A stretch of 64,000 nucleotides of DNA. Origin: Fulvivirga lutea (lineage in GTDB: Bacteria > Bacteroidota > Bacteroidia > Cytophagales > Cyclobacteriaceae). How positions within the stretch are numbered: the stretch's first letter is position 1; each line of letters begins with the position of its first letter. The stretch spans positions 3,019,488 to 3,083,487 of the forward strand of contig NZ_CP070608.1 of the NCBI RefSeq assembly GCF_017068455.1. The letters are read 5' to 3'. Of the stretch, positions 1 through 64,000 are shown one piece after another. The notes below the pieces were generated by a model, which worked only from the letters and a program-made list of their open reading frames with translations, had not been told where the DNA came from and made no database searches. The translations under genes and the position numbers were made by a program.

Positions 1-503
1 TTGTCGGCTTTAATGAGATATTTTCCGTTCTCTTCAACTTCAATTTTCTCACTTGCTAACAATGAGTTACTCATATTAGCTTCCTGAGATCTGCTTAATG
101 GATTTTCAGGATCATAATAGAAACTGGTATTCACTTTTACGAACTCTAATTCATTATAGAACTTTCGTATTTTAAATATATCTGAGCCCCGGTAAGCACC
201 TCTAAACGAATATGCTTCTAACACACCATCCGCAATTTGACTGAAATAGATATACTCTTTATCCAGCTGCTCTTTTGAGACTTCCATCATAATACTACCG
301 GATGTAGTATCTCGATAAAAAGTAAAAAGTCCTTCTAATTTATCATGACCTTTTACCTTGCTGGCAATTGTTGTTTTTTCTTCTGTTTTTGGTTTCTCTT
401 CTTCGCCCTTTTTCTTTTTCTTTTTTTGCGCTTCTAATGAACTAAAAGCAAACAGGCAAAGTGTGCTTAGCAAGAGCACATTTAATCTCATTTTTTTATT
501 CAT
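1..503 (-). CDS. Zinc-dependent metalloprotease of the DUF5117/DUF5118 type, N-terminal part (runs off window)
   Basis: The reading frame is open to the window edge, so only about 167 N-terminal residues are visible. They show a signal peptide (MNKKMRLNVLLLSTLCLFAF and a cleavage region ending SLEAQ), then a Lys/Glu-rich linker, then a segment containing GLFTFYRDTTSG and YIYFSQIADGV. This resembles the DUF5118/DUF5117 start of the large secreted zinc proteases common in Bacteroidota. The HExxH site would lie outside the window, so activity cannot be judged. A second in-frame ATG at 491 is possible, but the start at 503 gives the fuller signal peptide. The gene is divergent from lhgO. Confidence 0.7.
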   Translation of the reverse strand, partial: MNKKMRLNVLLLSTLCLFAFSSLEAQKKKKKKGEEEKPKTEEKTTIASKVKGHDKLEGLFTFYRDTTSGSIMMEVSKEQLDKEYIYFSQIADGVLEAYSFRGAYRGSDIFKIRKFYNELEFVKVNTSFYYDPENPLSRSQEANMSNSLLASEKIEVEENGKYLIKAD

Positions 504-557
504 TGGGTTTGGATTTTTTGTCAATCTTCGAAGATAATTAAATGTGACCTGTTTGGG

Positions 558-565
558 TATATTTG
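558..565 (+). promoter_or_regulatory. Possible -7 promoter box upstream of lhgO
   Basis: TATATTTG matches the Bacteroidota -7 consensus TAnnTTTG and ends 11 nt before the lhgO start. No convincing -33 TTTG lies at the usual distance, so this is weak and would imply a very short leader. Confidence 0.25.
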
Positions 566-576
566 CAACTTCATAA

Positions 577-1785
577 ATGACCATAAATGTGAAATACGAC
601 ATTATAGTTATAGGAGCGGGAATTGTTGGATTAGGAACGGCTTTAAAGCTCCTGGAAAAGAGTCCCAATTTAAGGTTACTTATACTCGAAAAAGAAGGTG
701 AAATAGCTAAACATCAGACCGGAAATAATAGCGGAGTTATTCACTCAGGATTGTACTATAAACCGGGCAGTTTAAAGGCTACTAATTGCATTAATGGATA
801 TCACATGTTGGTTGATTTCTGCCAAAAGCAGGATATCCCATTTGAGCTATGTGGTAAAGTGGTGGTAGCTACCTCAGAAGAAGAAATACCATTATTGGAT
901 AATCTTGAAAAAAGAGGTGCTGAAAACGGCTTGCAGAATATAAAACCATTAAACAGAGAGGAATTAAAGGAGTATGAACCTCATGTGAATGGTGTAAAAG
1001 GAATCTTTGTGCCGCAAACCGGTATTGTTGATTACAAATTGGTTTCACAAAAATATGCTGAGCTAATACAAACGTCTGGTGGTTCTATACACTTTGATGA
1101 GAAGGTAATAAACATAACCACAGGCAGCGATGGATGCCATGTTGAAACAAGCAAATCCGGCTACCAGTCTACTTTGGTTGTTAACTGTGCTGGTTTATAC
1201 TCAGACAAAGTGGCGAAGTTTACCAATCAAAAATTGGATGTTAAAATCATTCCATTTAGAGGTGAATATTACAAGCTATCAAAAGAGAAGGAATACCTGG
1301 TTAAAAATTTAATATACCCTGTGCCTGACCCAAATTTTCCGTTTCTTGGAGTACATTTTACCAGAATGGCTAAAGGTGGTGTAGAAGCAGGACCAAATGC
1401 AGTGTTAGCCTTTCAGAGGGAAGGTTATAAAAAATCTGATATAAATCTTAGTGAATTGGCGGAGTCATTAGCATGGCCTGGATTTCAAAAAGTAGCTATG
1501 AAATATTGGAAAACAGGTTTTGGAGAAATGTATCGTTCATTTTCGAAAGCAGCATTTACTAAAGCCTTACAAAAATTGCTGCCAGAAATTACTGAAAATG
1601 ACCTAGTAGAAGGTGGTGCGGGTGTACGAGCTCAGGCCTGTGATAGAAATGGTGGTTTAATTGATGATTTTTTAATTATCGAAAATGAGCACGCTATTAA
1701 TGTCTGTAATGCGCCATCTCCTGCGGCCACGTCTTCATTATCTATTGGTGATACTGTTTCTGACCTGGTTTTAAAGCGATTCTAA
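577..1785 (+). CDS. lhgO: L-2-hydroxyglutarate oxidase
   Basis: FAD-dependent oxidase that converts L-2-hydroxyglutarate, a toxic side product of central metabolism, back to 2-oxoglutarate; a metabolite-repair enzyme of the DAO superfamily. The 402-residue length is typical. The N-terminus carries the Rossmann FAD motif GAGIVG (residues 13-18), followed by HQTGNNSGVIHSGLYY, which is characteristic of LhgO. The C-terminal part has GGAGVRAQ and a final Gly/Ser-rich FAD-contacting stretch (NAPSPAATSSLSIG). The stop TAA overlaps the start ATG of the next gene by one base, so translation is probably coupled with the MoeB/ThiF-rhodanese protein. No transport signal is seen; it is expected in the cytoplasm or at the inner membrane. 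Confidence 0.9.
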   Translation: MTINVKYDIIVIGAGIVGLGTALKLLEKSPNLRLLILEKEGEIAKHQTGNNSGVIHSGLYYKPGSLKATNCINGYHMLVDFCQKQDIPFELCGKVVVATSEEEIPLLDNLEKRGAENGLQNIKPLNREELKEYEPHVNGVKGIFVPQTGIVDYKLVSQKYAELIQTSGGSIHFDEKVINITTGSDGCHVETSKSGYQSTLVVNCAGLYSDKVAKFTNQKLDVKIIPFRGEYYKLSKEKEYLVKNLIYPVPDPNFPFLGVHFTRMAKGGVEAGPNAVLAFQREGYKKSDINLSELAESLAWPGFQKVAMKYWKTGFGEMYRSFSKAAFTKALQKLLPEITENDLVEGGAGVRAQACDRNGGLIDDFLIIENEHAINVCNAPSPAATSSLSIGDTVSDLVLKRF

Positions 1786-2891
1786 TGCTCAGTAAAGAGG
1801 AAATACAACGGTATCAAAGACATTTTCCTCTGCCAGACTTTGGAGTTGAAGCGCAAGAGAAATTAAAAAAATCTAAAGTGCTAATAGTAGGCTGCGGTGG
1901 TCTTGGAAACCCGGTATCTTCTTATTTGGCTGCCTCAGGTGTAAGTTGTATTGGCCTAATTGATTCAGATGTGGTTTCAATTTCTAACCTACAAAGACAA
2001 ATTCTATATAAAGAACAGGAAATTGGCATATCAAAAGTAAGGCTAACAGCACAAAAGCTAAAGGAGCTGAACCATCATGTTGAAATTGAAGAATACAATC
2101 TCAATTTAAACTCAAAAAATGCACTTTCAATTATAGACAAGTTTGATTTGGTTATTGACTGTACTGATAATTTTCCGACACGCTATCTGATTAATGACGC
2201 TTGCATTTTACAGAATAAACCTTTCATTTACGGCTCTATCTATCAATATGAAGGGCAAGTAGCAGTCTTTAACGTAAATAAGAGTGCCAATTACAGAGAC
2301 CTCTATCCTACTCCGCCAAATCCTGAGAGTGTGCCTGATTGTGAAATAGGTGGTGTGTTAGGTACTTTGCCGGGTATTATTGGCAGCATTCAAGCGAATG
2401 AAGCAATTAAAGTTATTTGTGGAATTGGCCAACCCTTAATTGAAAAGCTTTTTATATTTGATAGTCAGTCGATGGAAACACGGGTAATTAAAATTAAAAA
2501 TACGAATGCCCGGGATACTATCACTGGATTAATAGATTACGAAGAATTTTGTCATCCAAACAAGAATAAAATGGTTAAGGAAATTACAGTGAAAGAACTT
2601 CACGAAATGATTGAGAACAAGGAAGATTTTCAATTGATAGATGTGCGCGAACCACATGAGGTTGAAATTGCTACACTGGATGGTGAGTTAATACCACTTG
2701 GTGATATTCCTCAAAACGAAGATAAAATTGCAAAAAACAAAAAAGTGGTGGTGCATTGTCGCAGTGGGGCTCGTAGCGGGCAGGCAATCCAATACTTACA
2801 AGGTAAACTAGGGTTAGAGAATCTGTATAACCTTAAGGGTGGAATACTGGCTTGGGCCGATGAGATTGACCCGAGTATGGAAAAGTATTAA
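1785..2891 (+). CDS. MoeB/ThiF/HesA-family E1-like adenylyltransferase fused to a rhodanese domain
   Basis: Activates the C-terminal Gly-Gly of a ubiquitin-like sulfur carrier (MoaD/ThiS type) by adenylation; the fused rhodanese domain can supply persulfide sulfur. Residues 1-250 form the E1 domain: ATP loop GCGGLG (36-41), DCTDNF (125-130), and the conserved Cys186 in VPDCEIGGVLG. Residues about 265-368 form the rhodanese domain with active-site loop HCRSGARSG (Cys325). The structural zinc site of MoeB looks incomplete: the usual first CxxC is NYRD (169-172) and only one Cys (256) remains near the second. Architecture matches MOCS3/UBA4-type proteins. It overlaps lhgO by 1 nt. Which carrier it serves cannot be told from this window. 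Confidence 0.85.
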   Translation: MLSKEEIQRYQRHFPLPDFGVEAQEKLKKSKVLIVGCGGLGNPVSSYLAASGVSCIGLIDSDVVSISNLQRQILYKEQEIGISKVRLTAQKLKELNHHVEIEEYNLNLNSKNALSIIDKFDLVIDCTDNFPTRYLINDACILQNKPFIYGSIYQYEGQVAVFNVNKSANYRDLYPTPPNPESVPDCEIGGVLGTLPGIIGSIQANEAIKVICGIGQPLIEKLFIFDSQSMETRVIKIKNTNARDTITGLIDYEEFCHPNKNKMVKEITVKELHEMIENKEDFQLIDVREPHEVEIATLDGELIPLGDIPQNEDKIAKNKKVVVHCRSGARSGQAIQYLQGKLGLENLYNLKGGILAWADEIDPSMEKY

Positions 2892-2900
2892 TATCGAATA

Positions 2901-3119
2901 ATGAACATTCGGGAGAAGGCCGATTATCTATTTAAACACGGAGAGTTTATTGGTGACAGACACGAATTAGGAGTGAAAAAACTCTTGTATTCTCTCAATG
3001 GTAAGTTTTACGAAATCAGTTATGTGGCCAATGAAAATGTGATAGACTATATTGAATCACGATCAATCGAATTTGTAGTAAAGTTTTATAGTGATGAGGT
3101 GGATTTGGGGGAGATTTAA
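2901..3119 (+). CDS. Small conserved-looking hypothetical protein (72 aa)
   Basis: I do not recognise a named family. It starts 9 nt after the MoeB/ThiF-rhodanese gene, so it is probably the last gene of that short operon. The protein is soluble, mixed alpha/beta in character, with no signal or membrane segment; segments such as KADYLFKHGEF and LLYSLNGKFYEISY resemble short Bacteroidota hypothetical proteins of this size. Its stop codon overlaps that of the convergent serine hydrolase (shared TTAA at 3116-3119), so the ORF end is fixed by both genes. It could be a regulator or accessory of the upstream enzymes, but there is no direct evidence. Confidence 0.6.
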   Translation: MNIREKADYLFKHGEFIGDRHELGVKKLLYSLNGKFYEISYVANENVIDYIESRSIEFVVKFYSDEVDLGEI

Positions 3120-4495
3120 TTTACCGCCCCCAACACCTCCTTTAAAAACTGATTAAAATCAAAAGAACCGCGCTTTTTGGTTTGTCCTAAACGTACAATA
3201 ACCATGTCTTTTGAAGGAATGATAAACACTCTTTGCCCTTCAAAACCATTGGCGCTAAACAGGTCTTTAGGAGCATCTGGATAATAGACATGCTGGCCTT
3301 CTACTGGAGCATTGCCATTTAGCCAAAAATGGGCTCCATATTCCATAGTAGGCGCACCAGGTGTAGGTGTAGAAACATAGTCTGTCCAGTCATCAGGTAA
3401 TAATTGATTACCATCCCATTCACCTCCATTCAAATATAGCAACCCGAACTTAGCCCAATCCCTGGGCGAAGCATACATGTAGGAAGAACCTACGTAGGTG
3501 CCAGAGGCATCTGGCTCAATTACGGCAGTTGTCATGCCTAGTGGTTCAAATAATCTTTCTCTGATGTAATTGTAATAATCCTCCTCTCCCACTTTCTCGC
3601 GTACTATTTTAGCCAAAATGTTTGAGGTGCCACTTGAGTAATACCAAACTTCATCTGGCTGATATTGCAACGGTTTTGAGGCTGCATATCCTCCCATATC
3701 GGCCTTTTCATACAGCATGCTTACTGCTGCACTTGGGCCGCTGTAAACCTCTTCCCATTCCAAACCGCTGCTCATACGCAATAGGTGATCAACTGTAATT
3801 TCACTTCTGTCATCTTCCCAAGATGTAACTGGTGCAGGTTGATTGATGTCCAGCTTACCATCTTTTACCAACATTCCAATTAAAGTAGCTGTAACACTTT
3901 TGGTCATCGACCAGCCCATTTGAGGAGTTTGCTCATTGAAATTCTCGGCATATTTCTCTCCAATGATAGTGCCTTTGTAAACAACCACTACTCCTCTGGT
4001 ATTCACTTTTACTTCTGGATTCTCCTCCTTGAATGCATTTTCTAAAGCTTGATTTAACTTGTCATAATCAACATTGGCATAACTAGTGTCTCTCATTTGG
4101 GTACCATACGGCCAATACAATGTATCGGAAGGTTGGCTCAGACTACTTAGTGAATATTTTTGGCTTCTAACCTCTTCTTCAGACAACTCAGAAACTAATG
4201 TGCATCCTAGTCCTTTTCTGTAAATGGCCTTTTTTTTAACTAAACCAAACACATCTCCAGTAGCGGAACTATCAGCCCAATTAATTTCAAAAGTACCCGC
4301 TGATAAAAGCGGATTCACCTTCAACTCATTGGCTTTTACATCATCCACTGATCTGCCAGAGACAAACACACATGAACATAAATTCTTGGCACCGTAGCCA
4401 CTAATAATGGGAATAGCCCTGTAACCATAGTTGAGACCAAATAGTAATATGCCTGCTAATGCAAGGAAAATAATGTTGCGTAATGTCTTTTTCAT
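3116..4495 (-). CDS. Beta-lactamase-family serine hydrolase (class C / 6-aminohexanoate-dimer-hydrolase type), membrane-anchored
   Basis: Penicillin-binding/beta-lactamase fold enzyme. An N-terminal hydrophobic segment (residues 8-25) is an uncleaved anchor or signal. The nucleophile motif SMTK (196-199, Ser196/Lys199) sits in GWSMTKSV, and YSSG in WYYSSGTSN fits the second active-site motif (YxN/YxG type). The N-terminal region GAKNLCSCVFVSGRS is typical of Bacteroidota members of this family. The length of 459 residues is normal. Substrate is unknown: amide or ester hydrolysis is more likely than antibiotic resistance. The start overlaps the stop of the upstream lipoprotein gene by 4 nt (ATGA), so the two are translationally coupled. 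Confidence 0.85.
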   Translation of the reverse strand: MKKTLRNIIFLALAGILLFGLNYGYRAIPIISGYGAKNLCSCVFVSGRSVDDVKANELKVNPLLSAGTFEINWADSSATGDVFGLVKKKAIYRKGLGCTLVSELSEEEVRSQKYSLSSLSQPSDTLYWPYGTQMRDTSYANVDYDKLNQALENAFKEENPEVKVNTRGVVVVYKGTIIGEKYAENFNEQTPQMGWSMTKSVTATLIGMLVKDGKLDINQPAPVTSWEDDRSEITVDHLLRMSSGLEWEEVYSGPSAAVSMLYEKADMGGYAASKPLQYQPDEVWYYSSGTSNILAKIVREKVGEEDYYNYIRERLFEPLGMTTAVIEPDASGTYVGSSYMYASPRDWAKFGLLYLNGGEWDGNQLLPDDWTDYVSTPTPGAPTMEYGAHFWLNGNAPVEGQHVYYPDAPKDLFSANGFEGQRVFIIPSKDMVIVRLGQTKKRGSFDFNQFLKEVLGAVN

Positions 4496-4980
4496 AAACT
4501 TTCTTCAGTACTAATTTTTTCTTGAGTGCCTTCGTAATAATCATCTCTTTCACCATCATTATCCCAATCAAGATAACTTTTAAACGTAACTATGTCTTCA
4601 TTAATTTGTGCGTGATAACTATTGGTTAAGTTGGATTTAGTCATTTTTAATGTATCTCCTATAGCACCCCAAGTACCATTAGTTGACATAATTACATTAC
4701 CACCAATATCTTTATATACAGAAACAAAAGTGCCATCCTCGTTAAAGCTTGTTTCAATAGGATTAATATTTAAAATTTCTGGCCACTTACCTTCTGGTAC
4801 ATTCAATACGGAGTCCTTTGAATTATTTTTAATGGTTACTTTTAATTCCAAGTTCCTCCATGTGCCTACCATTTGTTGGCTTAGCGTCTGCTCCGGTGCT
4901 TTCTCTTCATTTTCAGATGATTTTTTACTTTCACACGCAAAAAGAATAGTGATTAGAATTATTGATATTATTCGATTCAT
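4492..4980 (-). CDS. Lipocalin-like lipoprotein
   Basis: A 162-residue lipoprotein: hydrophobic signal followed by the lipobox LFAC with Cys16, then a charged Ser/Glu/Lys linker. The body carries MVGTWRNLELKV, EDGTFVSVYKD and NGTWGAIGDTLKM, a pattern of repeated GTW strands typical of the Bacteroidota lipocalin-like family. It is likely attached to the periplasmic face of a membrane and may bind a small hydrophobic ligand; the ligand is unknown. It is the first gene of a two-gene unit with the serine hydrolase downstream (4-nt overlap). Confidence 0.75.
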   Translation of the reverse strand: MNRIISIILITILFACESKKSSENEEKAPEQTLSQQMVGTWRNLELKVTIKNNSKDSVLNVPEGKWPEILNINPIETSFNEDGTFVSVYKDIGGNVIMSTNGTWGAIGDTLKMTKSNLTNSYHAQINEDIVTFKSYLDWDNDGERDDYYEGTQEKISTEESL

Positions 4981-5022
4981 AACTGGATATATTTACAACT
5001 AAATTAATAATATAAAACAACT

Positions 5023-5220
5023 GTGAACGGAACCCGAAGAGAAAATATCAAACCCGGATTAAAAGTAGCCATTGTATTAAAAAAGGATCAGCGAACAGGC
5101 AAACTAACTGAAGGAATAGTTAAGGATTTGCTTACTAAATCTCCCACTCACCACCATGGAATTAAAGTGCGTTTAGAGGATGGTCAAATTGGGCGGGTCA
5201 AAGAAATACTGGAAGATTAA
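5023..5220 (+). CDS. ywbE: YwbE-family protein (GTG start)
   Basis: A 65-residue protein matching the conserved small family YwbE, of unknown function. It contains GTRRENIKPGLKVAIV, KKDQRTGKLTEGIVKD and GIKVRLEDGQIGRVKEIL, with almost the whole family consensus present, and is basic and soluble. The start is GTG; no in-frame ATG fits the family N-terminus and no Shine-Dalgarno is visible. The stop shares TTAA (5217-5220) with the convergent hydrolase. The fold is thought to be a small beta barrel, and a nucleic-acid-related role is a guess. Confidence 0.85.
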   Translation: MNGTRRENIKPGLKVAIVLKKDQRTGKLTEGIVKDLLTKSPTHHHGIKVRLEDGQIGRVKEILED

Positions 5221-6176
5221 AACTGTTCTTTTATAAATTCTAAGGCTCTTTTTTCCATATAATTATAATCTGCATTTGGTAATTGAAAACCCACGTGTCC
5301 ACCATATTTCGGAGTTTCCAAATAGAGGTTTTCGCTAAGTTCACATAAGCCATAAGGATAGCAAGGTTCACCCAAAAACGGATCGTTTACAGCATTGCAA
5401 ATGAGGAGTGGTACCGAAACTTGTGGTAAGTAGTTACCGGCACTCGCTCGCTTGTAGAAATCCTGAGCATCTTTAAAGCCATGAATGGGTGCCGTGTATT
5501 TGTTATCAAAGTCTTCAAATTCTTTTATGTCTTTAAATCCATCATACTCAATTAAACCTGGGTAAGTTTCTGCTTTTAGTTTTACTTTCTCTTCCAGCTT
5601 TCTTAGAAATCGTTTCTTATAAAACCCTGTTTTAGAGTGGGTTAGCTGATCAACACTCGATTTAAGACTTACAGGTATTGAAAACGCAATTCCGCCCTTT
5701 ACTTCTTTTGGTCGAGAATCATTTTCGCCTAAATATTTGATAGTTAAACTTCCTCCCATACTAAATCCAATCAAAACAATGGACTTATAATTTAATTGAC
5801 ACAATACGTGATTTACAACAGTTTCTAAATCATCAGTCGCTCCATGATGATAAAACCTTGCCTGGCGATTTATTTCACCACTACAGCTTCTGCAGTTCCA
5901 AGCAAGCACATCAACGCCATTTTCAGACATATATTTGGCCATTCCTAACATATACGGCCTATTACTACTGCCTTCTAAACCATGAGAAATAATGACTAGT
6001 TGATCGTTGCCTCTCTTAATCCAATCAAGATCTAAAAAATCATCATCGGGAGTGTCAATACGTTCTCTTGAATATGTTACTCCTTCTACCTTTCGAAAAG
6101 TGCTGGGTACGATGGTGGCTATATGTCCATTTCGCATCCAAAACGGAGGTTTGTAACTGGATTTTACTAAAGGCAT
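5217..6176 (-). CDS. YheT-like alpha/beta hydrolase
   Basis: A 319-residue alpha/beta hydrolase of the YheT/ABHD1-3 group. Family marks: the N-terminal PPFWMRNGHIATI, the oxyanion region ISHGLEGSSNRPY (64-75), the nucleophile elbow GFSMGG (137-142, Ser139), an acid in AVNDPFLGEPCYP and the catalytic His in KYGGHVGFQ. No signal peptide is seen, so it is probably cytoplasmic. Likely an esterase or lipase acting on acyl esters; the substrate is not defined for bacteria. It is transcribed alone and ends within the stop codon of ywbE. Confidence 0.88.
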   Translation of the reverse strand: MPLVKSSYKPPFWMRNGHIATIVPSTFRKVEGVTYSRERIDTPDDDFLDLDWIKRGNDQLVIISHGLEGSSNRPYMLGMAKYMSENGVDVLAWNCRSCSGEINRQARFYHHGATDDLETVVNHVLCQLNYKSIVLIGFSMGGSLTIKYLGENDSRPKEVKGGIAFSIPVSLKSSVDQLTHSKTGFYKKRFLRKLEEKVKLKAETYPGLIEYDGFKDIKEFEDFDNKYTAPIHGFKDAQDFYKRASAGNYLPQVSVPLLICNAVNDPFLGEPCYPYGLCELSENLYLETPKYGGHVGFQLPNADYNYMEKRALEFIKEQF

Positions 6177-6277
6177 AGCACAAATAAAATGTAGTTAGTC
6201 CTAACAACATGGATTTTCACCAAATAAATAAAAATTTTTGACTGTGGTTTTCAATTACTCTACCTTCACGTTGAACT

Positions 6278-6796
6278 ATGACAGTCAGAAATCTGCTTAT
6301 TCTTTTCGTTTCAATATTACTGATTACTCCATTCACCATTATGGAGTCGATCATTTTATTGAAAAAAACGCAGGTCAAGCGGGAGATTAAGCATGAGTTG
6401 ATGCGTTCTATTCCGAAAAATGAACTTACATTAATCACACTATCCCAAGAAGAAGCAAGAACTAAGCTTCGTTGGGAACATTCAAAAGAATTCGAGTTTG
6501 ATGGAGCTATGTTTGATGTTGTTTATACTGAAGAACATGACAATAAAATCAGTTATTGGTGTTGGCCGGATACGGAAGAATCATCGCTCAACCAACTGTT
6601 GAAATCACTAACTAAACAAAAACATCAAAGCACTGATGATGAAGGGATTAAACTTCAAAAGATACTTACTTACACTATTCCAACTAGTACTGAATTGATT
6701 TCACTTGTAGCGTATGAACTGGTGAACGAAACAGAATTGGATATACACTATCAATCTATTGATCAGTGTCCCATTACTCCCCCACCCAATTCTTGA
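6278..6796 (+). CDS. Hypothetical single-pass membrane protein upstream of a TonB receptor
   Basis: 172 residues with one N-terminal membrane segment (about 4-25) and a periplasmic-type soluble domain containing RWEHSKEFEFDGAMFDVVY and YWCWPDTEESSLNQLL. The C-terminus holds CPITPPPNS. I recall no named family, but this arrangement (short membrane protein with a YWCW motif directly before a TonB-dependent receptor) recurs in Bacteroidota. It lies 62 nt ahead of the receptor gene on the same strand, so co-transcription is likely. It may assist the receptor or sense its substrate; this is inference from position. Confidence 0.7.
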   Translation: MTVRNLLILFVSILLITPFTIMESIILLKKTQVKREIKHELMRSIPKNELTLITLSQEEARTKLRWEHSKEFEFDGAMFDVVYTEEHDNKISYWCWPDTEESSLNQLLKSLTKQKHQSTDDEGIKLQKILTYTIPTSTELISLVAYELVNETELDIHYQSIDQCPITPPPNS

Positions 6797-6829
6797 TTTT
6801 CACTATCCATTAAAATCATTTTAAACCAT

Positions 6830-6842
6830 CGAGTTTAACTCG
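6830..6842. promoter_or_regulatory. Short palindrome before the TonB receptor gene
   Basis: CGAGTT-T-AACTCG is a perfect inverted repeat (6-bp arms, one central base) 16 nt upstream of the receptor start. It could be an operator or a small hairpin in the mRNA; in an AT-rich gap it could also be chance. Confidence 0.2.
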
Positions 6843-6858
6843 AAAATTAATCTTATAC

Positions 6859-9264
6859 ATGAAATACATAGTATGCACATGGCTATTTATGGCCGTGCAA
6901 ATTGCTGTAAGCGCACAGGTGCTCACAGTAAAAGACAATTCCGGCAACCCTGTTGAATTAGCTACTGTTGCCAGTAAATCGCCCAATGAGTTTATAACAA
7001 CAGATGAAAACGGCCGAGCTGATATTAGTAAATTAAAAGGTTCTAAAAAAATAGAAATCCGATCGATAGGCTATAAAACAGTGTATACCAATTATGAGGA
7101 ATTACAATTAATGGGCTTTGATGTAACTATGAAAGCATCTACCCTTTCTATGGATGAAATAGTTATTTCTGCGACTAAATGGGAACTCTCAAGTAGTGAA
7201 ACACCTACTAAAATTGTTTCGATTCCTACAGAGGAAATAGTGCTTCAAAACCCACAAACAGCCGCTGATTTGCTAAATGTATCGGGCAAAGTCTTTATTC
7301 AAAAAAGTCAACAAGGTGGTGGCAGTCCCATGATACGAGGGTTTGCCACCAATCGTTTACTGTACACGTTAGATGGCGTGCGAATGAATACCGCCATCTT
7401 CAGAGGTGGAAATATTCAAAATGTAATAAGCCTTGATCCGTTTGCATTGGAAAGCACTGAGGTGTTCTTTGGGCCGGGTTCTGTGATTTACGGTAGTGAT
7501 GCCATTGGAGGTGTCATGAGTTTTCAAACGCTTACACCCCAGCTATCTGAAAGTAACGAAGTAGAGGTGACCGGCAATGCCGTAGTTAGAACTTCCAGTG
7601 CTAACAATGAAAGAACCGGGCATTTAGATGTGAATGTAGGCTGGAATAAATGGGCATTTGTTTCGAGCTTCAGTTCTTGGGATTATGACCACTTGAAGCA
7701 AGGCAGTGATGGGCCTGATGATTACTTAAAGCCGTATTATGTACAAAGGCAAGATTCTTCGGATGTAGTGATAACCCAGGATGATCCTTTATTGCAAATA
7801 CCAACGGCCTATTCGCAAATAAACATGATGCAGAAAGTGCGATTCAAGCCAAATGCACAATGGGATATTCAATATGGCTTTCATTTATCTGAAACATCTT
7901 CATATGGCAGATATGACAGGCACAACAGAGTAAGAAACGGAACGGCCAGATATGCAGAATGGGATTACGGTCCACAGAAATGGATGATGAATAATTTAAC
8001 ACTCACACATCAGGGGCTGACGACCATGTACGATAAAATGAATGTACGCCTGGCCTATCAAAAGTTTGAAGAAAGCAGGATTGATCGTTCTTTAAATAGC
8101 GATACCCGAACCACGCAGACAGAAATGGTAGATGCCTATTCGGTGAACATAGATCTCTTGAAAAACCTGGGTGAGCAACATACCATTAACTATGGAATTG
8201 AGTATGTTTCTAATGAGGTCGAATCTAGCGGATTTGAAACGAATATTAGTACCAATAGCTCCATTGCAAGTACCTCGCGTTACCCTGCGGCTACCTGGGA
8301 ATCATTGGGTGTATACATTAATGAGCAGTTTAAGGTATTTGATGAGCTGTCATTGCAGGCAGGTTTGCGTTACAATCAGTTTATGATAGATGCTACGTTC
8401 GATCAGCAATTTTTCAACTTTCCTTTCAACAATGCTAAGTTGGAAGAGGGATCACTCACAGGAAGTTTAGGAGCTGTTTACAGACCAAATGATAATTGGG
8501 TAATCAGTTCTAATTTTGGAACAGCCTTTCGAGCACCTAATGTGGACGATATAGGCAAAATATTTGATTCTGAGCCGGGAGCCATTACAGTTCCTAATCC
8601 AGATTTAAAAGCAGAATATGCCTATAACTTTGATATTGGAGTTGCTGCCAAAATTGGAGAAGTAGCCAAGATTGATTTAACTGCCTATTATACATTACTG
8701 GATAATGCTTTGGTTCGCAGAAACTTTACTTTAAATGGTAATGATTCCATCATTTATCAGGGGGAATTGAGCCAGGTACAAGCGATACAAAACGCGGCTC
8801 AAGCTCGAGTTTATGGTGTGCAAGCAGGTATTGAATTGAATTTGGCTGATCATTTTCAATTTACATCTGACATCAACTATCAACAGGGTGAAGAAGAGCT
8901 GGATGATGGCTCTACAAGCAGTTCCCGACATGCAGCACCACTATTTGGAACCTCACGACTTAAATTTAATCATGACAAACTAAAACTAGAGTTTTATGCT
9001 TCTTACCAGGGAGAAATTAGTCATGACGACCTTACTGTGGAAGAACAAGGCAAGGATGAAATATACGCCAAAGATTCTGAAGGAAATACCTATGCACCTT
9101 CTTGGTATACTTTAAACTTGAAGGCGATGTTCCCGGTATCTGATAAACTAACGGTAACTGCTGGATTGGAGAATATTACAGATCAACGATATAGGCCCTA
9201 TAGCTCAGGTGTTTCTGCGCCAGGGAGGAACTTTATCCTAGCATTAAGAGCCCGACTTAATTAG
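6859..9264 (+). CDS. TonB-dependent outer membrane receptor
   Basis: 801-residue outer membrane receptor. Domains in order: signal peptide (1-19, ending VSAQ), a carboxypeptidase-like regulatory domain (about 20-95), a plug domain (about 100-225) with GGGSPMIRGFATNRLLYTLDG and VFFGPGSVIYGSDAIGGV, then a 22-strand beta barrel ending in a hydrophobic FILALRARLN. The plug sequence is close to those of haem/haemoglobin or metal receptors of Bacteroidota (RGFATNR, NIQNVISLDPFALE), but the ligand cannot be fixed from sequence. Uptake would need TonB-ExbBD, not present here. It is preceded by a small membrane protein gene and followed by two hairpins. Confidence 0.88.
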   Translation: MKYIVCTWLFMAVQIAVSAQVLTVKDNSGNPVELATVASKSPNEFITTDENGRADISKLKGSKKIEIRSIGYKTVYTNYEELQLMGFDVTMKASTLSMDEIVISATKWELSSSETPTKIVSIPTEEIVLQNPQTAADLLNVSGKVFIQKSQQGGGSPMIRGFATNRLLYTLDGVRMNTAIFRGGNIQNVISLDPFALESTEVFFGPGSVIYGSDAIGGVMSFQTLTPQLSESNEVEVTGNAVVRTSSANNERTGHLDVNVGWNKWAFVSSFSSWDYDHLKQGSDGPDDYLKPYYVQRQDSSDVVITQDDPLLQIPTAYSQINMMQKVRFKPNAQWDIQYGFHLSETSSYGRYDRHNRVRNGTARYAEWDYGPQKWMMNNLTLTHQGLTTMYDKMNVRLAYQKFEESRIDRSLNSDTRTTQTEMVDAYSVNIDLLKNLGEQHTINYGIEYVSNEVESSGFETNISTNSSIASTSRYPAATWESLGVYINEQFKVFDELSLQAGLRYNQFMIDATFDQQFFNFPFNNAKLEEGSLTGSLGAVYRPNDNWVISSNFGTAFRAPNVDDIGKIFDSEPGAITVPNPDLKAEYAYNFDIGVAAKIGEVAKIDLTAYYTLLDNALVRRNFTLNGNDSIIYQGELSQVQAIQNAAQARVYGVQAGIELNLADHFQFTSDINYQQGEEELDDGSTSSSRHAAPLFGTSRLKFNHDKLKLEFYASYQGEISHDDLTVEEQGKDEIYAKDSEGNTYAPSWYTLNLKAMFPVSDKLTVTAGLENITDQRYRPYSSGVSAPGRNFILALRARLN

Positions 9265-9285
9265 TAATAAACAGATAATGAAAGA

Positions 9286-9330
9286 ACCTACGCCTGCTAG
9301 TAATAAGCACCTAGCTTTGCAGGCGTAGGT
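9286..9330 (+). terminator. 12-bp-stem hairpin after the TonB receptor gene
   Basis: ACCTACGCCTGC (9286-9297) pairs perfectly with GCAGGCGTAGGT (9319-9330) around a 21-nt loop, 22 nt after the receptor stop. A run of A rather than T follows, so it is not a classical rho-independent terminator; it may stabilise the 3' end or stop transcription inefficiently. Confidence 0.5.
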
Positions 9331-9430
9331 AAAAACTACTTCATATAGTTTGTTCTCCTTTTGGAAGTAAGCGCTCCACAGGAGGTTAGGTTAAAAATTA
9401 AAAAGGATCAGGGGTGGTCCTTTTTTTTTT
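9320..9430 (+). ncRNA. Possible small RNA or structured leader in the 336-base gap before the kinase gene
   Basis: The gap 9265-9600 holds no convincing gene. After the first hairpin come three more short stems: AACTA/TAGTT (9334-9350), TCC/GGA (9356-9365) and CTCC-ACA-GGAG (9374-9384), then a good terminator ending at 9430. TAGCTTTG at 9312-9319 fits the -7 consensus TAnnTTTG, which would start a transcript of about 105 nt. The GGAGG in the third stem resembles a Shine-Dalgarno core. No known RNA family is recognised. Bases 9431-9600 contain nothing else I can support. Confidence 0.25.
9402..9430 (+). terminator. Rho-independent terminator
   Basis: AAAGGATC (9402-9409) pairs with GGTCCTTT (9416-9423) with one G-T pair and a 6-nt loop, followed by an unbroken T run to 9430. 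This is the clearest plus-strand terminator in the first 10 kb. Confidence 0.75.
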
Positions 9431-9600
9431 GGAATGAATTCTACTTATGCCATTAATGAACTCCTATAGTTACAATGATTTTAATCCTTTTCATTTAAAT
9501 ATTATTGAGAGTCATCCTGATCATAAATTTGTGAAAAGTTTAATAAAATATAAGCTGACAACACTTTTCCCAAAATCAAATTGTATTAGTTTTGTTTGCT

Positions 9601-10230
9601 ATGAACAACAGTTTGCATGTAGCTATTTGCGGTAACATTGGATGTGGAAAAACCACTTTGGCAGCCATGCTGGCCAAACAATTTGGTTGGAAAGCTGAGA
9701 TGGAATCCGTGGAGGATAATCCGTATTTAGAAGACTTTTATGAGGATATGAAACGCTGGTCGTTTCACTTGCAGGTGTATTTTCTCAATAGCAGATTCAA
9801 TCAGATTAAACGAATTCGTGAAAGCGAAACTTCTACCATCCAGGATAGAACTATATATGAAGATGCCTTCATTTTTGCGTCCAATTTGTATGAATCCAAG
9901 CTCATGAATGAGCGAGATTATCGTTGCTACCTGACCCTTTTTGAGTCGATGATTCAGCATGTGCAAGCACCTGACCTACTCATTTACTTAAAGGCCGATA
10001 TTCCAAAACTTGTTGCCCAGATTGAAAAACGAGGTAGAACCTATGAGGAAGCTATTCGAATTGATTACTTAAAAAACTTGAATAAGCGTTACGAAAGCTG
10101 GATTGACGGTTATCAGGATAGCAAGCTCTTGATCATTGACATGAACAAAACAGATTTCGTCAATAAGCCCGAAGATTTCTCAGTAATCGTGAATAGAATA
10201 GATGTGGAAGTAAACGGGTTATTTAGTTAA
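9601..10230 (+). CDS. Deoxynucleoside kinase
   Basis: 209-residue kinase of the dCK/dGK (deoxyadenosine/deoxyguanosine kinase) family, which phosphorylates deoxynucleosides for dNTP salvage. It shows the P-loop GNIGCGKT (11-18), the QDRTIYEDA motif (Asp-Arg and Glu for deoxyribose binding) and a LID segment RGRTYE with arginines for phosphate transfer. The start is taken at ATG 9601, because the three codons upstream (from TTG 9592) add nothing family-like. The stop shares TTAA at 10227-10230 with the convergent lipoprotein gene. Which base it prefers cannot be read from sequence. Confidence 0.88.
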   Translation: MNNSLHVAICGNIGCGKTTLAAMLAKQFGWKAEMESVEDNPYLEDFYEDMKRWSFHLQVYFLNSRFNQIKRIRESETSTIQDRTIYEDAFIFASNLYESKLMNERDYRCYLTLFESMIQHVQAPDLLIYLKADIPKLVAQIEKRGRTYEEAIRIDYLKNLNKRYESWIDGYQDSKLLIIDMNKTDFVNKPEDFSVIVNRIDVEVNGLFS

Positions 10231-11018
10231 TTATCCAAAGCCCCATCATCTACCCAACAGGCAATTAGATCAATTTCTGCTTGTGATAAATCAGGCCTAC
10301 TAGCTGGCGGCATATTACCACTCTGAGTCCGGCTTTTAATGGCGTCTGCCCTACTTTGAACATTTGACAATTCACTATAATCTGGTAAAGATGCCCTGCT
10401 TCCATCGTGGCACTGACTCAGAACACAATTGGCTTGAATAATTTCTTTTACCTGGCCCGCCCATGACGTACCTGATGGTACCGTTATCTCTGATGTTACT
10501 TCACATCCTGAATCGTCTGTTACTGAAACTGTGTAACTCCCTTGTGCCAAACCATTGAAAGTATTATCCGCGCTTTCTACTCCATCCAGAAAATAGGTAA
10601 TACCACTTCCACTAGCCGTTATTTCAACAGAACCATTGGATGTGTTGCACCCTGAACTAGTCGCACTTATTTCATCAATGGTTAAATCAGATCCTGCTGC
10701 ACTGATTAAAATATTCAAATCATCTGTACAACCACTGGCATCAATAACTTGAATATCATAGAAACCTGGACTCAAGCCATCTATAAATGTATTTTGAATA
10801 ACATTCCTTCTAAGCTGTATTTCAAAAGGTTCCTTACCACCCGTAATAGCCACTTCAATAGTACCATCGCTGGCATTGCAGCTTGTTGCATCTGTTGTGC
10901 TTACTAAACTCAAGGTTGGGCCTTCCTGCGTACAGTCAACGGCAGGAGCAGGATCATCTGAACTATCAGAGCATGAGTAAATTATTAAGGCCAAACATAT
11001 AAATTGAGCAGCTTTCAT
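10227..11018 (-). CDS. Lipoprotein with SprB-like repeats and a C-terminal cytochrome-c-like domain (CX4CH)
   Basis: 263 residues. Signal with lipobox IYSC (Cys16). Residues 33-180 hold two SprB-like repeats, each with a Cys near the start (CNASDGT, CNTSNGS) and an ending such as GFYDIQVIDASGC or GSYTVSVTDDSGC. Residues about 185-263 look like a small cytochrome c domain: IIQANCVLSQCHDGS gives a CX4CH motif (Cys198, Cys203, His204) instead of CXXCH, and SGNMPP offers Met236 as sixth ligand. Similar C-terminal domains occur in Bacteroidota surface proteins. If haem binds, it is an electron-transfer lipoprotein; otherwise the cysteines may form disulfides. The 3' end overlaps the convergent kinase gene by 4 nt. 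Confidence 0.75.
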   Translation of the reverse strand: MKAAQFICLALIIYSCSDSSDDPAPAVDCTQEGPTLSLVSTTDATSCNASDGTIEVAITGGKEPFEIQLRRNVIQNTFIDGLSPGFYDIQVIDASGCTDDLNILISAAGSDLTIDEISATSSGCNTSNGSVEITASGSGITYFLDGVESADNTFNGLAQGSYTVSVTDDSGCEVTSEITVPSGTSWAGQVKEIIQANCVLSQCHDGSRASLPDYSELSNVQSRADAIKSRTQSGNMPPASRPDLSQAEIDLIACWVDDGALDN

Positions 11019-11026
11019 TCTAATAA

Positions 11027-11041
11027 ATGTTTAAACATTAA
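11027..11041. promoter_or_regulatory. Palindrome ATGTTTAAACAT, possible operator
   Basis: Perfect 12-bp palindrome (11027-11038) extended to TTAAACATTAA (11031-11041), lying just upstream of the lipoprotein start at 11018. The same 11-mer occurs twice before the RND efflux operon (35645-35655 and 35663-35673). Confidence 0.3.
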
Positions 11042-11144
11042 GTTAATTAATTATTGGCAGCTTATTACTTAAAAGTATAACAAATCATTTCTCTGACTGA
11101 CAAAACTCATTATTTGAAAATAACACATTTTGTATTTTTATGTT

Positions 11145-11906
11145 ATGAAAATTGAAAAGATAATATGCGCAGTAGATGCCTCTAACAGCTCAAAACAAGC
11201 GTTAGCATTTGCCAATAAACTTGCAACCAAGTTTAGCGCCCAACTTTCAGTGGTACATATTTTTCCTGCCGAATTACGCATGAAAAATGAATTCAAGGAG
11301 CATGTGATTGAAGAGATTAATACCTGGCTGAATGGTTTGTTGAAATCTCCAATCATTCATCTTGATGGCATTATTTCAGAGGAACTTCAAAAATTAAGCA
11401 AGTCGAATGATTTATTAGTGATGGGACTCAGAGGTTCTAATCATTCTTCGCGCTATTATGGCAGTAATGCAGCCCAGGTTATTCAAACAGCTTCATGCCC
11501 TGTATTCTTAATACCTGATGCTGAAACAGATTTTCATTTTAAAAAGATTGTCTTTGCTTCAGACTTTAAAGATATAGTGAGAGATGAAAACTTAGAGGCT
11601 TTACGCGATTTAGCAGATCATCAAAAAGCCGAATTACATCTGCTTCATGTTTCTGGAAATACAGTGTTAGATACAGAAGAAGGTGACGAGGCTATTGAAT
11701 TACACGCTATCTTTAAAGATATTAACCATGCTTTTTTTGTGGTTGAAGAGCAGGACATCGTTAAAGGAATTCAAAAGCATATAAAGGATAATAAAATTGA
11801 CCTATTGGCCATTATGCCAAGAAAAACAACAAAATTAGCACATACATTGAGTCAGGCAATAATCAATGAAACTGAAAGTATTCCTATCTTCTCATTTCAC
11901 GCTTAG
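11145..11906 (+). CDS. Tandem-domain universal stress protein
   Basis: 253 residues with two Usp domains in tandem. The first begins KIICAVDASNSSKQALAFA and ends with LLVMGLRGSNHSSRYYGSNA...CPVFLIP, the nucleotide-binding-type GxxGx9GS/N pattern in the MGLRGSNHSS region. The second begins KKIVFASDFKDI and ends DLLAIMPRKT, with a less conserved nucleotide site. The start is ATG 11145; the upstream TTG at 11130 is not needed, and a short out-of-frame ATG at 11140 is ignored. It is cytoplasmic. The MBL-fold RNA hydrolase gene follows after 3 nt, so the two almost certainly share a transcript, perhaps for stress or low-oxygen RNA turnover. Confidence 0.85.
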   Translation: MKIEKIICAVDASNSSKQALAFANKLATKFSAQLSVVHIFPAELRMKNEFKEHVIEEINTWLNGLLKSPIIHLDGIISEELQKLSKSNDLLVMGLRGSNHSSRYYGSNAAQVIQTASCPVFLIPDAETDFHFKKIVFASDFKDIVRDENLEALRDLADHQKAELHLLHVSGNTVLDTEEGDEAIELHAIFKDINHAFFVVEEQDIVKGIQKHIKDNKIDLLAIMPRKTTKLAHTLSQAIINETESIPIFSFHA

Positions 11907-11909
11907 CAC

Positions 11910-13310
11910 ATGAATGTTAGAGTTAAGTTTTTAGGCGCAGCTCAAACAGTAACCGGCTCCAAATATTTATTTGAAGTAGATAACTTTACTTTTTTAGTCG
12001 ATTGTGGGCTTTTTCAGGGTCTTAAACCATATCGATTAAGGAACTGGGATGAGTTTCCGCATGATGTTTCATCTATTGATGCAGTTGTATTAACTCATGC
12101 CCATATAGATCATTCAGGATACCTACCCAGATTAGTAAAACAAGGTTTCAATGGCCCTATTTATTGTACCGAAGCTACCGCTGGCCTGCTGGAAATTCTG
12201 CTTTTAGATGCAGCCAAACTTCAGGAAGAAGAAGCTGAATTTGCCAGAAAAAAAGGTTATTCGAAACACACAGTCCCAGAGCCACTCTTCACCACAGAAA
12301 ATGCCGAACAAGCACTATCATTGGTGACCACCGTTGGTTATGAGCAAGACTTTAAAATTCACGATAATGTGCAAGTTACCTTTAGAAATGCCGGCCATAT
12401 TTTGGGAAGTGCTTTTGTAGAGTTGCTTTTGAATGGAATTCAGATGACCAAGAAAATTGTACTCTCGGGCGATTTAGGGCGTTTCAATCAGCCACTTCTA
12501 TCCTCTCCAGAGCAGGTACATAATGCTGACATCCTATTTATTGAATCAACTTACGGAGATCGTTCCAATGATATCGTTGACATTGAAGAGCAATTGAAAG
12601 AGAAGATTACAAAAGGACTGGATGAAGGTGGATGTATACTCATACCGTCTTTTGCTGTTGGACGAACGCAGCTAATACTGTATTATCTGCAAAGGCTTCA
12701 GAGTGAGGGCAGCATACCTAACGTACCTGTTTATATTGATAGCCCAATGGCTATTAGTGCCACAAACCTGTATAGCAAATACCCTGATTACCACACGCTT
12801 TCTCCTTCAGATTTCAAAGGAAATGGTTTGTTTGATTATCCAACTGTTCATTATTACCGATCTCAGGAGTCATCTGTGATATTAAATGATATTTCTTCTA
12901 ATGCAATAATTATATCTGCCAGTGGTATGTGTACCGGAGGAAGAATACTGCATCATTTATTTCACCGACTAGGAAGAAAAAATGATACGCTCCTATTTGT
13001 AGGGTATCAAGCAGAAGGTACGAGAGGTAGAAGAATCTTAGAAGGTGAGCCAACGAGCAGAATCTTTGGAATCGATGTAGAAGTAAAATGCCATATAGAT
13101 ATTGTAACCGGCCTTTCCGCTCATGCCGATAAGAATGAATTACACCAATGGCTCGAAACTTTAGAATCGCCTCCTAAAATGACTTTTATAGTGCATGGTG
13201 AGGCAGAGAGCTCATTAGCATTAGCTCATTATCTAAGAATAGATAAACAATGGGACAATGTGTATGTGCCTAATTATTTAGAATCATTTGAGGTTTTTCG
13301 CGGTATATAG
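11910..13310 (+). CDS. MBL-fold beta-CASP RNA metallo-hydrolase (CPSF-like)
   Basis: 466-residue metallo-beta-lactamase/beta-CASP nuclease with all domains. Zinc ligands: HAHIDH (63-68), NAGHILGSA (next His), SGDLGR (Asp). The beta-CASP part contains IPSFAVGRTQ, IDSPMA and ASGMCTGGRILHH, and the C-terminal RMMBL part has GLSAHAD and FIVHGE. This set is shared with CPSF73/YsmA-like RNA nucleases, so it should be an active RNase in the cytoplasm. It sits 3 nt after the universal stress protein gene, which suggests joint expression. The preferred RNA is unknown. Confidence 0.9.
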   Translation: MNVRVKFLGAAQTVTGSKYLFEVDNFTFLVDCGLFQGLKPYRLRNWDEFPHDVSSIDAVVLTHAHIDHSGYLPRLVKQGFNGPIYCTEATAGLLEILLLDAAKLQEEEAEFARKKGYSKHTVPEPLFTTENAEQALSLVTTVGYEQDFKIHDNVQVTFRNAGHILGSAFVELLLNGIQMTKKIVLSGDLGRFNQPLLSSPEQVHNADILFIESTYGDRSNDIVDIEEQLKEKITKGLDEGGCILIPSFAVGRTQLILYYLQRLQSEGSIPNVPVYIDSPMAISATNLYSKYPDYHTLSPSDFKGNGLFDYPTVHYYRSQESSVILNDISSNAIIISASGMCTGGRILHHLFHRLGRKNDTLLFVGYQAEGTRGRRILEGEPTSRIFGIDVEVKCHIDIVTGLSAHADKNELHQWLETLESPPKMTFIVHGEAESSLALAHYLRIDKQWDNVYVPNYLESFEVFRGI

Positions 13311-13325
13311 CTGCTAAAAACAAAA

Positions 13326-13356
13326 TGCCCCGTGAAGAACCTAGCTTCAGGGGGCA
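13326..13356. terminator. Hairpin between convergent operons
   Basis: TGCCCC-G-TGAAG pairs with CTTCA-G-GGGGCA around a 7-nt loop (12-bp stem with one G-G mismatch), 15 nt after the RNA hydrolase stop. No T run follows, so it may act as a transcript-end stabiliser. The rest of 13311-13482 shows nothing else. Confidence 0.5.
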
Positions 13357-13482
13357 AATCGTTGTCTATAGTTGGCTTATGATTCAAATGTAATAGCAAA
13401 TACCTTAACTGCTAAACCCAAACCGACCAACCTACTTTTTTACCGATAAGTTGCAGCATTCTCTGACGAATGGATAATTGGT

Positions 13483-13671
13483 CTATTTAATTGTATCGGA
13501 TTTAATGCTTTTTGAACTATCCTTTTCAAGTATCTCATCCTGAATACGCTCCTTTAGCTGGGATTTTGAGCCTGGAAATGTGGTTTTGGAGGAAATATCG
13601 TAACCTATATAGATCATGATTCCGAAAAAGATTAAAGCAAATACCAGAAAGATTTTTTTATTGCGGTTCAT
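13483..13671 (-). CDS. Small single-pass membrane protein at the end of the MoxR-type operon
   Basis: 62 residues: a short basic N-terminus (MNRNKK), one membrane segment (about 7-25), then a charged tail rich in Lys, Ser, Asp and Glu. I recognise no family. Its start overlaps the stop of the preceding 564-residue gene by 4 nt (13668-13671), the same coupling seen through the operon, which supports it as a real gene. It may be a small subunit or stabiliser of the membrane complex encoded upstream. Predicted topology is N-in with the tail in the periplasm; this is inference. Confidence 0.65.
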   Translation of the reverse strand: MNRNKKIFLVFALIFFGIMIYIGYDISSKTTFPGSKSQLKERIQDEILEKDSSKSIKSDTIK

Positions 13672-15362
13672 CTTAATTTAGGCTCAAGCCACAAATATCC
13701 CATACTTACTAGAAACAACAATAAAAACCACCATTTGGATATCAGTTTTTTCACTTCGCGTTCTTTGGCTGCGTAATCATTTATAGAATTGAAATAAGAT
13801 GCATTCAATATTAGTGTTTGATAGTTCTTTACTGAACTCCATTCATCTTGTTGAAAAACATACTGCCACTTACTCTCAGGTTTATCACTTAACACGATGT
13901 TATTCCACCCAGCTTTCCGAGGCCATATCGTTGTTTGCCAGCGGTCATCAATAAACTCATGCTGTCTGAAAGTTAATCTCACACTGTCGAATGCAACCTT
14001 AGGAGCGCCATTGTTTATAACCCATAGTTTATTTGGTTCATCCAAATAAACCAACTGACTCTCAATAGTTAGTGGACTCATTTGCTTGTAAATGAATTTA
14101 CTCAAAATTTTATCCCAGAGAAGTTGATATTGGGTTTCATTTCCATTTAAAGATAATTTGAAGGTATTAATGATTGATAGTATTCCCACTTTACCAAGTC
14201 CTAGCGGTTGAGATAGGTTGAAACAAACATCATTAATCGAAAGGTGGCATTCACTCAACGGTTGATTTGAATTAATTCCGACAATAGATTCAATTTCTAC
14301 ACTTTCTTTACCCAGCTGCATGGTCTGTTTATCATCCTCTAACTTGTTAAAAGAGGCATTTATCCAGTCTGGGATTTTGTCTGAGGCGTTAGAAGCCAAT
14401 AAAAGTAAACCAAGGCCTCGCTCCTTTACTTGCTTTTCAATATTTAATCGCTCATTTCTGCTTAGACTGAAAAAGTCATTAGCTGGAATTATTAATACAT
14501 CAAATTCACCTAACAAGGACTCTGACAAGTATGGAAGCTTATCAAACTCGAATCCTGAATTTTCATGGCGATATCGGTCTGTGGTAATTTTTGATCGAAC
14601 AAATACCCGATGTCCTTGCGCTATCAAATGATTTTTCAAAAATTTGGTCTCAAAAGTTGGATGATCATTGAGTATTAAAACATCTGATTTATCTGGCTGA
14701 TAAACTATAACAGGAAGTTGCTCCAACTGTATTACTGTATTCTCGGCTTCCGCAGTTATATTCAGCAAAGTTTTGCCTGACACTAAAGGTTTGTAATTGA
14801 GAGTTACTGCTTTGATCGAGTCTTTCTGAACCATTACCGAATCTACCACACCTCCTAACATCGAAAGCTTGAGCCAAGTATTTTCTAGCTGATTTACTCT
14901 TAACTGAACAACCTGATTTTCACCCAAAATAACCTCGCTTTGATGGCAAACATCGATTATACCATTGGGAATCTCTGCTGCGATAAAATCTACTTTTTTA
15001 CCTTTTAATTTGTACAAATCGTACTCAGGAATGCCATAACCGTTGACAATGACATGATTGGTTAAGTCCGATGTTCTGATTGTATCTGACCATTCAATAA
15101 ACTTATTATTGGGATACTTGACCCTTAAACTATCTACTTTGTTTGCCTCTTTGGTTGTGATAATGATAGTATCAGCATCTACTTCTGAAAAGTAATATGG
15201 CTCCAGGTAAAGCAAGACAATGCTTATGAGTGCCACAACTGTTGCTACCAATCTTGAAAGGTACAACCGTCCATTTTTCGACTCAAGGAAAACAAGCACT
15301 GCTAAAAGAGCCAACAGAGTTGGAACGACATACCACCACAAATCAGCATTCAAAACACCCAT
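13668..15362 (-). CDS. Large membrane protein with amidotransferase-like domain, MoxR/BatA operon
   Basis: 564 residues. Two membrane segments near the N-terminus (about 9-25 and 34-52), a large periplasmic region, and a last segment near the C-terminus (WWFLLLFLVSMGYLWLEP). The middle holds an alpha/beta part beginning SDVLILNDHPTFETKFL and continuing with GEFDVLIIPANDFFSLS, resembling the class-I glutamine-amidotransferase-like fold found in BatA-associated proteins, without an obvious catalytic Cys. Similar long proteins accompany MoxR, DUF58 and BatA genes. It probably belongs to an envelope complex assembled by the MoxR ATPase. Start and stop overlap neighbours by 1 and 4 nt. Confidence 0.7.
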   Translation of the reverse strand: MGVLNADLWWYVVPTLLALLAVLVFLESKNGRLYLSRLVATVVALISIVLLYLEPYYFSEVDADTIIITTKEANKVDSLRVKYPNNKFIEWSDTIRTSDLTNHVIVNGYGIPEYDLYKLKGKKVDFIAAEIPNGIIDVCHQSEVILGENQVVQLRVNQLENTWLKLSMLGGVVDSVMVQKDSIKAVTLNYKPLVSGKTLLNITAEAENTVIQLEQLPVIVYQPDKSDVLILNDHPTFETKFLKNHLIAQGHRVFVRSKITTDRYRHENSGFEFDKLPYLSESLLGEFDVLIIPANDFFSLSRNERLNIEKQVKERGLGLLLLASNASDKIPDWINASFNKLEDDKQTMQLGKESVEIESIVGINSNQPLSECHLSINDVCFNLSQPLGLGKVGILSIINTFKLSLNGNETQYQLLWDKILSKFIYKQMSPLTIESQLVYLDEPNKLWVINNGAPKVAFDSVRLTFRQHEFIDDRWQTTIWPRKAGWNNIVLSDKPESKWQYVFQQDEWSSVKNYQTLILNASYFNSINDYAAKEREVKKLISKWWFLLLFLVSMGYLWLEPKLR

Positions 15363-17566
15363 TATTTATTCATTGAATTGGTAAGTTGATTAAGGTATGC
15401 ACGTGTAAGACGATCCTCCGATGAATGATTTTGAGGACTTAACTCATCTTCTGAAGGCAACGCCTTGCTTAATTCAGATTGAACCTTTCTCAATGTTGAA
15501 AACAAAATAGTCTCATCAACCTGCTTTAAGTTTAATTTTTGTAATAGCTGAAGCGTCATAAAATGCTTCCCGGGTTGATCAATGGCGATTGCTGCTAACT
15601 CATTGCCTGCGTTTTTGAATATATCTGACTCATATGCTTTTAATTCTTTTTTAATCAACTCATCAATATAAAAGATAGCCTTTTCAATTGCCGGGTAGCT
15701 TTTTTCGGTGACAGACTCAATGGTACTGGTACCTGTTTGGACTTCCTTCACATCACCTGATAGCCGTTTATCTTCTTTTATTGGTGGCGGATCGAAACCA
15801 ATACGATGAACATAAATACGAGCGTGGTTTTTAATTTCTTTAATAAGCTCAAGTGCCTTGTATTGATAAGGCAACGATTTTTCAGGCTGATAGAGCCGCA
15901 GGTACAACTCTGCATCCCACATTTCATTCATGGCAGCCCGTAACTTGCCTTTGATGGATGAGGTAAATAATGTTGCTTCTTCAGGATCTTCATGGTCATG
16001 CTTAAACTCATCCAAAGGGTCTTCTTTCTTTTCACTTTCAGGCACTAAATTATGTTCATTGTCACTATCGTGAGCATGGGAATACTCGGCCAAAGGGTCT
16101 TCTTCATCATGATCGTGGTCGGCTTCTGCTGACTCACTTTCAGACTCTGTCATTCCACTTTCAAACTCCTCTCCCATAAACTGCCCGTATTTTAAGCGTA
16201 GTGACTTTTGATCAAAACCCAACTCATTGCTGGTGAAATTAAAATCATTTTTGGGGATTTTTCCTCGCTGCTTTACCAGCTTTTCGGTATCGATAATGAT
16301 CTGCCTCTGACTTCTAAAGTATTCCGGCATCAGATCTACCCCTAATGCACCCTCTAAAGAAAACTCAATTTTGGTGGTATCTCTTATACTCACAAAATAG
16401 GTCTCCGTTCTGTTTCTGTTGGGTTTGGGTCGTTTATAATCAAAAACCTCTACATAAAAGTACAGTTCATCACCCGGGGTCATATCAAGCTTAGCTATGT
16501 CAATTGATTTTGAAAGCGATTGTCTTTTACCGCCTACTTTCAGGGATTTGTCGAATGCCATTCTTTCCTCTCTGAATTTGACGGCTTCGCCAGATCCCTT
16601 ACTAACAGTAGCTACAATAGCGGTTGAATCAAGCCCGTAGTCATCTGACATTTTGGAAGTAAACTGTACCTTCCAAGGCTCATCAATTTCTAGAACAGTA
16701 AATCGATCAATACCTTCGATTGACACTTCAGGTTCTTTGTCAGGCGTAGCTATAAGTTGATAAAGCTCTGTTTCGTACTGTTTTTGATTGATATCAGTAT
16801 AAATGAGTTTGTAAAAACCACTGGCTATCAATTGACTTGTCAGTTTGTAGCTTCCGCCTTCAGCTTTAAATGGCAGCTGCTTACCGTTGTTCATTTCAAG
16901 GATTAAGCTTTTTGGTTTCTCGGAGAACGTAACCGTCCAGGTAATGTAAGAGCCTTCAAGGGCAGTAACACTAAAATTTTCGCTGGTTGTAGTTGCCAGT
17001 TTCGTATACTTAGGGTAATTAATGCGCACTTCTTGATTGATAATGCTAAGTGCCTGATCTGTGATTACTGAATCAGTTGAAATAAACTCAATGCCTTTTT
17101 CTCTTTCATTAATCTCAGAGGGTGAATTGATATCAATTAGACTCAATAACAATCCAGAAATGACAAATAAAGCCAGTCCAATGAAGCCATTTTTTAACGA
17201 AGCGGGCCATCCTATTTTGTCCTCATTGGCGAGCAGAATCTCTGAAATCCTTTTTCGCTGTACCTGTGCTATTAATGAACTGTCTGCAACTTCTGAAACC
17301 AGTAAAAATGAGCTGTTTTGAGCCAACCCAAACGATAAATCAAGCCACCTGGAGCTTCTCTTTGCATTGATCTTCCATGGTCTGTAAACCAGAATAAATA
17401 ACGCCAGGCTTAGAATGAATATAAGAGCTAGCCACCCTAAACTTTTTAACTCAATAACAAAACTGATAAGTAATGTTAAACCAATTGCCAAAAGAAATGC
17501 ATTGGCAATATAGACCAACCGCCATTTGAGAGTTACTTTATTCAATATGTCGATGCCGCTTTTCAT
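15362..17566 (-). CDS. DUF4175-like membrane protein with His/Asp-rich insert
   Basis: 734 residues. Three membrane segments in the first 145 residues (about 18-38, 44-62, 126-145), then a large extracytoplasmic region with beta-rich domains (about 160-400) and a helical C-terminal part. It resembles DUF4175-type proteins of MoxR operons, with ALELIKEIKNHARIYVHRIG and DPPP as the family-like segment. Residues 481-530 carry a striking acidic/histidine stretch with two imperfect copies of a DPLxE(Y/F)xHxHD unit, seven His in all, which could bind metal ions. The stop and start overlap the neighbours by 1 and 4 nt. The gene is part of the operon running from 21304 down to 13483. Confidence 0.75.
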   Translation of the reverse strand: MKSGIDILNKVTLKWRLVYIANAFLLAIGLTLLISFVIELKSLGWLALIFILSLALFILVYRPWKINAKRSSRWLDLSFGLAQNSSFLLVSEVADSSLIAQVQRKRISEILLANEDKIGWPASLKNGFIGLALFVISGLLLSLIDINSPSEINEREKGIEFISTDSVITDQALSIINQEVRINYPKYTKLATTTSENFSVTALEGSYITWTVTFSEKPKSLILEMNNGKQLPFKAEGGSYKLTSQLIASGFYKLIYTDINQKQYETELYQLIATPDKEPEVSIEGIDRFTVLEIDEPWKVQFTSKMSDDYGLDSTAIVATVSKGSGEAVKFREERMAFDKSLKVGGKRQSLSKSIDIAKLDMTPGDELYFYVEVFDYKRPKPNRNRTETYFVSIRDTTKIEFSLEGALGVDLMPEYFRSQRQIIIDTEKLVKQRGKIPKNDFNFTSNELGFDQKSLRLKYGQFMGEEFESGMTESESESAEADHDHDEEDPLAEYSHAHDSDNEHNLVPESEKKEDPLDEFKHDHEDPEEATLFTSSIKGKLRAAMNEMWDAELYLRLYQPEKSLPYQYKALELIKEIKNHARIYVHRIGFDPPPIKEDKRLSGDVKEVQTGTSTIESVTEKSYPAIEKAIFYIDELIKKELKAYESDIFKNAGNELAAIAIDQPGKHFMTLQLLQKLNLKQVDETILFSTLRKVQSELSKALPSEDELSPQNHSSEDRLTRAYLNQLTNSMNK

Positions 17567-18741
17567 TGCTTTCTTTTCATTGAATAAACTCGCTCAAAAA
17601 GGAAAAATCCTAAAAAAACCAACCAAAACCAATCCGCTCTTGCCTTGTTTGTTTTATCAGTATCTATGGTAGATTGATTGAGTTTTACCATTTCTAAAGG
17701 CACTTGTCTACTTTCTTTCAAGTCCGCTTTTTCAGGAATAATAATTGCAAAAAGATGACCAATGAAATCCTCAGAAATAAAATTATCCTGTGTTATACGA
17801 TTGTTTAAAAAGTATCTTCCACTCTGGCCTGTTAAGATGGGCTTTGTCACGTTCTCACGATAAATCAAACTGCTTGCATTATGCTCAAAATTTAACTCAT
17901 CTTCTGATAGCCAAATCAGCCAATCAGATCCTTTATTTTCGAAGTTCTTCGTTGAAAAAGAATTTATTAGAATTGGCCTTTTAGCTACTTCAGAAATAGT
18001 AGCCAGTGCAGATTGAAAGTAAAACAGCTCCTTTTCAAATTCCTGATCATAAACAATATCAAATTTCAGTGTATCCCAATTTTCGGCCTGACTCATAGCC
18101 TCCTGAACTCCTTCTACCCATTTATATTCTGTAGATATTGTATTACTAGTAGCAATCAGATCCAAACCGTTAGTGAAGCTTCTGTGAGTATATTCTTGAT
18201 TTTCTAACGGTTCAATAGGTAGCCATTTTATCACCTTGCTGGTGGCTGGTCTTCTACCCTTCAACTGATTCTCTGTTACGCTTGCCAGAATAAAAATCGT
18301 ATCAGCTGGTAATTTGTTTATGGCATCAAATGCATCCCAAATATCAACTGCTTCCTGATTTGCTTTTTGATCATCGATAAGTTCTAATCCACTATTCAGG
18401 TAACGCTTCTCAATTTTAAGAGTATCTAATGCTTTCTGAACCCTCGAATCGTTAAATAACGTTGGCTCTACCAGCACGATAGCATTAGTATTTTGCACTT
18501 TTTTAGTGGTAAGTAATTCCGCCATTAAGAAACAGAATAAACTGAGCACCAAACATCTTACCATCAACAATAACAATTCATTCAGCTTGATACTTTTCGA
18601 TTGCTTTGTCTCAAATTCAGGAATGTATTTTAAACTACCTACGTGAATAACTTTACCTTCCTTCTTGCTCCAGAGGTGTATAGCTATAGGTATCAATAAC
18701 CCAAATAATCCATAGAGATATGATGCGTTGGCAAACTCCAT
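17563..18741 (-). CDS. BatA-like (aerotolerance regulator N-terminal) membrane protein
   Basis: 392 residues starting with the BatA N-terminal membrane signature: SYLYGLFGLLIPIAIHLWSK (residues 8-27), then a basic loop and a second segment LLLLMVRCLVLSLFCFLMAE (56-75). The middle is periplasmic or partly cytoplasmic alpha/beta without a visible MIDAS motif, and a last membrane segment lies at the C-terminus (WFWLVFLGFFLFERVY). It is expected to pair with the DUF58 protein encoded just upstream (1-nt overlap at 18741). Family members are linked to envelope integrity and oxygen stress, but a molecular role is not established. Confidence 0.8.
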   Translation of the reverse strand: MEFANASYLYGLFGLLIPIAIHLWSKKEGKVIHVGSLKYIPEFETKQSKSIKLNELLLLMVRCLVLSLFCFLMAELLTTKKVQNTNAIVLVEPTLFNDSRVQKALDTLKIEKRYLNSGLELIDDQKANQEAVDIWDAFDAINKLPADTIFILASVTENQLKGRRPATSKVIKWLPIEPLENQEYTHRSFTNGLDLIATSNTISTEYKWVEGVQEAMSQAENWDTLKFDIVYDQEFEKELFYFQSALATISEVAKRPILINSFSTKNFENKGSDWLIWLSEDELNFEHNASSLIYRENVTKPILTGQSGRYFLNNRITQDNFISEDFIGHLFAIIIPEKADLKESRQVPLEMVKLNQSTIDTDKTNKARADWFWLVFLGFFLFERVYSMKRKQ

Positions 18742-19631
18742 TAGATTAATGCATTTCTACGTTTTAAAAAGCTACTTAGCATTTCGCCAATTGAGGTGCC
18801 AGTTGTAAATAGGTTATAGTCAATGCCTTCTCTCAGCAGCGCCTCATTCACATTGAAAAGAAATTCAGAGACATTCTGCTCATAGATTTCTTTCGCATCA
18901 GCCGCGGATATTTTAACCCTTGAATACGTTTCCAAATCCTCTAATGTGACACTCCCTGTGTAATTAAAATTCAACTCATTTTCACCCATCAGGTGGATCA
19001 CCACAACTTCATTCCTGTTGGTTTTCAGTGATTTAATAAATTTCAATAGTTCATCATTTTCCTCATACAGATCGGAGATAAACACAATCAATTCCTTATG
19101 GTTTCTATCGTGCAACTCTCTAATGTCTGCACTATTTGCTGGCCATTTACCCTTATTTTCAATCTCTACTAGGTAATGTAAAAATCTATTGAAGTGCCTG
19201 ATATGAGCTCTTGGATAAAGTGTTTTTAGTTCCACTTCATTCAGCGCAAAAAGCCCAACTGCATCTCCCTGATGGCTTGTGAGATAACCAAGCGTTGCGC
19301 ATAAAAAACGAGCATAGTCCATCTTGGTAAGACCACTATCCTCATGAAGCATGGAAGCACTGGCATCAATGATGAACTTTACAGAGATGTTAGTATCAAT
19401 CTCGGCCTGTTTGATATAGTATCGCGATGATCTCGCCAACATCTTCCAATCCAGCAACCGTATATCATCACCAGGCTCATAACTTCTATATTGACTAAAC
19501 TCCATACCCTGCCCTACTTTGCGACTCCTGTTTAAGCCCGCAGTATGGCCTTCGAGTATTGTTTTAGCAACAAACTCAAGACCCTTAACACTGTTAAGGT
19601 TTTCAGGTGTAAGAAATTCCTGATAATTCAT
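18741..19631 (-). CDS. DUF58 protein with von Willebrand factor A fold
   Basis: 296 residues. The DUF58 signature is present: YRSYEPGDDIRLLDWK (48-63). A VWA-type MIDAS follows, DASAS at 89-93 (Asp89, Ser91, Ser93), and IVFISDLYEE supplies the later Asp. No signal or membrane segment is seen, so it is probably cytoplasmic and peripheral. In MoxR operons the DUF58/VWA protein is the usual substrate or adaptor of the AAA+ ATPase, with metal-dependent binding to partners. It lies between MoxR (1-nt overlap upstream) and the BatA-like gene (1-nt overlap downstream). Confidence 0.9.
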   Translation of the reverse strand: MNYQEFLTPENLNSVKGLEFVAKTILEGHTAGLNRSRKVGQGMEFSQYRSYEPGDDIRLLDWKMLARSSRYYIKQAEIDTNISVKFIIDASASMLHEDSGLTKMDYARFLCATLGYLTSHQGDAVGLFALNEVELKTLYPRAHIRHFNRFLHYLVEIENKGKWPANSADIRELHDRNHKELIVFISDLYEENDELLKFIKSLKTNRNEVVVIHLMGENELNFNYTGSVTLEDLETYSRVKISAADAKEIYEQNVSEFLFNVNEALLREGIDYNLFTTGTSIGEMLSSFLKRRNALI

Positions 19632-20644
19632 TACACTACCCCGTTGCTTGTAATTTCTGTAGATTTCAATAATTGTTTAGTCACATCATCAGAAGTAACG
19701 CCTTCAGCCTCAGCTTTAAAATTGACGATTACTCTATGGCGTAATACTGGTAGTGCTACTTTCTCAATATCAGCCTTGGTTACGCACAGCCTACCTTCTT
19801 GCAATGCATTAGCTTTGGCTGTAAGTATGATTGCTTGTCCTGCTCTTGGGCCCGCACCCCAGGCTACCCATTCTTTTACATAGTCAGAAATTGTAGTTGC
19901 TGGTCTTGTAGCACGCACTAGTCTACTCACTAAGCTTACAAGATCATCACTGATGGGCACATCTCTTACCATACTTTGAAGCTTCACGATATCTTCACCA
20001 GATATAACCCCGTTCACCTTTTCTTTCTTCTTTCCGGTAGTAGATTTTAATATTTCCGTTTCTTCTGCCTCTCCCGGATAGTCCAGTTGAATATAAAGCA
20101 AGAACCTGTCTAGTTGCGCTTCAGGTAAAGGAAACGTACCTGCTTGCTCTATAGGGTTTTGGGTAGCAAGGATTAAGAATGGTTTATCTAATGAATAAGT
20201 CTTACCTGCATAAGTCACTTCAAACTCCTGCATGGCTTCTAGTAACGCAGATTGAGTTTTAGGAGGCGTTCTATTGATTTCATCGGCTAGTACAATGTTG
20301 GAGAAAATTGGCCCTTCATTGAACTTGAAAAACTTCTTACCGGTGCTATGGTCTTCCTCCAGAATTTCAGTTCCTACAATGTCAGAAGGCATTAAGTCTG
20401 GAGTAAACTGAATTCTCCTAAATTTTAAATGCATTGCTTCTGATAATGTCCTGATCATTAATGTTTTAGCTAGTCCTGGTACACCTTCTAATAAGGCATG
20501 GCCTCCCGCTAAAAATGTAATAATCAATTGATCAACGATCTCATTCTGACCAACAATTACTTTGGCAATTTCCTTTTTTAAATCGGACAGCTTTTCAACT
20601 AATTGAACCACTTCCCCTTCTGCTTTTTCAATATCCTGCTCCAT
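19631..20644 (-). CDS. MoxR-family AAA+ ATPase
   Basis: 337-residue AAA+ ATPase of the MoxR branch, a chaperone-like motor that remodels or matures VWA-containing partners. Walker A GVPGLAKT (54-61), Walker B LADEINR (119-125), sensor 1 ATQNPIEQAGTFPLPEAQLDRF, and the arginine finger and sensor 2 in the C-terminal lid (VLRHRVIVNF). Cytoplasmic. It sits between the DUF4159 gene (9-nt gap) and the DUF58 gene (1-nt overlap), the usual order for this family, so the complex it serves is encoded by the rest of the operon. Confidence 0.95.
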   Translation of the reverse strand: MEQDIEKAEGEVVQLVEKLSDLKKEIAKVIVGQNEIVDQLIITFLAGGHALLEGVPGLAKTLMIRTLSEAMHLKFRRIQFTPDLMPSDIVGTEILEEDHSTGKKFFKFNEGPIFSNIVLADEINRTPPKTQSALLEAMQEFEVTYAGKTYSLDKPFLILATQNPIEQAGTFPLPEAQLDRFLLYIQLDYPGEAEETEILKSTTGKKKEKVNGVISGEDIVKLQSMVRDVPISDDLVSLVSRLVRATRPATTISDYVKEWVAWGAGPRAGQAIILTAKANALQEGRLCVTKADIEKVALPVLRHRVIVNFKAEAEGVTSDDVTKQLLKSTEITSNGVV

Positions 20645-20653
20645 ATTTTCATA

Positions 20654-21304
20654 TTAAGAGGTTAGCGCATACATGACAATGTTGACTGCAAACCTCGTGT
20701 TATCTATTTTATACCATCTTTTATTTCTGAAATCGTAATCCCACTCACAGCCATAATCTTTATTGCTATATAATACCCCTATTCTGCCATCCACTTCTAC
20801 AGCCTTCAAATAATCATGTACCAAATCGTCACCCCACCCATTTAACTCTTGCGAGGTTGTTGGTGGGCCATCTTCAAAAGTGAAAAACGATGAATAGATC
20901 GAATGATCATTTGGAATTTTTTTCAACTTATTTGCACCAAAGGTTCGGATCATCTGTTCCTCAAATGATTTGGCAAAAAGCCCATCAATATCATGGTTAC
21001 AGTCATCTACGAATACAAACCCACCATTCTCCACATACTTTTTAAAATTTTCGTTCTCCTTATCAGAAAACTGAACAAGTTTATGACCTGATAGATAGCA
21101 GAAAGGGCATTCAAAAACTTCATCACTACTCAACGGAACAATATTTTCTGTTGTATCTACTTTAAGAGTTGTGTATTCAATTAATGAGTTAAGGACATTG
21201 GATGGCATACGCTGATCCACGTCCCAGTCGCCAGACTCATACTGAAGCCTTGTAAAGAAAAAAGCATTGCTATTATTTCGTATGGCTACTAATTTATTTT
21301 TCAT
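20654..21304 (-). CDS. DUF4159 protein, first gene of the MoxR-type operon
   Basis: 216 residues, DUF4159 family. Marks seen: FFFTRLQYESGDWD near the N-terminus, FCYLSGHKLVQFSDKE, NGGFVFVDDCNHD and a C-terminal NTRFAVNIVMYALT. No signal peptide is apparent, unlike the DUF4159 domain of many larger proteins. The fold is thought to be amidotransferase-like, with a Cys-Asn-His cluster (VDDCNHD) of unknown use. It is the first gene of the unit; the start is ATG 21304, and the divergent gap upstream (21305-21578) holds the shared regulatory element described separately. Confidence 0.8.
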   Translation of the reverse strand: MKNKLVAIRNNSNAFFFTRLQYESGDWDVDQRMPSNVLNSLIEYTTLKVDTTENIVPLSSDEVFECPFCYLSGHKLVQFSDKENENFKKYVENGGFVFVDDCNHDIDGLFAKSFEEQMIRTFGANKLKKIPNDHSIYSSFFTFEDGPPTTSQELNGWGDDLVHDYLKAVEVDGRIGVLYSNKDYGCEWDYDFRNKRWYKIDNTRFAVNIVMYALTS

Positions 21305-21407
21305 TTATTCAGTTCAATCTGCTGGCTGCCTCTCTATTCCAATATTCAAAGAAACAATCTACTGATTTGACTCTAAGTTGCAAGCCAATAATACCACATC
21401 AAAAATT

Positions 21408-21449
21408 ATTTATTTAAACGGCTATTTAAAAGCATGAATACTTACCGCT
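21408..21449 (+). promoter_or_regulatory. Two-part regulatory element, copy A
   Basis: ATTTATTTAAACGG (21408-21421), then 21 nt, then TACCGCT (21443-21449). The same two words at exactly the same spacing occur at 26742-26783 directly before dinB. Several spacer positions also agree. It lies in the divergent region between the DUF4159 operon and the alpha/beta hydrolase operon. Function is unknown; an operator or specialised promoter is likely. Confidence 0.4.
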
Positions 21450-21578
21450 TATGGAAACAGCAGCATTAAGAGCATAACCGAGAGTACATCTTATTCAGTG
21501 TGATTAAAAATATTTTCAACCATTTGTAACAATCATTCAATCTATGGATCAAATGGGAAATTTTAAACAACTAGACAA

Positions 21579-22421
21579 ATGAAAAAATTACTATTCACAC
21601 TCGCTGCATTGATTTTGATAAACTTATCATATGGTCAATCACCCATTAAAGTAGATAAAGATGGAACAGGCAATCCTATCCTATTTTTGCCCGGATTCAC
21701 CACTCCTGGATCGGTCTGGAATGAGACTATTGAGAATCTCAACGGAACTTATGAAACTCATGTAGTAACCTATGCCGGGTTTGATGGCTTAGAGCCAATC
21801 GGTACACCTTGGTATGCACCAATTAAAGATGAACTCATCAAATATATTAATGAACAGAACTTAAAAAACCTGACAGTAATAGGACACAGCATGGGCGGCA
21901 ACCTGGCGACTGAAATAGCGGCAGATCTAGCTGAGAATGTTACTGGCTTAATTTTGGTAGATGCACTACCATGCATGCGTGAATTAATGATGCCGGGCGT
22001 TCCTGCCAGTTCTTTACAATATGAAAGTCCATATAATAAAAGAATTATAGATATGGATGAGGATGCATTTGCTCAAATGGCTTATGGAATGGCTTCTAAC
22101 ATGACCATTACCAAAGAGAAGATTGAAGAAATAGCGGGTTGGTCTAAAATAGCAGATCGTGAAACTTATGTGTATGGCTATACGGATTTGCTTAAATTAG
22201 ATTTACGACCAGAATTGCAGAATATTAAAGTAAAGACATTGATTCTTGGCGCTACTTTTCCAACAAAAGAAATGGCTCAAAAGACTTTTGAACAACAATA
22301 TGCCAACTTATCTAGTAAGTCGATTGTAATGGCTGATGATAGCAAGCATTTTATTATGTTCGATCAGCCTGAGTGGTTTTTCGAGCAAGTAAACAACTAC
22401 TTAACCGAGTATGCCCAGTAA
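21579..22421 (+). CDS. Exported alpha/beta hydrolase
   Basis: 280 residues with a signal peptide (1-20, ending LSYGQ). Alpha/beta hydrolase fold: oxyanion segment LFLPGFTTPGSVW, nucleophile elbow GHSMGG (102-107, Ser104), and a catalytic His near the end (DSKHFIMFDQPEWF) with an Asp in the preceding strand. Probably a periplasmic or secreted esterase/lipase-like enzyme; the substrate is unknown. The sigma factor gene starts inside its last 11 bases, which strongly suggests co-transcription and perhaps that the enzyme belongs to the response controlled by that sigma factor. Confidence 0.85.
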   Translation: MKKLLFTLAALILINLSYGQSPIKVDKDGTGNPILFLPGFTTPGSVWNETIENLNGTYETHVVTYAGFDGLEPIGTPWYAPIKDELIKYINEQNLKNLTVIGHSMGGNLATEIAADLAENVTGLILVDALPCMRELMMPGVPASSLQYESPYNKRIIDMDEDAFAQMAYGMASNMTITKEKIEEIAGWSKIADRETYVYGYTDLLKLDLRPELQNIKVKTLILGATFPTKEMAQKTFEQQYANLSSKSIVMADDSKHFIMFDQPEWFFEQVNNYLTEYAQ

Positions 22422-22902
22422 TCAGCTCTTTGAACAACTTCATTCAGAATATTATTCCATGGTACACCAGATGTGCCTGGGTTTTATGAAAGGTGATGAA
22501 GACCTGGCGGCTGATCTTTCGCAGGAAACATTTATAAACACATGGAGAGCCCTGGACAAGTTTCAGGGTGGCTCCAGCTACAAAACATGGATTTATAGAA
22601 TTACAGTGAACACTTGCTTGAAATATATTAGAGACAATAAGTCGAAGCTGCATGTTTCCTTAGAAGAAGAAAGATCAGGTTTAGGAGAGCTACCAACTGA
22701 AAACGCCACTCAGCAAGACAATCAGGGGCTCTACGCAGCGATAGGGAAGCTTGGCAAAATGGATCGACTGATTATAATGATGGTTCTAGACGAGCTGAAG
22801 TACGAAGAAATAGCTGAGGTAGTAGGTATTAACGAGGGAAATCTCCGTGTTCGAATACACAGAATTAAAAAACAACTAAAGAAATTATTAAATCATGAGT
22901 AA
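22411..22902 (+). CDS. ECF-type RNA polymerase sigma factor
   Basis: 163 residues with sigma-70 region 2 (about 10-75; DLAADLSQETFINTWRALDKFQGGSSYKTWIYRITVN) and region 4 (about 105-160; GKMDRLIIMMVLDELKYEEIAEVVGINEGNLRVRIHRIKKQL, a helix-turn-helix). The linker is short, as in ECF factors. It overlaps the hydrolase gene by 11 nt and the next membrane protein by 8 nt. In Bacteroidota such units commonly pair an ECF factor with a membrane-bound inhibitor, which fits the downstream gene. The target promoters cannot be read here. Confidence 0.9.
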   Translation: MPSNQLFEQLHSEYYSMVHQMCLGFMKGDEDLAADLSQETFINTWRALDKFQGGSSYKTWIYRITVNTCLKYIRDNKSKLHVSLEEERSGLGELPTENATQQDNQGLYAAIGKLGKMDRLIIMMVLDELKYEEIAEVVGINEGNLRVRIHRIKKQLKKLLNHE

Positions 22903-23491
22903 AGATTTTGATGATATTAAAAATAAATGGCAGAGTGCAAAGAAAGAACAGTCAACTAGCAAGGTAAGTGCTGTTGAACTAATTGAGCTGTCCAAGAAAA
23001 AAATGAAAAGTGTGGTAAATATGCACTTAGCCAATATGGGCATATTGATCATTACATTTATCGGTATTGTAGCCTTCATAGTTTATTTGGCTCGTTTTCA
23101 AGAGACATTGAGTCATATAGGCGTGGCACTCATGTTAGGTGGTTTGGCAATTAGAATAGTCATTGAAGGCTATAGTATTTATTTATCTTCAGCCATCGAT
23201 TTGAGCAAATCAGTTCAGGAGGTAAATGAACAGTATCTTGGTTTTTACAATTATAGAAAGCGGATTCATGGTCCTGTAACGATAACCATTCTAGTTTTAT
23301 ATGTTATTGGCTATTTCCTGCTGTTACCAGAGTTTAATGTTTATTTGAGTGATACCATGATGATTTTCATTACCGTTTCGCTAATACCTGCTGCCTTTAT
23401 TGTTGGTTATTCAATTAAGAATGGAATTAAGAAAGAGATGGGAATTTTAACTGAATTGATGGATACAAGAGACTCACTAACTATAGAGTAA
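22895..23491 (+). CDS. Polytopic membrane protein, putative anti-sigma factor
   Basis: 198 residues. The N-terminus (DFDDIKNKWQSAKKEQ) resembles the short cytoplasmic segment of Bacteroidota proteins encoded directly after ECF sigma factors. About four membrane segments follow (roughly 46-68, 72-92, 128-148, 154-176) with a basic cytoplasmic loop in between. No zinc-binding anti-sigma motif is seen. It overlaps the sigma gene by 8 nt. The function as sigma inhibitor or sensor is inferred from position. The transcript ends at the hairpin near 23605. Confidence 0.7.
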   Translation: MSKDFDDIKNKWQSAKKEQSTSKVSAVELIELSKKKMKSVVNMHLANMGILIITFIGIVAFIVYLARFQETLSHIGVALMLGGLAIRIVIEGYSIYLSSAIDLSKSVQEVNEQYLGFYNYRKRIHGPVTITILVLYVIGYFLLLPEFNVYLSDTMMIFITVSLIPAAFIVGYSIKNGIKKEMGILTELMDTRDSLTIE

Positions 23492-23518
23492 AATTAACCA
23501 TACTATTCCATACCATTT

Positions 23519-23551
23519 AACCTTACTAAGCTTTTAAAGCTTGGTAAGGTT
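23519..23551. repeat. 16-bp near-perfect inverted repeat
   Basis: AACCTTACTAAGCTTT (23519-23534) and AAAGCTTGGTAAGGTT (23536-23551) pair with one G-T position and almost no loop. It lies 27 nt after the putative anti-sigma stop and is followed at once by a tandem repeat. No T run follows, so it is probably not the main terminator. Confidence 0.7.
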
Positions 23552-23588
23552 GTTAAGTTGTTAGGTTGTTAGGTTGTTAGGTTGTTAG
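23549..23588. repeat. Five tandem copies of an 8-bp unit
   Basis: The unit GTTGTTAG repeats five times (first copy ends AA instead of AG), followed by a partial copy (GTTGATGT) at 23589. It is intergenic, between convergent genes. Such a short array can change copy number by slippage; no function is evident. Confidence 0.85.
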
Positions 23589-23604
23589 GTTGATGTAAGA
23601 ACAC

Positions 23605-23640
23605 AAAAAAGCCTTCTGGTTCATACCAAAAGGCTTTTTT
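23605..23640. terminator. Bidirectional terminator between the sigma operon and tldE
   Basis: AAAAAAGCCTT pairs with AAGGCTTTTTT, with a second inner stem TGGT/ACCA. A run on both sides (A and T) lets it work for both convergent transcripts: the sigma operon on plus and tldD-tldE on minus. Confidence 0.8.
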
Positions 23641-23664
23641 AAAAAAAACTTAACTCAAGTAAAC

Positions 23665-24981
23665 TTAAACGGCATCTGAGAGACTCGTGAACGTGAAGTC
23701 ACGAATTTTCATATACGGAATTAAGTTACCATTTACCCGTTCTTGCTGGCCTAAAGTCTCCAGATTATTGAGCATAATTATTGGACTCTCATTAAATCTG
23801 AAATTTTTAATAGGATAAGCAATCTTACCATTCTCAATAAAGAAAGTACCATCTCTGGTTAAACCAGTGTAAAGCAATGTCTGAGGATCGACTGTTCTGA
23901 TATACCATAAACGAGTGACTAAAATACCTCGCTTGGTATCTTTGATCATATCTTCTAATGAAGCATCGCCTCCAGCCATTATTCCATTACTTGGAAACGG
24001 TACAGCTTCCACTCCTTTTTCCTTAGCCCAATAGCGGCTGTAGAATAAATTCTTTGCTACACCATCTTTCACTAAGTCCATTTTCTTTAATGGCTGTCCA
24101 CTTCCATTCCAGGGAGCTGAAGGTACTTCTTCATTTAAAGGATCCGTATAAATATGAACCCGCTCATCTACAATTTTCTCTCCTAGCTTGGTGCCACCAC
24201 CTTCTTTAGACATAAAGCTTCTGCCTTCATCAGCACTTCTGGCATCGAATGAACTGATCATATTGCCCAGTAACGTTTCAGAAGCAGAGGGCTCGAGAAT
24301 TACAGTGTATTTACCCGGCTCAATTGCTCTGGCTTTTCTTGACATTAGCGCTTTATCTATTGCTCTTTTGGATGCTTCTGCAGCTTCTAACTTGCTTACA
24401 TCAGTTACATCTCTGGTTGCCCAACCTGAGCCAGTACCGTCATTAGTACGCATCGTAACGGTAAAATTGGCATTAGTATCCTGATTATAAGCAAACAATC
24501 CATTGCTGTTGATCATCGCATTGAAATTGTAAGAATCATCAAGGAACCCTGCAGCCGTAACATCCTGAGCTTTTGCCGGATTGATGCTATTAGCTGCTAC
24601 CTGCGTTCTAAATTCAGGTTTAATTTTAGCAGTAGCTTCACTATATGTTTTGGACTCATCATACTCTTGAGGGCCTAATGGAGGCATAAACTCAGGGTTT
24701 TCAGGAGAAAGTTTCGCTAACTCTTCTGCTCTCCTTACTACTTTTTCCAAAGACTTATCATCAAACTCATCTATTGTAGCAGTACCCGTTTTATTTCCAA
24801 AACTCGATGTAACTACTAAGCTCTGATTAGATCGATGACCTGCAGTTGAAACTGTATTTCTAGCGTATCTAATATTGCCACTCTCATTTCCTGAGAGGTT
24901 TATTTCGCACGTTTCTGCCTTTGAGAATGATAATGCTTTCTCTAGTATCTGACGTGCTTCTTCTTTTGAATATATTGCCAT
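23665..24981 (-). CDS. TldE/PmbA-family metalloprotease subunit
   Basis: 438 residues, TldD/PmbA family. It begins KEEARQILEKALSFSKAETCEI, contains NIRYARNTVSTAGHRS near the N-terminus and ends with the family-typical TLGQQERVNGNLIPYMKIRDF. It lacks the metal-binding HExxxH found in TldD, as expected for the TldE partner, which forms a heterodimer with TldD and helps process unfolded peptides. No signal peptide is present, in contrast to the TldD encoded 29 nt upstream on the same strand. Co-transcription is very likely. Confidence 0.85.
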   Translation of the reverse strand: MAIYSKEEARQILEKALSFSKAETCEINLSGNESGNIRYARNTVSTAGHRSNQSLVVTSSFGNKTGTATIDEFDDKSLEKVVRRAEELAKLSPENPEFMPPLGPQEYDESKTYSEATAKIKPEFRTQVAANSINPAKAQDVTAAGFLDDSYNFNAMINSNGLFAYNQDTNANFTVTMRTNDGTGSGWATRDVTDVSKLEAAEASKRAIDKALMSRKARAIEPGKYTVILEPSASETLLGNMISSFDARSADEGRSFMSKEGGGTKLGEKIVDERVHIYTDPLNEEVPSAPWNGSGQPLKKMDLVKDGVAKNLFYSRYWAKEKGVEAVPFPSNGIMAGGDASLEDMIKDTKRGILVTRLWYIRTVDPQTLLYTGLTRDGTFFIENGKIAYPIKNFRFNESPIIMLNNLETLGQQERVNGNLIPYMKIRDFTFTSLSDAV

Positions 24982-25010
24982 AGTTTTATCTCAATTTAAA
25001 TTAAACATTA

Positions 25011-26654
25011 TTAGATAGTACGTCCTGTGTTAATCACATTCACACCATCAAATCGGGTAGTTGAACTACCATGAGATACAGCACTTACCTGAGAAGGCTG
25101 CCCTTTACCATCAAAGAAAGAACCCATTAATCGGTAATCATCTTTATCACAAATTTTAGAACATGAATTCCAGAATTCCTGTGTATTTGACTGATAGGCT
25201 ACATCATTTAACTGATTCGTGATTTTACCATCTTTTATTTCAAAGAAGGCTGTACCACCAAACTGGAAGTTATAACGCTGCTGATCGATTGAATAAGAAC
25301 CTCTACCGGCAATGTAAATACCTTTCTCCACATCACTCACCATATCATCAACAGAATACTTCTCTTTACCTGATTCTAAAGAAACATTTGGCATTCTCTG
25401 GAACTGTACATCATTCCAGCTTTGTGAGTAGCAGCAACCATGAGACTCATTCTGGTCAATCATGTGAACCTGATCTCTAATAGCCTGATAATTTACCAAA
25501 ATACCATCTCTTACCAAATCCCATTTCTTACACTCCACTCCTTCGTCATCATACCCAACTGCACCTAATGAACCTACTTGTGTTTTGTCTGCTACAAGGT
25601 TTACTAGCTTACTTCCGTAGTTAAAGTCTCCAGACTTCCACTTGTCCAATGTGGCGAAACTGGTTCCTGCATAATTGGCTTCATAACCAAGTACCCTATC
25701 CAGCTCTAGTGGGTGGCCAACAGATTCATGTATTGTTAAACCTAAATGGTTAGGCTCTAATACAAGATCATATTTACCAGGATCAACTGACTTAGCTGTT
25801 AGCATTTCTTTTGCCTGAACGGCTGAAGCGATAGCATCTTCCACTATATCGTAGCTATTTCTATAGAGATTTAAACCTGTGCCTTGCGGGCCGGGAATTT
25901 TCTCTGAGTCCAAGCCATCCATGTACTCATAACCCATTCCCATTGGAGCGCTTAGTCCCTGACGAGATTTAAACTTGCCGTCACCAATAGCAGTTACGTT
26001 CATATATGGCCAAATTCTATGCACATCCTGATCGATGTACGACCCGTCAGTAGAAGCAAAATACTTTTGCTCATTTACCAAAAATAAGGCGGTTGTTACG
26101 TAGCTGGCGCCATTTTCCATGGCAGCAGCATTCGCTTTTAAAAGCAAATCAACTTTCTCAGAAACTGGCACATCTTTAAAGTCTTTTTTAATTGGAGTTT
26201 TCCATGAAACCTCACCATGCCCTTTTACAGGAGCCAATTCTACGGGCTCAGTCTGAATTTTAGAGTTTGCCTTCGCTATTGCTATTGCCTGATTGGTAGC
26301 TTTTTTAATGCCATCAGGAGATACATCATTTGTAGATGCAAATCCCCAGGTACCATTCGCAATTACCCGAATACCAATTCCAAATGATTCTGTATTTACC
26401 ACATTCTGAACTTTATCTTCACGGGTAAACACATATTGATTTAAGTATCGACCGATACGGGCATCGGCATACGTAGCTCCTAATGACTTGGCCGTGTTGA
26501 GAGCAACATCAGACATCATTTTTTTGGTAGCTATATCCATTCCAGGCTCCAATAGTGCTTCAGCAGATATCGACTTTCCCATTAATGCACTGGGAATCAT
26601 CATCGCACCTGCAGCTCCTAATCCGGCTAGCTGGACAAAATCTCTTCTTTTCAA
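25011..26654 (-). CDS. tldD: TldD-family metalloprotease with Tat signal (TTG start)
   Basis: 547 residues. The active-site motif HESVGH (309-314) is intact; together with a downstream Cys-rich segment (HGCCYSQSW) it matches the metal-dependent TldD peptidase. The N-terminus KRRDFVQLAGLGAAGAM is a twin-arginine export signal, so the enzyme is predicted to act outside the cytoplasm. The start is TTG at 26654, chosen because it gives the complete Tat signal, no in-frame ATG fits, and a strong Shine-Dalgarno (26659-26666) sits 4 nt before it. It forms an operon with the TldE gene, whose product has no signal. Confidence 0.9.
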   Translation of the reverse strand: MKRRDFVQLAGLGAAGAMMIPSALMGKSISAEALLEPGMDIATKKMMSDVALNTAKSLGATYADARIGRYLNQYVFTREDKVQNVVNTESFGIGIRVIANGTWGFASTNDVSPDGIKKATNQAIAIAKANSKIQTEPVELAPVKGHGEVSWKTPIKKDFKDVPVSEKVDLLLKANAAAMENGASYVTTALFLVNEQKYFASTDGSYIDQDVHRIWPYMNVTAIGDGKFKSRQGLSAPMGMGYEYMDGLDSEKIPGPQGTGLNLYRNSYDIVEDAIASAVQAKEMLTAKSVDPGKYDLVLEPNHLGLTIHESVGHPLELDRVLGYEANYAGTSFATLDKWKSGDFNYGSKLVNLVADKTQVGSLGAVGYDDEGVECKKWDLVRDGILVNYQAIRDQVHMIDQNESHGCCYSQSWNDVQFQRMPNVSLESGKEKYSVDDMVSDVEKGIYIAGRGSYSIDQQRYNFQFGGTAFFEIKDGKITNQLNDVAYQSNTQEFWNSCSKICDKDDYRLMGSFFDGKGQPSQVSAVSHGSSTTRFDGVNVINTGRTI

Positions 26655-26658
26655 GTTT

Positions 26659-26666
26659 CCTCCTTT
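26659..26666 (-). promoter_or_regulatory. Strong Shine-Dalgarno before the TTG start of tldD
   Basis: AAAGGAGG on the minus strand, followed by AAAC and then TTG. Strong sites like this are rare in Bacteroidota and absent before nearly all other genes in this window; it fixes the TTG start. Confidence 0.7.
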
Positions 26667-26741
26667 TTTTGGTTATACTTCTTTTAATTTGAGTAAGACT
26701 CAATCTTTAAGTTGATGAGATAGAGTTGCATTTCAAATTGC

Positions 26742-26783
26742 ATTTATTTAAACGGTCATATAAAAAGGTATCAGGCTACCGCT
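26742..26783 (+). promoter_or_regulatory. Two-part regulatory element, copy B, upstream of dinB
   Basis: ATTTATTTAAACGG (26742-26755), 21 nt, TACCGCT (26777-26783), ending 4 nt before the dinB ATG. It is identical in both words and spacing to copy A at 21408-21449. Its position right before a DNA-damage polymerase suggests a regulator site or promoter, perhaps stress related. Confidence 0.45.
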
Positions 26784-26787
26784 CAAC

Positions 26788-27864
26788 ATGCGAAAGATCA
26801 TACACATAGATATGGATGCATTCTATGCTTCTGTGGAGCAGCGAGATAACCCTGAGCTAAAGGGCAAACCTGTGGCTGTGGGTGGTTCTTCAGAGCGTGG
26901 TGTGGTGGCTGCTGCCAGTTATGAAGCCCGAAAGTACGGTGTAAAGTCAGCCATGCCTTCGAAAATAGCTGCTAACAGGTGCCCGGAATTGATTTTTGTC
27001 CATCCACGATTTGATGCTTACAAAGCTGTTTCGCAGCAAATCAGGGAGATATTCTATGATTACACGGATTTGGTGGAGCCTTTGTCACTTGATGAGGCCT
27101 ACCTTGATGTTACTTCCAACAAGAAAGGCATGAAATCCGCAACACGCATTGCGCTGGAAATAAAAAAACGAATTAAAGAATCAACCGAATTAACAGCTTC
27201 AGCAGGTATATCCATGAACAAGTTTCTGGCTAAAACCGCCTCTGATGTTAAAAAACCTGATGGTTTATTTCTGATTCCACCCGACCAGGCAGTGGCTTAT
27301 GTTGAGCGAATGCCCATTGAAAAGTTCTTTGGTATAGGTAAGGTAACAGCTGAAAAAATGCATAAGATGGGGATTTTCACCGGATCTGATTTAAAGAAAT
27401 GGGAAGAATACTCATTGGTGGATCGATTTGGGAAGTCTGGATACTATTATTACAAAATAGCCCGAGCCATTGATGAACGGGAAGTGAACCCAAATAGAAT
27501 AAGAAAATCATTAGGTGCAGAAAATACCTTTAATAATGATTTGATGACCATGGAGGCTATTCGAAAAGAATTAGATACAATCACTGATGTGTTGGTTAGA
27601 CGAATGAATTCCTCAAAGACTGTAGGCAGAACCTTAACATTGAAGGCGAAGTACTCGGACTTCAGAATTATCACTCGTAGTAAAACGGTTGATTATTGGA
27701 TTGAGACCAAGGAACAGATCGAGCAGATTTATGATGAATTAGCCTCTCAAATTGAAATTGAAAATGGTTTCCGATTATTAGGCCTCGCTTTGAACAATTT
27801 GAACCATGAAGAACAGGATGAAAGTGAAGAACCTAAAGAAACTCAATTGACGCTTGAATTCTAG
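26788..27864 (+). CDS. dinB: DNA polymerase IV (Y-family)
   Basis: 358-residue translesion polymerase. Catalytic acids are in HIDMDAFYASVEQ (Asp8, Asp10) and SLDEAYLDVT (Asp-Glu). GVKSAMPS is the usual finger contact, followed by thumb HhH motifs (FFGIGKVTAEKMHKMGIFTG) and a little-finger domain; the acidic C-terminal tail ends QLTLEF, a likely beta-clamp-binding peptide (QLTLEF resembles QxxLF). Cytoplasmic; bypasses lesions. It is transcribed alone, divergent from tldD, and the two-part element lies directly upstream. The stop is 1 nt from the stop of the convergent kinase. Confidence 0.95.
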   Translation: MRKIIHIDMDAFYASVEQRDNPELKGKPVAVGGSSERGVVAAASYEARKYGVKSAMPSKIAANRCPELIFVHPRFDAYKAVSQQIREIFYDYTDLVEPLSLDEAYLDVTSNKKGMKSATRIALEIKKRIKESTELTASAGISMNKFLAKTASDVKKPDGLFLIPPDQAVAYVERMPIEKFFGIGKVTAEKMHKMGIFTGSDLKKWEEYSLVDRFGKSGYYYYKIARAIDEREVNPNRIRKSLGAENTFNNDLMTMEAIRKELDTITDVLVRRMNSSKTVGRTLTLKAKYSDFRIITRSKTVDYWIETKEQIEQIYDELASQIEIENGFRLLGLALNNLNHEEQDESEEPKETQLTLEF

Positions 27865-27865
27865 C

Positions 27866-29200
27866 TTAATTGCTTATCGGTTTAAACTCCACCACGAAAA
27901 CTGCACCATAGCCTGATCTATCCTCATACCAAACCTTTGCTTCAATTAACTCAGCATAGCGTTTTACTAACGACAAACCTAGTCCTGTAGAGCTTTCACC
28001 TCCGGTTGGTCTTGCAGATAATTTTGAAAATTTTTGAAACAGCTTATCCTGCTCTTCTTTTGCTACACCAGGCCCCTGATCAATCACTCTTACCTGCAAA
28101 TTCTCATTATCTACTGTAGTTTGAACTTTAACTTCTTTCCCTTTCTCAGAAAATTTTATAGCGTTTGAGAGAAGGTTTTCAAAAATTAAGGCAAAATAGG
28201 TTTCATCAGCATTTACACGAGCTTTTGGAGCCTTATTTTCATAAACAATTTTAATATTTTTTGAATTGGCCGATTCTTCCACACCCAAGATCAGTTCTTC
28301 CAAAAATTCATTTACATCAAACTCTTCATGCTGCAATTCCACGTGGTTTTGACTAGATGCATCCATTTCCAATACCCTATTTACTAAGTGCTGGGCACTG
28401 CTAGAAGCATCTAAAATCATTTTAGAATATTCATGACTCATAGTCTCATCTTTTTCTACCTCCATAAGTGAAACAAGACTGGAGATATTTTTAAGTGGAC
28501 TTCTTAAGTCGTGTGATAAAACCCTAATAATGTAATCTTTTTCTTCAACAAGTTTAGACAGATGCTCCGATTGCATTTCAATCATCTCCTTCTGTTCCTG
28601 TAACTGAGCATTATTTTCCGCTAAACTATTGAGTGCTTTTGTTTGGGTATGCTCAAAAACAAATGAAATAAATAAGATAATTAAAAGTAGGCCAGGCACT
28701 ACTGAAAGAAACCATAGTGTTTTAAATTCAGGATTATACTCTACGGGTAATTCATAGCCTTCAACCGCCAAAACGCCATAAATTACCATGGCACTGAATG
28801 AAATAACTCCCCAAAAAATAGCAGCAGACCTATTAACAACCAATAGTGCAAGAACCGGAATGGATATTATCCATGGATAAATTGCCGACCACATTCCGCC
28901 AGAAAAATGAGTAAGGAATATGACTGCAAACGAGCCAATGAATACATAAATATTACCCAATAAAACGATGGGTAATTTAGTTTTCACAAAAAAGGCGAGC
29001 ACAATAAACCCAACGACATTAAATATCATAAGGTAAACGCCCTTATCGTACCCAAACAAATAACTAAAAAGAATGTAAGAATTTGAGAATAAACTGGTAA
29101 GCCAGCATGCTCTGACTAATAGTCTGGCACGCCTTAATTCTTCCAAATCGCCAAAACGACTAGGGTGAATAAAATAGTCTATAAATGAAGCTATGTTCAT
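27866..29200 (-). CDS. Membrane sensor histidine kinase
   Basis: 444 residues. Residues 1-182 hold about six membrane segments, then a coiled coil (about 186-224), a HisKA domain with SHDLRSPL (His230), and a HATPase with the N box (ENLLSNAIKFS), DQGPGVAKEEQDKLFQKF and GLGLSLVKRY. No response regulator is nearby, so it is an orphan kinase; the signal sensed by the membrane domain is unknown. It lies 49 nt downstream of the membrane protein gene on the same strand and may be co-transcribed with the oxygenase unit. Confidence 0.9.
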   Translation of the reverse strand: MNIASFIDYFIHPSRFGDLEELRRARLLVRACWLTSLFSNSYILFSYLFGYDKGVYLMIFNVVGFIVLAFFVKTKLPIVLLGNIYVFIGSFAVIFLTHFSGGMWSAIYPWIISIPVLALLVVNRSAAIFWGVISFSAMVIYGVLAVEGYELPVEYNPEFKTLWFLSVVPGLLLIILFISFVFEHTQTKALNSLAENNAQLQEQKEMIEMQSEHLSKLVEEKDYIIRVLSHDLRSPLKNISSLVSLMEVEKDETMSHEYSKMILDASSSAQHLVNRVLEMDASSQNHVELQHEEFDVNEFLEELILGVEESANSKNIKIVYENKAPKARVNADETYFALIFENLLSNAIKFSEKGKEVKVQTTVDNENLQVRVIDQGPGVAKEEQDKLFQKFSKLSARPTGGESSTGLGLSLVKRYAELIEAKVWYEDRSGYGAVFVVEFKPISN

Positions 29201-29249
29201 TAATTTAAGATATATCTAAATGCAATATAACAATGATCTGTATCAAAAT

Positions 29250-29927
29250 TTAATGTGCTACATGAAAAGCTATGATGGCACTGATTAAAATCCAGACTCC
29301 TTCTGCGACACCCAAACCTATTGTTTTACCCACTTTATTATGTTCTGAATAGTACACTAGCAAGGGTAATGAAAGTGAGATAAGTGCCTCACAAACAATT
29401 ACATAGAGAGGTGCATTTAGCACCATAGTGGTGTTGTTATGATACCACCACCAACCGGCATTTTTGGCCAAATGCTCATACATAGGAATATACATTCCAC
29501 CAGCAATGCACAAAAATATTGACGCTTTCAACAGGCCAAACCTTTTGGTTAGAAGCACACCAACAAAGCTTAGCTGAAGAATAACATTCGACCATGCAAA
29601 TGGCATGTATGCCGGTGAACTCCAAATCATCAATTCATTGCCAGGATATACAAGGCTGTTAATGGTACTAACTAAATAATGGTCCGTAGCCAATTCCAAG
29701 ATACCCGCTATGGTTCCAAAAATGGCTAGTCGTAATATTAATGGGTTATCGTATTTAAAAGCATAAAACCAATAAAACAAGTAGAGTGTATAGGTTATAA
29801 TGCTTGCAGAAGTTGGGCCTGATGCTAAAAGCGAGCTACCAAAAGACCAGCTTAATAGGATTCCTGAAGTGGTTAGTATAACGATGGTAGTCTTTTTATC
29901 CAGACCCGGAATTTCGCTTGTATTCAT
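29250..29927 (-). CDS. Polytopic membrane protein of unknown function, paired with the MpaB-type oxygenase
   Basis: 225 residues with about seven predicted membrane segments. Notable residues: YEHLAKNAGWWWYHN in a loop and an acid in a membrane segment (GILELATDHYL). I do not recognise the family with certainty; the aromatic loop vaguely recalls carotenoid or lipid-modifying membrane proteins, but this is not strong. The gene starts directly after the oxygenase stop with no bases between (29927/29928), so both proteins are probably made together and may act on the same hydrophobic substrate. Confidence 0.65.
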   Translation of the reverse strand: MNTSEIPGLDKKTTIVILTTSGILLSWSFGSSLLASGPTSASIITYTLYLFYWFYAFKYDNPLILRLAIFGTIAGILELATDHYLVSTINSLVYPGNELMIWSSPAYMPFAWSNVILQLSFVGVLLTKRFGLLKASIFLCIAGGMYIPMYEHLAKNAGWWWYHNNTTMVLNAPLYVIVCEALISLSLPLLVYYSEHNKVGKTIGLGVAEGVWILISAIIAFHVAH

Positions 29928-31217
29928 TTAGATGTTTTGTTTTTTTCGTTGCAATGCAATTCTATTTTCACCGATGGTTAACAGGCTTCTACTGTCTTCC
30001 CATTCATTTTCTAAATTCCAATTCTTTCTCAATGACGGTGGTATGTAAAAATTAACCTCCTTCCCACCATTAAAGTGGTGAATGATACCTTGCATTAATA
30101 ATTTATTGAATGATTTAGACACCTTTTGTATAAACAGGTGATGCTCTAATTGTCCTATCCCTTTAGATATAAATTTTGAAATAGCCATGGCAATTCTTCC
30201 TTGTTTTTCGTCACTCTTAGAAACACCAATATACTCTGCCAAATCTTTATTTGAAGCCTTTGAGAAATCATCTAAGAAAGTAGCCATCAAGTACGATGGT
30301 AATTCATGGAAAGCGTTACCTGGAATAGTGTGATTTATAAAATCGATACAAGCTTGTGTCAGTGCTTTACCAGCTTCAGAGGGTATGGCTTGATGTTGTA
30401 GTATTCTGGATGCCAAAGAAAATCCCTCGTCAAATGTTGATGGTAATAGCTCTTCTTTGATTCCCATTAAATAACCGACAACTTTCCAGGAATGCATATA
30501 AGCATTTTTTTGTTCGTCCGACAAGCTGATTCCCAAATGCTCAAGTCCGTTTAAAATCACCGGTGCAAAAGACATGAGCGTTCCGGCAAGATCTTCCTGG
30601 TTTATTGGCTCTCCATTTTCTTGAACATCCCATGGTGCTCCATTGTAGCCTTTGGTTTTCAAGAAGTACCTAATAGACGCATGAATTAGCCTTATTTTCT
30701 GAATTGTAATAATACCTTGCCCGCTTTGTTTAAGGCCACCTTCCGACATTACATTCACGATCATTTGGGCAGTTTCCATCAGTCTCCTCGCTAATGGATG
30801 AACGTTGCCATTGTGGGTTAGCAGCCTTCCAGTATCATAAAGCACTAAAGCTCCTTTGCCACAAGTATAACACATTGGTAATGAGCTCACATTCAGCAAC
30901 ATAAATATCTCTGGCCCATAAAGACTAAATACTTCTTCTCCTTTTTCTATCAGTTCTTGATCTGCCCAATCCGGCAACTTGGCTGATTCATCGATGTAGT
31001 CATTGAGTATGTCCTGAAGTTGTTGATCAAACTTGTTAAAGCTTGATTTTGTGATACTTGATTCGCTCACCAGTGTTTTAAAAACTTCATTTACTTGCTT
31101 CTCAAAACCTGATTCTATGATGTTTTTCACAGTGTTATCTGCTAATGGATCCGTCACATAGCGAAGTTCATCAAGTTTAACAGTGGTAATTTTTGAGATA
31201 TCAAAAGTCTGGCTCAT
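29928..31217 (-). CDS. MpaB-family (DUF2236, latex-clearing-protein-like) oxygenase
   Basis: 429 residues. The family signature is seen: RLIHASIRYF with His179 as probable haem ligand and Arg176/Arg183 around it, followed by GAPWD and NQEDLAGTLMSF (206-217). LLNVSSLPMCYTCGKGALVLYDTGR precedes it. Lcp-type members use b-type haem to cleave polyisoprene, and other members oxidise hydroxyls; which reaction applies here is open. No signal peptide is evident, so it is probably cytoplasmic or membrane-associated. It forms a unit with the membrane protein directly downstream. Confidence 0.8.
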   Translation of the reverse strand: MSQTFDISKITTVKLDELRYVTDPLADNTVKNIIESGFEKQVNEVFKTLVSESSITKSSFNKFDQQLQDILNDYIDESAKLPDWADQELIEKGEEVFSLYGPEIFMLLNVSSLPMCYTCGKGALVLYDTGRLLTHNGNVHPLARRLMETAQMIVNVMSEGGLKQSGQGIITIQKIRLIHASIRYFLKTKGYNGAPWDVQENGEPINQEDLAGTLMSFAPVILNGLEHLGISLSDEQKNAYMHSWKVVGYLMGIKEELLPSTFDEGFSLASRILQHQAIPSEAGKALTQACIDFINHTIPGNAFHELPSYLMATFLDDFSKASNKDLAEYIGVSKSDEKQGRIAMAISKFISKGIGQLEHHLFIQKVSKSFNKLLMQGIIHHFNGGKEVNFYIPPSLRKNWNLENEWEDSRSLLTIGENRIALQRKKQNI

Positions 31218-31316
31218 GTAGAATCGCTTAATAAAGTCAATCGATAAATATAGGAAAAGAAATGAATCGAAAAAGAGGTAATTATATAACCAGTTGAGGA
31301 TCTGATAATTACATTT

Positions 31317-32048
31317 TTACCCATAAGCGCAGGTCGTGAATATTGGAAATGTAACTTCCAAATTCATGCTGCCCCAAGTTTCGTTAAGATCAGCTTTGAT
31401 TTGATCAACGGGATTTTTACCGTTCTTTTTTTGATAATGCTTTACGGCAGACCACGTATTTAAATAACCTAAATAGTGATTTATATCCCAAGCTACTTTT
31501 AAATGGAAATTTTGACGTTGAACTTCATCAAAAGGAAATGAGATAGATTGATATTTGTCATCAATATGTTTTCGCTCGTCATCCCAATATGGGCCAATGA
31601 TATTAAAGTAAAAATGCTTTATAATCTCATCAACTTCAGCATTAACATAATTTAACCCATATCCGAAGGCAATGAGTACACCATCAGGTTTCAAAACCCT
31701 TTTCACTTCTTTGAAAAATTGATCGAAGTTAAACCAATGTAATGCCTGCCCTACAGTAATTAAATTAAACTGATGATCACTAAAATTGGTTTTTTCTGCC
31801 ACTTGAACGGAATAATGTATGTTCGATTTGATTATAGCATGTTTAATTTGATTAGCGCTCAGATCAGTAGCCTCAACTTTTTCAAATATTTCTGCGAGTC
31901 TACCTGCTACTTGTCCGTTACCTGTTGCACAATCCCAAGCCTGACTCCTGCCGTTAAGTTTTGATTTTATGTAATCGTACAACCCTTCCGGATAGGTTGG
32001 CCGGTACTTACCATAGTTATCTGAGTCTTTGGAGAATTTGTCTTTCAA
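31317..32048 (-). CDS. Class I SAM-dependent methyltransferase (TTG start)
   Basis: 243 residues. Motif I DCATGNGQVAGRL (about 39-51), motif II EATDLSANQI, motif III FNLITVGQALHWF and VLKPDGVLIAFG place it with UbiE/COQ5-like class I methyltransferases, acting on a small molecule of unknown type. The N-terminus KDKFSKDSDNYGKYRPTYPEGLYDY is typical of the group. The start is TTG 32048, 1 nt after the VCBS protein stop, so it is translationally coupled; no ATG is available. It is cytoplasmic although its partner is secreted, so the link is positional. Confidence 0.8.
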   Translation of the reverse strand: MKDKFSKDSDNYGKYRPTYPEGLYDYIKSKLNGRSQAWDCATGNGQVAGRLAEIFEKVEATDLSANQIKHAIIKSNIHYSVQVAEKTNFSDHQFNLITVGQALHWFNFDQFFKEVKRVLKPDGVLIAFGYGLNYVNAEVDEIIKHFYFNIIGPYWDDERKHIDDKYQSISFPFDEVQRQNFHLKVAWDINHYLGYLNTWSAVKHYQKKNGKNPVDQIKADLNETWGSMNLEVTFPIFTTCAYG

Positions 32049-32049
32049 A

Positions 32050-34431
32050 TTAATCTTGAAATAGGATTTTCATTCTTCTTTTTTCTTTGTCCCCTGATAA
32101 TGTAAGTATAATTAGCCTTGAGTTATTGTGTTGAGATAATTTTATCTGGTTTAAATCATTTTCCAGTGTTCCATAATTAATAAGCTTACCGATAACATCA
32201 ACAATTTCATAAGATTTGAATATACCATTGGAATTATCAATAAATATGTAATCTTGAACTGGATTTGGAAACACTTTCAATATCTCTGAATTTAAACTTT
32301 CATCAGAATCTAATATTGGATCTTCTATCCTTATGACTTTTTTTTCAAAACAATCATTTTTATCTCGAATAGTAAGCTCATAAATTCCAGGTAAATTTAT
32401 AGTGATAGTGTCATTAGTCTGTTTTAGAGCATCATTCCATAAATAATTATAAGGTTCTACTCCTCCAGAGACACTAGCATAAACATTAAATTCATTTGGT
32501 TCAAGTGTCGTATAAGTAATGTTAATTACTAACTCTTCTGGTTCTGATACTAGTAAAGATGTATCCAATTCACAACCGAAATTGTTACCTATAACAACAT
32601 TATATTTAGCGGGAGGTAACATTTTTTTTGTAAATGAATTTATCCCATCTTCCCATTCGACAAATGAAAGTGACTCACCTGATAAAAATATTTCTCCATC
32701 TTCATTGCCAAAACAGTTGACATCATTAATTATAACATCAGGATTTGGAGATTCTGCAAATTCTATTTGTAAATTAATTGAGTCAACCAGGGCTCTCCCA
32801 CCTATATCTACTTCCAATCTATAAATACCTGATTCCTCGACAATTATCATAGGAGAACTAGATCCGTTAGACCATGAATAATCAAATTTAGAACTATAAA
32901 TAGATGAACCTAAAACTATTCCCTCTCCTGGACATAAGTAGTCTTTTCCCTCAATTACCAGTTTGGGTTTCACTACAGAGTACCTACCTTCTTTAAGCTT
33001 ATTAATTTGATTTATCGACACACTTCTGACAGTATCATTATGCCCACTTGTCCATTCAACTATAACAGAATCAACACTTTGATTATTATTTAATCCAAAA
33101 TGGACATACTTTGAATTTTGTCCTAAAAAGCCAATGCCACAATATTTTCTTTGTATCGCTTCTTTACCGTTAACAAATATTCTAATAAGTGATCCATAAG
33201 CATCTTTCGGACTAAGAGTACCTTCTAAATCAAATTTTATCCAATTATTGTCGGCCCCCAAGTTATGCCATATTTGGCTTTGATAATCATTAATATTGTT
33301 CACTGCTATATCAAGTAAACCGTCTGAATCCAAATCACCGATTGCATTTGCATAACTAGCCACTGTATCACCTACAAACCCTTGCTCAAATCTCTCAAAA
33401 TTTCCACTTGACTTATTCTCAAATAATGCACTTGAAGGAACATGGCTACCAACTAATGATCCACTCACATATAGATCTAAATCACCATCATTGTCCATAT
33501 CAAAAAAATTAGCTCCCCAACAAAACCCATTGAAGGTAACATTAGCATTCTCAGCAACTTCTGTAAACATTGAAGAATCATTCATGAGCAGCCTATTTCC
33601 ATTTTGGATATTTGTAACATAAATGTCTTCAAACCCATTATTATCATAATCACCTAGCGCTATACCCATGCCTGAAGTTCTTGGCAAACTAGATCCAGAT
33701 CTTATACTTGTGTTTTTAAATTTTAATGCTGACCGATTATTCAGCAATGTAGATAGTGGTGTTAAATCTTGAACTATATAAATATCTTGCCATCTGTCCC
33801 GATCATAATCAAAAAAAGAAGCGCAAAAAGGAAGTTTAGCAGAGTCTGCAACACCTAATTCAAGTGTAACATCTAGAAATGAATTGCCATTTATATTTTT
33901 ATAAAGTTTATTAGAAGCAAACTCCGGTTTTCCATCATATCTTTTATCAGTAACGTATAAATCTAAAAATCCATCTCTATCAAAATCTCCCCAGTCAACA
34001 CCTAATGAAGTAAGTGTGCTTAGCGGCAGATTCACTGACTCTGTCACATCAATCAGTTTCAAACTACCAGTATTTTTATAAAGTTTATTAATATCGTCAA
34101 AATTGGAAACAAAAAAATCTGTATTACCGTCATTATCATAATCGATCCACAAAACATGTTTCGATTCTGATTTTTCTTCTGGCAGAAGATCAATCTGCTC
34201 AAATTGTCCATTTCCTTTATTGATAAAGAATTTAATGCTCTGACCTGATGAAGTAGCTAGTGTAAGGTCGTCCAGACCATCTGCGTTAAAATCATAAAAT
34301 GACACTCCACCACCTAATGTACTTGTACCATATTGAGTTGTGATACCCAAGTCTTGTGAAACATCAATAAACTGGGCACTTACAAAAGTGGATATCACGA
34401 GACTTAATAAAATTATTATGAAACGTAACAT
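32050..34431 (-). CDS. Secreted VCBS/FG-GAP repeat protein with ASPIC/UnbV domain and T9SS sorting domain
   Basis: 793 residues. Signal peptide (1-19, ending FVSAQ), then FG-GAP/VCBS repeats (about 25-370), visible as repeated DFDRDGFLDLYVT, DYDNNGFEDIYVT and DMDNDGDLDLYVS units with calcium-binding Asp. The ASPIC/UnbV domain follows (about 395-470; GSLIRIFVNGKE to INQINKL), then Ig-like/PKD-type or SprB-like segments (about 480-700), and a T9SS type A C-terminal sorting domain with VFPNPVQDYIFID (about 715-793). It is exported by Sec, then moved to the cell surface by T9SS. It is probably an adhesin or surface sensor; the ligand is unknown. The base composition appears more AT-rich than its neighbours. 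Confidence 0.85.
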   Translation of the reverse strand: MLRFIIILLSLVISTFVSAQFIDVSQDLGITTQYGTSTLGGGVSFYDFNADGLDDLTLATSSGQSIKFFINKGNGQFEQIDLLPEEKSESKHVLWIDYDNDGNTDFFVSNFDDINKLYKNTGSLKLIDVTESVNLPLSTLTSLGVDWGDFDRDGFLDLYVTDKRYDGKPEFASNKLYKNINGNSFLDVTLELGVADSAKLPFCASFFDYDRDRWQDIYIVQDLTPLSTLLNNRSALKFKNTSIRSGSSLPRTSGMGIALGDYDNNGFEDIYVTNIQNGNRLLMNDSSMFTEVAENANVTFNGFCWGANFFDMDNDGDLDLYVSGSLVGSHVPSSALFENKSSGNFERFEQGFVGDTVASYANAIGDLDSDGLLDIAVNNINDYQSQIWHNLGADNNWIKFDLEGTLSPKDAYGSLIRIFVNGKEAIQRKYCGIGFLGQNSKYVHFGLNNNQSVDSVIVEWTSGHNDTVRSVSINQINKLKEGRYSVVKPKLVIEGKDYLCPGEGIVLGSSIYSSKFDYSWSNGSSSPMIIVEESGIYRLEVDIGGRALVDSINLQIEFAESPNPDVIINDVNCFGNEDGEIFLSGESLSFVEWEDGINSFTKKMLPPAKYNVVIGNNFGCELDTSLLVSEPEELVINITYTTLEPNEFNVYASVSGGVEPYNYLWNDALKQTNDTITINLPGIYELTIRDKNDCFEKKVIRIEDPILDSDESLNSEILKVFPNPVQDYIFIDNSNGIFKSYEIVDVIGKLINYGTLENDLNQIKLSQHNNSRLIILTLSGDKEKRRMKILFQD

Positions 34432-34582
34432 AAAAACTAGTTCTGATCATTCAAAGCTAGCTAAATATTTGAATTGGTATAAGTACTTTTTAGTTATTTA
34501 TTCTACTGTAATTAATATGTTTTCCAAAACATCATATGGTATAATAACTTTTAACCCAAAAATAATAATGAGGCATTTTATC

Positions 34583-35047
34583 CTAGTTCACATCCCAATC
34601 AAAATCCTTCTTGCGTACATACACGGTTTTATCAACTTCACATATCACTTCTCCGTCTGAATTAAGAATTTCACATAAGAAGGTGTATTCATTTTTACCT
34701 ATTTCATTAATCTCTTTTCTTATTTCTGATATTCTTTCCTGTGATAACTGAAAAGTACATTTCACCGTCCCTTTACCAGGTTTTTTGTAGCGAATAGCTG
34801 CAGATTTATCCATTACAATATATTTTTTACCAAGATTAGCTGTGAGAATAAACATGTACCATGGATCGCACATACTATATAATGACCCACCATAATGAAT
34901 ACCAACAAGGTTCTTATTGTACCATCTTAGTTTCATGATGACATCAAACCGTGAAAAATCTTTACTGATATATTTTAAACTGATGCCAGTCCCCAGCATT
35001 GGCGGCCACCAGTTAATCAACTTCATTTTTGTTCTTTTACTCAGCAT
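34583..35047 (-). CDS. DUF4442 hotdog-fold protein
   Basis: 154 residues, DUF4442 family (thioesterase-like hotdog fold). Seen: NWWPPMLGTGISLKYISKDF near the start, NKNLVGIHYGGSLYSMCDPWYMFIL with the central Gly-rich helix, and GKKYIVMDKSAAIRYKKPGKG. It is soluble and cytoplasmic, perhaps hydrolysing or binding acyl-CoA. It is a single gene, divergent from the cyclophilin; the region 34432-34582 between it and the VCBS gene shows nothing distinctive. Confidence 0.8.
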   Translation of the reverse strand: MLSKRTKMKLINWWPPMLGTGISLKYISKDFSRFDVIMKLRWYNKNLVGIHYGGSLYSMCDPWYMFILTANLGKKYIVMDKSAAIRYKKPGKGTVKCTFQLSQERISEIRKEINEIGKNEYTFLCEILNSDGEVICEVDKTVYVRKKDFDWDVN

Positions 35048-35122
35048 TCATCAAAATTAGAAGATCAGGAAATATAAGCTAGAATTTCTATAGGTTTGCC
35101 TTGTTAAATAAATGAACGTCAA

Positions 35123-35554
35123 ATGAAGACAGCAGAAATAAAAACAGAAAAAGGAACTATGAAAGTGGAGTTTTATGAAAAAGATGCTCCTAATACTGTC
35201 GCAAACTTTGTAAAATTATCAGAAGATGGGTTTTATGATGGACTTACATTTCATAGGGTGATACCAAACTTTGTCATTCAAGGTGGTTGCCCCGATGGCA
35301 CAGGTGCAGGTGGCCCAGGCTATTCTATTGACTGCGAATTGGATGGAGATAACCAATTTCACGATCGTGGAGTTCTTTCCATGGCGCATGCAGGACGCAA
35401 TACAGGAGGTAGCCAATTTTTCATTTGCCACAGCAGAGATAATACCGCTCACCTCGATAGAAACCACACCTGCTTCGGTAAAGTGATAGACGGTTTAGAG
35501 GTTATTGATAAGATTCAGGCTGGCGATAAAATTGAGAAAATAACAATATCTTAA
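35123..35554 (+). CDS. Cyclophilin-type peptidyl-prolyl cis-trans isomerase
   Basis: 143 residues, the short bacterial cyclophilin form, without signal peptide and so cytoplasmic. Signature: [25 protein letters not shown] (catalytic Arg in FHRV), [16 protein letters not shown] and [21 protein letters not shown]. It isomerises Xaa-Pro bonds in folding proteins. It is transcribed alone and ends at a good hairpin (35573-35603). Confidence 0.95.
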
Positions 35555-35572
35555 AACTACTTTAAACGTAAT

Positions 35573-35603
35573 AAAGGTCATTAGTCGATGCTAATGACCT
35601 TTT
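35573..35603 (+). terminator. Terminator after the cyclophilin gene
   Basis: AAAGGTCATTAG pairs perfectly with CTAATGACCTTT around a 6-nt loop (12-bp stem), followed by a short T run (TTTT). Confidence 0.75.
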
Positions 35604-35644
35604 CATTTATTGCTATTGGTTATTAGTCTCTTTTTGATGAGTGG

Positions 35645-35673
35645 TTAAACATTAATCATCGTTTAAACATTAA
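35645..35673 (+). promoter_or_regulatory. Direct repeats TTAAACATTAA, possible operator of the RND operon
   Basis: Two copies of TTAAACATTAA (35645-35655, 35663-35673) with 18-bp periodicity, the second reaching into the -7 box. A third copy lies at 11031-11041. A repressor binding here would block the efflux operon promoter. No regulator gene is adjacent. Confidence 0.4.
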
Positions 35674-35678
35674 CTTTG
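35671..35678 (+). promoter_or_regulatory. -7 promoter box of the RND operon
   Basis: TAACTTTG matches the Bacteroidota consensus TAnnTTTG, 16 nt before the membrane fusion protein start. No clear -33 TTTG at the usual distance. Confidence 0.35.
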
Positions 35679-35694
35679 TAGCGAATTTAACGAC

Positions 35695-36774
35695 ATGAAT
35701 AAAACCGCAAAAACAATACTTATTTCCGTCATTATTTTGGGCCTGATTGCATTCATCGTTTACCCAAAAGTAAAAAAGGAAGTTACTGAAGAAGAAAACT
35801 CACCGGTCCCGCAATCATCACAAGCTTTAGAAGTGAATGCTGTTGTCGCTCAAAGTCAAAAATTAGATAACGACCTCAGAGTAACAGGTTCATTAACTTC
35901 CAATGAATCGGTTGTTCTGAAACCAGAAGTATCGGGCAGGGTAATTCAAATCAATTTCGAAGAAGGCCAAAGGGTTAAAAAAGGTCAACTTCTAATCGCA
36001 TTGGATGCAAGTGAGGTTCGTGCTGAAATAGATAAACTCAACTTTACCAAAAAGCTAAATGAGGATAATGAGTATCGGCAAAAGCAACTATTAAAAAAAG
36101 AGGCCATCAGTCAGGAAGAATATGAAACGGCTTTAACCACCTTAAATACAACGCTTGCTGAAATTAGAGTAAGAGAAGTGCAATTACAAAAGCACCTTAT
36201 TAGAGCACCGTTTGATGGAATTGCGGGATTAAGAAAAGTGAGCCCCGGCAGTTACATAAGTTCATCCGATGAGTTAGTAACAGTTTATAGCATCAATCCA
36301 ATTAAAATAGATTTCTCGGTTCCTGGGAAATATGCTGCGCAGGTAAATGAAGGGGATAAACTACAATTTCAGGTAGACGGCTATGAAAATGAACTTTTCA
36401 AGGGAAGTATTTATGCAATAGAACCTCAAATTGATCCTTCAACACGATCAATAAGTATTCGTGCCACAAGTGCTAATAAAGAAAACAAATTATTGCCTGG
36501 TCAGTTCGCAAAAATACGGTTAACCATTTCCACCTTTCAAGAGGCTATACTCATTCCTACAGAGGCTGTAATTCCTGAACTCAATAGCAAAAAGGTGTTT
36601 GTAAGTAAAAATGGAAAAGTCGAAACTCGTGAAATTGAAACAGGAATTAGAATGAGTAATAACATTCAGGTCACAAGTGGTTTAAATAATGGCGATACAG
36701 TTATTACCACTGGTATTTTACAACTAAGAACTGGGATGCCAGTTAACTTAAATCTGATACCACTTAATGAGTAG
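35695..36774 (+). CDS. RND efflux periplasmic adaptor (membrane fusion protein)
   Basis: 359 residues. An N-terminal membrane anchor (about 7-24) is followed by a biotinyl-lipoyl-type half (VSGRVIQINFEEGQRVKKGQLLIALD), an alpha-helical hairpin (about 115-165) with LIRAPFDGIAGL, a beta-barrel and a membrane-proximal domain. It connects the inner membrane pump to the TolC channel. The pump gene starts inside the last 8 bases of this gene, so the two are translated together. Substrates are unknown; the lack of a nearby regulator gives no hint. Confidence 0.9.
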   Translation: MNKTAKTILISVIILGLIAFIVYPKVKKEVTEEENSPVPQSSQALEVNAVVAQSQKLDNDLRVTGSLTSNESVVLKPEVSGRVIQINFEEGQRVKKGQLLIALDASEVRAEIDKLNFTKKLNEDNEYRQKQLLKKEAISQEEYETALTTLNTTLAEIRVREVQLQKHLIRAPFDGIAGLRKVSPGSYISSSDELVTVYSINPIKIDFSVPGKYAAQVNEGDKLQFQVDGYENELFKGSIYAIEPQIDPSTRSISIRATSANKENKLLPGQFAKIRLTISTFQEAILIPTEAVIPELNSKKVFVSKNGKVETREIETGIRMSNNIQVTSGLNNGDTVITTGILQLRTGMPVNLNLIPLNE

Positions 36775-39700
36775 TTTATCAAGTATAAGTATTAATAGGC
36801 CCGTTTTGGCCATCGTAATGTCATTACTGATAATGATATTAGGTGTTGTAGGTTTCAACTTTTTGGGGGTGAGAGAATACCCGAGCGTTGACCCACCGGT
36901 AATTACTGTCTCTACTACCTACCCTGGTGCGAATGCAGAAATTATTGAGACTCAAATTACCGAACCACTGGAAGAATCGATCAACGGAATTTCGGGTATC
37001 AAATCACTTACTTCAACTTCCAGGGACGGTCGTTCTACAATTCGAGTTGAGTTTGGTATCGATAGCGATTTAGAAGCTGCTGCCAATGATGTGAGAGATA
37101 AGACCTCACAAGCAGTGAGGAGCCTTCCTCCTGATGCTGAACCTCCGGTAGTTTCAAAATCAGATGCCGACAACTCCCCTATTATGGGCGTGCGTGTTTT
37201 TAGTGAAAACCGAAATCTCTTAGAGATATCCGAATTAGCTGAAAACTTGTTCAAAGAAAATTTTCAAACGATCTCAGGAGTTTCTCAAGTTGATATCTGG
37301 GGCGACAAAAGATACTCTATTCGACTATGGATGGATCCTGATAAGTTGGCGGCCTATCGGATTACACCGCTTGATATTCTAAACGCTGTAAATACACAAA
37401 ATCTTGAATTACCTTCTGGTAGAATTGAAGGTGCTTCTACTGAACTTTCTGTTAGAACTCAAGGCCGATTAAATAGCCCAGAAGAATTTAATGAATTGAT
37501 TATCAGGGAAGATGATAATGGGGTTGTAAGATTTAGAGATGTTGGTCGTGCCGAGTTCTTTCCGGAAAATGAACGCACTGTCCTAAAAAACAATGGCGTG
37601 CCAATGGTTATTGTGGTATTAAGACCGCAACCAGGTTCCAACAACCTAGATATTGCCAAAGAATTCTATACAAGATTAGAAGGCATTAGAAAGAACCTTC
37701 CTTCGGATATCGAAACGCAAATATCATTTGATAATACACAATATATATCCGACTCCATAGATGAGGTTGAACAAACTATATACATTGCTTTTGGACTTGT
37801 TGCGCTAATTATTTTTGCCTTTTTAAGGGATTGGAGAACTACGTTCATCCCTATCATTACTGTGCCTATTAGTCTAATTGGCTCATTTTTCTTAATGTAC
37901 GCTTTTGATTTCTCGATTAACGTATTAACTCTTTTAGGCATTGTACTGGCCATTGGTCTTGTAGTAGATGATGCCATCGTAGTATTGGAAAACATATATA
38001 GTAAGATAGAAGGAGGACAAAACCCTGATGAAGCCGGTAAAAATGGTGCGAAGGAAATTTTCTTTGCCGTAATCAGTACTACTGTTGCACTTACATCAGT
38101 ATTCTTCCCAATCGTATTTCTGGAAGGTTTAACAGGCCGATTATTCAGGGAATTTGGAGTTACCGTTGCTGGTGCAGTAGTGATATCAAGTTTTGTAGCG
38201 CTTACCCTTACCCCAATGCTAAGTGCTAAAATGCTTAAGAAGAGAGAGAAACAACAGTGGATATATAGCGTTACAGAGCCATTTTTTGTTTGGCTAAACA
38301 CAACTTATGGTAATTCATTAAATACTTTTATGAAATACCGCTGGCTGGCATTTGTCATTATATTATTATCAGCTGGTGGCATCTACCTTCTCAATTCAAA
38401 CATTCAGGAAGAAATGGCTCCCATGGAAGACCGTGGTAATTTCAGAATTTACGCCACCGGACCAGAGGGTGCTACTTTCGAGTATATGGATTTCTATATG
38501 GATCAGCTCACAGAGCTAATTGAAGAGAATGTTCCTGAAAATGAAACCATACTTACCATTACATCTCCAGGTTTTGGAGCTTCTTCCAGTGTAAACTCAG
38601 GTTTTGCAGTCGTGAATTTAGTAGATACAGAAAACAGAGAACGTAGTCAGGAAGAAATAGTTAATGCACTCAAGCCCAAAGTTGCACAAAATACTAGAGC
38701 GAGAGCCTTTGTAACTCAGCCACAAACTATTGGTGACCGGAGAGGTGGCCTGCCAGTACAATACGTTCTACAGGCCGGAACGCTGGATAAGTTAAATGAA
38801 GTAATTCCAGCCTTTTTAGATGAAGCACAGAATTCTGGTGTCTTCGATTTTGTGCAAGTTGATTTAAAATTTAACAAACCAGAAATAAGTATTGAAATTG
38901 ACAGAGAAAAAGCTCGCGATTTGGGCGTGTCAGTAAGAAACATTGCTCAAACCCTTCAACTATCATTAAGTGGGCAGCGCTTCGGGTATTTTATTAAGAA
39001 TGGTAAGCAATACCAAATCATTGGTCAGGTAGAAAGACAGGATAGAAATGATCCGCTTGACTTGAAATCTATCTATGTTCAAAACGATAATGGAACGTTG
39101 ATACAGATGGATAATTTAGTAACACTAACCGAACGAACTACACCCCCCCAACTCTATCGCTACAATCGCTTTGCTTCAGCAACGATATCTGCCTCACTGA
39201 AAGAAGGCTATAGTTTAGGTGATGGTTTAAATAAAATGGATGAAATCTCTCAAAAGGTGCTGGATGGATCAGTGTCAACAGCTCTTGCAGGTACATCGCT
39301 TGAATTTAAACAGAGTTCTGGCAATTTGTATTTTGCATTTGGCTTTGCTTTAATACTTATTTATCTCGTATTGGCTGCTCAGTTTGAAAGCTTTAGAGAT
39401 CCCCTGATCATTATGTTTACAGTACCATTGGCATTGGCAGGTACCCTACTATCGCTTTACCTGTTTGGCGAGACGATGAATATATTCAGTCAGATAGGTA
39501 TAATCATGCTCATAGGTTTGGTGACTAAAAATGGAATTCTAATAGTAGAATTCGCAAATCAGCGAAAGGCTCAAGATATGAGCATTGATGAAGCTATAAT
39601 AGGTGCTGCCAAATCCAGATTCCGACCAATATTAATGACTAGCCTTTCCACCATTCTGGGCATTTTACCAATAGCATTGGCATTGGGGGCTGGCTCTGAA

Positions 39701-39826
39701 AGTAGAGTGTCTATGGGTGTGGCAGTTATTGGAGGGATGATATTCGCTACTGTTCTTACACTATATGTCATTCCAGCCATATACTCATACATTTCAGGTA
39801 AACAAAAAAGAATGGCAAGAATATGA
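36767..39826 (+). CDS. RND-family efflux permease (HAE1 type)
   Basis: 1019-residue inner membrane pump, full length for the hydrophobe/amphiphile RND class. Twelve membrane segments with two large periplasmic loops are expected. TM4 carries LAIGLVVDDAIVVLENI with the proton-relay Asp pair, and TM10/11 contain IIMLIGLVTKNGILIVEFA. The N-terminal ISINRPVLAIVMSLLIMILG is typical. It is driven by the proton gradient to expel amphiphilic compounds. It overlaps the adaptor gene by 8 nt and the TolC gene by 4 nt. Confidence 0.95.
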   Translation: MSSLSSISINRPVLAIVMSLLIMILGVVGFNFLGVREYPSVDPPVITVSTTYPGANAEIIETQITEPLEESINGISGIKSLTSTSRDGRSTIRVEFGIDSDLEAAANDVRDKTSQAVRSLPPDAEPPVVSKSDADNSPIMGVRVFSENRNLLEISELAENLFKENFQTISGVSQVDIWGDKRYSIRLWMDPDKLAAYRITPLDILNAVNTQNLELPSGRIEGASTELSVRTQGRLNSPEEFNELIIREDDNGVVRFRDVGRAEFFPENERTVLKNNGVPMVIVVLRPQPGSNNLDIAKEFYTRLEGIRKNLPSDIETQISFDNTQYISDSIDEVEQTIYIAFGLVALIIFAFLRDWRTTFIPIITVPISLIGSFFLMYAFDFSINVLTLLGIVLAIGLVVDDAIVVLENIYSKIEGGQNPDEAGKNGAKEIFFAVISTTVALTSVFFPIVFLEGLTGRLFREFGVTVAGAVVISSFVALTLTPMLSAKMLKKREKQQWIYSVTEPFFVWLNTTYGNSLNTFMKYRWLAFVIILLSAGGIYLLNSNIQEEMAPMEDRGNFRIYATGPEGATFEYMDFYMDQLTELIEENVPENETILTITSPGFGASSSVNSGFAVVNLVDTENRERSQEEIVNALKPKVAQNTRARAFVTQPQTIGDRRGGLPVQYVLQAGTLDKLNEVIPAFLDEAQNSGVFDFVQVDLKFNKPEISIEIDREKARDLGVSVRNIAQTLQLSLSGQRFGYFIKNGKQYQIIGQVERQDRNDPLDLKSIYVQNDNGTLIQMDNLVTLTERTTPPQLYRYNRFASATISASLKEGYSLGDGLNKMDEISQKVLDGSVSTALAGTSLEFKQSSGNLYFAFGFALILIYLVLAAQFESFRDPLIIMFTVPLALAGTLLSLYLFGETMNIFSQIGIIMLIGLVTKNGILIVEFANQRKAQDMSIDEAIIGAAKSRFRPILMTSLSTILGILPIALALGAGSESRVSMGVAVIGGMIFATVLTLYVIPAIYSYISGKQKRMARI

Positions 39827-41115
39827 GGAACACATTTCTAATTATTCTATTAATGTTTTCAGCAAGCAGTTGGGCTCAGGAAAAACTCACCCTTGAGAAT
39901 GCTATTGAGTTGGCAATGGAAAATAACTATGGAATTAAGATTGCAAAAGGCACCCAACAAATTGCAGAAAATAACTACACATTAGGAAATGCAGGTTTCC
40001 TCCCTACTGTCACATTATCGGCCAATCAGAATAATTCTTTGGTAAATGGCGAGCAAATTGTAGGTGGTGATGTCCGAGATATTGATAACCAAGAGAACAA
40101 ATCAACTACCATAGGAGGCAATATCAATTGGACCATTTTTGATGGAACCCGAATGTTTGTCAACTACGATATTTTAAAGTCTCAGAATATTCAATCGCAG
40201 GAAGCTTTAGATTTTGCCATTCAGACAACGATATACAATGTAGCTACAAATTATTACTTGGCTGCCTTAGAAAAAGAGCGTTTAAAACTTTTACAAAGTA
40301 ATCTAGAACTTTCTGAAGATAGACTCAAAATTGCAAAGGATAAATATGAACTGGGGAAAGGATCAAAATTGGAATATTTACAAGCACAGGTAGATTACAA
40401 TACTGATCAATCAAATATCCTTAGTCAAAAGCAGGTTTTAGAAAATCAAAAACTAGAGTTGGTAAGGCAAATGAATGCCAAAAGTGAATCAGAATTTGAC
40501 CTGGACAACACCTTATTGTTCGATAGAAATATAACACTGGACGATCTATTAAATTCAATACAAACTAATAAAGAGCTCAATGTCTTGGAAAGAGCTAAAG
40601 AAATAGCTGAGCTTCAGGAAAAAGCATCGAAAGCCGATAGATTGCCCAACCTTTCAGTATTTGCGGGATATAATTATTCTGAAACTCAAAGAGCTGTAGG
40701 TTTTACATTTGAAAGCTCCACAACTGATCTTTCTTACGGTTTTAATGCCAGTGTCACATTATTTAATGGGTTCAATATCAATCGAGTAATTCAGAACACT
40801 AAAATCAATAAAGAAATAGCTGAGTTAAACTACGAGCAGCGAATGTTTGATCTTGAAACTTCTATAAGGCAGCAGTTTCTTAGTTATTTAAACAGTATTG
40901 AGTTAATAAATATTGAAGAGAAAAACGTGGCTGTAGCAAAAGAGAATAATGAAATAGCCAAAGAAAGATATGATATAGGGCTATCTAATCCTGTTGAGTA
41001 TAGAGAATCTCAGACTAATTTAATTGCAGCAGAAACCAGAAAACAAAATGCAGAATATTCAGCTAAACTAGCGGAAATTCAATTAAAGTATTTAGCAGGT
41101 ATAAGGATAAAATAA
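39823..41115 (+). CDS. TolC-family outer membrane efflux channel
   Basis: 430 residues with a signal peptide (about 1-18, ending SSWAQ) and two outer membrane efflux protein repeats, each a long helical hairpin plus beta strands. YLAALEKERLKLLQSNLELSEDRLKIAKDKYELG in the first repeat has its counterpart EKNVAVAKENNEIAKERYDIGLSNPVEYRESQTNL in the second. It forms the trimeric outer membrane exit of this RND pump. Start overlaps the pump stop by 4 nt. The stop is 1 nt from the stop of the convergent gene. Confidence 0.9.
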   Translation: MRNTFLIILLMFSASSWAQEKLTLENAIELAMENNYGIKIAKGTQQIAENNYTLGNAGFLPTVTLSANQNNSLVNGEQIVGGDVRDIDNQENKSTTIGGNINWTIFDGTRMFVNYDILKSQNIQSQEALDFAIQTTIYNVATNYYLAALEKERLKLLQSNLELSEDRLKIAKDKYELGKGSKLEYLQAQVDYNTDQSNILSQKQVLENQKLELVRQMNAKSESEFDLDNTLLFDRNITLDDLLNSIQTNKELNVLERAKEIAELQEKASKADRLPNLSVFAGYNYSETQRAVGFTFESSTTDLSYGFNASVTLFNGFNINRVIQNTKINKEIAELNYEQRMFDLETSIRQQFLSYLNSIELINIEEKNVAVAKENNEIAKERYDIGLSNPVEYRESQTNLIAAETRKQNAEYSAKLAEIQLKYLAGIRIK

Positions 41116-41116
41116 A

Positions 41117-41806
41117 CTATTGGAATGCTTCAGTAATAATTTGCATTAACTGGCCATTGTCTCTTAAGGCTTTAACAACTTCATGGTCGCCTTCACTCAT
41201 TCCTATCAAAACTAAATTATCATGGCTGTCCTTAAGTCTTTCAGCATGATTTTTATCCAGTCGATGCTTCTTGGAATAGTATATCTGGATTTGGGTATGA
41301 GTACCTATTCCCTTTCGTAAAATATCTTTCAAATCGAAATAATCAGTTTCAGCTTGATCTGAAGTATGTAGTGCTTTCATCTCATTTGCCCAGCGAAAAT
41401 CCCAATAATAAAACCGTTTGAGTCTTCCAATAAACGTTTGGGGAGCAAAAGCAATAACAGCATCTACTTTTAACAAATTGCCGAAAAGAATAGCGGCATA
41501 CCCTCCCATTGAATTGCCAATAAAACAAACACGCTTATAATTTCCTTCATGCAAGAGCTCTTGAAGATAGTCTTTAATAGCTCCAATGCTATTCAGTTCT
41601 TCACTTACTCCTTTGTGATACCAGGCCTGATTAAAGTCTCTAATAAACACTTTATCACAATCCAGTTTATTCAATGAATTGAAGAACTCAAATACAGGAA
41701 TACCTAAACCTTGCCTTATACCGCCAAAAGAAACAAGCAAGTTACTCTTACCTGCTAATTCCGTGTAAATAGGGCTATGGTCATTGTTGTTTCTGTCGCT
41801 ATGCAA
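41117..41806 (-). CDS. Alpha/beta-hydrolase-like protein (TTG start)
   Basis: 229 residues. An NLLVSFGGIRQGLG segment near the start, then a nucleophile elbow GNSMGGYAA, AFAPQTFIG, and an acid/His pair later (KHRLDKNHAERL; MSEGDHEVVKAL) fit a compact alpha/beta hydrolase resembling those linked to surface polysaccharide or esterase functions. No signal peptide. The start is TTG at 41806, as no nearby ATG preserves the first strand. It is a single gene; a role next to the RND operon is not evident. Confidence 0.65.
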   Translation of the reverse strand: MHSDRNNNDHSPIYTELAGKSNLLVSFGGIRQGLGIPVFEFFNSLNKLDCDKVFIRDFNQAWYHKGVSEELNSIGAIKDYLQELLHEGNYKRVCFIGNSMGGYAAILFGNLLKVDAVIAFAPQTFIGRLKRFYYWDFRWANEMKALHTSDQAETDYFDLKDILRKGIGTHTQIQIYYSKKHRLDKNHAERLKDSHDNLVLIGMSEGDHEVVKALRDNGQLMQIITEAFQ

Positions 41807-42007
41807 GAATCATTATTTTAAATCACAAGTAAAATTAGGGAAAAAGAATCCTCACCATAATAACTTATGCTAGTTGAATTGAATACTCAGTTAAAACTAA
41901 ATTGAAATAACACAAGCCAAATCCCAGATAACCCGTCAAAAGTTTAAGATTCCCCTATTTTATTCGTATTTTTTATCAAACGGTTTTAACTAAATACCCT
42001 ATCTATT

Positions 42008-43435
42008 TTGCTATTCGATAATTATCCTATTCAACAACACTATGATGAGATGTTTGAAGAGAGCGGTTCATGTCGTTCTAATTATGTAGAGCTACGCGAG
42101 AAACTCGACAATTACTCAGACAAAAAGCTAAAGCAATTACAGCACAGCACAGACAAAGCCCAAAAATCAATGGGTATGACATTTAATGTCTATCACGATA
42201 GCAAAGGCATTGAAAAAATATTGCATCTGGATTTGATACCCAGGATAATAAAAGGCAGTGAATGGAAAGTAATCGATGAAGGTCTCCAGCAACGTATTGA
42301 AGCCATCAATTTGTTTTTGGATGATATTTACAAAGATCAAAAAATTCTAAAGGATAAGGTAGTGCCCAAGGAAATGATTCTTTCCAGCAGCGACTATCTT
42401 GACCCCTGTGTAGGGTTAAAACCTCCTAAAGGTATTTGGTGCCACATTACTGGCAGCGATATAGTTAGAGATGCTAAAGGACAGTTTTATGTTTTAGAAG
42501 ATAATTTACGATGCCCATCAGGTGTTTCGTATTTATTAGAAAATAGAGAAATTATTAAGCAGGCATTTCCTCAATTATTTGCGAGTTTGGGCGTAAGACC
42601 AGTATCAGAGTATCCTGGCAAGCTATTGAACATGTTAGAATACATGAGCGATAAGGAAAACCCTACAGTTGCTGTTCTAACACCGGGAATTCACAATTCA
42701 GCCTATTTTGAACACTCCTATTTGGCTCAACAAATGGGGGCAGAACTGGTAACAGGTCAAGATTTAATGGTGCAGGACAATAAAGTGTACATGCAAACCA
42801 CTAAAGGTCTTGAGCAAGTGGATTCCATTTATAGAAGGATTGATGACAAGTTCATAGACCCAATGGCGTTTAATCCTAAATCGCTGCTTGGTGTACCAGG
42901 TTTATTCGAAGCTTATAAAGCCGGTAACGTGGCAATAGCTAATGCGCCAGGTACTGGTGTTGCCGATGATAAGGCTGTTTACACCTATGTACCCAAAATT
43001 ATCAAGTACTATTTAGATCAGGATCCAATTATCGAAAATGTGCCAACCTACATGTGCTCCGAAAAAGATGATTTGCAGTATGTTTTAGAAAACATTAAAG
43101 ATCTGGTAGTGAAGGAAACCAATGCTGCGGGTGGTTATGGTATGTTAATTGGACCAAAAGCTACCACAGAAGAGCACGAAAAATTTAAGAAATTGGTGAA
43201 AGCGACCCCAAGAAATTACATAGCTCAACCTACCCTTTCACTCTCTACTGTCCCCACTTTTGGTGAAGAGGGATTTGCACCGCGCCACGTGGACTTAAGA
43301 CCATATGCTTTATATGGTAAGTCTATTGATATTATTCCCGGAGCACTTACAAGAGTTGCCATGGTGAAAGATTCTTTAGTGGTTAACTCCTCGCAAGGTG
43401 GCGGTAGTAAAGATACGTGGGTATTATTCGATTAA
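42008..43435 (+). CDS. Circularly permuted ATP-grasp protein, Anbu cluster (TTG start)
   Basis: 475 residues, DUF404/DUF407 (circularly permuted ATP-grasp) family. Marks include YDEMFEESG at the start, RIIKGSEWKVIDEGLQQR, DLIPR, LEDNLRCPSGVSYLLENR, VKETNAAGGYGM and an ATP-grasp end with LRPYALYGK and SQGGGSKDTW. Such enzymes form peptide-type bonds. The TTG start at 42008 is preferred because the family begins with FDNY..; the next in-frame ATG (42050) would cut this off, and an in-frame stop lies at 41987. It is the first gene of the Anbu operon, followed 18 nt later by the alpha-E gene. Confidence 0.88.
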   Translation: MLFDNYPIQQHYDEMFEESGSCRSNYVELREKLDNYSDKKLKQLQHSTDKAQKSMGMTFNVYHDSKGIEKILHLDLIPRIIKGSEWKVIDEGLQQRIEAINLFLDDIYKDQKILKDKVVPKEMILSSSDYLDPCVGLKPPKGIWCHITGSDIVRDAKGQFYVLEDNLRCPSGVSYLLENREIIKQAFPQLFASLGVRPVSEYPGKLLNMLEYMSDKENPTVAVLTPGIHNSAYFEHSYLAQQMGAELVTGQDLMVQDNKVYMQTTKGLEQVDSIYRRIDDKFIDPMAFNPKSLLGVPGLFEAYKAGNVAIANAPGTGVADDKAVYTYVPKIIKYYLDQDPIIENVPTYMCSEKDDLQYVLENIKDLVVKETNAAGGYGMLIGPKATTEEHEKFKKLVKATPRNYIAQPTLSLSTVPTFGEEGFAPRHVDLRPYALYGKSIDIIPGALTRVAMVKDSLVVNSSQGGGSKDTWVLFD

Positions 43436-43453
43436 ATTAAAAAGAGAACTTAT

Positions 43454-44434
43454 ATGTTAAGCAGAGTTGCTGATTCAATATTTTGGTTAGGAAGATACAC
43501 TGAAAGAGCTGAAAATTATGCTCGTTTCATTGACGTCAATTTCAATTTATCCCTCGATTTACCTCCCGGTATAGAAGAGCAGTGGGATCCACTAATCCAA
43601 GCTACGGCAGGTATGGAGCAATACACCGAGTTATTTGGTGATAAAAAGACCAGATCAAATGCCATCTATTTCCTGGCTTTTGATGAGCGTAATCCTAATT
43701 CAATCATATCATCAGTCACATTCGCACGTGAAAATGCACGAATTGTTCGGGAAAACATACCAAGGGAAACATGGGAGGTACTTAACGAATTACATTACTA
43801 CGTTCAAGAAGCTTATAGCCAGAAAATCTGGAAGAAAGAAGACCCTAAACATTGTTTTAAGCACATAAAAAATCAAATACAATTGCTAAATGGTATAGCC
43901 TATGATAATGTACCGAGAACTCAAGGTTGGTATTTCTCTCAACTAGGCAAATACATGGAGCGTGCAGATAAAACGTCCAGAATATTAGATGTAAAGTATC
44001 ATTTTTTACTTCCTTCTGTAGCTGATGTGGGCAGTCCATTAGACTTTCTGCACTGGGTCGCATTGCTTAAGTCAGTAAGTGCATTTAATTCTTACAGGCG
44101 TTTGTATGGTAATATTAAACCGGATTTAATAGTTAATTATTTGGTACTTAACCGTTATTTCCCCCGTTCTGTACTTTTTTGCCTCATTGAAGTAGAAGAA
44201 TGTCTGCATGCTATTTCCGAATCTAAACATGGATTTTCCAATGCAGCAGAGAAGGCTATTGGTAGCTTGCGTTCAGACTTAGAATTCGCAGATATCAACG
44301 ATATTTTTGATATAGGGCTGCATGAATACTTAGATCAGCTTCAATTGAGATTAAATAGTATATCGGATAGTATTTATGACCAGTATTTCAAAATTCAACC
44401 TAACTTCACCGAACAATTTCAAACTCAAGAATGA
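43454..44434 (+). CDS. Alpha-E domain protein, Anbu cluster
   Basis: 326 residues, DUF403/alpha-E family, all helical. Starts MLSRVADSIFWLGRYTERAENYAR, a near-invariant opening of the family, with YMERADKTSRILDVKY in the middle. It is usually encoded directly after the permuted ATP-grasp gene and is thought to work with it in forming or processing a peptide-like product; the reaction is unproven. The next gene (Anbu) starts 4 nt before its stop. Confidence 0.9.
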   Translation: MLSRVADSIFWLGRYTERAENYARFIDVNFNLSLDLPPGIEEQWDPLIQATAGMEQYTELFGDKKTRSNAIYFLAFDERNPNSIISSVTFARENARIVRENIPRETWEVLNELHYYVQEAYSQKIWKKEDPKHCFKHIKNQIQLLNGIAYDNVPRTQGWYFSQLGKYMERADKTSRILDVKYHFLLPSVADVGSPLDFLHWVALLKSVSAFNSYRRLYGNIKPDLIVNYLVLNRYFPRSVLFCLIEVEECLHAISESKHGFSNAAEKAIGSLRSDLEFADINDIFDIGLHEYLDQLQLRLNSISDSIYDQYFKIQPNFTEQFQTQE

Positions 44435-45186
44435 CATATTGTTTAGGCATATTTAGCAAAGAAGGTATAATCGGACTCGCTGACACACGAATAACTTCAG
44501 GCAGCGATACCACAACCTCTAAAAAGATTTTTACCGTGCAGCGGGATAAGCACTCCTATTTTATCATGACTTCAGGGTTACGCTCTGTCAGAGATAAGGC
44601 CATTACCTATTTTAGTGAAGTTATTGAAGATCAAGACAAAGAGTTTAACAAGCTATATAAGGCAGTAAACAAATTTGGCGATCAGGTAAAGCGAGTGGCT
44701 GAAGAAGATAAAAAAAACCTCGATGCTGCAGGTCTCAACTTCAATTTATCTGCCATAGTAGGTGGCCAGTTGGAAGAGGACAAAGAACCGAAGCTTTACC
44801 TGCTGTATCCGCAGGGAAATTGGATTGAAATTGGAGAAGGTACCCCTTTTGTGATTATTGGAAATTCAGGTTTCGGCACTCCCATCTTAAAAAGGTCCTT
44901 AACCTTTAATTCAAGCTTAGAGTTTGGCCTGAAGAGTGGTTTTTTATCGTTTGATGCGACCAGAATATCTGCCAATGATGTGGACTACCCTATTGATACT
45001 GTTGTATTGAAAAAAGATCAATTTCAATTAATTGAGCATCGGTTCGAAGAAAAAGACCTTGGCCACATTGCTGATTTTTGGAATAATAAGCTAAGTGCTG
45101 CCATAGACAAGCTACCAGCAGACAAATTGAATAACGCGATTAACGTTACTCAAGAACATACTCCAAAACCTGTGAATGAAACTTAA
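44431..45186 (+). CDS. Anbu proteasome-like protease
   Basis: 251 residues, an N-terminal nucleophile hydrolase of the Anbu (ancestral beta subunit) type. After Met removal Thr becomes the N-terminal nucleophile (MTYCLGIFS). Asp18 in LADTRIT and a Lys at 31/32 (TSKKIF) fit the proteasome-type triad, and GNSGFGTPILKRSL matches the later Ser-Gly region. It probably assembles into a ring or spiral and cleaves a specific substrate. The same operon encodes the ATP-grasp, alpha-E and transglutaminase partners (4- and 11-nt overlaps). Confidence 0.9.
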   Translation: MTYCLGIFSKEGIIGLADTRITSGSDTTTSKKIFTVQRDKHSYFIMTSGLRSVRDKAITYFSEVIEDQDKEFNKLYKAVNKFGDQVKRVAEEDKKNLDAAGLNFNLSAIVGGQLEEDKEPKLYLLYPQGNWIEIGEGTPFVIIGNSGFGTPILKRSLTFNSSLEFGLKSGFLSFDATRISANDVDYPIDTVVLKKDQFQLIEHRFEEKDLGHIADFWNNKLSAAIDKLPADKLNNAINVTQEHTPKPVNET

Positions 45187-45988
45187 GATCAAACATACAA
45201 CCAGCTATTTATATCAAGATAAAGTCTTTCCTGAACCTCATCATCTATACTTCTATCCTCAGAATAGAAGTTACTTAACTGTTCTTGATCATACTATAGA
45301 AATCGCTCCAAAACCTGATGGCAGGGCAATTAGGCTAGATGTAGAGAATAATAGTTATGAGCAATGTTGGTTTAACAATCTTACAGATCAATTAACTGTA
45401 AATGTATTAATGACCCTCGAAGTTTCTGAGTTAAACCAGTTCAATTTTTTAGTAGAAGAAAAGTCAAAAACGAATCATACCAGTGCTATCAAATTGTATT
45501 TAGAGCATCAGCTTTTGCTAAATGAAGAGTTAGTAAGTTGGCTGGAAGATGTTGAAAATAATAACCCGGTACAGTTTGTTGGGGCATTGTGTCACAAGAT
45601 CCATAAAAAGTGGGATCATACTACAAGTTATTCCCCAGATTTACTAGACCCTAATAGCTGCTTTAATTCAGACGCTGCATCATGTAGAGACCTGGCATGG
45701 ATGATGATCCAAATGTTAAGACACAAAGGTTATCCTGCCAGGTTTGTAAGTGGTTATAGTTACAACCCTGAAATAACGGGCCACGAACTACACGCTTGGG
45801 TAGAGGTTTGGGTGGCCGGAGCCGGATGGATCGGAATAGACCCATCTTCAGGTTTATTTATTACTGAACTTTATATACCTCTCGCCACGAGTTATCATCC
45901 CGTTAATACACTGCCTGTGCAAGGCTCATTTAGAGGTAATGGAACTTCAGAACTTCAAACCAAAGTAGATATTGATCTTATAGATTGA
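45176..45988 (+). CDS. Transglutaminase-like protein, Anbu cluster
   Basis: 270 residues. N-terminal bacterial transglutaminase-like domain (KLKIKHTTSYLYQDKV..LYFYP), then the catalytic core with Cys170 (ASCRDLAWMMIQ), His206 (HELHAWVEVW) and Asp222 (WIGIDPSSG), the complete triad. No signal peptide, so cytoplasmic. In Anbu operons this protein is usually the fourth partner and likely acts as a protease or amide-forming enzyme on the same product. It overlaps Anbu by 11 nt and ends only 10 nt before the convergent peroxiredoxin gene. Confidence 0.9.
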   Translation: MKLKIKHTTSYLYQDKVFPEPHHLYFYPQNRSYLTVLDHTIEIAPKPDGRAIRLDVENNSYEQCWFNNLTDQLTVNVLMTLEVSELNQFNFLVEEKSKTNHTSAIKLYLEHQLLLNEELVSWLEDVENNNPVQFVGALCHKIHKKWDHTTSYSPDLLDPNSCFNSDAASCRDLAWMMIQMLRHKGYPARFVSGYSYNPEITGHELHAWVEVWVAGAGWIGIDPSSGLFITELYIPLATSYHPVNTLPVQGSFRGNGTSELQTKVDIDLID

Positions 45989-45998
45989 CTTCTATTGG

Positions 45999-46577
45999 TT
46001 AAATGACTTTATCATATTCTTTTCCATTCGCAAAAGATATAATTTCATCTACCAACATTCTACTATTCAAGCGTTCTGAGTAGTGCAACTTTCTTATAAT
46101 CAGATCTTCATCTAATAAGAATTCCGCTGGCATTGTTTTAATGGATTCATCACCAGCCATTAAATGCATAGGAACTCCAGTTTTACCCGCTCTTATAGCC
46201 GTCTGTACAAAGGTAGTGATATGACTTACAGCTGATTTATAACCTGATTTTTCGATTCCATATGCTTTGTACCAGGTATTCTCAGGGTCTGAGATAATAG
46301 GAACGGGTGACACCTCTTTATGGAATGTACTTCTTAATATGATTTCCTTTTTTGATTCGAAGAAGAAAATCATTTCCATATTATTCAACTCCTTTTTTGC
46401 ATACAATTTTGTGAGTGCATGCACTCGCATATTACAAAAAGGGCAACCAGCATGCCTGTAAAAACCTATTAAGGTTTTTTTACCTTTATAATCTTCCAGA
46501 TTGATTTGTCTTCCAAAAACATCCGTTAGATTGAATATGGGTGCTGTTATTTCTGATTGAAGTCTATTATTGTTCAT
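45999..46577 (-). CDS. Peroxiredoxin-like AhpC/TSA protein
   Basis: 192 residues, thioredoxin fold of the AhpC/TSA type. The active-site-like segment is GFYRHAGCPFCNMR with Cys45 and Cys48 (CPFC), instead of the usual PxxxTxxC of true peroxiredoxins, so it may act as a thiol oxidoreductase or an atypical peroxidase. A VPMHLMAG and LLDEDLIIRKLHYSERL region is typical of the peroxiredoxin-like group. Cytoplasmic, no signal. It lies downstream of a second peroxiredoxin gene on the same strand, separated by a strong hairpin. Confidence 0.8.
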   Translation of the reverse strand: MNNNRLQSEITAPIFNLTDVFGRQINLEDYKGKKTLIGFYRHAGCPFCNMRVHALTKLYAKKELNNMEMIFFFESKKEIILRSTFHKEVSPVPIISDPENTWYKAYGIEKSGYKSAVSHITTFVQTAIRAGKTGVPMHLMAGDESIKTMPAEFLLDEDLIIRKLHYSERLNSRMLVDEIISFANGKEYDKVI

Positions 46578-46629
46578 GTTTATATATACGTATTTAATTG
46601 TATCTGCAGATGTTTTAAAATAGTTGGCA

Positions 46630-46672
46630 CTTACACAAAAGGCTAAGTAATCTACTTAGCCTTTTGTGTAAG
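46630..46672 (-). terminator. Very stable hairpin after the 1-Cys peroxiredoxin gene
   Basis: A perfect 20-bp inverted repeat (46630-46649 with 46653-46672) around a 3-nt loop, with A-rich and T-rich flanks (CACAAAAGG / CCTTTTGTG), 16 nt after the stop of the peroxiredoxin gene at 46689. It should stop transcription from either side. Confidence 0.75.
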
Positions 46673-46688
46673 AAATAATAAATATAAA

Positions 46689-47324
46689 TTACTTATCTGG
46701 TTGAGGCGTCATCCTCAAATATGGTTTAATAACGGTATGTCCTTTTGGAAATTTAGCCGGTATATCCTCTGTTTTAATGGCAGGAACCACTACCACGTCC
46801 TGACCTTGCTGCCAATCTGCTGGCGTAGCTACACTGAAGTTTGCCGTTAATTGCAAAGAATCGATAACTCTAAGTATTTCAGCAAAGTTTCTTCCTGTAC
46901 TTGCCGGGTAAGTAATAGAAGCTTTAATCTTTTTATCAGGGCCAATGAAAAATACGGATCTAACGGTGGCTGTTGCAGAGGCATTTGGATGTATCATATC
47001 ATACGCTGTTGCTACAACTCTATCAGGATCAGCTATAATTGGAAAATTAACCACAGTGTTTTGTGTTTCATTAATGTCTTTTATCCACCCCTGATGTGAC
47101 TCTAAATCATCAACACTAACTGCTAATACCTTTGTATTGCGTTTTTCAAATTCAGATTTTAGTTGCGCTGTTCGCCCTAACTCAGTAGTACAAACTGGTG
47201 TATAATCAGCAGGGTGAGAATATAAAATACCCCAGCTATCACCTAGCCACTGATGAAAATCAATTTTTCCCTCTGTTGTTTCTACCTGAAAATCCGGAGC
47301 GTCATCTCCTAATCTTAATGCCAT
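46689..47324 (-). CDS. 1-Cys peroxiredoxin (Prx6 type)
   Basis: 211 residues. The Prx6 signature is complete: HPADYTPVCTTELG with the peroxidatic Cys45, the conserved Thr and an Arg in ATVRSVFFIGPD. The C-terminal dimer region ends PADWQQGQDVVVVPAIK and GHTVIKPYLRMTPQ, typical of Prx6. It reduces peroxides in the cytoplasm with an external reductant. The upstream region (47325-47440) carries inverted repeats that could bind a peroxide-sensing regulator. Confidence 0.93.
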   Translation of the reverse strand: MALRLGDDAPDFQVETTEGKIDFHQWLGDSWGILYSHPADYTPVCTTELGRTAQLKSEFEKRNTKVLAVSVDDLESHQGWIKDINETQNTVVNFPIIADPDRVVATAYDMIHPNASATATVRSVFFIGPDKKIKASITYPASTGRNFAEILRVIDSLQLTANFSVATPADWQQGQDVVVVPAIKTEDIPAKFPKGHTVIKPYLRMTPQPDK

Positions 47325-47448
47325 ATTATTAGAATTTAGTGGGTTAATAAATGTTCTGTTATAGAACGCTACAGGGACTATAGAAGTTTACTAATTGTAT
47401 TAAGTAATTAATAATACATATGTGTAGCTCCAAAATAGCTTAGAAACA

Positions 47449-47478
47449 AAAAGCCCTGACAAAACTGTCAGGGCTTTT
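47449..47478 (-). terminator. Terminator of the thrS-infC-rpmI-rplT operon
   Basis: AAAAGCCCTGACA pairs perfectly with TGTCAGGGCTTTT around a 4-nt loop, 23 nt after the rplT stop; on the minus strand it ends in a T run. Confidence 0.85.
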
Positions 47479-47501
47479 AAATACAGATCGTGGTTAAACG
47501 T

Positions 47502-47849
47502 TTATTTGCTTACTTTCTTTACAATTGCTTCGAAAGCCTCTGGATGATTCATTGCTAAGTCAGCTAGTACCTTTCTGTTTAGATCGATATTAGCTTTCTT
47601 TAAATTACCCATTAATTGAGAATAAGACATTCCGTGCATTCTAGCTCCAGCATTAATACGCTGAATCCATAATTTTCTAAAATCTCTTTTCTTAGCTTTT
47701 CTATCGCGGTAAGCGTAAGTCCAACCTTTTTCGACAGCGTTTTTAGCTACTGTCCATACATTACTTCTTCTTCCCCAATAACCTTTAGCGGCTTTAAGGA
47801 TTCTTTTTCTTCTAGCTTTTGAAGCTACGTGATTAACTGATCTTGGCAT
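47502..47849 (-). CDS. rplT: 50S ribosomal protein L20
   Basis: 115 residues, highly basic: [28 protein letters not shown] at the N-terminus, and the C-terminal globular part with [32 protein letters not shown]. Binds 23S rRNA early in 50S assembly. It is the last gene of the thrS-infC-rpmI-rplT order known from many bacteria. The 102-nt gap to rpmI (47850-47951) could hold a regulatory structure, since L20 represses this operon in other bacteria, but I see no distinct fold. Confidence 0.97.
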
Positions 47850-47951
47850 TTTTTTTAATTGTTTTTGACTATTGGCGTCCTAATTGAATAGAATCTTTGC
47901 TGGTGCCTAATAATCGGGTTAAAATTTAAAACCTGAGTATTGAACTTTAAA

Positions 47952-48146
47952 CTAGATGTTTAACTGTTCTTTGATACTCTTTTCATCTGACTTATGAACT
48001 AATGTCATATGGGTCAGATTTCTTTTCTGCTTTGTTTCTTTTTTAGTCAAGATATGGCTCTTAAAAGCGTGCTTACGCTTTATCTTGCCAGTACCTGTAA
48101 GCTTGAATCTCTTCTTCGCTCCTGACTTAGTTTTAACTTTTGGCAT
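47952..48146 (-). CDS. rpmI: 50S ribosomal protein L35
   Basis: 64 residues, typical L35: [30 protein letters not shown], then [14 protein letters not shown]. Very basic. It follows infC with a 28-nt gap and precedes rplT. No Shine-Dalgarno is seen before its ATG, in contrast to infC. Confidence 0.96.
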
Positions 48147-48174
48147 TTTATATAATTATTATCGATCTGTATTC

Positions 48175-48735
48175 TTATTTCTTTTTAGCCGGTTTAGGCG
48201 CTACGAACATAATCATTCGTTTACCTTCCAACTTAGGTAGTTGTTCTACCTTACCATAGTCTTCAAGCGCTTGAGCAAATTTTAATAATAAGATTTCTCC
48301 ACGCTCTTTAAAAACAATGGTTCTTCCTACGAAGTGAACATAAGCTTTAACCTTAGATCCTTCTTTTAGAAAGTTAATCGCATGGTTTAATTTAAAATTA
48401 AAGTCATGCTCCTCGGTGTTAGGCCCAAAACGGATTTCTTTGATTACCGTTTTTTGAGCTTTCGCCTTTATCTCTTTCTGTTTTTTCTTTTGTTCGTACT
48501 TGAACTTTGAGTAATCAATGATTTTACAAACCGGAGGATCTGCCTTTGGTGATATTTCCACTAAGTCTAGATTCTGTTGCTTAGCCAGTTCTAGTGCTTT
48601 ACTTATGGGATATACATCTACCTTAACATTTTCACCAACAACCCTCACATTGCGAGCAGTTATAAGTTCATTAACTCTATAGGGCTCTTCTACTCTCCCT
48701 CGAGGCCCTCTTCTCTGAAATCTTTGTTTACTAAT
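48175..48735 (-). CDS. infC: Translation initiation factor IF-3 (ATT start)
   Basis: 186 residues if read from ATT at 48735. The N-domain includes [52 protein letters not shown], followed by the C-domain [28 protein letters not shown] and [13 protein letters not shown] later GTG (48648) would remove 29 residues that are plainly conserved. The ATT has AAAGGAGG 5 nt before it. This rare start is used by infC in many bacteria, where IF-3 discriminates against non-AUG starts and so represses its own synthesis. Position between thrS and rpmI fits the usual operon. Confidence 0.95.
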
Positions 48736-48740
48736 TGTTA

Positions 48741-48748
48741 CCTCCTTT
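48741..48748 (-). promoter_or_regulatory. infC: Strong Shine-Dalgarno before the ATT start of infC
   Basis: AAAGGAGG on the minus strand, 5 nt before ATT. It defines the infC start and is much stronger than any site before ATG genes in this window. Confidence 0.85.
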
Positions 48749-48848
48749 AGTTTACCTTGAAAAAACAGTTTGCAAATATCAACATATATTTTCGTTAATC
48801 AAAAAGTATAAAATCTTTTTAAATATTGATCAACAGTTGATTTATCGA

Positions 48849-50783
48849 TTAAATTGAGACATTTTTTTCAAAATGTCCAATGAACTCTTCAATACTCATA
48901 CTTCCTAAGTCCCCCTCTCCATGTCGTCTAACAGAAATTTCTCTATTAGCTTCTTCCTTCTCCCCTACAATCAGCATGAAAGGTACTTTTTTAACTTCAG
49001 CATCACGTATCTTTCTACCAATCTTTTCATCTCTACTATCCAAGAATCCTCTAATATCTTTTTCATTGAGCAAAGTCTTCAATTCCTCCGCATAGGTATG
49101 ATACTTTTCAGATATAGGTAGTATAGCAATTTGATCTGGCGCAAGCCATAGTGGAAAATTACCGGCACAATGTTCAATTAGCACAGCCACAAATCGTTCC
49201 ATAGAACCAAATGGTGCACGGTGAATCATTACCGGCCTGTGCTTTTGATTATCAGAGCCTGTATATTCTAATTCAAATCGCTCAGGTAAAGTATAATCCA
49301 CCTGTATAGTTCCCAATTGCCAACTTCTACCCAAAGCATCTTTCACCATAAAATCCAGTTTAGGGCCATAAAATGCAGCTTCACCTTCAACAGAAACTGT
49401 AATTAGGCCGCGCTCATCGGCTGCTTCCTGTATCTCTCTCTCAGCACGATCCCACAACTCATCTTTACCTATATATTTAGCTTTATTATTTTGATCACGC
49501 AATGAAACCTGAGCGGTGTAGTTTTCAAACCCTAGTGCTTTGAAAGTGTACAACACAAGGTCTATTACTTTGACAAACTCGTTCTTAACCTGATCTGGCC
49601 TGCAAAATATGTGGGCATCATCTTGAGTAAAACCTCTTACTCTTGTTAGGCCGTGCAACTCACCACTTTGCTCATAACGATAAACCGTTCCAAACTCTGC
49701 AAGTCTTACTGGCAGATCTTTATACGACCTTGGTTTTGAATTATATATTTCACAATGGTGAGGGCAGTTCATTGGTTTTAACAAGAACTCCTCATCTTCA
49801 TTCGGTGTCTTTATTGGCTGAAATGAATCAGCACCGTATTTTTCATAGTGCCCTGAAGTTACGTACAGCTGCTTGGAACCAATATGCGGTGTAACTACCG
49901 GATCATAGCCTGCTTTTACCTGGGCTTTACGCATAAAGTTCTCAAGCCTCTCTCGAAGAATTGTTCCTTTAGGTAACCATAGAGGCAGACCCATGCCCAC
50001 CTTCTCAGAGAAAGTGAATAGTTCTAATTCTTTACCAAGCTTTCTATGATCTCTTTTTTTAGCTTCTTCTAACCTTTCCAAGTATTCAGAAAGCTCCTTT
50101 TGCTTAGGAAATGTGATGCCATAGATACGTGTTAGCTGCTTTCTGGTCTCATCTCCGCGCCAGTAGGCACCTGCAACACTCATTAACTTTATTGCTTTTA
50201 TCAGCCCTGTATGAGGTATATGCGGCCCACGGCACAAATCTGTAAAATTACCTTGCTGATAAAATGTAATTGTTCCATCTTCCAAGTCATTGATGAGCTC
50301 TATTTTGTACTCATCGCCCTTATCTTTGAAGTATTTAAGTGCATCAGATTTTGAAATTTCACTTCTGGAAAATTCATTCTTATTGCGTGCAAGTTCGGTC
50401 ATCTTCTTTTCAACAGCCGCTAGCTCTTCATCGCCAAAATCAAGATCACCTAAATCCACATCATAATAAAATCCGTTTTCAATGGGTGGGCCAATTCCAA
50501 ATTTTACCCCAGGATATAATTCTTCTAACGCCTCTGCTAAAACGTGAGCAGAAGAATGCCAAAACGTTGACTTACCTTCCTGATCATTCCAGGTTAAGAG
50601 TTGTACTGTAGCATCTTCATTTATAGGCCTTGAAGAATCCCACACTTCTCCATTCACTTTCGCAGATAATACATTTCTGGCGAGGCCTTCACTAATGCTC
50701 ATGGCCACATCATGGCTGGTAACCCCTTTATTAAACTCTTTAATTGTCCCGTCAGGGAGAGTGATTTTAATCATTCCGCTCAT
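48849..50783 (-). CDS. thrS: Threonyl-tRNA synthetase
   Basis: 644 residues, full length. Domains in order: TGS (1-65), editing domain with HSSAH (His76, His80) and later CRGPHIPH, class II catalytic core with [12 protein letters not shown] (zinc Cys), [15 protein letters not shown], and [20 protein letters not shown], and an anticodon-binding domain ending in the C-terminal part. Charges tRNA-Thr and removes misattached Ser. It starts 1 nt after the TPR lipoprotein stop, so it may also be expressed from the DUF5686 promoter. No leader or T-box is visible. Confidence 0.97.
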
Positions 50784-50784
50784 A

Positions 50785-51882
50785 TTACTGATTCACGTCT
50801 TTTCTTTCAACAACAGGTGGAGCACTTGTTCGAATGCTATCAAAAGTTCTTTCCTGTTGCTGTAATCGCCACAAATATGCAATTTTTCTATTCAACTTAT
50901 CCAGTTCATCTAATGCAATTGCATCAGTTGAATCATATTTAACTAAAGCTTCATAATACAACTTAGATTCATTGTATTCCCGTAAATTATCAAGTGACCT
51001 GGCGACAAGCAATTGTGCCTCTCGGTTGGTGATACTATCACTGAGCAGAGAGTTTTTTGCCAGCATCAAGGCTGTATCGTATTGGTTGAGTTGATAATAA
51101 TACAACGACATATTATTTAACAATACACTGGATGTATCTACTACTTCCTTTAGGTTTTTATAAATTGATATGGCACTGTCGTATGATTTTCTATTCGCAT
51201 AAATGTCGGCCTGCAATAACAAGAAGCTTTGATTATCATCATTCTTATTCAGATAGCTTGAAATATATCTTTCAGCTAATGTTGGATTTTTATATTTATA
51301 AATTTGATAAAGCGATTCATAAGGCCTTGGTAATTCGGGAGAGACATCAATTGCCTTTGTATAACTGGAGATTGCCGTAGCAGTATCTTTAAGGCTCAAA
51401 TAAATATCACCTTTAAGCGAGAGGTTCTCTGCAGAGTAATTGAAGTCGAGTAATCGCTGTATCGCTTTTTCAGCGTTATCGGCCTCATTAAGCTTTAAAT
51501 AGTTTATTGCCAGGAGTTTATAAAGCTCATAGTTTCTAAGGCCCCGTTGTTCTGCCTGTAGCGCAGAATTGATACTCTGCTGTATGTCACCTTTATTAAA
51601 TAATATTTGACTTTGAAGTAAGTAAGATTCCTGATAGGTAGGATCTAGCTCTAGAGACTTTTGAACATCTATTAATGCACGGGAGTAATTATTCAACTTG
51701 AGGTTGACTTCCGCTCGTTTAAAATAAGTGAGCTGGTTGGCTTCACCAGACTCAATCATCTCATCTAGGTATGCCAGAGCATCATTTTCACTTGCCTCTG
51801 TTTCTATTGAGACCATACTGTGCCTGGAGTGGCGTTTGCAACCACACAATAAAATAAGTGCTATTAGGATGAGTTGTTTCAT
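50785..51882 (-). CDS. TPR-repeat lipoprotein
   Basis: 365 residues. Start is ATG 51882, 1 nt after the DUF5686 stop; an upstream start would extend it by 29 residues without a signal. Lipobox LLCGC with Cys15, then eight or nine TPR units ([36 protein letters not shown] and similar), a right-handed superhelix for protein contacts. It is probably periplasmic or surface lipoprotein. It lies between an outer membrane DUF5686 protein and thrS; a partner of the DUF5686 protein is likely, and proximity to thrS is accidental or operonic. Confidence 0.8.
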
Positions 51883-51883
51883 T

Positions 51884-54382
51884 CTATAGAATGAATTGGA
51901 AACTAAATTTGACGGCAAATTTTGAGGCGTCTGGATTGTCAAGATAAGTGAGTCGGTGTAAGAAGTCAACTCTTAACACTTTAAAGATATTTTCTACACC
52001 ATAACCCAATTCTACATATGGATCATCAGTAAGTCTGCCGATCTGTTGCACTTCCACCCCATTCTCATCAAACTCCGGTAATAAGTTTAAATTATCGGTG
52101 TCAAGATAACCGTAGAGCACGTTTGCAGTTGCCACCAGCCTCCATTTGAGCTTTTTCATTACAGGAATTCTATTGAGGACAAACCCTTCAAAGTAATGGT
52201 TATACCTTAAAGAGGCATAGGTTGAACTGGCAAACTCAGAGAAATTCATAAGGTTGAAAGCTGCTTGCGAAAAGAATGTTGATTCGTTACCTATATGAGC
52301 CTTTAGCAATGGGTATGGTAGCGTTTCAAAAATATGTTCAGCGGAAATATCAAAATTTGAGGTACCAAATAGACCTAGTCTCAAATCCTTCTGTATATTA
52401 ACTCCCATTCGATTATAGGAGAAATCACTGCCTGCTATACCTGCAATCCCTCTGGTGTACCTAACAGTAAATATTGGCCATTTATTAGCTCCCAAGCTGA
52501 TTCTATCATTCTCATTTTGAATAAACAACTCATCTTTAGCAAACCTGGACTCAATAGTTACTTCAGCTGTTTGAATCTCACGTTCAAGGGGTGAGTCCAT
52601 GCTTTCAGGCTCTGTTCTGTAAGCAAAGCTGTATAGTGGATCGAATGTTCTGTAATTAAAGGTTATTTTTTGATTATATCCTTTAAATAATTCGCGCTGA
52701 GCAATGAGCTTAAACTGATTGTAATAGTATGGGCGCACCAAATTGCCAAACTTTGTAGCTGTTAAAAAGACTGAATATCCAATTAAATCTTCGGCAGACA
52801 ACCCCACCTGGTCGATGTCATGGGTATATTGTGCTTGAATGGTTGTCCATCTATCCCTCGACATGATTCTTTTTACAAAACCATTATATTTAAATTCATC
52901 ATCTCTAGTACCATAAGCTAAAAAGCCTCCGAAAATCCAACGGTTACTAAAGTCAGAATTGGTTCTTAATCCTAATTGAAAACGATGACCTTCTATTGTA
53001 TTGTTAGCGTAAATAGATAAATAAGGACCCACATCAAACTTGCCAAATTTCTTATAACCATTAACGGCTATGTTGATTATTTCTGTATACGTTTTAACAA
53101 TTGGAATATTTTTGAGTGTGTCAATCATACGATATACACTCATTTCAGTTGGGCTTAGTGGTTCGTGTCGCTTGCTTTCCCAAAATTCATCTGTATTACC
53201 GATACTAAAGTCTTCAGCAACAACAATTGGCTTTTCATAGAACTTGTTTTCAAAAGGTTTATTCACCTCAATATCCTGATTTGAAGTATAGAATTTAGCC
53301 AAAACCCCTGCCATGTTCTCAGTGATTTCACCAATATCTAGCAATATTCTATTTTTAGTTGGTATCCATGCCCCTGCTTCCGTTTTGGTCAATTCCTGCT
53401 GGATTTTGATCTTTTCTATATAGTTAAGATTAGCTGTTTTGGTGACTGTTGCATCTATCTGCTTTAGTGCATATTCATTTTTTGTAATCCACATGGTGCC
53501 ATAAAAGGCTAAGTCTTGCTCTCTTTTAGGGTAAAAGTCTAGTCTGTAGCAATAGTCATTGCCCACCATGGCACTATCAAGCAGGTCATAATCGTAATAT
53601 AACTTCCAGCCATCTGCAATGGGTGATACAAAATCTTTACTTACGATATTGAGCCAGTTTTGATAGAAGTTATACTCTTGAAAAGAAGAACCTATAAATT
53701 GTGAAACCAGTGAGCCATCCTCCACCCCAACACCAGTAATTTTAGATTTAAGAATTTTCTCGTGTTTTAGCTCTGGGTTATTTCTAAAATAGAATTGTGA
53801 GATGGTTTCTGAGATAAATACCGGTAAGATAGGTTTGCCATCCTCACCAGCTATTTGCTCCACACTATCCATTACCTGAGTAATTTTCTTAACAAACTTC
53901 TTCTTTTTAAATCTGTCAGTAATATTATCCACATCCACTTCCACCTTAGAATAGGTCTCGTATTGATAGGCATTAAGTGACTTTTTATCATTAATTGGTT
54001 TGTTGGCAACAACATTACGTAAGATAGGGTAAGCGGGATTTTCTCCAGCTATAAAAACAACTTCCTGAAGCGTTGCTACCTCCTCCTGAAGCTGAAAATT
54101 AACAACTTGTGTTTGCCCATACTTTATTGGCTTCACCTTCGCTTTATACCCAATATATGAACAAAGAACCGAATCAACTTTTAAACCAATTTCAACCTTA
54201 TAGTATCCTTCAAAATCAGTTGTAGTACCTGTTGACTGGTCTTTAAATATTACATTGGCAAAAGGTATGGGGTCACCTGTAGACGCATCTGTAACACGAC
54301 CTGAAACGACTGTTCTTTGTGCGCTTGCAGACCATGTAATCAGAAAGAAAATTGATAGTAAAATAACCCTGTCTAACCTCAC
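51884..54382 (-). CDS. DUF5686 outer membrane protein with carboxypeptidase-like domain (GTG start)
   Basis: 832 residues. Signal peptide (1-21, ending SASAQ), CarboxypepD_reg-like domain (about 24-95; VSGRVTDASTGDPIPFANVIFKD), then the DUF5686 body with EVVFIAGENPAYPILRNVVANKP, SETISQFYFRNNP and a C-terminal beta barrel ending in aromatic FSFQFIL. It is an outer membrane protein of unknown function, frequent in Bacteroidota. The start is GTG; a nearby ATG is out of frame. The gene leads a minus-strand string through TPR, thrS, infC, rpmI and rplT. Confidence 0.85.
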   Translation of the reverse strand: MRLDRVILLSIFFLITWSASAQRTVVSGRVTDASTGDPIPFANVIFKDQSTGTTTDFEGYYKVEIGLKVDSVLCSYIGYKAKVKPIKYGQTQVVNFQLQEEVATLQEVVFIAGENPAYPILRNVVANKPINDKKSLNAYQYETYSKVEVDVDNITDRFKKKKFVKKITQVMDSVEQIAGEDGKPILPVFISETISQFYFRNNPELKHEKILKSKITGVGVEDGSLVSQFIGSSFQEYNFYQNWLNIVSKDFVSPIADGWKLYYDYDLLDSAMVGNDYCYRLDFYPKREQDLAFYGTMWITKNEYALKQIDATVTKTANLNYIEKIKIQQELTKTEAGAWIPTKNRILLDIGEITENMAGVLAKFYTSNQDIEVNKPFENKFYEKPIVVAEDFSIGNTDEFWESKRHEPLSPTEMSVYRMIDTLKNIPIVKTYTEIINIAVNGYKKFGKFDVGPYLSIYANNTIEGHRFQLGLRTNSDFSNRWIFGGFLAYGTRDDEFKYNGFVKRIMSRDRWTTIQAQYTHDIDQVGLSAEDLIGYSVFLTATKFGNLVRPYYYNQFKLIAQRELFKGYNQKITFNYRTFDPLYSFAYRTEPESMDSPLEREIQTAEVTIESRFAKDELFIQNENDRISLGANKWPIFTVRYTRGIAGIAGSDFSYNRMGVNIQKDLRLGLFGTSNFDISAEHIFETLPYPLLKAHIGNESTFFSQAAFNLMNFSEFASSTYASLRYNHYFEGFVLNRIPVMKKLKWRLVATANVLYGYLDTDNLNLLPEFDENGVEVQQIGRLTDDPYVELGYGVENIFKVLRVDFLHRLTYLDNPDASKFAVKFSFQFIL

Positions 54383-54478
54383 CGGACCATTACATTTTTT
54401 GAACTAAGGGGCAAAGTAAATTAATAGCAATTAGATAAACCCACCTTAAAGCAATTTTTTCATAGAATAATTAATAAA

Positions 54479-57166
54479 TTAGAAATCTAGCTCAATCGTT
54501 TCACCAGCGTTGTAGCCAGCAGAACCTTTTGATTCTTTTTTTGCTTCGGTTTTAACCTCTTTGTCAGACTCTACTACCTCATCCTTAGCTTCAGTTTTCG
54601 GTTCTTCTTTTGCTGCTGCTTCTTTGGGTTTTTCCTGCTCTTTTTCAGGTTCAGATGATTCTAATAGTTTTACCTTTTTTACATCGTGCTGATGAAGTCT
54701 ATTACCTAAAGCCTTCCACCCTTTTATATCAATAAGATCATTCAAGTTTAATTCTTCCTTCAGCTTATCTTTTGATTTTCCCTTAACGTATTCTACTTCG
54801 ATTTTCGGATTAGCGGCTGTAGTGGCAAGAACTAATTTTGAACCTGATGATTCACTGATAAACAAAAATTTCTTACCTGTAGTAGTAGTTTCTACTAAAA
54901 ATCGCTTAACAAGGTAATTCTTACTCTCGCCTTCATAATGCACTGCTGATATTGGTCGATCAGGATTAAATTTAGTAATGTGAACCACTTTATTTGGCTC
55001 ATACCTGTTAGTGAGTTCGTAAGATGTTAGCTCATAAGAACCATCATTGTATATCACTAGTATGTTATCATCGCCATTAAAATTACCGATGTGTTTACCT
55101 CGCTCATCCTTATTTAACCTGCCCACATTTTCGTCATACCAGATATCCAAACCACTTAAAGTGGATACTCCTTCAGATTTCAATTCAATTTTTCGTACAG
55201 GGTACTTGGTTAGAATATTTCCGCCAGCACCCCTTCCTTTGATATCAATGGTAGAAAAATCGAAATCAAACACCTTTATTCTCGCTTTGGCTCCCGAAGT
55301 TAATTTTACTGTTACTGTTTCAGCCTCACCATTAGGGTTGGCAGTTAAGTATAGTGTTTTAGACCCTTTGGCTCCTTTAGTTAAATCGTATTCTTTATCT
55401 CTGGTTATGGCTGTTACTTGAAACCTTTTAACCATGGATCTACCCGTTTTACCATCAAGGTAAACCATATTATAAGTCATACGATCGTCTCCCTTATTCC
55501 AAACCCCAACGTGCATAATGTCTTTGCCCATGAAGGTTTTATCTGAAATTCTGGAAACCATTAGCTTTCCATCTCTTCTAATAGCAATGATGTCATCAAG
55601 GTCTGAGCACTCGCATACAAATTCGTCCTTCTTAAGGCCATAACCAACCATACCATCTTGTCGATTAACATAGAGCTTTTGATTATTAGCGGCTACTATG
55701 GTTGTATCAATCGAATCAAATGATTTTATTTCAGTCTTACGCTCTCTTCCTTTTCCATATTTATCTAAAAGATTAGAATAGTAATCAATTGCATAGTCTG
55801 TGATATGAGCCAGATTATACTCAGTTTCTTTCAGTTCTTCCTCCAGCCTTTTCAACAACTCATCCGCTTTGAAAGAGTCAAATTTTGAAATTCTTTTGAT
55901 CTTAATTTCAGTTAATTTGACAATGTCTTCTTCAATTATCTCTCTATAGAATTGCTTTTTATAAGGATCTAAACCTTTATCAATGGTTTCAATAACAGCT
56001 TCCCAGGTTTCGCACTCTTCAATATCTCTGTAGATTCTGTTTTCTATAAAAATTCGTTCTAATGAAGAAAACAAAATCTTCTCCATCAGCTCGGCTTTCC
56101 TTATTTCAAGCTCCTGAGTGAGAAGGCTAACTGTTTTATCCGTATTTAATTTTAGTATTTCATTAACAGGAATAAACAGTGGCTTCTCATCAATAATGAC
56201 ACATGCGTTTGGTGAAATTGAAACCTCACAATCGGTAAATGCATACAATGCATCGATAGTAATGTCTGGTGATTGGCCAGGCGCGAGATCAACAATTATC
56301 TCCACATCTTTGGCAGTGTTATCAACTACCTTTTTAATCTTGATTTTACCCTTATCATTAGCCTTAATGATGGATTCAATTAATCCAGTTGTAGTGGTAC
56401 CAAATGGTATATCTTTAATTATGAGGGATTTTTTATCCTGCTCTTCTATTTTGGCTCTAACCTTTATTTTACCTCCTCTTAGGCCTTGGTTGTACTCAGA
56501 AAAATCAGCCATGCCACCAGTGGCAAAATCAGGGTAGATTTTAACCTTTTTGCCTTTTAAGACATCAATAGAAGCTTTAATAAGTTCACAAAAATTGTGA
56601 GGTAGTATTTTAGTAGACAATCCAACCGCTATTCCTTCTACACCTTGTGCCAATAATAATGGGAATTTAACCGGAAGTGTTACTGGCTCCCTCTTTCTAC
56701 CATCATAGGACAGTTGCCACTCTGTAGTTTGTGGGTTATAGAGAATATCAAGGGCAAACTTCGAAGGTCTGGCTTCAATATATCTAGGTGCGGCAGCGCT
56801 GTCGCCAGTTCTAATGTCACCCCAGTTACCTTGGGTGTCTATCAATAAATCTTTCTGGCCAATATTAACCATAGCATCGGCTATTGACGCATCTCCATGT
56901 GGATGATACTGCATAGTTTGGCCAATAACATTGGCTACTTTGTTGTACCTACCATCATCCATTTCCTTCAACGCATGCATGATTCTACGCTGAACAGGCT
57001 TAAACCCATCTTCTATGGCAGGTACTGCTCTTTCTAAAATTACATACGATGCATACTCCAGAAACCAGTTTTGGTACATACCGGAAACCGGTGTAACATC
57101 ATGGATTACATCCTCTTTGTCATAATTCTCATGTGCCTCGCCTTGAGGCTCTTTATCTTCAGCCAT
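54479..57166 (-). CDS. parC: DNA topoisomerase IV subunit A
   Basis: 895 residues. The catalytic Tyr129 lies in AAAPRYIEAR, with YHPHGDASIADAM (87-99) upstream; the later part has a beta-pinwheel-like C-terminal domain (about 480-800). The last 80 residues are a Lys/Glu/Ala-rich low-complexity tail ending ETIELDF. It forms the A2B2 topoisomerase with ParE, encoded 10 nt upstream on the same strand, and decatenates replicated chromosomes. The adjacency and type of ParE favour parC over gyrA, though subfamily assignment by eye has some uncertainty. Confidence 0.9.
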   Translation of the reverse strand: MAEDKEPQGEAHENYDKEDVIHDVTPVSGMYQNWFLEYASYVILERAVPAIEDGFKPVQRRIMHALKEMDDGRYNKVANVIGQTMQYHPHGDASIADAMVNIGQKDLLIDTQGNWGDIRTGDSAAAPRYIEARPSKFALDILYNPQTTEWQLSYDGRKREPVTLPVKFPLLLAQGVEGIAVGLSTKILPHNFCELIKASIDVLKGKKVKIYPDFATGGMADFSEYNQGLRGGKIKVRAKIEEQDKKSLIIKDIPFGTTTTGLIESIIKANDKGKIKIKKVVDNTAKDVEIIVDLAPGQSPDITIDALYAFTDCEVSISPNACVIIDEKPLFIPVNEILKLNTDKTVSLLTQELEIRKAELMEKILFSSLERIFIENRIYRDIEECETWEAVIETIDKGLDPYKKQFYREIIEEDIVKLTEIKIKRISKFDSFKADELLKRLEEELKETEYNLAHITDYAIDYYSNLLDKYGKGRERKTEIKSFDSIDTTIVAANNQKLYVNRQDGMVGYGLKKDEFVCECSDLDDIIAIRRDGKLMVSRISDKTFMGKDIMHVGVWNKGDDRMTYNMVYLDGKTGRSMVKRFQVTAITRDKEYDLTKGAKGSKTLYLTANPNGEAETVTVKLTSGAKARIKVFDFDFSTIDIKGRGAGGNILTKYPVRKIELKSEGVSTLSGLDIWYDENVGRLNKDERGKHIGNFNGDDNILVIYNDGSYELTSYELTNRYEPNKVVHITKFNPDRPISAVHYEGESKNYLVKRFLVETTTTGKKFLFISESSGSKLVLATTAANPKIEVEYVKGKSKDKLKEELNLNDLIDIKGWKALGNRLHQHDVKKVKLLESSEPEKEQEKPKEAAAKEEPKTEAKDEVVESDKEVKTEAKKESKGSAGYNAGETIELDF

Positions 57167-57176
57167 TAATTATGAT

Positions 57177-59039
57177 TTATACTACTTCTGCTTCAACAAT
57201 GTCTTTTTCAATCTTCAAATTACCAACGATAAACTCTTGCCTATCGGGTGTGTTTTTACCCATATAAAATTCGAGCAATTGTTTTATTGAAGTTTCTTTA
57301 TTTAAAATGATAGGATCAAGACGGATGTCTTCACCAATAAAATTCCCAAACTCTTCCGGAGAGATTTCCCCTAACCCCTTAAACCTTGTTATTTCTGGCT
57401 TATTGCCAAGTTTAGCAATTGCTGCCTTGCGTTCTTCATCAGAATAACAATAAATTGTTTCCTTCTTATTTCTTACCCTAAACAGAGGCGTATCTAAAAT
57501 ATAAACGTGGCCTTGTTTTACTAATTCAGGGAAAAACTGGAGGAAAAATGTTAACAATAATAGGCGAATGTGCATGCCATCCACATCAGCATCTGTGGCG
57601 ATAACTATTTTTCTATATCTCAACCCTTCAATGCCATCTTCAATATTTAATGCATGCTGTAGTAAGTTAAATTCCTCATTTTCATACACGACCTTTTTAG
57701 TGAGGTTAAAACAGTTCAAAGGCTTTCCTCTCAAACTAAATACCGCCTGTGTCTGCACATCACGCGACTTGGTGATAGAACCACTGGCAGAGTCACCCTC
57801 GGTGATGAAGATCATAGTTTCATCAACCCTATCCCCTTTTTTGTCATCATAGTGGAGGCGGCAATCCCTTAGCTTCTTGTTATGTAGATTGGCCTTTTTA
57901 GCTCGTTCATTCGCCAACTTCTTAATACCAGCTATTTCCTTACGCTCACGTTCCGACTGCAGAATACGCTTTAGCAACGCATCAGCCACCTCATTATTTC
58001 TATGCAGGAAGTTGTCCAATTCGGTTTTTAAAAAGTCGTTTATAAATGTTCGCATGGTTGGACCATCCGGACCTACATTTTGAGAACCAAGCTTCGTTTT
58101 AGTTTGAGACTCGAACACTGGTTCTTGTACTCTCACTGCTATCGCACCAACTATAGAAGCTCTTACATCAGTGGCGTCAAAATCCTTCTTATAAAAATCT
58201 CTAATGGTTCTCACAAGGGCCTCTCTAAAAGCTGCTAGGTGCGTTCCTCCTTGCGTAGTATATTGTCCATTAACAAATGAATAATATTCCTCACCATATT
58301 GGTTACAATGAGAAAGAGCTACTTCAATATCCTCGCCTTTTAAATGAACGATGGGATAACGAAGTGTCTCAACATCTGTTTTGCGCTCCAATAAGTCTCT
58401 TAAACCATTTTCTGAATGGAATTTCTGGCCATTGAAGTTGATAGTTAGTCCTGAATTGAGGAATACATAGTTCCAAATGAGGTCGTTCAGATAATCAGGA
58501 ATGAAATTAAAGTTTTTAAACACAGTGTCGTCTGGTTCGAAACAGATTAGTGTACCATTTCTACCGCTGGATTTAACTATTTTGGCATCATTCTTTACAT
58601 TGCCTCGTTCAAACTCGGCTACTTTTGTCTCTCCATCTCTGAATGATTGAACTTTGAAATAGTTAGATAATGCGTTTACTGCTTTTGTACCAACACCATT
58701 AAGACCTACTGACTTCTGAAATGCACCTGAATCGTATTTACCACCTGTGTTAATCTTTGAAACACAGTCCACCACTTTACCTAACGGAATACCACGACCA
58801 TAATCCCTAACTTCAACCCGATGATCAGTAATTTTCACATCAATGGTTTTACCGTAACCCATCATGTGCTCATCGATACAATTATCTATCACTTCTTTTA
58901 CCAAGACGTAGATACCATCATCTTGCGCAGAACCATCGCCCAACTTACCAATGTACATTCCGGGTCTTAAACGAATGTGCTCTTTCCAATCAAGAGACTT
59001 AATACTATCCTCGGTATATGCTACTTGCTCAACTGCCAT
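57177..59039 (-). CDS. parE: DNA topoisomerase IV subunit B
   Basis: 620 residues. GHKL ATPase with [24 protein letters not shown] and the later [12 protein letters not shown], followed by the transducer domain and the TOPRIM site EGDSASGS with [12 protein letters not shown] and RFKGLGE. Supplies the ATP-driven gate of topoisomerase IV. It is the first gene of the parE-parC pair. The region 59040-59209 upstream holds a short weak stem (59135-59152) but nothing else convincing. Confidence 0.92.
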
Positions 59040-59209
59040 AAAAAAATTATCTAAAATACCTGCTCAACGAGCGAATAAACACCAAAAATAACACTATTTC
59101 AAGCGGCTTAACTATATTGATTTTCAAGGTCTTATGAATCACAAAAGATTCAGAACTACTTAACTTGCAGAAAGTTAGATAGTTAAAAGCACATGAGTAA
59201 AATAAAGGT

Positions 59210-59647
59210 TTAAGACGATATTTTTTCTTTCACCAGAAAAATAGGCAGAGTCATAGCGCAAATGATCACTGCCCCCAAAGAAACAAAAATTAAATAACCA
59301 ATGCTCTGATAATTGAAGTTCTCACCGCCATTGAAAATTTGAAGGAATGAGAGCACCACAATTAAGAAAAAATTCAACGCTGAGGCCAGTCCCATTAACC
59401 ACCCCTTAATAAATTCAGCCATTCTATTGTCTTGCTTTCGTAACCGCCACGAAAGTATGTAGAAAGTGAAATTAGAGACTGTAATTATGGTTAAGGCCAG
59501 AAAAAAGAATGTTTCACGGTCTAATCCTTCCAGTTCATTGTTTACAAATATTAATTGATCTTCTCTGAAACCGGCATATACGAATAGTAAGAATGCGGAA
59601 GCAGATACCAAAGTTGTAAACCAAAGGGCTTTAATAAGTCTGTTCAT
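59210..59647 (-). CDS. Small membrane protein with four segments
   Basis: 145 residues with four predicted membrane segments (about 8-25, 48-66, 84-104, 117-138) and a basic loop LSWRLRKQDNRMAEFIKG in the middle. No recognised family. It is a single gene, divergent from the sterol desaturase gene; between them lie a 19-bp palindrome (59714-59732) and a minus-strand CTAAACGG word (59685-59692) resembling part of the two-part element upstream of dinB. Confidence 0.65.
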   Translation of the reverse strand: MNRLIKALWFTTLVSASAFLLFVYAGFREDQLIFVNNELEGLDRETFFFLALTIITVSNFTFYILSWRLRKQDNRMAEFIKGWLMGLASALNFFLIVVLSFLQIFNGGENFNYQSIGYLIFVSLGAVIICAMTLPIFLVKEKISS

Positions 59648-59713
59648 AGTTGATTATTATCAGATTGCGAAATTAGAACTATCACCGTTTAGTCAAAATA
59701 GAATTAAGAGATG

Positions 59714-59732
59714 TTTAATGAAATTCATTAAA
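59714..59732. promoter_or_regulatory. 19-bp palindrome, possible operator before the sterol desaturase gene
   Basis: TTTAATGAA-A-TTCATTAAA, perfect arms of 9 bp around one base, centred 41 nt before the sterol desaturase start and within the divergent promoter region. A TetR/MarR-type site would look like this; no regulator gene is adjacent. Confidence 0.35.
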
Positions 59733-59763
59733 TTTACATTATTCTGCATGCAGCTAATATCAA

Positions 59764-60984
59764 ATGAATATTAACCCAATTATACTTTCTATCCCCATTT
59801 ACTTTCTATTAATCGGAATAGAATTAATTATCCAATGGGTAACAAAAAAGAAGCTATATAGGTTAAATGATGCCGTTACAAACATATCTTGTGGAATTAC
59901 TCAACAGTTATCTGGCATCTTTTTAAAAGTTCTTGGTGTTGGGGCTTATGTTTTAGTTTACAATTATTTGCACATATTTGAAATACCATCTACTTGGTAT
60001 TGGTTTATCGTGTTATTTATAGGCGCAGACTTTTTCTACTATTGGGCGCATAGAATGAGTCATGAAATCAATCTGTTTTGGGGAGGTCATGTGGTGCATC
60101 ATCAAAGTGAAGATTACAATTTCTCAGTAGCGCTCAGGCAGGGTTCTTTCCAAATTATATGGACATTTTTCTTCTATTTCCCATTGGCCATTATTGGTTT
60201 CAAGCCGGTTGATTTTGTGTTTGTATCTGCACTTGTAACAGTGTACCAATTCTGGATTCATACAGAAACAATCAACAAAATGGGCTGGTTTGAATTACTA
60301 TTTAATACTCCCTCCCATCATCGGGTACACCATGGTAGAGACCCGAAATACATTGATAAAAACCACGCTGGTGTATTTATTATTTGGGATAAGATGTTTG
60401 GTACCTTCCAAAAAGAAGAAGAAAAGCCTACTTATGGAATAACCAAGCCCATTAATAGTTGGAATCCGGTATGGGTCAACCTAGATCACTATGCCCAGAT
60501 GGTTAAACAATGGCCTCAGATTAAAGGTGCGAATAACAAGCTAAAATTCTTATTCAATAAACCGGGATGGCTACCCGAAGAATTGGGCGGCTATCAGGCG
60601 CCACCAGAAGTTGATAAAACAACCTATGCAAAATACAACACTCAAACACCAATACGACTGAATGCTTATGTATTGTTCCAATATGTTATTGCTCTAGGTA
60701 TTACTGCACTGTTCCTTTTTAATTACTCAAAATTAGATTTAGTCTATCAAATTGGTGCAGTATTATCAATTATGGTAACGGTAGTTAGTGCTGGTGCTTT
60801 ATTGGATAACAAATCTTGGGGTTATCCTATCGAAATTTCGAGGCTGATTATTTTCCTTGCCATTGGAGTCTTTATTGCATTTATGTTTTCAATTAACTGG
60901 CTTTATTTTATTAGTGTTGCATATTTGATTCTTTCAATAGTAGTTTTGCCTGCTCGTACTAAATCTGCAGAACTAGCTAAATGA
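59764..60984 (+). CDS. Sterol desaturase / fatty acid hydroxylase family protein
   Basis: 406 residues, integral membrane, with the eight-histidine di-iron pattern: HRMSH (96-100), HVVHH (109-113) and PSHHRVHHGRDPKYIDKNHAG (about 185-203). These bind two irons for C-H hydroxylation or desaturation of lipids. Membrane segments flank the histidine boxes. The C-terminal part has two or three more membrane segments (about 295-400) beyond the family core. The substrate (sterol-like, carotenoid or fatty acyl) is not determined. It overlaps the next lipoprotein gene by 4 nt. Confidence 0.88.
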   Translation: MNINPIILSIPIYFLLIGIELIIQWVTKKKLYRLNDAVTNISCGITQQLSGIFLKVLGVGAYVLVYNYLHIFEIPSTWYWFIVLFIGADFFYYWAHRMSHEINLFWGGHVVHHQSEDYNFSVALRQGSFQIIWTFFFYFPLAIIGFKPVDFVFVSALVTVYQFWIHTETINKMGWFELLFNTPSHHRVHHGRDPKYIDKNHAGVFIIWDKMFGTFQKEEEKPTYGITKPINSWNPVWVNLDHYAQMVKQWPQIKGANNKLKFLFNKPGWLPEELGGYQAPPEVDKTTYAKYNTQTPIRLNAYVLFQYVIALGITALFLFNYSKLDLVYQIGAVLSIMVTVVSAGALLDNKSWGYPIEISRLIIFLAIGVFIAFMFSINWLYFISVAYLILSIVVLPARTKSAELAK

Positions 60985-61346
60985 AATATATAACCCTCCT
61001 AATTCTAATAACTCTATTTTCTTGCAACAAAAGCCTAGACCTCCCAAATGTGGATGAAGCATCATGGCAAAGTGATTCAAACGGCTGCAATGGCAACAGA
61101 TTTGAGCAGTTACAGTCTATTCAGACAGATAAAGATTTAATCAAGGGCTTGAATCAGGATGAAATAATTGCTGTATTGGGCAAGCCTGACCAAAATGAGT
61201 TATATAAAAGAAATCAAAAGTTTTTTATCTATAACATTACACCAACCAACTGCCCGAATAAGGAGGATGAATCCCCTCGACAATACCTAAGCATACGATT
61301 TAATGCTACCGGGCTGGCTAAAGAAATCATCATTTACCAGGAATAA
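60981..61346 (+). CDS. BamE/SmpA-like lipoprotein
   Basis: 121 residues with the lipobox LFSC (Cys15) and a central GLNQDEIIAVLGKPDQNELYKRN, typical of the SmpA/BamE fold. Two later Cys (NGCNGNRF; TNCPNKED) may form a disulfide. It overlaps the sterol desaturase stop by 4 nt, so it is probably part of that operon. Function is unknown; BamE itself would be encoded elsewhere. Confidence 0.7.
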   Translation: MKYITLLILITLFSCNKSLDLPNVDEASWQSDSNGCNGNRFEQLQSIQTDKDLIKGLNQDEIIAVLGKPDQNELYKRNQKFFIYNITPTNCPNKEDESPRQYLSIRFNATGLAKEIIIYQE

Positions 61347-61404
61347 TCAGTTTCTTATTTCGGTTTTTTTTTCTAACTTATTGATTCAAATCAAACCGAA
61401 AAGA

Positions 61405-61824
61405 ATGAGTAGTATCCAATTTCATCCAAACGAGCTGTTACTAGTTTATAACGACCCGAACTCCACCACAGGTAAGCAAACACGTGCGTATGCCAAATCT
61501 GTGTCTAACAACGTGAATGAGGTGGACTTAAGAAACGTAAAGTTAACAACCACTCTTTGGAAAGAAATTGTGAATATGCTTAAGCTTCATCCAGAGGAAA
61601 TAATGGATAAAGGCAGCAAAGCTTTCCAAGAGAAAATAGCTGACAATCATTACACGATGACTGGTTTGTTAGACGCCCTGGCGCATACCCCGGAATTACT
61701 AAAAGCTCCGATAGCCATCTATCACAACAGAGCCGTTTTCTGTCAGAAACCAACTGACATATTAAGGTTAGAAGTAAATAGTAAAACTAGTTTCAAAGTT
61801 CCGCCACACTTACGAAGAGACTAA
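61405..61824 (+). CDS. ArsC/Spx-fold protein without the active-site cysteine
   Basis: 139 residues, arsenate-reductase-like (thioredoxin superfamily) fold. ELLLVYNDPNSTTGKQTRAYA replaces the usual CxxC or CxxS segment, so no catalytic Cys is at the expected place; the C-terminal half keeps the family pattern (LKAPIAIYHNRAVFCQKPTDIL). Start is ATG 61405, because 34 upstream codons from 61303 overlap the lipoprotein gene and add nothing conserved. The stop overlaps the convergent CvfB-like gene by 4 nt. It is unlikely to reduce arsenate; a regulatory or binding role is possible. Confidence 0.75.
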   Translation: MSSIQFHPNELLLVYNDPNSTTGKQTRAYAKSVSNNVNEVDLRNVKLTTTLWKEIVNMLKLHPEEIMDKGSKAFQEKIADNHYTMTGLLDALAHTPELLKAPIAIYHNRAVFCQKPTDILRLEVNSKTSFKVPPHLRRD

Positions 61825-62648
61825 TGAATCAGTTTAATTCCTGATTCAAGCAATTCAACCTTCTTGCTTTTGTAAAGTCCGCCAAGGGCTTTTTTAAAGG
61901 CCTTTTTGCTCATTTTTAATTCTCGCTGTATCTCTTCAGGCGAAGATTTATCATGAAGCGGTAATTCACCACCATTCTTTTCCAGAGCTTCAATCAATCG
62001 CTTTGTATTTTCATCTATAGCCTCCACTCCCACTTTATTCAATCTAAGATCAAGTTTACCATCTTCCCTCACTTTGGAAATATATCCTTTCAACTCATCG
62101 CCCACTCTTACTGGTTGAAAAAGTTCATTCTTATAGAGTAAACCAGAGTAGCGCTGATTCACTACGCTTTGATAACCCAAATCAGATTCATCAAAAACAA
62201 GAATATCCACTGGGTCACCTTCATTCAGTTGACTGGTGTCTTTATCTAAAAACACGTTGAGCTTGCCGACACCTAAAAGCCGGTCCGTTTTATGATCGAG
62301 ACAAATTCTAACAACCTGAATATCTCCTATTTCATACCTTCTGGGCTGCTCCTTAATTGGTACAAATAAATCCTTCTCAAGGCCCCAATCCATAAACGCA
62401 CCATGTGGAGCTTTATCTTTTACCTGTAATGCTACGAAGTCATTTAGCTTGCCAAATGGCTCCAATGTAGTTGCCAGTAACCTGTCTTCAGAGTCTCTGT
62501 GTAGAAAAACACGTATAAAATCACCTACTTTATAACCGTCAGGCACATATTTAATAGGCAACAAAACATCGCCTAAATCTGATTTTAAATACATTCCAAA
62601 ATCTACCTCACGCAGTATTTCCAGCTCGTAAAATTCGCCTATTGTCAT
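61821..62648 (-). CDS. CvfB/YitL-like S1-domain RNA-binding protein
   Basis: 275 residues with repeated S1-like segments: FYELEILREVDFGMYLKS, VALQVKDKAPHGAFMDWGLEKDLFVPIKEQ, GDELKGYISKVREDGKLDLRL, and a C-terminal winged-helix part (SPEEIQRELKMSKKAFKKALGGLYKSKKV). This order matches CvfB/YitL, a cytoplasmic RNA-binding protein that affects virulence and mRNA stability in other bacteria. It is a single gene, with the divergent acyl-CoA dehydrogenase promoter close by. Confidence 0.9.
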   Translation of the reverse strand: MTIGEFYELEILREVDFGMYLKSDLGDVLLPIKYVPDGYKVGDFIRVFLHRDSEDRLLATTLEPFGKLNDFVALQVKDKAPHGAFMDWGLEKDLFVPIKEQPRRYEIGDIQVVRICLDHKTDRLLGVGKLNVFLDKDTSQLNEGDPVDILVFDESDLGYQSVVNQRYSGLLYKNELFQPVRVGDELKGYISKVREDGKLDLRLNKVGVEAIDENTKRLIEALEKNGGELPLHDKSSPEEIQRELKMSKKAFKKALGGLYKSKKVELLESGIKLIH

Positions 62649-62694
62649 GGTGGCAATTTACCAACAATTGATATCTATACGCTGCATTTTTTTA

Positions 62695-62702
62695 TATATT
62701 TG
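62695..62702 (+). promoter_or_regulatory. -7 promoter box before the 3-hydroxyacyl-CoA dehydrogenase gene
   Basis: TATATTTG matches TAnnTTTG, 34 nt before the ATG. A TTG at 62668-62670 could be a -33 element, although the 24-nt spacing is a little long. Confidence 0.4.
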
Positions 62703-62736
62703 CCACCCTCAAAGCGTAAATCAAAATCTTATATCT

Positions 62737-63627
62737 ATGAAAAATATAGCAGTAATTGGTTCGGGAACAATGGGAAATGGTATAGCACATGTCTTCGCCC
62801 AAACCGGTTATAAAGTTTCGTTAATCGACATATCAGCACCGGCTTTAGAAAAAGCTATTGCCACCATTTCTAAAAACCTTGACCGCCAAATTGCCAAAGA
62901 GAAAATAACAGAAGCCGATAAGAAAAGCACTTTGGATAACATTACATCCTTCACGGATATGAAAAAGGGTGTTAAAGGGTGCGATCTGGTTGTTGAAGCT
63001 GCTACTGAAAACGTTGACCTGAAACTAAAGATATTCAAAGATCTTGATGAAGCATGCGATGCTAATACTATACTTGCTACAAATACCTCATCGATTTCAA
63101 TAACCAAAATTGCAGCTGTAACCAAAAGAGCTGATAAAGTTATTGGTATGCACTTTATGAACCCTGTACCTGTGATGAAATTGGTAGAGGTAATCAGAGG
63201 TTATAATACGAGCAATGAGGTGACAGAAAAAATCATGTCAATGTCTAAAGACCTAGGCAAAGTTCCTGTAGAAGTAAATGATTACCCGGGATTTGTAGCT
63301 AACCGAATTTTAATGCCTATGATTAATGAAGCTATTTATTCGCTTTATGAAAGTGTGGCTGGCGTTGAAGAGATAGATACAGTAATGAAGTTGGGGATGG
63401 CGCACCCAATGGGACCGCTACAACTAGCAGATTTTATTGGTTTAGATGTATGCCTATCAATACTAAATGTTCTTTACGAGGGCTTTGGAAATCCAAAATA
63501 TGCACCTTGCCCATTATTAGTAAATATGGTCGAGGCTGGTCACAAAGGGGTTAAGTCTGGTAGTGGATTTTATTCCTGGGGACATGGCACTAAAGACCTG
63601 ATAGTAGCAGATCAATTTAAGAAATAA
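62737..63627 (+). CDS. 3-hydroxybutyryl-CoA (3-hydroxyacyl-CoA) dehydrogenase
   Basis: 296 residues from ATG 62737; the upstream 30 codons are not part of the family. NAD Rossmann motif GSGTMG (8-13), VVEAATENVDLK, NTSSISITKIA, the catalytic His in HFMNPVPVMKLVEVI, and the C-terminal NDYPGFVANRILMPMINEAI and GLDVCLSILNVLYEGFG. It oxidises L-3-hydroxyacyl-CoA in short-chain fatty acid or butyrate-type metabolism. It is transcribed alone and ends at a strong hairpin. Confidence 0.93.
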   Translation: MKNIAVIGSGTMGNGIAHVFAQTGYKVSLIDISAPALEKAIATISKNLDRQIAKEKITEADKKSTLDNITSFTDMKKGVKGCDLVVEAATENVDLKLKIFKDLDEACDANTILATNTSSISITKIAAVTKRADKVIGMHFMNPVPVMKLVEVIRGYNTSNEVTEKIMSMSKDLGKVPVEVNDYPGFVANRILMPMINEAIYSLYESVAGVEEIDTVMKLGMAHPMGPLQLADFIGLDVCLSILNVLYEGFGNPKYAPCPLLVNMVEAGHKGVKSGSGFYSWGHGTKDLIVADQFKK

Positions 63628-63644
63628 TTGCTAATTGATTATAA

Positions 63645-63682
63645 AAAAAGGGTTCTGCATTACTTAATACAGAACCCTTTTT
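63645..63682. terminator. Bidirectional terminator
   Basis: AAAAAGGGTTCTG (63645-63657) pairs with CAGAACCCTTTTT (63670-63682) in a perfect 13-bp stem with a 12-nt loop. T runs on both sides serve both convergent genes. Confidence 0.85.
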
Positions 63683-63698
63683 ACTTACAGGCAATTGA

Positions 63699-64000
63699 CT
63701 ACCTACAATAGCGTTTTATTAGCTCATCTGCTTTATCTACACCCAATGTCTTTGCCATCCTGAAATCGGCACAAGCTTTGGAATTCTGCTTACCATAAAT
63801 CCTAAGAGAACCCCTTGATAAGTATGCCTCGGCATAATCCTTGTCTACACTAATGGCTGAATTATACGCGGAAAGAGCCTCTTGCAAGTTTCCAAGTTTT
63901 TGATGCGCCTTCCCTTTTAATGTAAAGGCAGTAGAGTTAGTTTCATCAAGTTTTAACACCTTTTCCGCATAGAAAATGGTGTTTTCATAATCATTTAATC
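63699..64000 (-). CDS. TPR-repeat protein, C-terminal part (runs off window)
   Basis: The frame is open to the window edge (about 100 residues visible), so the gene starts outside. The visible part has at least two TPR units: KLDETNSTAFTLKGKAHQKL and ALSAYNSAISVDKDYAEAYL, followed by SRGSLRIYGKQNSKACADFRMAKTLG and a C-terminal YCR. Partner proteins are unknown. A GTG at 63957-63959 is not the real start, because the TPR pattern continues upstream of it. Confidence 0.8.
   Translation of the reverse strand, partial: LNDYENTIFYAEKVLKLDETNSTAFTLKGKAHQKLGNLQEALSAYNSAISVDKDYAEAYLSRGSLRIYGKQNSKACADFRMAKTLGVDKADELIKRYCR

Follow-up and report, generated by a model that had tools for sequence, protein, structure and literature searches.

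The infC locus of Fulvivirga lutea raises the question of which codon begins the gene for translation initiation factor 3 (IF3) and what part a Shine-Dalgarno (SD) sequence plays in the choice, in a class of bacteria, the Bacteroidia, where the anti-SD is reported to be hidden by the hold of bS21, bS18 and bS6 on the 16S rRNA tail (PMC9976891, the part of the text available). NCBI places Fulvivirga in the Cytophagales, Fulvivirgaceae, and the closest named infC relatives, among the best 80 of 596 loci, are themselves Fulvivirga (94% and 90% identity). In the window, by which we mean the whole stretch of 64,000 nucleotides that was analyzed, the gene order on the minus strand is thrS-infC-rpmI-rplT (Table 1).

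Table 1. Features of the infC locus and its neighborhood, in window coordinates.
Feature	Positions	Strand	Remarks
infC, translation initiation factor IF3	48175..48735	minus	186 codons plus stop; open frame from 48735 (ATT) to 48175 (stop)
SD, AAAGGAGG	48741..48748	minus	9-base match counting the next T
Spacer, TAACA	48736..48740	minus	5 nt from SD core to ATT
AUU start codon of infC (ATT)	48733..48735	minus	Basis: sequence, conservation
First in-frame GTG of infC	48646..48648	minus	29 codons past ATT; residue 30
thrS, upstream gene	48849..50783	minus	
rpmI (L35), downstream gene	47952..48146	minus	
rplT (L20), downstream gene	47502..47849	minus	
GATATTTGC, conserved motif of a putative promoter	48772..48780	minus	36 nt before AUU

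The arrangement from which the original prediction set out, AAAGGAGG-TAACA-ATT at 48748-48733 on the minus strand with the first in-frame GTG 29 codons further on, is confirmed. The product is IF3: the Pfam domains IF3_N and IF3_C both score above their cut-offs, IF3_N from residue 21 (profile position 1) and IF3_C from residue 97, and alignments with the best of the solved full-length IF3 chains begin at residue 9, 18 or 19 of the infC product. The claim that IF3 residues lie ahead of the GTG is borne out by these domain limits and by the substitution pattern in the genus. Across the 13 of 15 genus loci that are of equal length (the two of differing length were omitted), codons 2-29 show 0.579 differences per synonymous and 0.154 per non-synonymous site, with a ratio of about 0.155, and the same codons read one base off frame give 0.199 and 0.251 (ratio 1.3); the seven codons upstream of ATT, meant as a control, give 0.481 and 0.172, and their ratio of 0.254, in a stretch that contains the SD, is not clearly apart from 0.155. 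Judged by these ratios, codons 2-29 evolve as protein.

Relatives within the genus bear on the start codon directly. An in-frame stop lies 4-7 codons ahead of ATT in 13 of 14 relatives; in the remaining one (L013) the frame is open to a TTG 20 codons upstream that has no SD. Between ATT and the conserved RVN anchor, the sole in-frame canonical codon is a GTG at -5, within RVEEPY, found in 4 of the 15 loci, and the infC of the window has none in frame from the upstream stop to the anchor. Because every one of the 15 loci (the window counted in) retains the ATT together with GGAGGT or a longer SD, and a start at the GTG would cut IF3_N, the proposed AUU start appears close to forced. In frame, canonical start codons begin with the GTG at 48648, the point at which callers limited to ATG/GTG/TTG would, by arithmetic, begin the gene 29 codons late, as had been foreseen; yet it lacks an SD, the codons ahead of it evolve as protein, and it encodes residue 30, inside a domain that begins at residue 21. 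On this last ground it is ruled out as the infC start, and we regard initiation there as extremely improbable.

Both the predicted strength of the SD and the predicted scarcity of SDs in this genome hold up. Against a generic class anti-SD (an 11-base tail), the infC SD pairs at -13.4 kcal/mol; the anti-SD was taken from the tails of class relatives and may differ from the host's own 16S tail, which was not found in the genome with two sequence patterns and RF00177, a search that may have missed the stretch. RF00177 found no 16S in any of the 10 genomes of the order that were tried (this genome and nine others), whereas it did in 7 of 10 genomes from other orders. On both strands of the genome, a single contig of 4.14 Mb, AAAGGAGGT shows no excess, with 26 + 29 = 55 copies against 32 + 31 = 63 for its mirrored control, so that, with seven spacings allowed, about 5 codons in 100,000 would have a copy ahead of them by chance (55 / 8.28 million x 7). 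Among 52 largely non-overlapping window ORFs of at least 120 codons, two carry, among their first 30 codons, a canonical codon preceded at 4-10 nt by an SD 6-mer (none in a mock window 25 nt upstream), and one of these SDs, at codon 14, is probably internal.

When the ORF context of all 55 AAAGGAGGT sites is read, the only two that look like gene starts are infC and an FMN_bind-domain gene, which we take to be nqrC, with a GTG start (L282 201-218, genome C1:1774961). AAAGGAGG occurs 3-7 nt before ATG, GTG or TTG 45 times in the genome, against 30 for its mirror; the sites resembling gene starts are L323, L324, L327 and L360 (ATG), L338 (GTG, the same nqrC-like gene) and L351 (TTG, a tldD-like gene of the window), and L352, L362, L363 and L364 are uncertain. 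Gene names at these sites, FMN_bind excepted, are our own assignments. infC is a member of a small set of SD genes and not the sole SD gene of the genome. The notion that SDs here accompany only weak starts is contradicted by the four gene-like sites with ATG behind AAAGGAGG. The tldD-like gene of the window, at 25011-26654 on the minus strand and presumably of the tldD/pmbA type, has its TTG behind AAAGGAGG at spacing 4 (26652-26666); the Tat-like MKRRDF at the head of its protein makes the TTG the probable true start, and the gene is probably a second case of an SD with a non-AUG start in the window.

We consider it likely that a single explanation covers start codon, SD and regulation. Translation of infC would begin with the AUU at 48735. 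Lying 5 nt ahead of it, the 9-base SD would pair with the 16S tail and hold the 30S subunit on the weak AUU; and IF3, which rejects initiator tRNA unless the codon is AUG, GUG or UUG, would when in excess lower its own synthesis. The pairing of ribosomes with the infC SD and, by analogy with E. coli, the repression by IF3 of its own mRNA through AUU are the two inferred parts of this explanation, and the concealment of the anti-SD reported for the class (PMC9976891) counts against the former.

To place the locus in its class we assembled 150 loci and 80 named loci (the best 80 of 596), 230 in all; 7 of the named loci were duplicates, which leaves 223 distinct ones. Of 149 genomes, 143 have infC; each genus is represented by about one locus, and of the 58 genomes in one initial set G036, G040 and G056 are not included. 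Canonical candidates were ATG, GTG or TTG at or before -9, nine codons ahead of the anchor; AUU, AUC and AUA are written AUH, and loci with no canonical codon in that stretch (125 of 223) are termed forced AUH. A distant IF3 also occurs in viral contigs (L170).

In these 223 loci an SD 6-mer stands 4-10 nt before 80 of 332 AUH codons versus 1 of 115 canonical codons; it also precedes 128 of 4104 other codons, many of them neighbors of a supported AUH. Counted by locus, 79 have AUH with an SD (56 forced, 23 with a canonical codon in the same stretch), 69 are forced AUH without an SD 6-mer, 74 have a canonical codon without an SD, and one, Olivibacter, has an SD before TTG; an AUH codon is present in all 69 forced loci without an SD. 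SDs occur in 24 of 98 loci with a canonical codon versus 56 of 125 without (Fisher p = 0.002, uncorrected for descent). Of 95 leaders with an SD 6-mer, 79 point to AUH (12.0 expected), one to a canonical codon only (3.6 expected) and 15 to neither, the last counting against a role for the SD. GGAGG is present in 74 of the 79 AUH-with-SD loci, spacing is 5 in 48 of 80 SD-to-start pairs, and mean pairing is -11.9 versus -1.05 in a mock window; the pairing signal is absent in 65 single-canonical loci and in 20 single-candidate AUH loci without an SD. Across the class, predicted SDs stand before AUU, AUC or AUA and hardly ever before canonical infC starts.

Shared ancestry limits how far this association can be read. 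On well supported branches of the protein tree there are five independent pairs differing in AUH, in which the SD differs the same way in about two, the opposite way in none (in most draws) and not at all in about three, so descent may explain much of the tie between AUH and SD; the AUH call rested on the SD itself in 23 of the 79 loci, so that the tree labels are partly set by the SD. The 69 of 125 forced-AUH loci without an SD 6-mer mean that AUH does not require an SD, and the proposition that AUH always needs one is ruled out by them. The suggested need of a weak AUU for an SD therefore survives as a preference of SDs for AUH over canonical codons, and fails as a rule.

That SDs avoid canonical infC starts fits compensation for a weak codon, but more than half of the forced-AUH loci lack an SD. 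Taken alone, such compensation would make the SD a plain remedy for AUU without autoregulation by IF3. Stronger SDs have been reported generally with the weaker GUG and UUG starts (PMC5622118, in the portion available), and canonical infC starts in the class go without an SD; this reading nevertheless leaves unexplained why AUH is retained throughout the class and elsewhere in the phylum, though one base change gives AUG, and we think it distinctly unlikely. Outside the class, in one locus per family from 20 of 21 families, 12 of 20 families lack a canonical codon at or before codon -7; in most of those 12, AUU or AUC stands at the expected place, some with GGAG-type sequences (by eye). The most widely kept element is the AUH start, and the SD is one of several supports for it. 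AUH would be kept most widely because IF3 must be able to reject it, an expectation drawn from E. coli and S. aureus.

Lineages differ in how the start is supported. Near the window the predicted conservation of ATT and SD extends beyond the genus: AUH with an SD is found in 25 of 38 own-family loci (4 forced AUH without, 9 canonical without an SD) and, in the 150-locus set, in 32 of 57 own-order loci (10 forced AUH without, 15 with a canonical codon available and no SD). The corresponding counts are 33, 24 and 36 of 93 loci in the other orders of the class (150-locus set) and 14, 35 and 23 of the 73 named distinct loci, which also include the SD before TTG. Hymenobacter has ATA with an SD in 6 of 6 loci (merely AAAGGA in L176) and Pontibacter in 2 of 2; Bacteroidaceae (3 of 3) and Prevotella (1 of 1) have ATG without an SD, and Mucilaginibacter has TTG without one (3 of 3).

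Twenty-seven loci (within L196-L248), which we assign to the Flavobacteriaceae by title or genus name, all keep ATAGCA and none has an SD; 26 are forced AUH, and L234 has ATG at -9. With these 27 loci, and with the 69 forced-AUH loci above, the claim that the phylum keeps an SD-dependent start is not borne out as worded. The codon before ATAGCA varies (GTC 13, GCC 10, ACC 3, GTT 1), A-13 and A-12 are present in all 27, and at -3 there is G in 24 loci and A in the other 3. By its sequences this group appears to initiate at AUA without an SD. In F. johnsoniae, A-12/A-13 and A-3/A-6 are reported to be determinants of initiation (PMC8710568, in the part available); the predicted AUA start has the A-motif, mostly not A-3, and shared descent limits what that shows. 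The lack of an SD on these infC genes agrees with the report that rpsU is typically the single SD gene of a Flavobacteriales genome (PMC9976891, in part).

rpsU suggests another use for the infC SD. It is said to be autoregulated through its SD by ribosomes lacking bS21 (PMC9976891, as excerpted), and the infC SD could likewise act mainly as a bS21 sensor, with the AUU start unchanged: 30S subunits with a tail free of bS21, bS18 and bS6 would read it, tying infC to the supply of bS21 besides or instead of IF3. The genome's own rpsU does have a strong SD (GGGAGGTGG before ATG, L032 1474-1493, -18.6 kcal/mol with the generic tail), and its bS21 has tyrosine 54, the position changed in PMC9976891. 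An extended SD of 9 to 13 pairs, about -14 to -21 kcal/mol, is given there as characteristic of rpsU, however, and the infC SD has 9 matching bases and the energy stated above, calculated with the generic 11-base tail and a program other than that of PMC9976891; moreover, the Flavobacteriaceae, where the effect was shown, lack an SD on infC. We hold this reading to be unlikely, if worth entertaining. Somewhat less likely still is a broader proposal, in which the few conserved SDs of the SD-poor Bacteroidia would form a private channel for 30S-platform factors (bS21, bS18 as reported, and now IF3): infC would be read mainly by bS21-free 16S tails, IF3 synthesis would respond to an excess of IF3 by way of AUH and also to a shortage of bS21 by way of the SD, and the Flavobacteriaceae would have dropped the SD input and would start at AUA with the help of A-12/A-13.

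Altered anti-SDs offer little comparison. The alternative UCUCA is confirmed by 16S in G078 (L103, L161) and G348 (L162, L166, L168, L169), both of one family; in the infC of G078 (L103) the start is forced AUH and no SD is seen, so there is nothing to covary with UCUCA, and the infC of G348 lies outside the comparison. The alternative pattern matches 20 of 395 class genomes (10 for the mirrored control), and four matches, L153-L156, have no 16S context.

Upstream of infC, 29 of the 32 loci compared (31 from the own family and one from the own order) have [GC]ATATTTGC, 27-60 nt before the start where measured. We take it to resemble the Bacteroidota -7 promoter element, and its conservation suggests a putative promoter between thrS and infC. 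In the window, Rfam elements give no match at gathering score, and RNA folding at the infC start is unremarkable (z = 0.60).

With these results infC can be counted among the conserved SD genes of a class in which ribosomes reportedly hide the anti-SD, and the class forms a natural series for non-AUG start choice: AUU, AUC or AUA with an SD, AUA without one, and AUG, UUG or GUG without one. Screens for SDs that rely on annotated starts could miss genes like infC; some true SDs are reported to have been missed through wrong annotated 5' ends of ribosomal proteins (PMC9976891, available part). Genes preferring non-AUG starts are the subject of a 2020 preprint cited in PMC9845219 (seen in part). 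The word infC does not occur in the main texts of PMC9976891, PMC8710568 and PMC6847099. Among the matches listed in a literature search over titles and abstract openings, none concerns an AUH start or SD of Bacteroidota infC.

The closest parallel is E. coli infC, reportedly described by Butler et al. in 1986 and 1987 as having an AUU start and being autoregulated by IF3. The two loci share the thrS-infC-rpmI-rplT order and the AUU start of the IF3 gene, whereas E. coli uses SDs widely and its autoregulation is shown, here inferred. The infC of S. aureus, with an AUA start and a predicted extended SD, likewise joins AUH to a strong SD, and IF3 self-repression is proposed there too; extended SDs are, however, reported as the rule in S. 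aureus (PMC13009471, in part), whereas SDs are rare here. Streptomyces sigR, whose GTC start is repressed by IF3, resembles infC in that IF3 acts through a non-canonical start, but it is another gene in another phylum and was tested experimentally (PMC5472188, portion available). rpsU of the Flavobacteriales is another translation gene that keeps a strong SD where the class mostly lacks them (PMC9976891, in part), although the rpsU of the present genome has ATG and a stronger SD than infC. An AUH-start infC is thus already known from E. coli and S. aureus, and the variant found here is a conserved SD on an AUH start in an SD-poor phylum.
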